Below, piece after piece: positions 1-28,206 of a stretch of DNA of 28,206 bases. Source of the stretch: a virus. Both the position numbers and the translations under genes were made by a program. Numbering within the stretch: the first letter of the stretch is position 1; each line of letters opens with the position of its first letter. Below the pieces are notes generated by a model. That model saw only the letters and a list, made by a program, of their open reading frames with translations. It was not told the origin of the DNA and did not search any database. Where the stretch lies: positions 1 to 28,206 of IMG/VR virus record IMGVR_UViG_3300010883_000306; one strand, 5' to 3'.

Positions 1-72
1 CATATTAGAACTCATATTGGACATTGGGTCTACGGTGACCATATTAAAAAGGATATTGTAGTCATAGCATAA
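1..72 (+). CDS. 3' end of an unidentified gene (truncated by the window)
   Basis: An open frame runs from base 1 to a TAA at 70-72 and encodes the last 23 residues of a protein, ending ...DIVVIA. It is followed after 10 bases by the next start codon, and the AAGGGG ribosome binding site of that next gene overlaps its stop. It is probably the last virion or tail-fibre-type gene of the operon that continues into the small membrane proteins, but too little is present to assign a family. Confidence 0.5.
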   Translation, partial: HIRTHIGHWVYGDHIKKDIVVIA

Positions 73-82
73 GGGGATACGA

Positions 83-229
83 ATGGATGTAATAGCATCA
101 GATTTAGCGGAATTATTTAGAGTGAATCCTCAATCGGAAAAAGATTTAACTATTATTGTACAAAAACGAAAAATAGAAGAAATGGAGATTGTTATCAGGA
201 ATCAGGATGCGGAAATTCTGAACAAATAA
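83..229 (+). CDS. Small hypothetical protein (48 aa)
   Basis: This short frame begins at an ATG with a strong AAGGGG site (71-76) six bases upstream and ends at TAA 227-229, eleven bases before the next gene. The product is helical and charged, with a heptad-like pattern in its second half (KRKIEEMEIVIRN), so a short coiled coil is likely. No domain is recognised. Position and tight spacing place it in the same operon as the XhlA-like and holin-like genes, so it may belong to the lysis or tail-end module. The frame, Shine-Dalgarno site and spacing are seen directly; the role is unknown. Confidence 0.6.
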   Translation: MDVIASDLAELFRVNPQSEKDLTIIVQKRKIEEMEIVIRNQDAEILNK

Positions 230-240
230 ACTGGTGAAAA

Positions 241-426
241 ATGGATAATAATGAGTTCATTATTTTAAAAAATTTAATAAATGATTTAAAGATTCAATTA
301 AAAACAATAAGAGAAAGGGAGGAAGGATTTATGAAAAACATGAAAATAATCGGAACCATTTCAGCTATTGCCATAAGTTTGGGAATAATAATTACTTGGA
401 AAGTTGCCAGTAAGGGATTAGATTAA
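241..426 (+). CDS. XhlA-like small membrane protein (holin/haemolysin-type)
   Basis: The product has 61 residues in two parts. Residues 1-31 form an amphipathic charged helix suited to a coiled coil (NLINDLKIQLKTIRERE). Residues 34-56 form one hydrophobic membrane segment, followed by a short polar tail. This architecture is that of XhlA-type proteins, which sit at the membrane and assist holins in phage lysis in Gram-positive systems. The start follows a GGTGA-type site at 232-236. No endolysin is present in the window, so lysis is inferred from architecture and neighbours only. Alternatives are a superinfection-exclusion peptide or another small membrane protein. Confidence 0.5.
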   Translation: MDNNEFIILKNLINDLKIQLKTIREREEGFMKNMKIIGTISAIAISLGIIITWKVASKGLD

Positions 427-447
427 TAAATTTAATGGAGAGGTTCA

Positions 448-1872
448 ATGCGATTCATAAAACATAAATTCAGTGGGGTATCCTTCCCGCCCGAAAGAGT
501 TGAATTCCCTGCTACTTTTTTTGTGCGGGTTCTTTCTGTTTTGCTTACTGTTGCCCTGCTTATTTTTGGGATTATTGGTCTAATATCGTCATACTTGAAC
601 CCTGTTACATTCCTATTACCTTATGTGAATAATTGCTATTCTTTATTGGGTAATACAGTGTGCGGGGCAAAATCCTCATTGATACCAATAGAGCCAATAT
701 TGGATACGCTAAATGGTTATCCTATTCCTACAATTATAATTTCGGGAATTATGGCAATAGTGGGATTATTACAACCAAGTTTTAGAAGGTTCGTCATCTC
801 TATATTTAGGAAATTTATTGCTATATATAAAAGCTGTTTAGGTGTCCGAAATTATATAATAGATAAAATCGAATTACTCAATTCCGAATCCAAGAAATGG
901 AAGCAAGTATTCACAGTTATTAAGTCTCCATATAGTCTATTGAGAGCAATGGGGCTAAGCCCAAATATGGCTATATCGGCTCTTGCTATAGGTGGTGCGG
1001 CAACGGGTGGGGTGGCAATCAATGAGACTGTATTTGCCGAGCGTTCATTTTCTAGGGGTGACAGCGGGATTTATTCCGCTCCAAAAGATACCCCTTTATC
1101 GTTAACAGCTAAAAATGTCCCCCAAGATATTGAGACAGTTTTAAAGACTGAGCAAAATACGCTAGCAATAATTCTAGGTGCAATTCCAGTACGAGAAATC
1201 AAGATTGAGAACGTGTCTGTCGGTGCTATTTATAAAGGCAGTGCGGGGAATGATGCGGGGAATACTTCTGCTATTCCTGCCAGTTGTGATGCTACAAATC
1301 CCGCCAAGACAGGCAATACGTTATGCCCTGCAATATTAGTATCAGGTGTTCCCGCCGCCGCCGCCGCAGGTGAAACGCCTGCAGTTGTGGCAACTAGAAT
1401 CAGAATTGCCGAAATGACATTGTCTAGAAGTAGGTGTAAGGAGATTATTTTTGAGGATGTAGACGCTCATACTATCGAAATTTCATACAACACAGCTGAT
1501 GGATTGAGTATCTATCAATCAGCAGGGACAGCACCTCGTAGGAACGCTATGGGTGGGCATCATCAGGCGGAAAATATGACCACTTCGGGAGGTACATATG
1601 ACCGACTCCTAATAGTAGCAAATAGCTCGGGGGTAAATGGTGAAATCGGAAAATTAGACCTTAGTAATATATATTCGAAGGGTTCAATTTGCCTATTCAA
1701 AAATCTAGATATAGGAACTTTAAAAATAACTGAGAATGAAGCGGGTGACGACAACACCCTATCGACTAAAGAGTTCCTTATTCGTGACAGCGTTTTAGGA
1801 GCGAATTGGAGTGTTGTCGATAATATTGAGATTAATATGATTGAACCAACGATTGAGGTAGCGAATCCATAA
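448..1872 (+). CDS. Membrane-anchored protein of unknown function with a large C-terminal exposed domain
   Basis: This 474-residue protein starts at an ATG after GGAGAGG. It has hydrophobic segments near residues 25-48, 93-107 and 170-192, and a basic stretch between the second and third. The remaining ~280 residues contain no membrane segment and look like a beta-rich domain, with an Ala-rich linker (SGVPAAAAAGETPAV) encoded by repeated GCC codons near 1351. The C-terminal part repeatedly alternates short beta-like runs (EIIFEDVDAHTIEIS, LLIVANSSGV, IGKLDLSNIYS, SICLFKNLDIGTLKI), suggesting a solenoid or right-handed beta-helix of the kind common in surface proteins. I do not recognise the family. 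It could be displayed on the infected cell, act in exclusion, or modify a host envelope. The stop overlaps the next gene as TAATG. Confidence 0.7.
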   Translation: MRFIKHKFSGVSFPPERVEFPATFFVRVLSVLLTVALLIFGIIGLISSYLNPVTFLLPYVNNCYSLLGNTVCGAKSSLIPIEPILDTLNGYPIPTIIISGIMAIVGLLQPSFRRFVISIFRKFIAIYKSCLGVRNYIIDKIELLNSESKKWKQVFTVIKSPYSLLRAMGLSPNMAISALAIGGAATGGVAINETVFAERSFSRGDSGIYSAPKDTPLSLTAKNVPQDIETVLKTEQNTLAIILGAIPVREIKIENVSVGAIYKGSAGNDAGNTSAIPASCDATNPAKTGNTLCPAILVSGVPAAAAAGETPAVVATRIRIAEMTLSRSRCKEIIFEDVDAHTIEISYNTADGLSIYQSAGTAPRRNAMGGHHQAENMTTSGGTYDRLLIVANSSGVNGEIGKLDLSNIYSKGSICLFKNLDIGTLKITENEAGDDNTLSTKEFLIRDSVLGANWSVVDNIEINMIEPTIEVANP

Positions 1873-2042
1873 TGTTTTTCGATTGGTTGTGGATATTTAA
1901 AAAAAACCTGTTCGGTCATTGCAATTCCTGTGGTAAAAAACAGCCAGTTATAAAAGTTAATTATGTAAATTTGGCGGGATGCCAAAAACGTATTGTAGGG
2001 ATTTGTCGGGTATGTAAAAAAAAGGTCAGTTGTTTTATATGA
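1872..2042 (+). CDS. Small zinc-ribbon-like protein (56 aa)
   Basis: The start codon overlaps the upstream stop in a TAATG arrangement, implying translational coupling. The 56-residue product carries a HCNSCGKK knuckle near residues 16-23 and a second CRVC knuckle near residue 47, the C-x2-C / C-x2-C spacing of a zinc ribbon. The C-terminus is basic. Such ribbons usually bind nucleic acid or stabilise a small fold; no specific family is recognised. It is not a Com homologue as far as I can see: it lacks the CPRC second knuckle that the protein at 17096 has. Confidence 0.6.
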   Translation: MFFDWLWIFKKNLFGHCNSCGKKQPVIKVNYVNLAGCQKRIVGICRVCKKKVSCFI

Positions 2043-2055
2043 AAGGATGGATATT

Positions 2056-2232
2056 ATGATAGGGAAAATAAGACCGCAAATATTGGTAGCCTTAATATGT
2101 GGAACTTTGTTCAGTTGTATTGGAATGTGGGTCGGAGTAAAACTGGAAGCCGTTGAAATTGTCACCGCAATAGTTGGTGGATTATTTGGGTTCTTGGGTG
2201 GAGTATCTTTAAAAGTGCTAGAAAACGAATAA
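2056..2232 (+). CDS. Small two-helix membrane protein (holin-like)
   Basis: The product (58 residues from the ATG at 2056) has two hydrophobic segments, about residues 6-25 and 33-50, separated by a short loop with Lys and Glu, and a charged tail. This is the size and topology of class II/III holins. A longer start at 2047 is possible, but GAAAGG (2041-2046) would then abut the start codon; with 2056 the spacing is about nine bases, so 2056 is preferred. It sits at the end of a run of small membrane proteins, and the next gene is convergent. The holin role is inferred from shape and neighbours. Confidence 0.6.
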   Translation: MIGKIRPQILVALICGTLFSCIGMWVGVKLEAVEIVTAIVGGLFGFLGGVSLKVLENE

Positions 2233-2284
2233 CAACCGCTGTTTTATCATAGCTAACACCCATGCCACAGCCCCATAGCGGCGT

Positions 2285-2515
2285 TTAGTTCCATCGGGAA
2301 TACAATACATCAGATTTATTAAATGGTGACCTACTAGGTGTAAGCGTTATATTTTTAACACCTACTTTTATCCCTTTTTTAATTTCCCTCATTACGGTTT
2401 TCCCCTCCGAACTGTTAAAGTGGGTTTTTATAAATCCGCATTTTTTACATTTACCCAAACAGTCAACCCCATTAGGTGGTTCCAATATAAAATGATGTGT
2501 GCAATTTTTATCCAT
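2285..2515 (-). CDS. Small zinc-binding protein with an HHxxxEPPNG...CKKCG motif (- strand)
   Basis: This is the only gene I support on the - strand. The product starts CTHHFILEPPNG and continues to GKCKKCGF, giving a Cys/His plus CxxC pattern likely to bind one zinc. I have the impression that proteins of the form C-x-H-H-x3-E-P-P-N-G followed by CxxCG are scattered in environmental bacteria, archaea and their viruses; that is from memory and the function is not known to me. An ATG at 2515 lies twelve bases from AAAGGAA; a TTG at 2518 is better spaced, and a GTG at 2566 would add 17 residues. It faces the + strand operon convergently, and its promoter must lie in the AT-rich region beyond 2516. 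Confidence 0.6.
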   Translation of the reverse strand: MDKNCTHHFILEPPNGVDCLGKCKKCGFIKTHFNSSEGKTVMREIKKGIKVGVKNITLTPSRSPFNKSDVLYSRWN

Positions 2516-2610
2516 CAATCTATCTATTCCTTTTAATATCTCAAACAACTTCACATTTGTTAACACATAAGTTATAATAAATATATTATATATATTATTT
2601 AATAATTAGA

Positions 2611-2650
2611 TATAAGGGAATTTATACGAATGTAAATAAATTCACTTATA
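2611..2650. repeat. Inverted repeat, copy A (two 15-base arms, 10-base spacer)
   Basis: The left arm TATAAGGGAATTTAT and right arm ATAAATTCACTTATA are reverse complements except at one position. The same element, with the same spacer length and a spacer beginning ACG, recurs at 11876-11915. The two copies bracket the early/accessory gene block. Likely uses are a regulator-binding operator or an RNA hairpin. Confidence 0.75.
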
Positions 2651-2665
2651 GTATATGTAGTATAT

Positions 2666-2697
2666 AAGTCCCTTTGCTTTTAATTGCAAAGGAACTT
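2666..2697. repeat. Hairpin (12-base arms, one mismatch)
   Basis: AAGTCCCTTTGC pairs with GCAAAGGAACTT around an 8-base TTTTAATT loop, with one C/A mismatch. No U-tract follows on the + strand, so it is not a typical intrinsic terminator in that direction. It lies between the - strand gene and the first early promoter. Confidence 0.6.
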
Positions 2698-2838
2698 CAC
2701 CCCATATAAATTTCCTGATTCTTATAATTCATTCATTTACGTCTTCTACCTTAGATGCGAACGAATGAATTTACGCCTTCCAATTTGGATTTGCCATGAC
2801 AACATCAATGCCCGCTCCTGCCCTTATTTATATAATAC

Positions 2839-2867
2839 TTGACATACGTTAATAACTAATGTAATCT
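2839..2867 (+). promoter_or_regulatory. Early promoter P1 with palindrome in the spacer
   Basis: TTGACA (2839-2844), a 17-base spacer and TAATCT (2862-2867) match a housekeeping-sigma promoter. A palindrome (ACAT..GTTA-A-TAAC..ATGT, 2842-2862) fills the spacer and overlaps the -35 box. The same arrangement recurs upstream of 3759 and 9174. A repressor bound there would block RNA polymerase. It drives the 25-residue gene at 2908 and the metalloprotease gene. Confidence 0.7.
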
Positions 2868-2907
2868 AATCCTAAGTAATAAAAACAAAGATTTTAGGAG
2901 TTTGATT

Positions 2908-2985
2908 ATGTGTAAAGAATGTGGAATGGCTTACAGCTTTATCTTCGGAATTCAATTCCATAAAGCTGACTGCTCGCAAGGGTAA
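2908..2985 (+). CDS. 25-residue zinc-finger-like microprotein
   Basis: A 25-codon frame follows P1 and has a strong AGGAG site (2896-2900) seven bases before its ATG, the same leader that precedes proven-looking genes such as the one at 4696. The sequence MCKECGMAYSF... carries C-x2-C near the start and H-x3-C near the end (C2, C5, H18, C22), a plausible single-zinc CCHC arrangement. It is followed 31 bases later by the metalloprotease gene. It could be a true microprotein or a leader peptide setting translation of the next gene. The frame, promoter and SD are seen; function is unknown. Confidence 0.5.
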   Translation: MCKECGMAYSFIFGIQFHKADCSQG

Positions 2986-3016
2986 TAAGCAAACAAAAAC
3001 AAAGGAATATTTTTAG

Positions 3017-3676
3017 ATGGTTAGAGATTCACAAAAATCCAAAGTATATAAGTGGGAAGGAGAAACATTTGGCAGGCAAGCAGATATGCCAGTTTGGTAT
3101 GAAGCCCAATGCGTAAAATTCATCAATGAAGCATATAAATGGTTTACTGATGGAGATAAAAACACTCCACCCGTAAAGATAAAATTTAAAAACTTTTTAA
3201 ATGCTAGAGTTACCAGTGGGTATTTTTGCCCCGATGATAATCTGATTGCCATAAATAGACGAACTGGGACAAATCCATTTGTTTGTTTACATGAATTAGC
3301 ACATTATATTGATTTTCATCAATATGCAGATAATCCATCTCATGGGGAAAGTTTCGTGGAAATTTACATTACTTTACTAATTAAATTCACGGATTTTACT
3401 AAGATAGAATTGATTGATAGTGCTGAAAAATTCGGTGTTAAATTTTCAAACTTGCGATTTCCTGACCAAGATTACATCCCACAATTAATTGATGCAGACC
3501 TCGAAAAACAAAAATATATCCATTATGCGGTTTATAGTTACGATTTAGAAAAATGGATACCAATCATTCCAAATAACATTATGAAATATCTTAATGAGGA
3601 CTATGCGGTAGTTAATCCAACTACAGGGAATTCAACTGTTTTTGGCTACGATTATGATTCGGCTTGGGGCTATTGA
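3017..3676 (+). CDS. SprT-like zinc metalloprotease domain protein
   Basis: The 219-residue product contains HELAHYIDF (residues 92-100), the zinc-binding HExxH helix, and a downstream SHGESF (108-113) that supplies the third ligand region as in SprT/WSS1-type metallopeptidases. These families cleave DNA-associated proteins in bacteria and eukaryotes; phage versions have unclear substrates. The C-terminal ~80 residues (from about DLEKQKYIHY) are rich in aromatics and lack recognised motifs. The start follows AAAGGA (3001-3006) by ten bases and an AAAAACAAAG box. It belongs to the P1 transcription unit in the early region, so degrading a host protein or handling DNA-protein complexes during takeover are reasonable guesses. 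Confidence 0.75.
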   Translation: MVRDSQKSKVYKWEGETFGRQADMPVWYEAQCVKFINEAYKWFTDGDKNTPPVKIKFKNFLNARVTSGYFCPDDNLIAINRRTGTNPFVCLHELAHYIDFHQYADNPSHGESFVEIYITLLIKFTDFTKIELIDSAEKFGVKFSNLRFPDQDYIPQLIDADLEKQKYIHYAVYSYDLEKWIPIIPNNIMKYLNEDYAVVNPTTGNSTVFGYDYDSAWGY

Positions 3677-3695
3677 TGCAAGTTATAATTAACAC

Positions 3696-3724
3696 TTGAC
3701 ATACGTTAATAACTAATGTAAGGT
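3696..3724 (+). promoter_or_regulatory. Early promoter P2 with palindrome in the spacer
   Basis: TTGACA (3696-3701), the same 17-base spacer as P1, and TAAGGT (3719-3724). The palindrome ACAT..GTTAATAAC..ATGT spans 3699-3719 and is identical in sequence to that of P1. It lies just after the metalloprotease stop and drives the gene at 3759. Confidence 0.7.
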
Positions 3725-3758
3725 TATATTAAGTTATTAAAAACAAAGGAGTTCAATA

Positions 3759-4034
3759 ATGTACAGATGGATTATAACTAAGGATAGAATCAGTGGTCCG
3801 GAAGACAAGTCAGCTGTTGGGATTGAGGGACCAAGTGGTTCTGACTCTAGTTTAAAATCTAACCCCCAACACTTCAGCTTATACGATGATGACAAAATAT
3901 GTTGTGCGGAGGGTATGATGTACTCCACTGATGAGTATCACAATGGAGAAGAAGCACTATTTAGCCCATTGGATAACTTTGGTACACCTAATTGGGGATG
4001 TACTGGCATAAAAGTGGATGGGGATTGGGTATAG
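3759..4034 (+). CDS. Conserved-looking hypothetical phage protein (91 aa)
   Basis: Starting at an ATG eight bases after AAAGGAG, the product begins MYRWIITKDRI and contains VGIEGPSG (residues 20-27), LYDDD (41-45) and a C-terminal FSPLDNFGTPNWG segment. I have the impression of similar MYRWxIxxD...G.VGPSG...YDDDGxxYYEG...PL.DFGTPNxG proteins in phages and bacteria, without a known function. It is a compact soluble protein with no membrane segment. It sits between P2 and a GNRA hairpin and so forms a single-gene module. Confidence 0.65.
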   Translation: MYRWIITKDRISGPEDKSAVGIEGPSGSDSSLKSNPQHFSLYDDDKICCAEGMMYSTDEYHNGEEALFSPLDNFGTPNWGCTGIKVDGDWV

Positions 4035-4066
4035 AGGAATTAAATTAATAATTATCAAAAACAAAA

Positions 4067-4082
4067 GGGGGCGAAAGCCCCC
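4067..4082. repeat. GGGGGC-GAAA-GCCCCC hairpin, copy 1
   Basis: A perfect 6-bp GC stem closed by a GAAA (GNRA) tetraloop, flanked by AAAAACAAAAG on the left and ACAAAAAACAAAG on the right. The same module occurs at 5073, 9496 and 11133. On the + strand an A-rich tract follows, so it is not a standard terminator there; read on the - strand it is a GC hairpin followed by TTTTGTTTTTG, a plausible intrinsic terminator of antisense transcripts. Confidence 0.85.
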
Positions 4083-4104
4083 ACAAAAAACAAAGGAATT
4101 GGAA

Positions 4105-4620
4105 ATGTCAGTTATTGAAGATGGGAAAAATAATTTTGAGGAGACGATAAAATCCTGTATTAAAATGCAATTAATATGGGATGTTCCAATGGCAGGCATG
4201 TCATATTCCGAATCGGGATTTTCTGAAAATTGGAGATTAGGATTGGAGGGAAATCCATTTGCGGATGGTTCTGTTAGGGAGGCATATTTTCCTATACTGG
4301 AGCAAATTAAAGCCCTTAGAGACGCGTCAGGTGGTGACCATTGGGCGGAATCCTTAACAGCCGATGAGATTAATTGCTATGAAATATATCAGGAATTAAC
4401 TTTAGCAAATACGATTTTAATAAGACGGGCAATCGAATTATTAGATTTTCAAAACAATGATTCCGATTCTGATAAATGCGTTTATATGAATTCGGTTTTT
4501 GAGCCACTCCCCCCAACTTTAAAGATTTACAAGAATAGGATATTTGGGGCAAGTAAATTTTCAGCTTGTTTGGATATGTCGAATTCTAGTTTGGAATACT
4601 TCCTTGATGTATGGAAATAA
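4105..4620 (+). CDS. Hypothetical protein (171 aa)
   Basis: The frame stays open upstream through the GC hairpin, but the convincing start is the ATG at 4105, which follows AAAGGAATTGGAA. The product is acidic and contains NWRLGLEGNPFADGS near residue 40 and a helix-rich second half. No membrane segment or catalytic motif stands out and I do not recognise a family. It ends 7 bases before promoter P3, so it is the second gene of the P2 unit, separated from the first by the hairpin. Confidence 0.65.
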   Translation: MSVIEDGKNNFEETIKSCIKMQLIWDVPMAGMSYSESGFSENWRLGLEGNPFADGSVREAYFPILEQIKALRDASGGDHWAESLTADEINCYEIYQELTLANTILIRRAIELLDFQNNDSDSDKCVYMNSVFEPLPPTLKIYKNRIFGASKFSACLDMSNSSLEYFLDVWK

Positions 4621-4627
4621 TTAATAC

Positions 4628-4656
4628 TTGACACTTGTGAACTATTAATGTAAGGT
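4628..4656 (+). promoter_or_regulatory. Early promoter P3 (diverged spacer)
   Basis: TTGACA (4628-4633), a 17-base spacer and TAAGGT (4651-4656). The -10 region and the downstream TTATCTTAAGTTA match P2, but the spacer reads CTTGTGAACTATTAATG, so the palindrome seen in P1, P2 and P4 is largely lost. It drives the gene at 4696. Confidence 0.65.
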
Positions 4657-4695
4657 TATCTTAAGTTAAAAAAACAAAGATTTTAGGAGTAGATT

Positions 4696-5064
4696 ATGTG
4701 TATGGAAAGTATGGAAGAAATAGTGGATAGCATGGATATCCTCATAAAGAAATTGAAAGATTTAACTGGCAAGAATAACCGAAGTAAGAAGGAATGGAAA
4801 CCATTCCCCGAAGCAGAGGAACATATAAATAATTGTAATTGTGAAGAGTGCGATGGTATATGCGATGAGGTCAGGAAAGTTGTGATGTTTAATAGTCTTC
4901 AAGTATTAGCAGAGATATCGCAAGACCAAGCGGATAAGTGGGCTATATTGAATGCTATAAAAGCATCATTTGATGCCTATTACCCTGAGATAGAGGTATC
5001 TAAGCAAGCAACAGATAAATTGGCAGATAAATTGGCAGAACTTAAAAGACGTCACGGGTGGTAA
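4696..5064 (+). CDS. Hypothetical protein with a Cys cluster (122 aa)
   Basis: The start is placed by AGGAG seven bases upstream. The product has an N-terminal helix, a basic linker (KNNRSKKEWK), a Cys-rich segment NCNCEECDGICDE (about residues 46-58) that could bind a metal, and a C-terminal helix ending in KLADKLAELKRR. A 12-base tandem duplication (GATAAATTGGCA twice, about 5014-5037) encodes the DKLADKLA repeat, a sign of recent slippage. No family is recognised. It lies between P3 and the second GNRA hairpin. Confidence 0.65.
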   Translation: MCMESMEEIVDSMDILIKKLKDLTGKNNRSKKEWKPFPEAEEHINNCNCEECDGICDEVRKVVMFNSLQVLAEISQDQADKWAILNAIKASFDAYYPEIEVSKQATDKLADKLAELKRRHGW

Positions 5065-5072
5065 AAACAAAG

Positions 5073-5089
5073 GGGGGCGAAAAGCCCCC
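5073..5089. repeat. GGGGGC-GAAAA-GCCCCC hairpin, copy 2
   Basis: The same stem as copy 1, but with an extra A in the loop (GAAAA) and an extra G before the stem. It lies between AAAAACAAAG (5063-5072) and CAAAAAACAAAG, nine bases after the preceding stop codon. The variant loop shows that the stem, rather than the exact tetraloop, is preserved. Confidence 0.8.
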
Positions 5090-5124
5090 GCAAAAAACAA
5101 AGAATTTAGGAGTTTAATAATAGC

Positions 5125-5379
5125 ATGATAGAAAACAAGACACATAATGGTTGGACAAATATTGAAACATGGAACACTGCTTTGTGGCTTGGCGGTCATT
5201 CCAAAGGTATGGAGCAATCTATATTGAGGGTAATGAAAGGGCAACACCCAAGCAAGTTTGCCGATAACCTAGAAACCTATGTAAGGATTATATGGCAGGG
5301 GGTAACACCTGATGGTCATAGTCTGAATCCTGTTAATTGGGTTGAAATTGCGGAATCTTGGTTAGAAGAATACAAATAA
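5125..5379 (+). CDS. DUF7249-like phage protein (84 aa)
   Basis: The N-terminal half reads NGWTNIETWNTALWLGGH (residues 8-25), which matches the NGWTNxETWNxALWxGN signature of a widespread small phage protein family annotated as DUF7249. The remainder is short and acidic (WVEIAESWLEEYK). The function of the family is unknown; it is typical of phage early regions. The AGGAG site is about twelve bases from the ATG, longer than for its neighbours, so expression may be weak. It follows hairpin copy 2. Confidence 0.75.
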   Translation: MIENKTHNGWTNIETWNTALWLGGHSKGMEQSILRVMKGQHPSKFADNLETYVRIIWQGVTPDGHSLNPVNWVEIAESWLEEYK

Positions 5380-5400
5380 ACAAAGGGTAGGAATAGTCAA

Positions 5401-5556
5401 ATGGAACCATCGGATTTATTAGATAATTTTAATACTTACCATTTAGGATTTTGCACATATTGTGCGGAATATGTAGAGGAAGAAATCGGGCAAAACTTTA
5501 TTTCGGAAAACCATTTGGAGGGATGTGTTATCGGGAAAAATTCAACAGATAAATAG
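5401..5556 (+). CDS. Small CCHC zinc-finger-like protein (51 aa)
   Basis: The ATG follows an ATAAACAAAGGGTAGGAAT leader. The product has FCTYC near residues 17-21 and NHLEGC at 37-42, giving C-x2-C-x16-H-x3-C. The final H-x3-C spacing is the same as in the 25-residue protein at 2908, although the two are otherwise unlike. A nucleic-acid-binding or protein-interaction zinc finger is likely. It lies 11 bases before the HTH gene and is probably co-expressed with it. Confidence 0.6.
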   Translation: MEPSDLLDNFNTYHLGFCTYCAEYVEEEIGQNFISENHLEGCVIGKNSTDK

Positions 5557-5567
5557 GAGAAAATAGG

Positions 5568-5789
5568 ATGGAAATTAAGAGCGGGTTTAAGGTTGGGTAC
5601 GGGAGCATTAGGGAATGCGCTACAGAGTTAAAGGTATCAAGGCAACGGGTTCATCAGTTGATGAATCAAGGCAGGTTGGGTGAATGTATTCAAGAGGATA
5701 CACCTCGTGGGATGGTTTGGTATGTTCCGAAACCTTACACGATTAAACAGGGGATAACACTTAGCGGGAGACCGAAGGTTAAACGGTAA
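5568..5789 (+). CDS. Small helix-turn-helix DNA-binding protein
   Basis: The 73-residue product contains GSIRECATELKVSRQRVHQL (about residues 12-31), a clear helix-turn-helix with the VSRQRVHQ recognition helix typical of MerR/excisionase-type or plasmid-regulator domains. A basic GRPKVKR tail at the C-terminus resembles an AT-hook core. It is a candidate to recognise the repeated palindromes at P1, P2 and P4 or the 40-base inverted repeats, although this is inference. It starts after GGAGAAAATAGG and is followed by a possible promoter at 5798. Confidence 0.75.
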   Translation: MEIKSGFKVGYGSIRECATELKVSRQRVHQLMNQGRLGECIQEDTPRGMVWYVPKPYTIKQGITLSGRPKVKR

Positions 5790-5797
5790 TATATTTA

Positions 5798-5826
5798 TTG
5801 AGATATGTTAATGTATTGAGTACCAT
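5798..5826 (+). promoter_or_regulatory. Possible degenerate promoter before the replication genes
   Basis: TTGAGA (5798-5803), 17 bases, TACCAT (5821-5826). The first half TTGAGATATGTTAAT resembles TTGACATACGTTAAT of P1. It precedes the replication operon (5856 to 8694). The match is weak, so the call is tentative. Confidence 0.3.
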
Positions 5827-5855
5827 GAATGAGAATAAACAAAGCAGGAGGAATT

Positions 5856-6311
5856 ATGGGATATTTGCAAAGTGAAGAAATGGAGATTATCAGGGAATTA
5901 TCGGTGATGGATTTGGCTGATTTCGCAGAACAGTTGCTACAGGAAAAGAGGAGAATTTTTGAACAATTCGACTTTGTTTCTCAAGTGTTGATTAAGAAAA
6001 TGGAAGAAGATGAGGCTAAGAAGGTGGTGACCCCTGCGGTGTCAGTAAGTATAGATTATACAAAATCCTATGACCAAGATAAATTGCGGGAATTATTTTC
6101 AGTTAATGAACTTATTGAACAGCGGCTAATAGATAATGGCGGTTATATTCCTGAACAAGATGTTACGGTTACGGTTCCCCAAAAATTTAATATGACCAAA
6201 GTAAATGCACTAGGAAAGGAGGGAAAAACGAACCAAGATATTATCGATTCGGCAGAGATATTACATGAGAGAAAAGCAAGATTAAAAATAACAAGAATAG
6301 GAGCAATTTAA
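5856..6311 (+). CDS. Hypothetical phage replication-region protein (151 aa)
   Basis: The start at 5856 is set by a near-perfect GCAGGAGGAATT site; nine extra upstream codons are open but have no such signal. Residues 1-50 are helical with coiled-coil character (ELSVMDLADFAEQLLQEKRRIFEQFDF). The C-terminal part (KFNMTKVNALGKEGKTNQDIIDSAEILHERKARLKIT) resembles proteins I have seen just upstream of phage single-stranded DNA-binding genes, without a named domain. It is followed after three bases by the SSB-like gene and so is probably part of the replication or recombination complex. Confidence 0.65.
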   Translation: MGYLQSEEMEIIRELSVMDLADFAEQLLQEKRRIFEQFDFVSQVLIKKMEEDEAKKVVTPAVSVSIDYTKSYDQDKLRELFSVNELIEQRLIDNGGYIPEQDVTVTVPQKFNMTKVNALGKEGKTNQDIIDSAEILHERKARLKITRIGAI

Positions 6312-6314
6312 CGA

Positions 6315-7184
6315 ATGACGATTTACAATACCACAGTTCACGGAACAGCAAAATTTTACGAGCAGGATGCAATGGTTTTGTCGGTGCCTGATATTTCAAG
6401 TTATGTAGGAATATATCCGTTAGTAAGGAACGGGAAATTAGATATGTCGGGGTTCCCAATAGGGTTTATGGATAATTGCCCTAAAAAGAATGACAACATG
6501 GCAAGTTGCGATGATAACCACCAAACGTTCGAGGCAAAGGTGGAATTACTACGGGGGGCATTGATGCCACCAACCAAATCAGGAAAACGGGCGGGGCAGG
6601 CTAGAGACCCTCAATTTGACAATAATTATTATTGGACTTTTGAAAGGTTTATATTGGTGAGCCAAGAGGTGTTTTCACCTAATACCCCACAAGTAGTCCA
6701 AAAACCCGTTATAGGGGCTACAGTAACGCCCATTAGCTCATTAACTGAGGGTGAATTGGTGACGATTCGTAGAGAGATGGCAACCAATGATAGAACCGCA
6801 ATTATGCAGTCAGCTTCCTATTTTATGAATGAGCCGATTGAGGGAGTTATATTAGGGGCGGAAAAGTTGGCAAACTGGTTAAATGCTAGGACTTGCATTA
6901 GGCATACAAGCAAACAATTCGGAGAGGCTAACCAATCGGAATCACCTGTAGAGGTAGCTCAACCTATTTCAGATAATGTTCCGACTATTAAGAATAGGGA
7001 AGATATGCACAAGGCTATAACCGCAAGCGGGTTTACTGCGGAACAATGTTTACAGGCTTTGGACAAGATGGGGTATGAAAACTCATCCGACTTTTTATCT
7101 AAGAATCCCGATGATTTCGAGGGTATGTTTAACCAAATCAGTGTTGTATTAAATTCGACTCCTAAAGAGGAGGAAATATGGTAG
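6315..7184 (+). CDS. Probable replication protein, possibly single-stranded-DNA-binding
   Basis: The 289-residue product has a beta-rich N-terminal domain (about residues 1-125), a flexible Pro/Gln-containing linker near residue 130 (TPQVVQKPVIGATVTPISS), a helical middle and an acidic C-terminal tail ending PKEEEIW. A short acidic tip with a terminal aromatic residue is the hallmark by which SSB proteins recruit partners, and the gene sits directly before the AAA ATPase gene. I do not see a definite OB-fold signature, so the SSB role is inferred. It overlaps the next gene by seven bases (ATGGTAG). Confidence 0.55.
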   Translation: MTIYNTTVHGTAKFYEQDAMVLSVPDISSYVGIYPLVRNGKLDMSGFPIGFMDNCPKKNDNMASCDDNHQTFEAKVELLRGALMPPTKSGKRAGQARDPQFDNNYYWTFERFILVSQEVFSPNTPQVVQKPVIGATVTPISSLTEGELVTIRREMATNDRTAIMQSASYFMNEPIEGVILGAEKLANWLNARTCIRHTSKQFGEANQSESPVEVAQPISDNVPTIKNREDMHKAITASGFTAEQCLQALDKMGYENSSDFLSKNPDDFEGMFNQISVVLNSTPKEEEIW

Positions 7185-7450
7185 ACCAAGAATTTGAAAA
7201 GGTTTATTGTCTGACTACAGGATGCAACATGCACGACTTCAAAATTAACGCGGGAGGGGTTTGTGCATACGTTGATTATATGTGGATACAGGAACAGAAA
7301 TTAAAAATACTTTCAAGGGTTCCCGAAGTGAAATCCAATGAAATGGGATTTAGACCGATATCTGAAATAATTGAAAATGTAGCGGAGCCAAAGCGATACC
7401 AAAAACCTGATAATACGCCTAATTATGGCGGTGGGGGTGTTCCCTTATGA
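7178..7450 (+). CDS. Small protein coupled to the replication ATPase (90 aa)
   Basis: The start overlaps the preceding stop (ATGGTAG) and the stop overlaps the next start (ATGA), so the gene is translationally coupled on both sides. The product contains three Cys residues in YCLTTGCNMHDFKINAGGVCAYV (residues 10-32), which may form a metal site, and a Gly-rich C-terminus (YGGGGVPL). No domain is recognised. Such small partners beside RepA-like ATPases may be loaders or regulators. Confidence 0.6.
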   Translation: MVDQEFEKVYCLTTGCNMHDFKINAGGVCAYVDYMWIQEQKLKILSRVPEVKSNEMGFRPISEIIENVAEPKRYQKPDNTPNYGGGGVPL

Positions 7451-8694
7451 ATCAGGATATTTTATCAGTTCCGCACATAGAGGACTTTGGAATGGGGTGG
7501 AAATTAACTTGGGATGATGGGGTTGAGATAACAATGGATGGGTTGAATACTGGAAGCGATTTACACGTTGAGGCGGAAATAGTTATACGGGATAATCATC
7601 AGTTGAATTCCCATTTAATGGGACCCGTGCGAACTGGCATCACAAAAACATTTAGGAATATTATCTCAGAGCTTGAAAAAGATGCCCCTGACCGTAATTG
7701 GTCGGGTAGGTTAAAGCAGGCTACATACCATGTTTTATTGAAGCATAGGCAGGGTGAACCCATAATGAAATTAGACGAAATGGATGCACCCGAAAGACCG
7801 CCCGAAAGGATTAGCGGGATTGCATTTGAAGGGATGCCAACGTTGATATTCGGGGATGGTGGAATGGGTAAATCGACCCTTGCTGTTGCCTTATTAACTT
7901 TAGTGCAGGCGGGAAAACCATTGGGAGAAACCTTTGGAGTAGTTCAAGGGAACGTACTGGTTTTAGATTACGAGGCATCTTGGGAAGAAACATGGCGGAG
8001 GAGCAGTGACGTGGTAAGTGCTATGGGATTGGATAGAAGTGCGATGGTTCATTATAGGTTTTGCTCCGCTCCGCTTGCGTCTGAAGTTGAGCATTTAAGG
8101 GCGGAAATTAAGTCTAAAAATATTAGTGTAGTTTTAGTTGATAGTGCGGGACCCGCATGTGGCGGCGAACCCGAAAATGCCAACGCAACCTTGAAATACT
8201 TTACAGCTTTAAGGAGCTTGGGAACAACCTCCAAGCCAGTAACAACAATAACACTTGCTCACATTACAAAGGGCGGAGGCGGCAAGTCGGGACCCTTTGG
8301 GAGTGTTTACTGGACTAACCTCCCACGTAATACATTCGAGTTAAAGAAAGCCCAAAAGCGGAACGAAAATTATATCGACCTAGCCTTGCATCATCGCAAG
8401 ACGAATATTGGAACATTGCGTGACCCTGTAGGCTTGAGAATGACTTGGAATAAAGGAATTACATTAGAAACATTTAATGTGGCAGACCATGCAGTGTTAT
8501 CGGAGGATTTAGGATACGGGGAAAGGGTCGAGAAAATATTGACCGATGACGAGGTTGGAATGACCAGTGAAGAATTAGCTGAGTACTTAAAGACGACAAA
8601 ACTGGATGCCTTAGATATGCAATTAAAAGGTGATTCTAGATTTGAGACGGATAGCCAAAATCGTTGGACACTAAATGAGAAGTTGAGATTTTAA
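7447..8694 (+). CDS. AAA_25 / RepA-like replicative ATPase (predicted helicase)
   Basis: This 415-residue protein has a RecA-fold ATPase core. Walker A is GDGGMGKST (136-144), Walker B is VVLVDSA (228-234), and a TLAHITK segment near 267 corresponds to the sensor/H3 region. The N-terminal 120 residues form a separate domain, and the C-terminal 60 residues (DDEVGMTSEELAEYLKTTKLDAL) look like a winged-helix DNA-binding module. The AAA_25 family (RepA/RAD55-like) drives DNA unwinding or loading at phage and plasmid origins. Its place after an SSB-like gene supports a replication role. Confidence 0.8.
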   Translation: MNQDILSVPHIEDFGMGWKLTWDDGVEITMDGLNTGSDLHVEAEIVIRDNHQLNSHLMGPVRTGITKTFRNIISELEKDAPDRNWSGRLKQATYHVLLKHRQGEPIMKLDEMDAPERPPERISGIAFEGMPTLIFGDGGMGKSTLAVALLTLVQAGKPLGETFGVVQGNVLVLDYEASWEETWRRSSDVVSAMGLDRSAMVHYRFCSAPLASEVEHLRAEIKSKNISVVLVDSAGPACGGEPENANATLKYFTALRSLGTTSKPVTTITLAHITKGGGGKSGPFGSVYWTNLPRNTFELKKAQKRNENYIDLALHHRKTNIGTLRDPVGLRMTWNKGITLETFNVADHAVLSEDLGYGERVEKILTDDEVGMTSEELAEYLKTTKLDALDMQLKGDSRFETDSQNRWTLNEKLRF

Positions 8695-8704
8695 GAAAGG
8701 AAGC

Positions 8705-8737
8705 GGGGTATGGAAGCAAACAAAGAAACCATACCCC
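8705..8737. repeat. Perfect 9-bp inverted repeat downstream of the ATPase gene
   Basis: GGGGTATGG (8705-8713) and CCATACCCC (8729-8737) are perfect reverse complements around a 15-base A-rich loop that contains the AAACAAAG sequence. It follows the ATPase stop by ten bases. No U-tract follows, so it is more likely a 3'-end stabiliser or processing site than an intrinsic terminator. A 19-codon frame (8710-8769) starts inside the left arm; I do not annotate it as a gene. Confidence 0.7.
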
Positions 8738-8809
8738 TAATACCACATATTCCAATAGGTAGGAATTAAACCATTAGAACACATTTAGGGTAATGGAAAG
8801 GAGTTAATA

Positions 8810-9097
8810 ATGCAAGATAAAGAAACGGAAACGGAAATCAGTAAGGTAGGGAAGGGGAATCATGGGTATTATGTCACCCCGAAAATAATATTACATGGTT
8901 TCAATTTATCGGGTCATTCTAGGACAGGGAGAAAGATTCAAAGAATATTAAAGGAAGCGGTTCCCGAAGTTGCTATTAAAATAATTGATACCCCGTTAAT
9001 AAGTAGAGGTGAAGTAATCGAAGATACGGAACAAAATATAGATAAAAAATACCCGCATACTAGGCTTCCGCGTGGTAAATATAATACTAATGGATAA
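8810..9097 (+). CDS. Hypothetical basic protein (95 aa)
   Basis: The ATG follows a strong AAAGGAG site. The product begins with an acidic stretch (QDKETETEIS) and then has a Gly/His/Arg-rich region (HGFNLSGHSRTGRKIQRILKE) that resembles an N-terminal DNA-binding segment. It ends in TRLPRGKYNTNG. I do not recognise a domain. It stands alone between the replication operon and promoter P4. Confidence 0.55.
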   Translation: MQDKETETEISKVGKGNHGYYVTPKIILHGFNLSGHSRTGRKIQRILKEAVPEVAIKIIDTPLISRGEVIEDTEQNIDKKYPHTRLPRGKYNTNG

Positions 9098-9101
9098 ATA
9101 C

Positions 9102-9130
9102 TTGACATACGTTAATAACTAATGTTATGA
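9102..9130 (+). promoter_or_regulatory. Early promoter P4 with palindrome in the spacer
   Basis: TTGACA (9102-9107), the same 17-base spacer as P1 and P2, and TTATGA (9125-9130). The palindrome lies at 9105-9125. Downstream, TTATCCTAAGTTAGAAAAACAGATAAAAACA is shared almost exactly with P5 and leads into the gene at 9174. Confidence 0.7.
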
Positions 9131-9173
9131 TTATCCTAAGTTAGAAAAACAGATAAAAACAAAGGGGAAAATC

Positions 9174-9476
9174 ATGAAGCTACTAACAAAATCCATAGAA
9201 TCTAAGATACCAAAATTACATGAGACTGAGGAAAAGCAAGCATCAGAAATTAGAGTATATGCAAAATATTTCCACCCTAGAAGTAATTGGAATTGGTACG
9301 CAACGGAATACGATGCACAAACAAAAACATTTTTCGGATTTGTTGACGGGGATGATAAAGAGTTGGGGTATTTTTCCCTGACTGAAATGGAAGAAGTGAG
9401 AGTGTGGGGATTAGGAACGGAAAGAGATTTATATTGGAATGATAAAACAACATTAGAGGAGGTAATGAAAGGCTAG
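9174..9476 (+). CDS. DUF2958 family protein (100 aa)
   Basis: The sequence LLTKSIESKIPKLHETEEK, then KYFHPRSNWNWYATEYD (about residues 31-47), FFGFVDGDDKELGYFSL and the GLGTERDLYW motif match the DUF2958 pattern (LxxKxLPxLYxTE...FFxPxxxWTWYxTEFD...FFGxVxGxExELGYFSLxEL...ERDLYW). Members occur on plasmids, integrative elements and phages and have no assigned activity. It follows P4 with a GGGG-type site and is bordered downstream by GNRA hairpin copy 3, forming a self-contained cassette. Confidence 0.85.
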   Translation: MKLLTKSIESKIPKLHETEEKQASEIRVYAKYFHPRSNWNWYATEYDAQTKTFFGFVDGDDKELGYFSLTEMEEVRVWGLGTERDLYWNDKTTLEEVMKG

Positions 9477-9495
9477 AAAGTTAAACAAAAACAAA

Positions 9496-9511
9496 GGGGG
9501 CGAAAGCCCCC
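9496..9511. repeat. GGGGGC-GAAA-GCCCCC hairpin, copy 3
   Basis: Stem and GAAA loop identical to copy 1, preceded by AAAAACAAAG (9487-9496) and followed by ACCAAAAACAAAGATTTTA. It lies between the DUF2958 gene and the gene at 9554. Confidence 0.85.
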
Positions 9512-9553
9512 ACCAAAAACAAAGATTTTAAAGTTAAAGGGAGTACCCAAAAT

Positions 9554-9994
9554 ATGAAGAAGTTTTCAATAATGTATTTAACTGGGAAAAATAACGCAGG
9601 AGATGCTTACACCAATTTCCAATCATCGGTACTATCCGAAGAAACACAGGCAAAGATAATCGAAGAACTAAATGCCCATATTTCGGCACCACGAATGGAA
9701 GATGCTCTTGGATATGAATCACATGATGACGAAATGCCATCGGAAGATGAGCAGGAATTTTACAACATGGAAATGGAGAATCTAAAAAAAATGGATAATT
9801 ATAAAAAAATTCGTGAAGCGTTTAAAATAGTAAGTTGTTTTGCAGATATTCGCATTGGTAATGGGGAGATGGATTCTGTATTAGAAGTACATGATTTGCA
9901 CACTGCTAATACAGTACTACATGCCATACAAATCCTTGAAAGTTTTATTTTAGAAGATTTGGAAGCACTTATGGAGAATCTAAAAAACAAATAA
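9554..9994 (+). CDS. Acidic hypothetical protein (146 aa)
   Basis: The product is strongly acidic in its centre (residues 56-76, HDDEMPSEDEQEF...) and helical elsewhere, with short KKM/KKI basic patches. Small acidic early phage proteins are often DNA mimics or inhibitors of host enzymes, but nothing here identifies a target. The stop and the next start overlap (TAATGG at 9992), so it is translated together with the DNA methyltransferase; an anti-restriction role would fit that pairing and is only a suggestion. Confidence 0.6.
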   Translation: MKKFSIMYLTGKNNAGDAYTNFQSSVLSEETQAKIIEELNAHISAPRMEDALGYESHDDEMPSEDEQEFYNMEMENLKKMDNYKKIREAFKIVSCFADIRIGNGEMDSVLEVHDLHTANTVLHAIQILESFILEDLEALMENLKNK

Positions 9995-10653
9995 TGGTTA
10001 AATGCTTGACAGGAGTAGACCATCAAAAAAATCAATTTATCCTCGGGGACTGCATGGAAGTGATGTTGTCCTATCCTGACAACTATTTCGACTTGGCTAT
10101 TGTAGACCCTCCTTATGGAATATCTATTAACATGAATATGGGAAGACGGAAGGGGGCTGAGAAAGTATTTGTCGATAAAAAATGGGATGAGTCCCCTCCA
10201 TATGAAGAGTACTTTGCTGAACTTTTCAGAGTGAGTAGGAATCAGATTATTTGGGGAGGTAATTATTTTCCATTGCCCCTGACTAAGTCGTGGATATTTT
10301 GGGATAAGGATGTTCCTTTGGGGGTTAGTTTCGCTGATGGGGAATTGGCGTGGACATCATTTGATAAGACTCTTGTAAAAGCAAATCTGCCTTATTCGGG
10401 TTTCCGTGGGCTTGATGATGGGGGGAAAGTTCACCCAACTCAGAAACCAGTCGCGTTGTATAGGTGGTTATTAGAAAATTACGCAACCCGTACAGACAAA
10501 ATAATAGACACACATTTAGGGAGCGGCAGTAGTGCAATAGCGGCTCATTATTATGGGGTGGAGGAATTTGTAGGAATAGAGATAGATGAGGAATATTTTA
10601 ATTTAGCCCAAGACAGATTTATTAAAAGAACAAGGCAATTAAAGCTGTTTTAA
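9994..10653 (+). CDS. DNA adenine methyltransferase (beta-class type, orphan)
   Basis: The 219-residue product has motif IV IVDPPYG (36-42) before motif I DTHLGSGSSAIAAH (172-185), with HPTQKP (147-152, motif X-like) in between. This order defines beta-class amino-methyltransferases, and DPPY favours N6-adenine over N4-cytosine. VEEFVGIEIDEEYF (189-202) supplies the SAM-binding acidic residue. The target-recognition part lies between motifs IV and X. No restriction endonuclease gene is adjacent, so it is an orphan enzyme, probably used to evade host restriction or to mark phage DNA. It is coupled to the acidic protein gene upstream. Confidence 0.88.
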   Translation: MVKCLTGVDHQKNQFILGDCMEVMLSYPDNYFDLAIVDPPYGISINMNMGRRKGAEKVFVDKKWDESPPYEEYFAELFRVSRNQIIWGGNYFPLPLTKSWIFWDKDVPLGVSFADGELAWTSFDKTLVKANLPYSGFRGLDDGGKVHPTQKPVALYRWLLENYATRTDKIIDTHLGSGSSAIAAHYYGVEEFVGIEIDEEYFNLAQDRFIKRTRQLKLF

Positions 10654-10672
10654 TGATTGCTCTATTTCCCTA

Positions 10673-10701
10673 TTGACATATGTAAACCATTATTATAATA
10701 T
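10673..10701 (+). promoter_or_regulatory. Early promoter P5
   Basis: TTGACA (10673-10678), 17 bases, TAATAT (10696-10701); an overlapping TATAAT sits at 10694. The spacer does not contain the P1-type palindrome, but the downstream leader is shared with P4. It drives the small genes from 10744 onward. Confidence 0.7.
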
Positions 10702-10743
10702 TATCCTAAGTTAGAAAAACAGATAAAAACAGAGGGGTTTAAC

Positions 10744-10911
10744 ATGATTAAAGGCAATAAATTTTACTACAGCAAGGAAACATTATTCATGGCACTAGCG
10801 GCAAGTATGAATTTCGAGCTTAACGAAGTCGAAATCCTTGAACAGGCATTAGAGGTAGGATTTGTTACGGAAGTAGGGGAAAACAAATACGAAGAAAACG
10901 ACAATTATTAA
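10744..10911 (+). CDS. Small hypothetical protein (55 aa)
   Basis: The ATG follows an AGAGGGG site in the P5 leader. The product (MIKGNKFYYSKETLF...) is helical with an acidic C-terminus (EENDNY). Residues 11-40 (KETLFMALAASMNFELNEVEILEQALEVGF) could form a small helical domain of the Arc/ribbon or HTH size, but no signature is definite. It is the first gene of the P5 unit and lies 22 bases before the next start. Confidence 0.6.
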   Translation: MIKGNKFYYSKETLFMALAASMNFELNEVEILEQALEVGFVTEVGENKYEENDNY

Positions 10912-10933
10912 TCGCAGATTTCGGGAGTAAATA

Positions 10934-11125
10934 ATGGAGAAAGAATTTTTAATATGGATGAAAGGGTTTTTAAAAGAATCACTGGAATCATGGGATGGGC
11001 TAGATGATGATTTTACAGAGGGCAAGAAAGCATTGGCAGGTAAGGTAGTTAGGAAGATTGAATTATGTACTGAGTACATAGACAAAGAAACCATGATTGA
11101 ACTGAATAAAAGAGCGGGTTATTAA
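10934..11125 (+). CDS. Small acidic hypothetical protein (63 aa)
   Basis: The ATG follows GGGAG. The protein is acidic and helical (FLKESLESWDGLDDDF, VVRKIELCTEYIDKETMIE) with no domain I recognise. It is bordered downstream by GNRA hairpin copy 4, eight bases after its stop. Its frame, SD and position within the cassette pattern support it as a real gene. Confidence 0.6.
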   Translation: MEKEFLIWMKGFLKESLESWDGLDDDFTEGKKALAGKVVRKIELCTEYIDKETMIELNKRAGY

Positions 11126-11132
11126 AAACAAA

Positions 11133-11148
11133 GGGGGCGAAAGCCCCC
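11133..11148. repeat. GGGGGC-GAAA-GCCCCC hairpin, copy 4
   Basis: Identical to copies 1 and 3, flanked by AAAAACAAAG and ACAAAAAACAAAGATTTTAGGAG. The downstream flank supplies the ribosome binding site of the gene at 11178. Confidence 0.85.
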
Positions 11149-11177
11149 ACAAAAAACAAAGATTTTAGGAGTAGACA

Positions 11178-11432
11178 ATGATAGAACTTACTAGTGGGGA
11201 AATGAAAACTGAGGCAACAGCAAAGAAAGCGGCTGTTGGGTACAGTAAAAAACATCCAAACCATTATGTAACTATTTTCTCGTGTTTTGGATTATTGGTA
11301 ATTATTGAGAAAAGTATGAGTGTTCATACCCCCGATGATTCTTACTTTAAATGGTATGTATTGAATGGGAAGGTTAAACCATTTACGAAACGCCAAAAAA
11401 TAACTGCTCAAAATGCGACAAGTTGGATTTAA
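11178..11432 (+). CDS. Hypothetical protein (84 aa)
   Basis: It starts after TTTAGGAG. The product has a helical N-terminal half (TAKKAAVGYSKKHP), a hydrophobic beta segment (YVTIFSCFGLLVIIEKS, about residues 30-46) and a basic C-terminal part (KPFTKRQKI). The hydrophobic run is short, so a beta core is likelier than a membrane helix. No family is recognised. It follows hairpin copy 4. Confidence 0.6.
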   Translation: MIELTSGEMKTEATAKKAAVGYSKKHPNHYVTIFSCFGLLVIIEKSMSVHTPDDSYFKWYVLNGKVKPFTKRQKITAQNATSWI

Positions 11433-11461
11433 GTTAATAGCCCACAATATAGGTAATTAAT

Positions 11462-11477
11462 AAAAACAAGGGGGGGC
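11462..11477 (+). repeat. Decayed remnant of the GNRA hairpin module
   Basis: AAAAACAAGGGGGGGC keeps the leader box and the left arm of the module, but the right GCCCCC arm is absent; GAGTAGGG follows. It lies just before the start codon at 11490. The remnant suggests that the module can be lost by deletion or recombination. Confidence 0.45.
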
Positions 11478-11489
11478 GAGTAGGGTAGC

Positions 11490-11849
11490 ATGGACAGCAT
11501 AGTATATTCTGATTCGGGAAAGGTAGTTGGAAGCATTAACGAGTCAGGTATTTTTACCAAAATAGTAAAAGCAAGCAATATGCTTAGAAGCCCTAAAGCG
11601 TGGTGCTTTGATGTGTCAACTATAGATAACACTAGTCCACCCATTAAAGGGCTAAAAATCATCGTAGAAGACACTAAAACAGAGTATGAGGTGGGTATAA
11701 ATAAGTTCAGAAAACATGCGGGAACATTAGATAGGGGATATGGGAAGCAATATTATCTTACGCTAGAACATTGGTACTCATATACAAGCATGTTATTAGA
11801 GGATGCGACCCCCGAAGATACGGAATTTCAAATTAAAATGGGGCTTTAA
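11490..11849 (+). CDS. Hypothetical protein (119 aa)
   Basis: The ATG follows a GTAGGG site. The product contains SPKAWCFDVSTIDN (about residues 34-47), GLKIIVEDTKTEYEV and a C-terminal LDRGYGKQYYLTLEHW. The GKQ-YYL-LEHW pattern gives me an impression of a conserved phage protein, but I cannot name it. It is soluble, about half beta. It is the last gene of the early block, followed by the second 40-base inverted repeat. Confidence 0.65.
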   Translation: MDSIVYSDSGKVVGSINESGIFTKIVKASNMLRSPKAWCFDVSTIDNTSPPIKGLKIIVEDTKTEYEVGINKFRKHAGTLDRGYGKQYYLTLEHWYSYTSMLLEDATPEDTEFQIKMGL

Positions 11850-11875
11850 TATATATATATACTAATATATTAATA

Positions 11876-11915
11876 TATAAGGGGATTTATACGTAGTAAA
11901 ATAAATTCACTTATA
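11876..11915. repeat. Inverted repeat, copy B (15-base arms, 10-base spacer)
   Basis: TATAAGGGGATTTAT and ATAAATTCACTTATA form an imperfect palindrome with two non-complementary positions, one of which is a G-U pair in RNA. It matches copy A at 2611-2650 in both arms and in spacer length. It sits in the AT-rich gap (11850-11955) between the early block and the RusA-like gene, next to a run of TATATA repeats. Confidence 0.75.
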
Positions 11916-11955
11916 TGGGAATAATATAAAGAATTATCTTAATTATACATAAATT

Positions 11956-12405
11956 ATGCAGAAAGTAAAAACAGACTTAAATAATCATATCGGTGACTTT
12001 GCTCCGATTGGCAAAGTCTCCATTGTAGTTAAAACAGATAGTAGGCTATCCAAAAATGGTCTTAAAAAAACCCATCACAGGAAAGTTGCCCAACTCACGA
12101 AAGAACACAGGGAAACTGCTTATGTATTAGCCCATGAAGCCAAGTTTGAGTTAGGTATGACGCAACCTTTCCCAAAGGCATTTATATACGTTAAAAGTTT
12201 TTGGTGTGGAGTTCGTATGGATTATGACGGATTGGCTTGCTCGGTTGCCCCCGCAATCGATGGAATGGTTGACGCTGGAATATTAGAAGATGATAACCCC
12301 AATATCGTACAGGGGTACTACATGAGCTATGAACGGGTTACTAAAAGAAGCATGGCTTGTGTTCAATTAAGTATCGAGGGGGTAGAGTTAACGTCTTGCT
12401 ACTAA
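11956..12405 (+). CDS. RusA-like Holliday junction resolvase
   Basis: The 149-residue product has the RusA arrangement of acidic residues: MDYDGLACSVAPAIDGMVDAGILEDDNPNIV (from about residue 94), where the D-x-DGL segment and the later EDD supply metal ligands as in RusA's D-x-DNLxK...DD. RusA enzymes are dimeric endonucleases that resolve four-way DNA junctions formed in recombination or replication before packaging. No clear Shine-Dalgarno site precedes the ATG, so the start is uncertain. It stands between inverted repeat B and the modification cassette. Confidence 0.8.
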   Translation: MQKVKTDLNNHIGDFAPIGKVSIVVKTDSRLSKNGLKKTHHRKVAQLTKEHRETAYVLAHEAKFELGMTQPFPKAFIYVKSFWCGVRMDYDGLACSVAPAIDGMVDAGILEDDNPNIVQGYYMSYERVTKRSMACVQLSIEGVELTSCY

Positions 12406-12424
12406 ACAAGTAAAAAGGTATAAT
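12396..12424 (+). promoter_or_regulatory. Possible promoter for the modification cassette
   Basis: TTGCTA (12396-12401), 17 bases and a perfect TATAAT (12419-12424). The -10 box ends six bases before the ATG at 12431, so a transcript starting at the usual distance would be leaderless or nearly so. The -35 box overlaps the end of the RusA-like gene. This promoter type differs from P1-P5. Confidence 0.45.
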
Positions 12425-12430
12425 AACAGT

Positions 12431-12934
12431 ATGATTGAAATAAAAACAAGTGCGTATTGGAATAGAGAAGTTAAGAGCCTAGTTAATGATAATAAAGCGG
12501 TAGCGGTTGGAATTACTAGATACCCCCCTAAGTATGAATTAGGGTACGAATTATCGGGAGTTATAAAAGAATTAGCCCCTACATCAAGGCTGTTGTATTC
12601 TAACTCAGGTCAAGGACAATTTAAAAGATTGTTTTTTGAGGAGTTGAAGGTTAATTGGTCAATGGCAGAGAACAAGCTAATTGATTTGTCGGAAAGGTTT
12701 TCGGGCAAAACAATATTTTTATTATGCTATGAAAATATATTAAAATTGCCAGTTGAGGATAATTGGTGTCATAGGATAATGGTTGCTGATTTTATTAAAT
12801 CTATCCCCGACAGTTCCATGAATTACCAAATCGAGGAGTTACGGTTGAAAACATACACAAACACACTTAAAGAAATTAAGCCGCAAATAGCGGAACAGAA
12901 AACATGTAAAGACATACAATTAGGGCTTTGTTAG
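12431..12934 (+). CDS. DUF488 family protein
   Basis: The 167-residue product carries the DUF488 pattern: GITRYPPKYELGYEL (27-41), KELAPTSRLL (46-55), QFKRLFFEEL near 63-72, and the terminal signature KTIFLLCYEN...NWCHR (93-98, 97-102, 111-115). DUF488 proteins have no established reaction; the conserved Cys of LLCYE and CHR suggest a catalytic or metal site. I have the impression of similar GITxxxPKxxLGYEL proteins in phages encoded near DNA-modification genes. The stop (12932-12934) directly abuts the putative TTG start of the Mom-like fusion, implying coupled translation. A role in preparing or editing the modification is inferred. Confidence 0.8.
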   Translation: MIEIKTSAYWNREVKSLVNDNKAVAVGITRYPPKYELGYELSGVIKELAPTSRLLYSNSGQGQFKRLFFEELKVNWSMAENKLIDLSERFSGKTIFLLCYENILKLPVEDNWCHRIMVADFIKSIPDSSMNYQIEELRLKTYTNTLKEIKPQIAEQKTCKDIQLGLC

Positions 12935-14296
12935 TTGGTATTTAAGGGTTCGATACCCGCCGAGTTAAAATTTTTGATTAGTGAAATCACTGATAATTGG
13001 GACTCAGGTTTGGTTAATGTAGGGTTTTCGGGCAATTTCACAATCGAACGTGTACTGTCCCAAAAAAACAGATTTCAATTTTACGGTAATGATGTAACTA
13101 TTTTCTCGTGTGCGATTGGTAGATATTATGCGGGTCAAGATTTAAACATTTCATTACGGGATGAGTTTAGGGGGTCTTATGGTTTTATTGAGAAGCATTT
13201 AAAAACTCGTGAAGGGGCATTGGCTACCATTTTGCTTTGCTCCAAGATGCTCCAGTTTGGGCATATATCGAATAGTGAGAGTAAGTTAAAAAACAGGTAT
13301 TACGACAGATTGCAGAAAGGGTATTGTAATAATTGGGATGATTTAATATCGAAGACATCGGCTAAAATTACATCAGCAGATTTCATCCTGCAAAATTTTG
13401 AGTCGGGTGACGTTGTGGATTGGTGTGATAGTTTGCCGACGGATTCCCAATTTATTTCGTTCCCTCCTTTTTTTAGTGGGGATTATAACGAACAGTTTAA
13501 ATCTGTGGCGGATATTTTTCATTGGGATGAGCCTGATTATTCCGAATTTAATGATGAGCGTAAGGTAAAGATGATTGAGAAAGTTCAGACGTTCAGACAT
13601 TGGCTGATAGGTTCCCATATAAAGCAACCCGAATTAAAAGATAATCTGAAGGGTCTTGTAAGGGCAACTAATCGGGGTGCAAGTATTTATATTTATGGGA
13701 ATACTGATAGCGATACCAAGCTAGTATCGCCATTTCAAAAAACGGAACCTATGGGCATCCCCCCCATGATGGAATATGATGAAATTGGGGATGATGTAAA
13801 GGTATTTAAGATTACTCTTGAGCAGTTTTACGGATTACGGTCTCAATATATGAATCATAATATAGTTGTCGGGCAGGCTTCCAATGCTTGGTTAGTAGTT
13901 TCTAATAATAAAATAGTCGGGTGCTTCGCAATATTATCCGAAATGTCGCGGAGTGTCCCCGCCCTATTGCCATCACCTACCGTGTACTTACTTTCAGATT
14001 TTGCGGTAAATACTAGCCAATATAAGAAGTTGTCAAAACTGGTTTTAATTGCTTTACTCAGTAAGGAAACTAAATTAATGATGCAGGATATTTTCAGTCA
14101 ACGGATAATGAGTACAATGACTACCGCTTTTGCGGAAAATTCCACCAGTATGAAATATAGGGGGTTGTTTTCCTTATTGTCTAGGAAGGAAACAACGCGT
14201 GACCAAACGGGAAAATACCAACTCCAATACGGAGCATCTTTGGGGCAATGGGATTTAAAAGAAGGATTAGCACTGTGGAAGAAAAATTATCTTTAA
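12935..14296 (+). CDS. Fusion of D12-methyltransferase-like and Mom-like (GNAT-fold) domains; probable adenine hypermodification enzyme
   Basis: Residues 1-290 resemble D12-class adenine methyltransferases: VGFSGNFTIERVL (29-41) takes the place of motif I, GNDVTIFS (51-58) the acidic SAM-binding strand, and SFPPFFSGDY (175-184) the catalytic DPPY region. The Asp of DPPY is missing, so it may bind DNA or adenine without methylating. Residues 305-420 resemble the GNAT-like Mom of phage Mu: VGQASNAWLVV, IVGCFAIL, YLLSDFAVN (351-359), KLVLIALLSKE, TAFAENSTSMKYRGLFSLLSRK (398-419). Mom makes N6-carbamoylmethyladenine, which blocks restriction. Phage proteins of this kind are often labelled antirestriction adenine methyltransferase. 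The start is TTG directly after the DUF488 stop with a weak SD, so expression is probably controlled; a Com-like protein is encoded at 17096. Confidence 0.75.
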   Translation: MVFKGSIPAELKFLISEITDNWDSGLVNVGFSGNFTIERVLSQKNRFQFYGNDVTIFSCAIGRYYAGQDLNISLRDEFRGSYGFIEKHLKTREGALATILLCSKMLQFGHISNSESKLKNRYYDRLQKGYCNNWDDLISKTSAKITSADFILQNFESGDVVDWCDSLPTDSQFISFPPFFSGDYNEQFKSVADIFHWDEPDYSEFNDERKVKMIEKVQTFRHWLIGSHIKQPELKDNLKGLVRATNRGASIYIYGNTDSDTKLVSPFQKTEPMGIPPMMEYDEIGDDVKVFKITLEQFYGLRSQYMNHNIVVGQASNAWLVVSNNKIVGCFAILSEMSRSVPALLPSPTVYLLSDFAVNTSQYKKLSKLVLIALLSKETKLMMQDIFSQRIMSTMTTAFAENSTSMKYRGLFSLLSRKETTRDQTGKYQLQYGASLGQWDLKEGLALWKKNYL

Positions 14297-15189
14297 ATAT
14301 TAATACTAAAATCAAAACGATGAACCCTATGGATTTGAAACTACTAAAATCCAATGCCCGATATATGCGGCATGAGCAATTTCAATTACTTGTCGATAAT
14401 GTCAAAAGGGATGGGAAATTAACTAGCGTTCCGTTCGGGGCTATTAATGAGGATGGGACATACACAGTCCTTTCGGGTAATCATAGGGTGATGGCGGCTA
14501 TTGAAGCTGAACTTGATGAAATCGAAATCATGGTTACGGATGATGAATTAACAGAAAAGCAGAGGTTGGCAATACAGCTTTCCCATAATTCTATATCGGG
14601 TCAAGATGACCCCGATGTATTGAAAGAATTATATAAAAGTTTGAATGATGTTGATTGGCAAATATACTCAGGTTTAGACGATAAATCCCTAGAAATGATT
14701 GAAGCGGTGGATGCCTTGTCTTTCAGTGAATCAACCTTAAAATTCAGAACAGTAACATTATTATTTTTACCCGAAGAAATAGAAGAAGTTGAGTCCGCTT
14801 TTAAAGATGCAAAGGAATTGATTAGTACCAATTATTGGTGGCTTGCGAATATGAAACAATACGACGATTACCTAGATTTAATTAGGGGGACACAGCATTC
14901 AACGAACGTTTCTAATATAGCGACTGGGCTGATGACTATATTAGAGGTTTTTAAAAAGAATGTTGCACAGTTATCCGACGAATGGATGCCCGAAGAAAAT
15001 TTCAGCCCATCTAAAACCGTGCCTTTAATCTCCATATTCGGGAATGATACTATACCATCAGAATTAGGTAGACGGTTAAACAAGGTTACTGATTCAATGG
15101 TAAGTAAGGGATTGATAGAACCTTTCCAAAGGCATATGGCTCTTGATGTTATGATATGGTCATGGGAAGAACTTAATAAGCGGGGGTAA
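14275..15189 (+). CDS. ParB/sulfiredoxin-fold domain protein
   Basis: Residues (counted from the GTG at 14275) include SNARYMRHEQFQLLVDNVKRDG (26-47) and TVLSGNHRVMAAIEA (64-78), the ParB N-terminal fold with its GxHR motif. This superfamily includes CTP-dependent partition proteins, sulfiredoxins and nucleases. The C-terminal 180 residues are helical and unknown. GTG 14275 is chosen because AAGGA lies eight bases upstream; an ATG at 14248 has only a distant GGAG. The gene overlaps the Mom-like gene by 22 bases, and its last codons form the 5' acceptor strand of the downstream tRNA. The linkage suggests a role in the modification process, such as ATP/CTP-dependent DNA tracking; this is inference. 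Confidence 0.78.
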   Translation: MEEKLSLNINTKIKTMNPMDLKLLKSNARYMRHEQFQLLVDNVKRDGKLTSVPFGAINEDGTYTVLSGNHRVMAAIEAELDEIEIMVTDDELTEKQRLAIQLSHNSISGQDDPDVLKELYKSLNDVDWQIYSGLDDKSLEMIEAVDALSFSESTLKFRTVTLLFLPEEIEEVESAFKDAKELISTNYWWLANMKQYDDYLDLIRGTQHSTNVSNIATGLMTILEVFKKNVAQLSDEWMPEENFSPSKTVPLISIFGNDTIPSELGRRLNKVTDSMVSKGLIEPFQRHMALDVMIWSWEELNKRG

Positions 15190-15255
15190 CTCAGCATGCA
15201 GAGTGCTTGGATACCATCCAAGAAGTCGCGGGTGCGAATCCTGCCCCCCGCTCCA
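15180..15255 (+). tRNA. tRNA-Gly(ACC) with an altered elbow; candidate non-translational glycine carrier
   Basis: A complete cloverleaf is readable. The acceptor stem is GCGGGGG/CCCCCGC (7 perfect pairs), the D stem ACTC/GAGT, the anticodon stem CTTGG/CCAAG with loop ATACCAT (anticodon ACC), the variable loop AAGTC, and the T stem GCGGG/CCTGC with one G-U; U73 and CCA are encoded. U8, A14, G15-C48, G19-C56, U33, A37 and A58 are conserved. Bacterial GlyRS identity elements G1-C72, C2-G71, G3-C70, C35, C36 and U73 are all kept. Oddities: the D loop is AGCATGCA, so G18 is U; the T loop is TGCGAAT, so U55 is G; base 10 is A; and A34 is rare for bacterial Gly tRNAs. Its 5' end overlaps the ParB-like stop codon. 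Either a GGU-decoding tRNA or a glycine donor for the adjacent Mom-like enzyme. Confidence 0.88.
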
Positions 15256-15272
15256 AAGAATTGGGGTTTAAG

Positions 15273-15827
15273 ATGTTACAGCAAACGGGAATAGAATCGT
15301 GGACACGTCAGCCCAACGAAAGCCCTCCCGCATTCCAAGCCTTTGTAGTATATCGAGATTTAGGACTGGGAATGAGAAGTAATGCAAAGGTTTCACGGGA
15401 GTTAGGTAAATCCGTTACTTTAATGAATCGTTGGTCTAGTCGTTGGGATTGGGTTAAGAGAGTTGCACGTTACGATGAAGAAATTGATAAGCAAATAAGA
15501 GAACGGCATATTAAAGAATTGTATGAAGCAAGGGATAGACATGCTAACCTGTCGCGACTTTTGCAGACGAAATTCCTAGAAAGGTTAAGGGATTTATCAG
15601 TTCAAGATATCCCAGTTGTGGCATTAGCCAATATTTTAAAGGTGGCTACGGATGTCGAGTTAAGAGCATTGGGTGAGGCTACGATAAAAACAGAGCAAGA
15701 AATTACTGGTGCGGATGGCGGGGCGTTTAGGATTTCAATCGATGAATTAGCAAAGTTAGCGGAACAAAATGGTTATATTGAACAAGACCCCACAGGAAAC
15801 AGTCTTACAGAGTTTGCAGAATCCTAG
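15273..15827 (+). CDS. terS: Terminase small subunit-like protein
   Basis: The product (184 residues from the ATG at 15273) begins with a phage terminase small subunit pattern: ESPPAFQAFVVYRDLGLGMRS (about residues 16-36), then ELGKSVTLMNRWSSRWDWVKRVARYD, a helix-turn-helix suited to binding the packaging site, then a long helix and an acidic tail. Small subunits recognise the DNA and regulate the large subunit ATPase and nuclease. An open frame with a TTG start at 15207 lies inside the tRNA and is rejected. The SD is weak (GGGG). It overlaps the terminase large subunit gene by 59 bases. Confidence 0.78.
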   Translation: MLQQTGIESWTRQPNESPPAFQAFVVYRDLGLGMRSNAKVSRELGKSVTLMNRWSSRWDWVKRVARYDEEIDKQIRERHIKELYEARDRHANLSRLLQTKFLERLRDLSVQDIPVVALANILKVATDVELRALGEATIKTEQEITGADGGAFRISIDELAKLAEQNGYIEQDPTGNSLTEFAES

Positions 15828-17094
15828 ATTTTTCATGGAGGAAGTCTTAGGGGCTACCCCCTATCGCAAACAGTTAGAAATCATGGAAGCTGTTAGGGAT
15901 TTAAGGCGGGTTTCAGTTGTTGGATGTAATGGTTCGGGTAAAGATTGGACATCAGCTAGAACTTTATTGTGGTGGATGTGTACTCATTATCCTGCTAAAG
16001 CTGTTGTAATAGGTCCCACCCATAGGCAAGTCGATTCCATTGTATGGAATGAGGTGAGGAACGCTTATCGTAATTCCATTATGCCTTTTGCGGGTCAAAT
16101 GTTTAAAACCCCACGTTATCAATTAGATGAGAGCCATTTTGCGTTAGGTTTCTCGACTTCTGATGAGTTCAACATGCAAGGCTTTCACAGCCCCAATTTG
16201 CTGTGTATTGTCACGGAGGCACATGCTGTATCAAGAGAGGAAATTAACGCCCTTAGAAGGTTAAACCCTAAATGCATATTGATGACAGGGAACGCTTTTG
16301 TAGCATCAGGTGACTTCTACGATAGCCACCATACTAGAAGGGATATTTGGAAGTCTATTAGTATATCGGCATATGATACCCCTAATTTACAGGAAGGAAG
16401 GGAAGTTGTTGCGGGAATGCTGACATTAGAGGATATGGAAGAAAGAAAACTTGAGTGGGGTGAAGATTCCCCCTTATACAGAGGTTCTATATTAGCTGAA
16501 TTCGTGGAGGAACTAGCGGACACAGTGTTGTCCCTTTCTCTAGTTACTCAGGCATCATTAAAAGAAAATGATGCCGAAGGTGAGGTTATACTTGGGTGTG
16601 ACATTGCTAGATTTGGCAAAGATAAGACAGTTATATTTAAACGTCAGGGATTGTATTCTGAAATAATATACGAAGTTCAAGGAAAGGACTTGATGTCTAT
16701 AGCGGGATGGATTGCAAGGTATGTTATTGATAATACTGTTGATGTGGTTGTGGTAGACGATACGGGACTAGGTGGTGGGGTTACCGATAGGTTAAGGGAA
16801 ACCATTCCCAATACTTATGTCTTACCATTTAAGGCAGGGGCTACCGCCTCAAGGTCAAAAGAGTTTGGTAATCAAACCACTGAGGTTTGGTTTTCGATGA
16901 AAGATTGGATTCAAGATGGTGGACAAATTCCTATCAACGATGCTTTAATTGGTCAACTAGTTAGTCGAAAGTATGAAATACGTTCGGATAGAACATTAAC
17001 ACTAGAGAGTAAGCAAAAAATGACGAACTCCCCCGACCATGCCGATGCTTTGGCTATGACTTTTGCCAATAGGGCGGGGACTGGAGTATGGTAA
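15769..17094 (+). CDS. terL: Terminase large subunit (packaging ATPase-nuclease)
   Basis: The 441-residue protein contains an N-terminal ATPase with Walker A GCNGSGKDW (52-60) and the Walker B-like strand LLCIVTEAH (144-152), in which the usual VDEA is VTEA: the catalytic Glu (150) is retained but the Asp is replaced by Thr. The C-terminal RNase-H-type nuclease has ILGCDIARFGKDKTV (about 274-288), VVVVDDTGLGGGV (about 323-335) and SPDHADALAM (about 422-431), the three acidic patches of phage headful/cos terminases. It pumps DNA into the prohead and cuts concatemers. The start overlaps TerS by 59 bases. Confidence 0.92.
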   Translation: MVILNKTPQETVLQSLQNPRFFMEEVLGATPYRKQLEIMEAVRDLRRVSVVGCNGSGKDWTSARTLLWWMCTHYPAKAVVIGPTHRQVDSIVWNEVRNAYRNSIMPFAGQMFKTPRYQLDESHFALGFSTSDEFNMQGFHSPNLLCIVTEAHAVSREEINALRRLNPKCILMTGNAFVASGDFYDSHHTRRDIWKSISISAYDTPNLQEGREVVAGMLTLEDMEERKLEWGEDSPLYRGSILAEFVEELADTVLSLSLVTQASLKENDAEGEVILGCDIARFGKDKTVIFKRQGLYSEIIYEVQGKDLMSIAGWIARYVIDNTVDVVVVDDTGLGGGVTDRLRETIPNTYVLPFKAGATASRSKEFGNQTTEVWFSMKDWIQDGGQIPINDALIGQLVSRKYEIRSDRTLTLESKQKMTNSPDHADALAMTFANRAGTGVW

Positions 17095-17095
17095 A

Positions 17096-17200
17096 ATGAT
17101 ATTTAGATGCCTAAAATGTAACAAGAAACTCGCTGAATGGGCAACAAAAGGGACAATTATTAATTGCCCCCGTTGTCATTTTGTCAATAAAATGCTATAA
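17096..17200 (+). CDS. com: Com-like zinc ribbon (Mu Com family)
   Basis: The 34-residue product FRCLKCNKKLAEW...INCPRCHFVNK has C5-x2-C8 and C24-x2-C27, and matches the Mu Com core IRCxxCNKLL...IxCPRC. Mu Com is a zinc protein that binds a structured site in mom mRNA and activates its translation. The gene lies one base after the TerL stop. Com-like ribbons are commonly found between terminase and portal in phages of many kinds, so its presence alone does not prove a partnership, but here a Mom-like gene is also present 2.8 kb upstream. No strong SD precedes the ATG; coupling to TerL is likely. Confidence 0.75.
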   Translation: MIFRCLKCNKKLAEWATKGTIINCPRCHFVNKML

Positions 17201-17254
17201 ATATTAATGATATAAAAGTGGTCATGGCATGTACCCTCAAAGCTAGGAGGATAC

Positions 17255-19390
17255 ATGGCACGTTGGTTTCCCTCATTTAATCGCAAAGCCGAAGGATATA
17301 CCGCATCAGCTACCGTTCCATTAGTTAATGACCTTTCGGGTGTTGTTTACCCTGACGATAATTATAGTAATTATGCTAAAGAGGGTTATGCTAAAAATAG
17401 TATTGTAAATGCTTGCATTAGGGAACTATCGACAGGGGTAGCTACTGCCAAGTTTTTCGTTCAAGAGCAGACAGAAGACGGGTATATTGAATCAACCGAT
17501 ACCCCATTCTCAAACCTTATTGCCCACCCCAATACAGGTCAGGATTTTTATCACTGGGTAGAAAGATTAATTACGTATCTTTATGTCAGCGGAAATGTAT
17601 ACGTTATGAAGGAAAGGAACAGGGGGAATCAGGTAACGGGAATTTATTTATTAAGACCCGACAGGGTTTCCATCATCCCATCAAGGGAAGGAATTAGAGG
17701 CTATTCATACGAAATAGACAGCAAGAAATATTTTCTAAGTCCTGATGATGTATGCCATATGTCTTTCCCTAGCGCTAGCGGGGATTTATACGGGTTGTCC
17801 CCATTGCATGTGCTATCAAGAACTATTAGCTTGGATTTAGCCATGACGGATTTCGCTAAACAGTATTTCCAAAATGCGGGAGTGCCATCAGGATTATTGA
17901 AAATCAAACGCAGGCTATCATCACAAGAAGAAGCCGACAGGATTCGGGCAAGGTGGCGGAGCAGTTTCGGGGGAACTCGTAATATGCACAAAATAGCTGT
18001 ATTAGATGATGATGCAGAATACCAACAAATGGCAAGTGACCCCTCCAATATGGCTATGACTGAGATGCGAAACCACACAGAATCTAGGATATGTGCAGTA
18101 TTAGGAGTGCCACCTATTCTAATTTCAGCTAATGTGGGGCTACAACGCTCAACATTCTCTAATTATAAGGAAGCTAGATTATCATTCCATTCGGAAACAC
18201 TGGAACCATTAATCAATAAACTAGTTAGGTTTATGAATTACGGGGTTGGTGCTGAGTTCGGGGAAACCTTATCGGTGGATTTTGCTCAGATGCGAGCCTT
18301 TATGGATGATAAGGAAACAGATAATAAACGGGCTTCCGATTTATTTTCAGCGGGTATTATTACGTTGAATGAGGCAAGAACGTTAGTGGGTCAGGAGTCT
18401 TTACCTGATGGGGATGTAAGACGAACCCCCATGAATATAGTCGAATCGGATTCCATTGGTTCTTCTGCTTTCCCTACTGGTGGGCTTTTATCTTCTGCTA
18501 CAGAGGAATTAAAAGTGCAATTCCCTGACGGGGATGCCCCATTGCAGGATTTAGGGGAAACAGTCGAGAACGGAATGAAATTAGGAAGCGGGCTTAATGG
18601 TGAGCGGGTAAGAATTGCTCAAAAATATGAATCCTCAATCAACAGGTATTTAAAAAGAATTAAAAGCAAGGTTGATGGAATAGTCGGTAGGAGTATGGAA
18701 CGGGAAGTAGATATTACAAAAGGATTTCCATTCACCGCATCTGATTTAGTTCCTAGCGATGAATTAGAGGATTTAAGTAAATTATTATACAAAATGTTTA
18801 AAGAGATTAGTCAATCAACGGTGGGACTTATTAACGATAGTGGGGTAGCAGGAACAACTGTATGGGCGGAGGATGCCCCCGTTGTCACTTCTTTATTAAG
18901 CCAAGCCCCCGAAAGAGCAAAGATAATCCATTCAACTACGGAAAAAAGAGTCAAAGACGCTTTGAAAATAGCCCAAGAAAGGGGCTACAGCATCACCCAA
19001 TTAGCAAGAGGAGTTCCCGATGAGGGGTTCAAAGGATTGCAACGTGCATTGGGTGAAACTGATATAAGGGCAAAGCTAATTGCTCGAACTGAAATTATGA
19101 GGAGTCAGAACCTAACGTCTGTCAACTTATTTAAAAGACAAGGATTCGAGTGGGTGAGAGCGTATGACATAGACGGGGATGATGGAGATACATTCGTTAG
19201 CCCAACTGACCCATATGGCAGAACGTGTGCGGAAAGGAACGGGCAGATTTACAATGTCAATGATGCCTATGACATAGAAGACCATCCTAATGGAACGCTA
19301 TCGTGGGTTCCATTACCAAGAAACTATGTACATAACGAAGCATTAACCGACTTGATTATCAATCAGAAAAAAGAAGGAGTAGGGGTATGA
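17255..19390 (+). CDS. Portal protein fused to a MuF-like head morphogenesis domain
   Basis: The 711-residue product starts after AGGAGG. Residues ~20-410 are an HK97-type portal (for example DDVCHMSFPSASGDLYGLSPLHVL and GVPPILISANVGLQRSTFSNYKEA). After a linker and helical region, residues ~480-711 resemble the MuF domain: ARTEIMRSQNLTSVNLF (610-626), DIDGDDGDTF, GRTCAERNGQIYNVNDA (655-671) and NGTLSWVPLP. Portals form the dodecameric DNA channel; MuF proteins are minor capsid components packaged with the head. The fusion, known in some phages, joins both functions. The stop overlaps the protease start (GTATGA). Confidence 0.88.
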   Translation: MARWFPSFNRKAEGYTASATVPLVNDLSGVVYPDDNYSNYAKEGYAKNSIVNACIRELSTGVATAKFFVQEQTEDGYIESTDTPFSNLIAHPNTGQDFYHWVERLITYLYVSGNVYVMKERNRGNQVTGIYLLRPDRVSIIPSREGIRGYSYEIDSKKYFLSPDDVCHMSFPSASGDLYGLSPLHVLSRTISLDLAMTDFAKQYFQNAGVPSGLLKIKRRLSSQEEADRIRARWRSSFGGTRNMHKIAVLDDDAEYQQMASDPSNMAMTEMRNHTESRICAVLGVPPILISANVGLQRSTFSNYKEARLSFHSETLEPLINKLVRFMNYGVGAEFGETLSVDFAQMRAFMDDKETDNKRASDLFSAGIITLNEARTLVGQESLPDGDVRRTPMNIVESDSIGSSAFPTGGLLSSATEELKVQFPDGDAPLQDLGETVENGMKLGSGLNGERVRIAQKYESSINRYLKRIKSKVDGIVGRSMEREVDITKGFPFTASDLVPSDELEDLSKLLYKMFKEISQSTVGLINDSGVAGTTVWAEDAPVVTSLLSQAPERAKIIHSTTEKRVKDALKIAQERGYSITQLARGVPDEGFKGLQRALGETDIRAKLIARTEIMRSQNLTSVNLFKRQGFEWVRAYDIDGDDGDTFVSPTDPYGRTCAERNGQIYNVNDAYDIEDHPNGTLSWVPLPRNYVHNEALTDLIINQKKEGVGV

Positions 19391-20001
19391 TTACCAAGAA
19401 AATAGAATTTAGCGAAACGAAGGCACTTGATTCCTCTCAGGGAATAGTTGAAGCCTTCACTAATAGCATGGGAGTTATTGACAAGGATGGGGATGTGATA
19501 GACCCCGTTGCCTTCAATTCTTCAATTACTAAGAATCTTCCTATCCCTGTATTGGCAGGACATGACCAACATCAAATAGTTGGCAAGGTCATATCAGCCC
19601 GACCCGTTCATATTAGTGATGATGAATACAAACTTTATACATTGATGCAGATGAATTTAGAAACCCAAGCGGGGAAAGAGGCATACAGTAACGTAAAAGG
19701 AAATTATGTACGGGAATGGTCTGTGGGATTTAATGTTGGGGAGGAGGGGATTGCTTACGAAGGGAAAGGAAAGGAGCAAGTAAGACGAATTAAAAACCTA
19801 GATTGGGTTGAAGTAAGTGCAGTGATTAGAGGGGCATCTCCTCAAACTGCCACCATATCGGCTAAAGCCGATGAACAAATTGCTATATCTAATGAACTTG
19901 AAGAAACAGCCCCAACCACAGAAGCCGAAAAGGCTGATGCCGTTGATACTATCCGACTTCAAGTAGAGATAGAATTGCTTAAATTAAAGAGCAAAAAATA
20001 A
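19387..20001 (+). CDS. HK97-type prohead protease
   Basis: The 204-residue protein matches peptidase family S78: VEAFTNSMGVIDKDGDVIDPVAF (21-43), LAGHDQHQIVGKV (57-69) with the catalytic His59, and VREWSVGF (108-115) with the catalytic Ser112. It cleaves the scaffold part of the capsid protein during maturation. An acidic Glu/Ala-rich helical tail follows (about 170-204), common in these proteases as the self-cleaved or scaffold segment. It lies between portal and major capsid genes with a four-base overlap upstream. Confidence 0.92.
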   Translation: MITKKIEFSETKALDSSQGIVEAFTNSMGVIDKDGDVIDPVAFNSSITKNLPIPVLAGHDQHQIVGKVISARPVHISDDEYKLYTLMQMNLETQAGKEAYSNVKGNYVREWSVGFNVGEEGIAYEGKGKEQVRRIKNLDWVEVSAVIRGASPQTATISAKADEQIAISNELEETAPTTEAEKADAVDTIRLQVEIELLKLKSKK

Positions 20002-20021
20002 CAGATACAGGGGGTATCCAA

Positions 20022-21332
20022 ATGGCAACCAATGACATGAGAAATCATGCACAATATTTGCTTTCCAAAGCAGAGGAAACATTGCAGGAAGGTAAAGTGG
20101 ATGATGCTAAAAAAATGATGGAAGAAGCTAAAGCGGAAATTGATTCTGCGGATGCTAAAGACGAGGCACAGTCTCAACTCGACAGATTAAAAGGTGATTT
20201 TGCAAAGCCTATTAATTCTGTTCCAGTTGCATCCAGTGACCTTGCAACATATGACGCAGACGATACTGGTGCAAATAATAAAGCCAGTTATAAGCCTGCT
20301 TCATGGGTGAAGGGTTTGCCCGCAGTGGCACAGCCGCTTTGGGTTCAAGAAAAAATGGGACTTAGAGAGAAGGAGCATGCTGTATTCCAAAAAGATACTT
20401 TCACAAAGTGGATGACAGCACCTTCCCAAGAAATGTTTTTCAAAGAGGCAACGAGTGACGAAATCAAAGCCATGCAAGAAGACACCGATGCAGAAGGTGG
20501 GTTTTTTGTTCCTGAAGAATTTATTAATTCCGTAATTCACGATACTGGACTGCCATCGGGTAGCCTGAGAAATGCTTCAACAGTTATTAGGGTTGCGTCT
20601 AAAGATGGATATATCCCTAGCATAGCATCCGCATCATGGGGAGCTATTGCAGAGGAAGCCGCTTTTAGTGACCAAACTCCAGTCGTGGGTCAGATTGCGT
20701 TTGCAATTGAGAAGTCAGGGGGATTAGTGAAAGTCACAAGAGAGCTGTTGGATGATTCGGCAGTCAATTTGCCCAGTTTACTTTCTCAGATATTCCAAGA
20801 AGCATCGGGAAGATTTGAAGATGTCGGTATCCTTAACGGAAACGGAACTACAAACTATTCAGGCATCTTGGGAGCGGGAGCAGATTATGTAATGGCAAGT
20901 GCTACCGCAATAACTGCGGCAGACTTATTCGGGATTTTCTATACCTTAGAGGCACAGCACAGAGGTAACGGAACTTGGATTATGCCATCACTGATTAACA
21001 AACTTATTAATAACATAAACGCAACTTCCGCAGGAGTTCATTCGGTAAATGATTTGAACACTGCCCCTGCAAGTTTCTTGCTTGGAAGACCTGTTATTAA
21101 TAACGATGTATCAGGGAACGGGTTTGCCACGTCTATAACAGCTAATGATGAAATTGCCATATTTGGCGATATGCGGAATTATTATCTGTTTGATAGGGTC
21201 GGGTTCACAATACGGAGAAATGATTCTTTGTATATGGGCAACGACCAAATCGGTTTCTTCGGAACAAGAAGGGGTGATGGGCAAGTAGGTATTACTGCGT
21301 CATTCAAGATTTTGAAAGCCGCCGCCAGTTAA
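20022..21332 (+). CDS. Major capsid protein (HK97 fold)
   Basis: The 436-residue product begins with a charged coiled coil (residues ~5-65, SKAEETLQEGKVDDAKKMMEEAKAEI), the delta/scaffold domain expected to be removed by the adjacent protease. Residues ~125-436 follow the HK97 capsid order: EDTDAEGGFFVPEEFINSVI, the P-loop-like ASWGAIAEEAAFSDQTPVVGQIAF, the SGGLVKVTRELLDDSA helix, FEDVGILNGNGTTNYSGIL, a PTAPASFLLGRPV-type strand (APASFLLGRPVINNDV), and a C-terminal FFGTRRGDGQVGITASFKILK. It starts after GGGGGT and is followed by a stem-loop. Confidence 0.93.
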   Translation: MATNDMRNHAQYLLSKAEETLQEGKVDDAKKMMEEAKAEIDSADAKDEAQSQLDRLKGDFAKPINSVPVASSDLATYDADDTGANNKASYKPASWVKGLPAVAQPLWVQEKMGLREKEHAVFQKDTFTKWMTAPSQEMFFKEATSDEIKAMQEDTDAEGGFFVPEEFINSVIHDTGLPSGSLRNASTVIRVASKDGYIPSIASASWGAIAEEAAFSDQTPVVGQIAFAIEKSGGLVKVTRELLDDSAVNLPSLLSQIFQEASGRFEDVGILNGNGTTNYSGILGAGADYVMASATAITAADLFGIFYTLEAQHRGNGTWIMPSLINKLINNINATSAGVHSVNDLNTAPASFLLGRPVINNDVSGNGFATSITANDEIAIFGDMRNYYLFDRVGFTIRRNDSLYMGNDQIGFFGTRRGDGQVGITASFKILKAAAS

Positions 21333-21340
21333 ATAGTATC

Positions 21341-21376
21341 GGGCATTGGAGGAATTACTGGCTTCCTCCTTTGCCC
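21341..21376 (+). terminator. Stem-loop after the capsid gene (terminator or attenuator)
   Basis: GGGCATTGGAGGAA and TTCCTCCTTTGCCC form a 5+7 bp stem with a TT/TT internal mismatch and an 8-base loop TTACTGGC, eight bases after the capsid stop codon. The following CTTAAAAGG has no strong U-tract, so it more likely attenuates or protects the abundant capsid mRNA than terminates fully. It also leaves the AAAGGAG of the next gene exposed. Confidence 0.6.
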
Positions 21377-21395
21377 CTTAAAAGGAGTGTTGATT

Positions 21396-21590
21396 GTGGT
21401 ACAGGTTAAATGTATAAAAACTGTTTCTATTGGGAGCCTAGATTTAGCATTTGAGGTAGGGAATATGTATAGTATCCCTCTTAAAGAAGCTACCGAATAT
21501 ACTGAATATTTTAAAAAAATATCAGTTGCTAAAACAAAAATAGACAAAACAGACGAGAATAAAGAGGCATCAACGGGGGAGAATAAATAG
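21396..21590 (+). CDS. Small hypothetical protein in the head gene cluster (64 aa)
   Basis: The start is GTG 21396 because AAAGGAG (21381-21387) is then eight bases upstream; earlier GTG and TTG codons are too near. The product (VQVKCIKTVSIGSLDLAFEVGNMYSIPL...) is a short beta-rich module followed by a charged tail rich in Lys, Asp and Glu. Position between capsid and head-tail connector is typical of a small accessory head protein or fibre/decoration protein. It overlaps the next GTG start (TAGTG). Confidence 0.6.
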   Translation: MVQVKCIKTVSIGSLDLAFEVGNMYSIPLKEATEYTEYFKKISVAKTKIDKTDENKEASTGENK

Positions 21591-22513
21591 TGGCAACATA
21601 TCATACCTATGCAACCAATGATGATTTACGGGACTACCTTGCGGGAACGTCTTATAGTTCAAATTGGACATCAGATTCGGGGATTATATCTAGGATTTTA
21701 GAGGCTAGTTCAACTCGAATAGATGCTTATGTGGGATTGATAAGTTTCGGTGCTAGGACTGCCACTCGATATTATGATATCGGTGCGGGAAGTTTGAGGC
21801 ATACTAGGCAAACAATCGGGGCGGTAGAAGTCGGAAATAATATTGGTTTTGCTTCGGCATTATCGAATTCGGTTTTGTTGGATGATTGGTTAATCACACC
21901 CACTACGGTTACAAGTTATAAAGCAACTGATAGGGATTCCTCCGAAGTTTTAACGGAAGGATACGCAAATGATTTTTGGTTATTGCCTTATAACACATCA
22001 CCGAAAATAGAAATTCAATTGAATGAGGATACTGCAAAAAGTTTTTATGCAGGTCAGCAAACATTATCTATATTAGGGGAATGGGGCTATAGTAAAATCA
22101 CTCAAATTAGTACGACAACAGACGGGGCAATATCGTCAACAACTGCGACAGCTTTCGATGTTACATCGGCAAGCGGATTAGCAGTTAGTCAAGCGATTTT
22201 AGTTGGTACGGAACAAATGTATATTACGGGCATATCTAGTGCAACGCTTACAGTTATCAGGGGGGTTAATGGAACAACTGCAACAACTCACGCAGATGAC
22301 GCAAATGTCAATATATTTTCTTATCCTAGCCTCGTTATTCAAGCGACCCTAGACCTAGCCAAACTATATTACAGGGATAGGGACATGGGGATTACTCAAA
22401 CCATTGGCGGAAATGAAATGCAATATACAAGGGCTAATTCTGAAATGCGGAATGTGTTAAAAACATTAGATATATATAAAGCATTGGCTCCCAATAGTAT
22501 GGTTGTATTTTAA
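21590..22513 (+). CDS. Head-tail connector (gp6-like adaptor) with an inserted beta domain
   Basis: The 307-residue protein begins MATYHTYATNDDLRDYLAG with a helical stretch expected in gp6-like adaptors (ATNDDLRDYL, ISRILEASSTRIDAYVG), and ends in YPSLVIQATLDLAKLYYRDRDMGIT, the helical C-terminus. Between them (about residues 175-245) is a Thr/Ser-rich segment AISSTTATAFDVTSASGLAVSQAILVGTEQMYITGI...LTVIRGVNGTTATTHA, a beta domain with a recurring V..I..L..I pattern, probably exposed at the neck. Connectors attach to the portal and seal packaged DNA. The start is GTG with a GGGGGAG site. Confidence 0.75.
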   Translation: MATYHTYATNDDLRDYLAGTSYSSNWTSDSGIISRILEASSTRIDAYVGLISFGARTATRYYDIGAGSLRHTRQTIGAVEVGNNIGFASALSNSVLLDDWLITPTTVTSYKATDRDSSEVLTEGYANDFWLLPYNTSPKIEIQLNEDTAKSFYAGQQTLSILGEWGYSKITQISTTTDGAISSTTATAFDVTSASGLAVSQAILVGTEQMYITGISSATLTVIRGVNGTTATTHADDANVNIFSYPSLVIQATLDLAKLYYRDRDMGITQTIGGNEMQYTRANSEMRNVLKTLDIYKALAPNSMVVF

Positions 22514-22908
22514 TGAAATCCACCATTAAGAAGCAAGGCAATTTTTTTGACCATAGGAATCGAAGATTTGCCGAAGCGTTGAATGATTCATTATTGGATA
22601 TTGCTGTTATAGGAGCAACGAGGGTCAAGGCTCAGCTATACCCAAGTCATGGATTCATTACGGGATATTTAAAATCATCAGTTAATGGCGGGCTAGTTAA
22701 GAATTTCCATGCCCAAATTGATGCAGGGGAATTAATGAAAGGAAGGAACGTAGTTTATGCAGGATGGGTGGAGGGAGTAAGTTCCCGAAACGCATCCAGT
22801 TCTTTCAAGGGATATAAAATGTTCAGCAATACCTTCAAATGGTTGAAGACTATTCCGAAAGAAGTAAAAGAAGTAATGGAGTTTCATATCAAGGAAAAAT
22901 TAGGATGA
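22513..22908 (+). CDS. Neck protein (HK97 gp10-like)
   Basis: The 131-residue product overlaps the connector gene by one base (TAATG). Its length, basic charge, position and a RVKAQLYPSHGFITGYLKSSV segment (about residues 37-57) match HK97 gp10-like neck proteins, which sit between connector and tail terminator. It is followed by an ATGA overlap with the next gene. The identification rests mainly on position and the gp10-type pattern R-VK-LYP-HG-TG-L-SSV. Confidence 0.75.
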   Translation: MKSTIKKQGNFFDHRNRRFAEALNDSLLDIAVIGATRVKAQLYPSHGFITGYLKSSVNGGLVKNFHAQIDAGELMKGRNVVYAGWVEGVSSRNASSSFKGYKMFSNTFKWLKTIPKEVKEVMEFHIKEKLG

Positions 22909-23339
22909 GCAGGTCAGGAGCATTGAGCAGAATAGATGCCTTATTGGCATCGGTTTCTACTCCAACATTTCAATATGTCGTACAGGGTGAGCCGTTATCC
23001 ATAAACGCTTCTCCAGTGTGTGCATTTTGGCTTTCCAGTAGAGCGGTATCAGTTACTACCCTTACCCAAGTTAGTAGCCTTACAGAGTTCACAGTACGTG
23101 CTTATTGGCGTGTTCAATCATCACAAGATGTTAGGGAAAGTATCGAGCTTAATGTATGGGATGCGTGTGTGAATATTGCATCAGCATTAAGAGGGGATTC
23201 TAATTTAAGTGGTAATGTGTCAGATTTAGAAATTGGAACAGCCACTACAGGGTATACAGAAATCGGGGGATTAATTTTTAGGACTTTGAATATTCCTCTA
23301 TCGGTTGAAATATTAGGCGAAGTTACTATAACCCCATAG
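22905..23339 (+). CDS. Tail terminator (gp11/gpU-like)
   Basis: The start is ATG 22905, overlapping the neck gene stop in ATGA and preceded by AGG; an upstream in-frame start at 22839 would lie inside the neck gene. The 144-residue product has the size of tail terminators and a beta-rich pattern with PVCAFWLSSR, TEFTVRAYWRVQSSQDVRESIE and a final LNIPLSVEILGEVTI. Tail terminators form a hexamer that caps the tail tube. The call relies largely on position. Confidence 0.65.
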   Translation: MSRSGALSRIDALLASVSTPTFQYVVQGEPLSINASPVCAFWLSSRAVSVTTLTQVSSLTEFTVRAYWRVQSSQDVRESIELNVWDACVNIASALRGDSNLSGNVSDLEIGTATTGYTEIGGLIFRTLNIPLSVEILGEVTITP

Positions 23340-23358
23340 ACGAACACAGGAGCAAAAA

Positions 23359-24084
23359 ATGGCAGTACAAAACGGATTAAATGTTAGGTTATATGTAATG
23401 GGCTTCGACTTGTCAGGGAGTGCCAATGCTATTGATAGCATGGGTTATTCTCAGGCACTATTAGATACAACCCCATTAAATAAAGAGGCACAGACCCGAA
23501 TGATAGGGCTGAATGATGGAACGTTATCTGTCAACAGTTATTTTGATACAGGGGCAACGGGAAACCATGCCCTATATTCAAGTAATTCGGGAAAGTTACC
23601 AACCGCAGACCAAGTTGTTCTAGTTCCTATGGGTTCGGCAGTCGGTGACCCCGCTATAGGGATATCAGGAAAACAGGCGGAATATAATGTAAGTCGAAGC
23701 GATGGGAGCGTCATCACTCAAAGCATTGGATATTCGGGCAATGGAATGGGTGGCGAGTTCGGGGTTATGCTAACTGCTCATGATGATACCCACTCCTCCG
23801 CTACTAACGGGACATCAGTGGATAATGGAGCATCATCGGCAAATGGGGCAGTAGGTTATATCCAAATATTTGCATTAGCATCAGGAACGGTGGTTGCTAA
23901 AATACAGCACTCAGCGGACAATTCCACGTTCGCGGATTTGATTTCATTCACATCTACTGCCGCCGCCTCTGCTCCAACCGCATATCGAGCAACAGCAACG
24001 GGAACAATTAACAGATATACTAGGGTTATTACATCAGGGACTTTCAGCAATGCACAAATTGCATCACAAATAGTTAGGCTTTAA
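23359..24084 (+). CDS. Tail tube protein paralogue 1 (241 aa)
   Basis: The ATG follows CAGGAG. Residues ~1-135 share a template with the next gene: MAVQNGL at the start, LLDTTPLNKEAQTRMIGLNDGTLSVNSYFD, and AEYNVSRSDGSVITQSI, corresponding to MAVQTGL, MLDSTTISKSAIQRQIGLGDLSFALSGLFD and ADYNLSRGSDGAITWSV. The C-terminal ~90 residues (from about GYIQIFALASGTVVAKIQHSADN) form an extra Ig-like beta domain typical of tail tube decoration. It is probably a major tail protein with an external domain. Confidence 0.7.
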   Translation: MAVQNGLNVRLYVMGFDLSGSANAIDSMGYSQALLDTTPLNKEAQTRMIGLNDGTLSVNSYFDTGATGNHALYSSNSGKLPTADQVVLVPMGSAVGDPAIGISGKQAEYNVSRSDGSVITQSIGYSGNGMGGEFGVMLTAHDDTHSSATNGTSVDNGASSANGAVGYIQIFALASGTVVAKIQHSADNSTFADLISFTSTAAASAPTAYRATATGTINRYTRVITSGTFSNAQIASQIVRL

Positions 24085-24097
24085 AAGGAGGCTTGGA

Positions 24098-24514
24098 ATG
24101 GCAGTACAAACAGGTTTAGGCGATTACATAGCTGTCGATGACAGTGGCGGAACGGTGCGGGATATTTCGGATAATGTCACGAGCATTGAGGTGGGGAACT
24201 CTCAAAATATGTTGGATTCAACAACCATTAGTAAAAGTGCAATACAAAGGCAAATCGGTTTGGGTGATTTATCTTTTGCATTAAGTGGGTTATTTGATGC
24301 GGCATCTAATAAATCCCATGATGTATTTAAAACAAAATCAGGAACAAGAACAGTGACTTATTGCATTGGGGGTAACTCTAGTGGATATCCTAAACTGACA
24401 GCAGAAATGTTAGTGGCAGATTATAACCTATCTAGGGGAAGTGATGGGGCTATAACTTGGTCGGTTACTTTGAACCTACAGAGCGGAACAGTTCCCGCTT
24501 GGTCAACTGTTTAA
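24098..24514 (+). CDS. Tail tube protein paralogue 2 (138 aa)
   Basis: A short paralogue of the preceding protein without the C-terminal Ig-like domain (see the matching segments given there). It starts 13 bases after the upstream stop and after AAAGGAGG, the strongest site in this part of the operon, suggesting high expression and thus a role as the bulk tube subunit or as a mixed tube component. The stop overlaps the tail chaperone start (TAATG). Confidence 0.7.
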   Translation: MAVQTGLGDYIAVDDSGGTVRDISDNVTSIEVGNSQNMLDSTTISKSAIQRQIGLGDLSFALSGLFDAASNKSHDVFKTKSGTRTVTYCIGGNSSGYPKLTAEMLVADYNLSRGSDGAITWSVTLNLQSGTVPAWSTV

Positions 24515-24867
24515 TGGTTAATACTTTAGTTGCTAAGAAAAACGCCTTTCAAATATCGCGGAGAGATTGTGTTTTAACATTCCCGTCAGGGCATGAGTTC
24601 GAGGGTCTTGAAATTAAAGCAAAACTCGATGTAAATATTGGCATATTTTTCGAGATGCAATCGATGAGTCAATCATCCAATAGCGAAGAAATACAACTTG
24701 TTTTTAATAAGTTCGGGGATGACGTTTTAATCAGTTGGAATATAATTGATGATGATGGCAGTGAGGTTGATTGTTCGGGGAAGGGATTTATGACCCTTCC
24801 CCCCTCAATAGCATTTTCCATTATTACCGCATGGGCAGAGGAAGCATCCATCGGGGGAAAAGTCTGA
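24514..24867 (+). CDS. Tail assembly chaperone, G-like (frame-0 product)
   Basis: The start at 24514 overlaps the previous stop (TAATG). The 117-residue product has the acidic, helical composition of lambda gpG-like chaperones. Near its end, the frame-0 codons read ATC GGG GGA AAA GTC TGA, and the heptamer G GGA AAA (24855-24861) is a canonical -1 slippery site just before the stop. This is the lambda G/GT arrangement: most ribosomes make G, a fraction shift to make GT, and the two together guide tape-measure-dependent tube assembly. Confidence 0.8.
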   Translation: MVNTLVAKKNAFQISRRDCVLTFPSGHEFEGLEIKAKLDVNIGIFFEMQSMSQSSNSEEIQLVFNKFGDDVLISWNIIDDDGSEVDCSGKGFMTLPPSIAFSIITAWAEEASIGGKV

Positions 24868-25079
24868 CGGCTGACATTATCAAGTGGAAGCATGTTGGAG
24901 GGGGCAGTGAGCTAGACGGGAAATTGATAACGAAGCCGATGGTCTTAGAACAGGCGGAATTAATTGACGCAATTTGTCAAAGGTATTCCTGCTTGCCCTC
25001 CCAATTACTTGGGGAGGATGTCGGGTTGTTGCGAATATTGCATATGGTCAATTTAGGGGAAAAGAAGAAAAATGGCTAA
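24514..25079 (+). CDS. Tail assembly chaperone, GT-like product via -1 frameshift
   Basis: Join 24514-24861 with 24861-25079. After AAA (24859-24861) a -1 shift re-reads the last A as AGT, giving a continuous reading SLTADIIKWKHVGGGSELDGKLI... to the TAA at 25077-25079. The product is about 188 residues. The -1 frame is open with no start of its own that has a ribosome binding site, so it is expressed only by frameshift. Its T-like part binds the tape measure or tail tube. The stop overlaps the tape measure start by eight bases. Confidence 0.75.
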
Positions 25080-26952
25080 TACAGTTAATATAATGGTTGA
25101 TGCTGACTCCAAGAAAGCCCAAAAGGGTTTCAAGGATGTCACCAAAGTTATCGCGGGCGTATCTCTTGCGGTTGCAGGTATTGGTTTAGCCCTCGCTAAA
25201 ATAGGCGATGAGTTCACAGAAGCCACAACTATAATTAAATCAGGGACAGGGGCATCGGGTAAGGATTTAGAATCCCTGCAAGATTCATTTCGTGAGTTGA
25301 ACAAATCGGTTCCCGATGACATGGCAGATGTTGCAAAGGCGATTGCTGATGTTAATACCGAACTAGGATTAACTGGCGAAGATTTAGAAGGCACCACCCG
25401 TAAATTCCTTGATTTTTCAAGGGTTATGGGAACTGATAGCAGTACATCAATTAAACAGGTTTCCGATTTGTTAGATAGCTTTGGATTAGGGGCGGAAGAT
25501 GTAGGTACAGCATTAGATAAATTCACAGTTGCATCCCAAACAAGCGGGGTTGGAATAGACAAGTTGACCATGTTTGTGCATAAGTTCGCTCCGACTTTAA
25601 AAACAATGGAACTTGGATTAGATGATTCAATAGCAATGATGGCTAGTATGGGTGATGCGGGAATTGATATATCTAGGATAATGCCCACCATGTCCACCGC
25701 CCTAGCAAAAATGGCAAAGACTGGGGGGGTTTCTGCCCAAGAAGCCTTTCAAGCTGTTATTCGTGAAATGATAAATGCCGAAACCCATCTTGACGCAGTT
25801 AATATAGGTGCTGAATTATTCGGAGATACGGGAGCGGTTAAAATGGCTGATGCCGCAAGGCTTGGGGCATTTGATATAGATACTCTTTCGGGAGCCTTAT
25901 CACTGAGCAAGGGAGCATTGGATAACGTAAATGCAGGCTCCCTAACTTCCGCAGATAGATTCGACATTATGAAGAAAAGGGCAAAGCTACTAGTTGAACC
26001 ACTGGCGGGAATCGCTTCCGCACTCTTTCCATTTGTGGTAATGATGCCTGCATTAATAAGTGGGATTTCCGCTTTGGCAAGCATGACAATGGTCCAAACT
26101 GCCGCGACATGGTTATGGACTGCCGCCCAAACTGCCCTATCGCTTGCAATGAGTCCAATGGGATTAGTAATTATCGGGATTGTGGCGGCTGTTGCCGCGG
26201 CAATTATCATTTGGAAAAATTGGGATAAAATTATTGCTTTTGTTACCGATAAGTTTAACCTACTAGATAAGTTCTTAACTGGTAAATTTCCCGAAGCATG
26301 GAGCAACATAAAAACTATAGTCAGCGGGTTTTTCGAGTTTTTCAAAGGGATACTCAACGGGTTTGTTTCTATCTTTCAGGGCGATTTTGACGGGGCTTTT
26401 GAACACTTCAAAGAGGCATTTGCTGAGATTAAAAAGATTTGGGATTTGGTATTTAACTTATTCCCCGAACCTGTCAAAAATGCCATTAATATTATTGTCC
26501 AATATTTTAGCGGATTAATAGAAGTCATCACTGGATTATTCGAGGTGCTATGGTCTGCATTAAATGGAGATATCGAAGGGGTAATATCAGGATTTAAAAA
26601 GTTGGCGAATGGGGTTATCACCTCATTAAATGCCATAATTAAAGCAATAAATTCCATTAAATTTGATATCCCATTAATTGGCGAATTCGGAGGGGCGGGT
26701 ATTCCCGAAATCCCTCAACTTGCTAATGGGGGCATTGTTAGTTCCCCAACGTTAGCAATGATTGGAGAGAGAGGGGCGGAAGCTGTTGTTCCTCTAAATG
26801 GCAAGAATGGTGGGGTTGGGGGAGTGACTGTCAATGTCAACCTGTCTGATTCGGGAATAGTTATATTAGACGATGAAAGTACAGCACAGAAATTCGGGGA
26901 CATGGTAACGAAGCAGGTTAGGCAAGCATTAAGAACTCAGGGGGCTTTTTAA
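25072..26952 (+). CDS. Tail tape measure protein
   Basis: The 626-residue protein is strongly helical. The N-terminal part, with AKIGDEFTEATTIIKSGTGASGKDLESLQDSF, VPDDMADVAKAIADVNTELG and SRVMGTDSSTSIKQVSDLLDSFG, follows the phage tail tape measure minor-tail pattern. Hydrophobic segments in residues ~315-390 may form membrane-interacting helices used in DNA entry, and a Gly-rich C-terminus follows. Length sets the tail length; at the usual ~1.5 Angstrom per residue it suggests a tail of about 95 nm (estimate only). It is the expected neighbour of the GT gene. Confidence 0.88.
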   Translation: MANTVNIMVDADSKKAQKGFKDVTKVIAGVSLAVAGIGLALAKIGDEFTEATTIIKSGTGASGKDLESLQDSFRELNKSVPDDMADVAKAIADVNTELGLTGEDLEGTTRKFLDFSRVMGTDSSTSIKQVSDLLDSFGLGAEDVGTALDKFTVASQTSGVGIDKLTMFVHKFAPTLKTMELGLDDSIAMMASMGDAGIDISRIMPTMSTALAKMAKTGGVSAQEAFQAVIREMINAETHLDAVNIGAELFGDTGAVKMADAARLGAFDIDTLSGALSLSKGALDNVNAGSLTSADRFDIMKKRAKLLVEPLAGIASALFPFVVMMPALISGISALASMTMVQTAATWLWTAAQTALSLAMSPMGLVIIGIVAAVAAAIIIWKNWDKIIAFVTDKFNLLDKFLTGKFPEAWSNIKTIVSGFFEFFKGILNGFVSIFQGDFDGAFEHFKEAFAEIKKIWDLVFNLFPEPVKNAINIIVQYFSGLIEVITGLFEVLWSALNGDIEGVISGFKKLANGVITSLNAIIKAINSIKFDIPLIGEFGGAGIPEIPQLANGGIVSSPTLAMIGERGAEAVVPLNGKNGGVGGVTVNVNLSDSGIVILDDESTAQKFGDMVTKQVRQALRTQGAF

Positions 26953-28206
26953 ATGGCAACGCCATATTTTGAAGTTTTAGTGGATTGGGATAATGACGGG
27001 AACTTTGATGGTACCCATGACAATATAACAGATAATATACGCTCCGCTTCTTTCACTCAAACTAGGCAAGAATCTACCGACTATATGAATGGTTCAATTT
27101 TAAATGTAACCATTAACAATATCGATAATAAATACACTCCACCTAATGCGTCAGGTGCATTGTATGGGAAATTAAATGCGGGCAAGCCTCTAATAGCGAG
27201 GGTTTGGTATCCATACGACATTTTCACAGATTCGACCTCAACCACATTAGCATCCCATTCTATCCCGTACGACTCGGGGTTTTCTTGGACAACTATTGCG
27301 GGTGCATTAACTTGTAATCCCTCAAGTTATTCCCAACAACTCGGGGGAGCAAATAGCACATCGGTGATTGATGTAGGTGAATCTGACTTAGAAATAGCGG
27401 GGAAAATATTGCCTTCTACTGCGGGAACGTCAGGTGCTTACCAAATGGGGTTTATTGGTAGGTATGTCGATGCTAATAATTTTTTACAAATAACAGTAAA
27501 CAGGGCTACTAATGTCATTGACGTATCGGCTAATATAGCGGGAACCTTTGGTTCCATAGGAACTATCTCTTACACATGGGGGTCGGGAACTTCAAAAATA
27601 CTAGCTTGTAAATTTCATGGTAAAAGCGTGATGATTTTCATAGATGATGTTTACTTAGGTTCGATTGATGTCACATCCGCAGGGGATGCAATACATGCAG
27701 GAACTAAGTTCGGGATTTTCATCAACGCATCGGCAACAGATGCGAAGGTATATAGTTTCGGAGGATTACGCCCCTTATTTAAGGGAAAGATTAAAGACTT
27801 AACTCCCCGCCCATCTAAGGGTATGCAGTATTGTTATATTAATGCAATGGATATGTTCGAGGATTTTAAATTAGCCCTTACCAGTAAAGCAATCGGAGGA
27901 GCGGGAGCAACTTCCGCCACTATTTTAACAAGTTTATTGGCTACAAGTGGACAAACAGTTGCCAAGATTGAAAGCGGAACATACAGGACTTTGATGGCTT
28001 CAAGTTTTGGATATAGAAGTATCCCCACCTTGAACATATTGGACTGTTTATTTTTGTTACAAGACGCAGAGGATGGATTGATATACATGGATGGTCATGG
28101 AGCAATTCATTTTGAAAATAACACCCATAGAAGTTCCGCCCCGCACACTACCACAGTTAGTACATATAGAGACGCTTATAACGACACTGACGCAGGCTAT
28201 ACGGGG
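26953..28206 (+). CDS. Distal tail/baseplate protein, 5' part (truncated by the window end)
   Basis: The open frame runs from the ATG directly after the tape measure stop (TAAATG) through base 28206, at least 418 codons. It starts with a minor-tail pattern: VLVDWDNDGNFDGTHDNITDNIRSASFTQTRQESTDYMNGSILNVTINNIDNKYTPPN, followed by a beta-sandwich insert (about residues 95-275, with SYTWGSGTSKILACKFHGKSVMIFIDDVYLGSIDV, which resembles a concanavalin/LamG-type fold), then LFKGKIKDLTPRPSKGMQYCYINAMDMFEDFKLALTS, a baseplate hub-like segment. It probably links the tail tip to a receptor- or carbohydrate-binding device. Confidence 0.75.
   Translation, partial: MATPYFEVLVDWDNDGNFDGTHDNITDNIRSASFTQTRQESTDYMNGSILNVTINNIDNKYTPPNASGALYGKLNAGKPLIARVWYPYDIFTDSTSTTLASHSIPYDSGFSWTTIAGALTCNPSSYSQQLGGANSTSVIDVGESDLEIAGKILPSTAGTSGAYQMGFIGRYVDANNFLQITVNRATNVIDVSANIAGTFGSIGTISYTWGSGTSKILACKFHGKSVMIFIDDVYLGSIDVTSAGDAIHAGTKFGIFINASATDAKVYSFGGLRPLFKGKIKDLTPRPSKGMQYCYINAMDMFEDFKLALTSKAIGGAGATSATILTSLLATSGQTVAKIESGTYRTLMASSFGYRSIPTLNILDCLFLLQDAEDGLIYMDGHGAIHFENNTHRSSAPHTTTVSTYRDAYNDTDAGYTG

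Follow-up and report, generated by a model that had tools for sequence, protein, structure and literature searches.

A candidate phage DNA-modification enzyme, predicted to join Dam-like and Mom-like domains and coupled to a tRNA gene

What does a phage gain from a protein that appears to join an adenine-methyltransferase domain lacking its catalytic residue to a domain resembling the Mom transferase of phage Mu? The question was raised by an open reading frame (ORF) in an IMG/VR virus record (IMGVR_UViG_3300010883_000306, positions 1 to 28,206), the whole 28,206-base stretch of which is referred to here as the window. A first-pass annotation, made from sequence alone, described a fusion of an inactivated-looking adenine methyltransferase, with a motif-I-like GFSGNFT and FPPF in place of DPPY, to a C-terminal half following the Mom/GNAT pattern. 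It proposed that the first domain could serve for adenine flipping and target recognition, and that the protein would be a two-domain variant of the single-domain Mu Mom. That observation is borne out by the present analysis. The ORF is open for 453 codons from a TTG that follows directly on the stop of the upstream gene, and it carries GFSGNFTIE at residues 30–38 and FPPF at residues 176–179. The features of the locus are as follows.

12431..12934 (+), DUF488-N3-like protein of 167 aa, ending directly before the fusion gene (PF22751, E 2.8e-6, 28.1 bits against a cut-off of 27)
12935..14296 (+), DAM-like-GNAT fusion protein of 453 aa, TTG start
12941..13762 (+), N-terminal domain of predicted Dam fold (D12-like), residues 3–276 (PF22555, E 2.1e-67)
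13028..13048 (+), motif I-like SGNFTIE, residues 32–38
13460..13471 (+), FPPF at the DPPY position, residues 176–179, the site of intein-like inserts in four relatives
13790..14287 (+), C-terminal GNAT domain, residues 286–451 (PF22559, E 3.3e-46)
14120..14164 (+), conserved TTAF...SMKYRG segment, residues 396–410
14248..15189 (+), ParB-like partner gene, 313 aa, overlapping the fusion gene (phrog_7405, E 1.9e-70; ParB_N, E 4e-4, below the Pfam cut-off)
15180..15255 (+), tRNA-Gly (anticodon ACC) with encoded CCA and T-loop GTGCGA, overlapping the last 10 nt of the ParB ORF

The similarity to the two Pfam families, DAM-like-phage1 (PF22555) and GNAT-phage-like (PF22559), is far beyond chance, with scores of 227.7 and 157.6 bits against curated cut-offs of 27. 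Both families are already listed in Pfam without a named function, and PHROG 7858, of unknown function, covers the full length of the protein. The fusion itself is not new to databases, but literature searches found neither the origin of the two Pfam families nor, in the papers examined, a description of the family's function or of the couplings described below.

Full-length homologues were found in 13 of 50,697 phage records (Gordonia 5, Mycobacterium 8), at 34–37% identity. Further scans gave 70 viral loci, 80 by the C-domain (partly the same contigs), 63 in bacterial genomes, and 32 near FP_Brigit. In all, 238 loci (numbered here with the prefix L) hold a member of at least 380 aa, of which 180 are distinct by their last 380 residues. 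The first alignment used 63 of these; later ones held 53 (A2), 24 each (A3 and A4) and 14 (A5). Among the 63, motif I is nearly invariant, the second Pro of FPPF is present in 63 of 63, and T396, K407, Y408 and R409 of the C-domain are invariant. This conservation, together with a constant partner gene, rules out a decayed gene.

An AlphaFold2 model built on the 53-sequence alignment had a pLDDT of 90.9. VIA-align placed its N-domain with E. coli Dam (2g1p, Z 13.6, 4.3 A, 196 residues), T4 Dam (Z 13.2) and DpnM (Z 12.9), and its C-domain with Mu Mom (8bv8_A, Z 11.0). The N-domain shares with these DNA adenine methyltransferases the order of motif I, helical insertion and motif IV, but not their sequence profile. 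The D12 family (PF02086) was not listed at E up to 1 for the window protein, nor for FP_Brigit, L073, L253 or L247, and HHalign of the N-domain to the single T4 Dam sequence gave no signal (0.4%). A profile search of the PDB returned only chance-level hits.

At the position of the DPPY Asp, the 180 distinct relatives have F in 119, Y in 33, N in 24, H in 2, S in 1 and I in 1; Asp is present in none. With no D12 profile hit, an ordinary methyltransferase is rejected as a full account. The loss is not uniform, however. In the window's branch the acidic residue of motif I is also gone, whereas the 24 N members (23 NPPT and one NLPT) mostly keep a canonical EPxxG motif I such as VEPCAGAFAMS. In a tree of 76 rows, the 13 N members taken form one side of a branch with 100/100 support. 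SAM synthetase is encoded near the fusion gene at L258 (2918–4096) and ten other loci, almost only in this branch (10 N, 1 other by neighbourhood), and in whole records it is found in 6 of 20 N-branch members against 0 of 35 others. These records are close relatives, so this is weak evidence, but the N-branch may still bind SAM while the window's branch has moved away, and 'inactive' does not describe the whole family. A separate N6/N4 DNA methyltransferase with an intact DPPY lies upstream in the window at 9994–10653 (PF01555), so the phage may also methylate its DNA. Four relatives (L053, L236, L244 and L254), in records that include Micromonospora, Planctomycetota and Pseudaminobacter, carry an intein-like insert within or right after the FPPF/FPPT motif, a kind of place that inteins favor.

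The C-domain folded alone (pLDDT 92.3) has Mu Mom as its top VIA match (8bv8_B, Z 11.4, 3.5 A, 144 residues), but this is tied with the ordinary GNATs 1y9k (11.3) and 2bsw (11.2), and no Mom appears among the 50 rows of the Foldseek list for this domain; Mom comes first only in the VIA comparison. The SxtA methyltransferase-GNAT didomain (7uci) is also among the matches (Z 9.8). SxtA, a polyketide loading enzyme, likewise has a methyltransferase next to a GNAT-like domain, but it has no known Dam relationship, ParB or tRNA. HHalign of the C-domain (179 sequences) with 17 Mom proteins gave 87.9% (E 3.2e-6) over 77 columns of the first half of the domain, against 0.7% with 22 PF00583 GNATs, a heterogeneous control taken from 30 fetched loci; Mom against those GNATs gave 0.2%. 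An earlier alignment with Mom (80.9%) was out of register in its second half, and residue-by-residue equivalence with Mom is not claimed. The protein does not hit Pfam's Mom family (PF25680), where Mu Mom scores 253 bits. H58, Y59, E108 and D149 are invariant in 17 of 17 Mom proteins, but no His is found among the invariant columns of 24 C-domains, so the His-Tyr pair of Mom has no counterpart there. The C-domain is Mom-like in predicted fold, yet outside the Mom family. The interpretation given in the first-pass annotation is in this respect only partly supported: the Dam-like and GNAT folds and the missing Asp hold, base flipping by the N-domain remains conjecture, and the ParB partner and the tRNA, which change the likely chemistry, were missed.

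The acyl-CoA motif [QRK]xxGx[GA] is absent from the beta4-alpha3 loop in 63 of 63 relatives, whereas 17 of the 22 control GNATs have it somewhere; it was found in only 2 of 17 Mom proteins. A Mom-like DNA modifier that takes its group from a small metabolite, be it acyl-CoA, SAM-derived or other, is compatible with the predicted folds, the profile similarity to Mom and the SAM synthetase genes of the N-branch, where a SAM-linked chemistry is possible, and Mom has been described as moving an acyl group from an acyl-CoA such as glycyl-CoA (PMC7824862). In that case the tRNA described below would be carried for another reason, such as supplementing translation of late genes. The absence of the P-loop motif speaks against this reading, which is considered unlikely.

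A possible link to amidoligases was also examined. The top hit of the model in the viral structure library (BFVD) was A0A8S5SJK3 from Siphoviridae sp. ct4Uy2, a 695-aa protein annotated as an amidoligase, which aligned over both domains (E 1.7e-24, 466 columns) and hints at an amidoligase-DAM-GNAT fusion. PHROG 2443, which shares the C-domain, supports this for that domain. However, 24 amidoligase loci, fetched after 59 of 291 genomes of a Clostridia-type class gave a match, showed no DAM-like or GNAT-phage-like ORF.

It became apparent that the gene belongs to a module. A ParB-like gene follows in 177 of 177 distinct relatives with at least 1 kb of downstream sequence; by locus the count is 232 of 232, of which 225 start within 300 nt or overlap. 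The ParB profile was built from hits in the same loci. A DUF488-like gene lies close by in 65 of 180, in both branches, mostly within 300 nt upstream, and a gene cluster whose representative is a terminase large subunit is found in 95 of 180 loci, mostly downstream. A PAPS-reductase-like gene is near the module in 7 of 180 loci (L243, 4730–5719, and six others). ParB-superfamily proteins accompany other DNA modification systems. The ParB-like ATPase DpdB is paired with DpdA (PMC12839542), although that enzyme is a TGT homologue of different chemistry and no tRNA gene is named in that account. ParB folds are fused to DNA methyltransferases in phages and to DUF488 in archaea (PMC12704722).

A tRNA gene is near or on the locus in 126 of the 180. 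ARAGORN applied to the 180 loci (2.06 Mb) found 111 tRNAs: 79 Gly, 14 Lys, 7 undetermined, 7 Leu, 2 Met, 1 Glu and 1 Pro; in the tally that also covered the control loci, the label '???' was counted with Gly. A covariance model built from 46 of the tRNA-Gly, searched only against the 78 loci without an ARAGORN call, found 26 more loci. Of the 126, 118 have the tRNA within 1 kb of the module, with distances resting on an assumed gene start of stop minus 458 codons, and 92 of 93 Gly/Lys tRNAs are on the gene's strand. By neither method was a tRNA found in the other 54, of which 53 belong to the F/Y branch and 4 have under 300 nt upstream. In the F/Y branch the ARAGORN isotype by the module is Gly. 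In the N-branch 23 of 24 have a tRNA: 14 Lys by ARAGORN, six more whose anticodon was read from the sequences as CTT, and three exceptions, L316 with a TCC (Gly-like) tRNA, L309 with a tRNA-Pro and L291 with an undetermined one. The isotype is not perfectly tied to the branch. A tRNA-Leu(GAG) gene also occurs kilobases upstream in L217, L223, L224, L225, L236 and L252.

The tRNA-Gly of the window, called by ARAGORN, scores 70.9 bits with the covariance model, but it is one of the sequences from which the model was built. The listed start of the terminase small subunit (15207–15827, TTG at 15207) lies inside this tRNA, and the true start is probably further downstream. Likewise, in Taptic (NC_070935.1) the annotated start of the fusion gene at 51258 overlaps the tRNA-Gly at 51204–51277; the real start is probably after the tRNA. 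The authors of the Taptic genome noted its lone tRNA-Gly and a ParB homologue without a ParA partner, without linking them (PMC5356062).

Many temperate phages integrate at tRNA genes and many phages carry tRNAs, and the gene could be an attachment site or an ordinary translation supplement that happens to lie by the module. This is very unlikely. Place and strand are fixed, Taptic has the tRNA but no integrase predicted by its authors (PMC5356062), and no tRNA was found in 32 Mu-like Mom loci, 24 amidoligase loci or 30 GNAT loci. Two hits were found in 14 diverse Mom loci.

The bases that these tRNAs keep are also informative. In 46 aligned tRNA-Gly, pairs 1-72, 2-71 and 3-70 are G-C, C-G and G-C in 46 of 46, while the other four acceptor pairs vary with 19 to 28 two-sided changes each; U73 is invariant. 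These are identity elements of bacterial tRNA-Gly, read by glycyl-tRNA synthetase. The alignment holds 46 of 50 sequences thinned from the 79 found by ARAGORN; four (L032, one of two in L124, L112 and L137) were left out by hand, without a formal criterion. C35 and C36 are also fixed, but partly by construction, as ARAGORN names Gly by the anticodon. Among the 79, the wobble base varies (TCC 51, ACC 15, CCC 12, GCC 1), GG is present in the D-loop stretch of only 39, and the T-loop is standard in 50. This is what one expects of a tRNA kept for charging more than for decoding, and it resembles the dedicated, non-translational tRNA-Gly used for peptidoglycan in staphylococci. A small-metabolite donor does not explain why one isotype sits at one place, tracks the enzyme branch, drifts in its decoding features, and recurs at loci with Mom and ParB.

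Those loci are three. Microbacterium phage Antuna has ParB, Mom and tRNA-Gly side by side. Arthrobacter phage Sonny has ParB two genes before Mom and, at the 3' end of Mom, a tRNA-Gly-like gene missed by ARAGORN (53.8 bits). It was then predicted that Wyborn, which has ParB beside Mom, would carry such a gene, and it does (55.7 bits); Lifes and BarnCat, with Mom but no ParB listed beside it, have none. The tRNA is present in 3 of 3 Mom loci with ParB, but Sonny and Wyborn may be related, so these are two or three independent cases. The other hits among the control loci were a tRNA-Trp about 1 kb from a Mom homologue in Methylophilales phage Melnitz-2 (L328, 492–564) and a second, weak hit in Antuna (22.2 bits).

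Could the enzyme act on tRNA rather than DNA? GNAT toxins of the TacT/AtaT2 type acetylate glycyl-tRNA (PMC9241777; PMC7470980), and the isotype follows the enzyme branch. In this view the GNAT domain would modify charged Gly-tRNA, or the methyltransferase-like domain would modify the tRNA, and the phage tRNA would be the substrate, a decoy or a shield. This is unlikely. The closest solved folds of the N-domain are DNA adenine methyltransferases, the acetyl-CoA P-loop [QR]xxGx[GA] that such acetyltransferases need is absent at its place in 63 of 63, the constant partner found is ParB-like, where these toxins have a DUF1778-type antitoxin, and the same kind of tRNA accompanies Mom, a DNA modifier.

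The best-supported reading, held with moderate confidence, is that the locus is a phage DNA-base modification module with aminoacyl-tRNA as the donor. The analysis itself establishes the anatomy of the fusion, the folds (from models), the absence of the catalytic Asp and of the acyl-CoA motif, the ParB-like partner, and a usually adjacent tRNA gene whose isotype tracks the enzyme branch, Gly for the F/Y-PPF branch and mostly Lys for the NPPT branch. The chemistry is inferred from these features alone: the donor, the base, the product and the benefit, as well as DNA binding and base flipping. In this model the host glycyl-tRNA synthetase would charge the phage tRNA-Gly, the Dam-like domain would bind DNA, serve for target choice and present a flipped base, probably adenine, and the GNAT domain would move glycine, or lysine in the sister branch, onto the amino group of the base. 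The ParB-like NTPase would load or clock the complex on DNA just before packaging, and the product would shield phage DNA from restriction, as Mom does. There is precedent in GNAT-fold enzymes that take an amino acid from charged tRNA, such as FemX, and Orf11 with Gly-tRNA (PMC12945691). However, FemX-type enzymes have two GNAT domains and act on peptidoglycan precursors or antibiotics, whereas here one GNAT domain is fused to a Dam-like fold. The 54 loci without a detected tRNA would have to use host Gly-tRNA, the Mu Mom loci have no tRNA nearby, and the fold matches to Mom are tied with ordinary GNATs.

The Mom base, a glycinamide derivative of adenine, is an isomer of N6-glycyl-adenine, which makes the parallel with Mom pointed. 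A further possibility, more tentative and somewhat less likely than not, is that phages carry a tRNA-dependent DNA aminoacylation system, in which a dedicated, non-translational tRNA-Gly (in one branch tRNA-Lys) donates its amino acid to a DNA base through the Dam-like-GNAT enzyme and the ParB-like NTPase, and that Mom itself may draw its glycine-like group from Gly-tRNA in the same way. Such a system would be of a new kind. Charged tRNA serves as a donor for proteins, peptidoglycan, lipids and antibiotics, but no case is known for DNA, and literature searches listed none. Cultured carriers exist in Gordonia phages Clawz, Soos and Sting, Mycobacterium cluster W and Faecalibacterium FP_Brigit, and, for Mom, in Arthrobacter phages Sonny and Wyborn and Microbacterium phage Antuna. 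If true, this reading adds a donor class to DNA modification, gives a reason for some phage-borne tRNAs, and offers a direct test of where the glycine-like group of Mom comes from.

Follow-up and report, generated by a model that had tools for sequence, protein, structure and literature searches.

Recurrent linkage of a glycine tRNA-like RNA to phage Dam-like/GNAT fusion genes and one branch of Mom genes suggests a glycyl-tRNA donor for DNA modification

There is strong support for a recurrent association of tRNA-Gly, to the exclusion of tRNAs for other amino acids, with phage genes for a Dam-like/GNAT fusion protein and with one branch of true Mom genes. Dozens of unrelated phages carry this tRNA beside a DNA-modifying gene, which suggests that their DNA may be decorated with glycine derived from tRNA. 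We consider it likely that these phages supply a largely non-translational glycyl-tRNA as the donor for a Mom-type adenine modification. Such a scheme had been proposed in a sequence-only reading of one viral DNA; the tRNA-Gly linkage, the preserved GlyRS identity and the erosion of the tRNA elbow speak for it, but the fixed pair of changes at positions 18 and 55 that it included does not hold.

The window, meaning the whole stretch of DNA analysed, comprises 28,206 bases of virus sequence (IMG/VR record IMGVR_UViG_3300010883_000306, positions 1-28,206). It contains a cassette consisting of a tRNA-Gly, a Dam-like/GNAT fusion and a ParB-like protein, with the following features:

12431-12934, + strand: DUF488-N3 rhodanese-like protein, 167 aa (PF22751, E 2.8e-6)
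12935-14296, + strand: Dam-like/GNAT fusion protein, 453 aa (Pfam, AF2 model, structure comparison)
14248-15189, + strand: ParB/sulfiredoxin-like protein, 313 aa (phrog_7405, E 1.9e-70; ParB_N, E 4e-4)
15180-15255, + strand: tRNA-Gly(ACC)-like RNA with encoded CCA (ARAGORN, Rfam RF00005, covariance model R1, fold)

The tRNA-like RNA and its cassette

ARAGORN places a tRNA-Gly(acc) at exactly 15180-15255 on the + strand, the sole tRNA in the 28,206-base window, and Rfam RF00005 matches it with 53 bits (gathering 29, E 6.7e-9). The covariance model R1 gives 62.9 bits, a score to be read with the window RNA itself among the 57 sequences from which R1 was built. The cloverleaf is the minimum-free-energy fold, with a z of -3.0 against shuffles, and the complete tRNA with CCA proposed earlier is thereby confirmed. 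As read from the sequence, the acceptor stem is GCGGGGG/CCCCCGC, followed by U73 and an encoded CCA; the anticodon loop AUACCAU holds U33 and A34 C35 C36; the D loop AGCAUGCA holds U18 and G19; and the T loop UGCGAAU holds G55 and C56. The RNA matches the tRNA covariance model and has an NCC glycine anticodon (ACC), as a bacterial tRNA-Gly does, and its GlyRS identity set is complete (G1-C72, C2-G71, G3-C70, U73, C35, C36), bearing out what the sequence-only reading had stated; the acceptor end and U73 are, moreover, invariant in the 57 aligned sequences. The elongator feature U33 is retained, while the elongator-type G18-U55 elbow contact is absent. The window RNA thus combines altered D- and T-loop residues with kept GlyRS identity, in the manner of the non-proteinogenic, cell-wall type of staphylococcal tRNA-Gly. 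Its first 10 bases coincide with the 3' end of the ParB-like gene (14248-15189); the next gene is that of the terminase small subunit, with its ATG at 15273.

The two elbow changes reported earlier, G18 to U and U55 to G, are both present in the window, but their description as a swapped pair did not survive comparison, since relatives with G55 mostly carry A or C at position 18. A conserved U-G swap at 18/55 was rejected on this ground, and the change is better described as loss of the G18-Psi55 contact. The anticodon ACC, also singled out earlier, is present in the window but is one of three anticodons among the relatives, of which TCC is the commonest.

The fusion protein carries both Phage DAM-GNAT domains in order: residues 3-276 match the Dam-like family PF22555 and residues 286-451 the GNAT-phage-like family PF22559 (Pfam E 2.1e-67 and 3.3e-46). 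The AF2 model of the whole protein has a pLDDT of 92.5, and the GNAT domain model one of 94. The Dam-like domain has the Dam fold, with E. coli Dam as its nearest structure (2g1p, Z 14.2, 194 aligned). The catalytic DPPY is absent; the window protein has FPPF, and the relatives shown have FPPF, YPPF, FPPT or FLPT. This replacement means that the target base of the Dam-like domain is not certain, and adenine is suggested by kinship to Dam and Mom.

The C-terminal domain had been called Mom-like, a description that holds only in part. Its sole Pfam match is PF22559, and the Mom profile PF25680 does not match it; a weak profile-profile similarity to Mom exists nonetheless (probability 63%, E 6.9e-5 and 54 columns against nine Mom proteins). 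In structural comparison Mu Mom comes first (8bv8, Z 11.3, rmsd 3.5, 143 aligned), with a lead over other GNATs of at most 1 Z, which amounts to a tie. FemX/FemA are not among the structural matches listed, which does not exclude similarity, and a PDB sequence search returned chance matches only. The acetyl-CoA pyrophosphate loop Q/R-x-x-G-x-G/A is missing from the domain, which has YxRLxKL instead, with an invariant Lys; Asp355, Thr396 and Lys407-Tyr408-Arg409 are also invariant across relatives.

Two further observations concern the neighbourhood of the fusion. Its GNAT domain (window 13772-14293) also matches the C-terminal part of phrog_2443, annotated as an amidoligase enzyme, in which the same transferase is possibly fused to an ATP-dependent ligase that would replace the tRNA as activator; using only the GNAT domain as a tblastn query against annotated phages gave no further amidoligase-fused relatives. 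About 2 kb before the cassette, at window 9994-10653, lies a separate N6/N4 DNA methyltransferase gene (PF01555).

Linkage of tRNA-Gly to fusion and Mom genes

By tblastn, the fusion occurs in 13 annotated phage records, all from Gordonia or Mycobacterium phages; at the DNA level, the cassette region has no relatives among annotated phages. Scanning viral contigs with the window fusion as a single protein gave no matches, and an alignment of four fusion proteins was needed, which yielded 70 viral contigs and 49 loci in bacterial genomes. In Mycobacterium phage Jeon, an annotated tRNA-Gly(tcc) lies immediately 5' of the fusion. Gordonia phages Soos and Clawz carry an unannotated, degenerate tRNA-like RNA at the equivalent position, with the acceptor GCGCGAC/GTCGCGC, U73, CCA, an NCC anticodon loop and a T loop without TTC. 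At E <= 1, Rfam overlooked the tRNA-like RNAs of these three annotated phages, and R1 detected them. Within the published genomes, the Soos and Clawz RNAs lie at L002:5821-5894 and L004:5823-5896 and are unannotated; in Jeon the tRNA (L003:5896-5967) is overlapped by the annotated fusion start (5950), and the real start codon probably lies 3' of that position.

Across the fusion loci, ARAGORN finds a same-strand tRNA-Gly just 5' of the fusion in about half, and every assignable tRNA that it reports beside the fusion is Gly, with no other amino acid represented; this leaves out a tRNA-Thr predicted in L066/L067 as well as further non-Gly tRNAs from host flanks. R1, built from 57 RNAs including that of the window and giving only rough E-values, added the degenerate copies, and a motif scan with inspection added a few more. 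In total, a tRNA-Gly-like RNA accompanies the fusion in 89 of 122 loci, usually 7-360 nt upstream. Because the loci are related by descent and are not independent events, they were also counted as clusters at 70% protein identity: 27 of 45 clusters have a linked RNA, which in 24 of the 27 lies within 400 nt upstream. One locus (L017) has a tandem pair of copies 5' of a single fusion gene, at 3245-3314 and 3335-3405.

In the remaining 18 of 45 clusters a linked tRNA-like RNA was not found, and loci L006, L033, L039, L041, L075 and L081 yielded none even with filters off; a phage tRNA is therefore not obligatory. The earlier expectation of an adjacent Gly tRNA in fusion genomes is thus largely borne out by the 89 loci, but the accompanying 18/55 changes are not fixed. 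When the fusion loci were scanned with a loose motif, 84 matches lay more than 400 nt away; a few of these are true displaced copies and most are chance matches in GC-rich DNA, and for this reason all claims rest on the strict scan and R1 only.

The remaining parts of the cassette differ in constancy. In 112 of 122 loci the fusion is followed by the ParB-like gene; a DUF488-N3 homologue is present in 31 of 122 and is thus an optional part. The RNA itself changes place: the window copy lies 3' of ParB, the L062 copy downstream of the fusion and the L087 copy on the other strand, and in L020, L118, L040 and L114 (the last a weak match) it is 1.7-6 kb from the fusion. This variation in position and strand indicates that the RNA acts in trans.

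The same linkage recurs independently in one branch of Mom. In Microbacterium phage Appa, whose protein matches Pfam Mom PF25680, a tRNA-Gly(ccc) adjoins the Mom gene on the opposite strand. Among 80 viral relatives of the Appa/Martha type that were fetched, ARAGORN reports seven tRNAs, each of them a tRNA-Gly no more than 40 nt from the Mom gene, and R1 finds copies at or beside the Mom gene 3' end in about half, the weaker ones with E up to 0.5. The strict motif, scanned on both strands, occurs 21 times within 200 nt of the gene and nowhere else in 491 kb. All ten Mom proteins checked match PF25680, and 22 of 26 distinct Mom-linked RNAs are without at least one translational feature. Two other Mom branches, from staphylococcal and Polaribacter phages (117 loci), served together with two additional relatives as a control for generality: a tRNA-Gly adjoins none of their Mom genes, and in 672 kb the strict motif occurs once, far from the gene and within a tRNA array. 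Nor is there a tRNA-Gly near Mom in Mu or in seven further Mom phages. Two contigs of the Appa/Martha type deserve separate mention: a 51,027-base contig carries an R1 copy at L163:4598-4668, where Arthrobacter phage Martha has no tRNA annotated at the matching place, and a 2,277-base contig has the same tRNA-like RNA at both ends (L161:19-89 and 2175-2245), which probably reflects a terminal repeat in the assembly.

What the linked RNAs keep and lose

Bacterial GlyRS recognises its tRNA by the acceptor end, U73 and C35-C36, and these are the elements that the linked RNAs keep. In the 57-sequence alignment G1-C72, C2-G71, G3-C70 and U73 do not vary, and the remaining stem pairs show compensatory changes, giving a covariation score of 0.656 against 0.157 for shuffled and 0.05-0.13 for slid versions, so that the covariance check proposed earlier comes out in favour of a conserved fold. 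Among 79 distinct RNAs, C35-C36 is present in 75, with the loop chosen by stem pairing alone. The acceptor end GCG/CGC and U73 are kept among the same 79, a figure that is partly circular, as R1 and the motif scan favour this end; the ARAGORN set was not chosen by it.

The features associated with decoding are much less constant. U33 is present in 53 of the 79 and absent from 26, D-loop GG is found in 45, and the T loop has TTC in 47 and TGC, as in the window, in 18. Only 17 RNAs combine U33, GG and TTC, and at least one is missing in 62, whereas all three occur in 18/18 distinct ordinary tRNA-Gly sequences from seven host genomes. G55 associates with loss of the D-loop GG (15/19 against 14/47; Fisher p 4e-4, relatedness uncorrected). 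The deltaproteobacterial copies, 64-66 nt long, go furthest: their loops are UGACCAG, CGACCAG or GGUCCAC, without U33, and their anticodon stems are mostly 7-8 bp; judged by these features, RNAs of this type cannot be expected to decode. The retention of GlyRS identity while decoding and elbow features erode fits a glycine-charged tRNA kept from the ribosome. Some of the RNAs may still translate, given the 17 fully canonical copies and the U33 of the window.

A similarly altered elbow is seen in chromosomal tRNA-Gly(TCC) of Streptomyces, with the T loop TGCAAGG or TGCAATC. Three odd copies, counted apart from the 18 ordinary host sequences (L334:1498-1570, - strand; L339:1501-1572, + strand; L340:1501-1571, + strand) sit among genes that are not phage-like in appearance. 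Of 61 Streptomyces genomes sampled, 26 contain matches, at most five per genome and many of them near-identical; the best-matching copies, when compared, share about 74 nt and have different flanks, as if the tRNA alone had dispersed. They might serve cell-wall glycine supply, or be mobile.

A glycyl-tRNA donor and the competing explanations

In the mechanism that we favour, host GlyRS would charge the phage RNA with glycine, and the odd elbow or anticodon arm would prevent its use by EF-Tu and the ribosome. The GNAT domain, lacking the usual acetyl-CoA loop, would accept glycyl-tRNA in place of acyl-CoA; the Dam-like domain would bind or flip out an adenine onto which the GNAT domain moves the glycyl group, and the ParB-like protein may act in a further step. 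N6-carbamoylmethyl-adenine, the modified base of Mu, equals adenine plus a glycyl residue in mass and is an isomer of N6-glycyl-adenine. On chemical reasoning only, glycine could be placed on N6, after which its amine would attack C6 and the old N6 would be released as the amide nitrogen, a rearrangement that would give exactly N6-carbamoylmethyl-adenine. Mom may use the same donor, in which case Mu and the tRNA-less Mom branches would draw on host glycyl-tRNA. We lean slightly towards this broader proposal, according to which Mom-type modification, including that of Mu, takes its glycyl group from glycyl-tRNA and several lineages evolved or captured a stripped-down tRNA-Gly, sometimes one without decoding ability, solely for the purpose.

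Known systems resemble parts of this scheme. GNAT-fold enzymes that use aminoacyl-tRNA include the FemX family and leucyl/phenylalanyl transferase, and FemX/FemA/FemB of staphylococci are GNAT-fold transferases fed by an elbow-altered glycyl-tRNA kept off the ribosome; their acceptor is a peptidoglycan precursor, whereas the acceptor proposed here is DNA. Mom of phage Mu (PF25680), responsible for N6-carbamoylmethylation of DNA adenine, shares the GNAT fold and the role in phage DNA modification, and in one Mom branch the gene is likewise linked to a tRNA-Gly; the window protein differs in its PF22559 domain, Dam-like fusion and ParB partner, and Mu has no such tRNA. The donor proposed for Mom in a 2021 paper is an acylated CoA, for instance glycyl-CoA (PMC7824862), not glycyl-tRNA. 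In cyanophage S-B43, CmoX/CmoY form a 5-carboxymethylcytosine-glycine amide by means of an ATP-dependent ligase (PMC12783734, 2025). There too phage enzymes place a glycine-derived group on a DNA base, but the ligase joins glycine to a carboxymethyl handle on cytosine, without a tRNA.

Four other explanations were weighed. A translational helper, in which the phage tRNA-Gly reads the phage's own glycine codons and its linkage is incidental, would be in keeping with the frequency of tRNAs in phages, with the U33 and proper anticodon loop of the window copy, with the 17 of 79 RNAs that hold U33, GG and TTC, and with the 98 uses of GGU in the 14 window genes counted. Yet the window uses GGA and GGG more often than GGU, Gly is the only amino acid to recur at this position across many lineages, at least one near-universal translational feature is missing in 62 of the 79 distinct RNAs and 22 of the 26 linked to Mom, and the deltaproteobacterial copies combine loss of U33 with an extended anticodon stem, which makes this reading very unlikely. 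Still less probable, and the least so of the four, is a cis-acting leader, a tRNA-like switch or processing signal controlling fusion expression. In most fusion loci the RNA does lie just 5' of the fusion on the same strand, sometimes overlapping the annotated start as in Jeon, but a leader would have no need of GlyRS identity bases or CCA, and it was rejected because position and strand differ between loci: the RNA follows ParB in the window and the gene itself in Mom loci and L062, is on the opposite strand in Appa and L087, and is 1.7-6 kb distant in others.

The other two explanations draw on TacT-type GNAT toxins, which acetylate glycyl-tRNA (PMC9241777), so that a GNAT fold meets glycyl-tRNA there as well; in the scheme proposed here glycyl-tRNA is the donor. 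Like these enzymes, the GNAT domain of the fusion could modify tRNA or its glycine instead of DNA, as an enzyme or toxin for which the linked tRNA is substrate or antidote. This is about as improbable as the translational helper, given that the domain is fused to a Dam fold and has lost the acetyl-CoA loop, that a ParB partner accompanies it in 112 of 122 loci, and that such an RNA also accompanies Mom, a family known to modify DNA. The RNA could also be a decoy or spare against host defences on tRNA-Gly, such as anticodon nucleases or the same toxins, within an anti-defence island that includes the modification genes; altered anticodon arms could confer nuclease resistance. Marginally less credible than the preceding reading, a decoy leaves the linkage to two different GNAT DNA-modification families unexplained, and acceptor ends predicted to be GlyRS-competent on non-decoding RNAs fit a carrier better.

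Glycyl-tRNA as donor would have consequences beyond these phages. Known acceptors of aminoacyl-tRNA are protein ends, lipids, peptidoglycan and natural products, and we know of no case in which aminoacyl-tRNA donates to DNA; literature linking tRNA to Mom or DNA modification was likewise not found in a search that covered few subscription journals and no preprints, so that priority is not certain. If true, the mechanism would be the first aminoacyl-tRNA-dependent DNA modification. The linked RNAs would also offer many naturally occurring minimal substrates of GlyRS, as predicted from their identity bases, and the conserved presence of an often decoding-deficient tRNA-Gly beside Mom-family genes provides a named, testable donor candidate, for which cultured phages exist.
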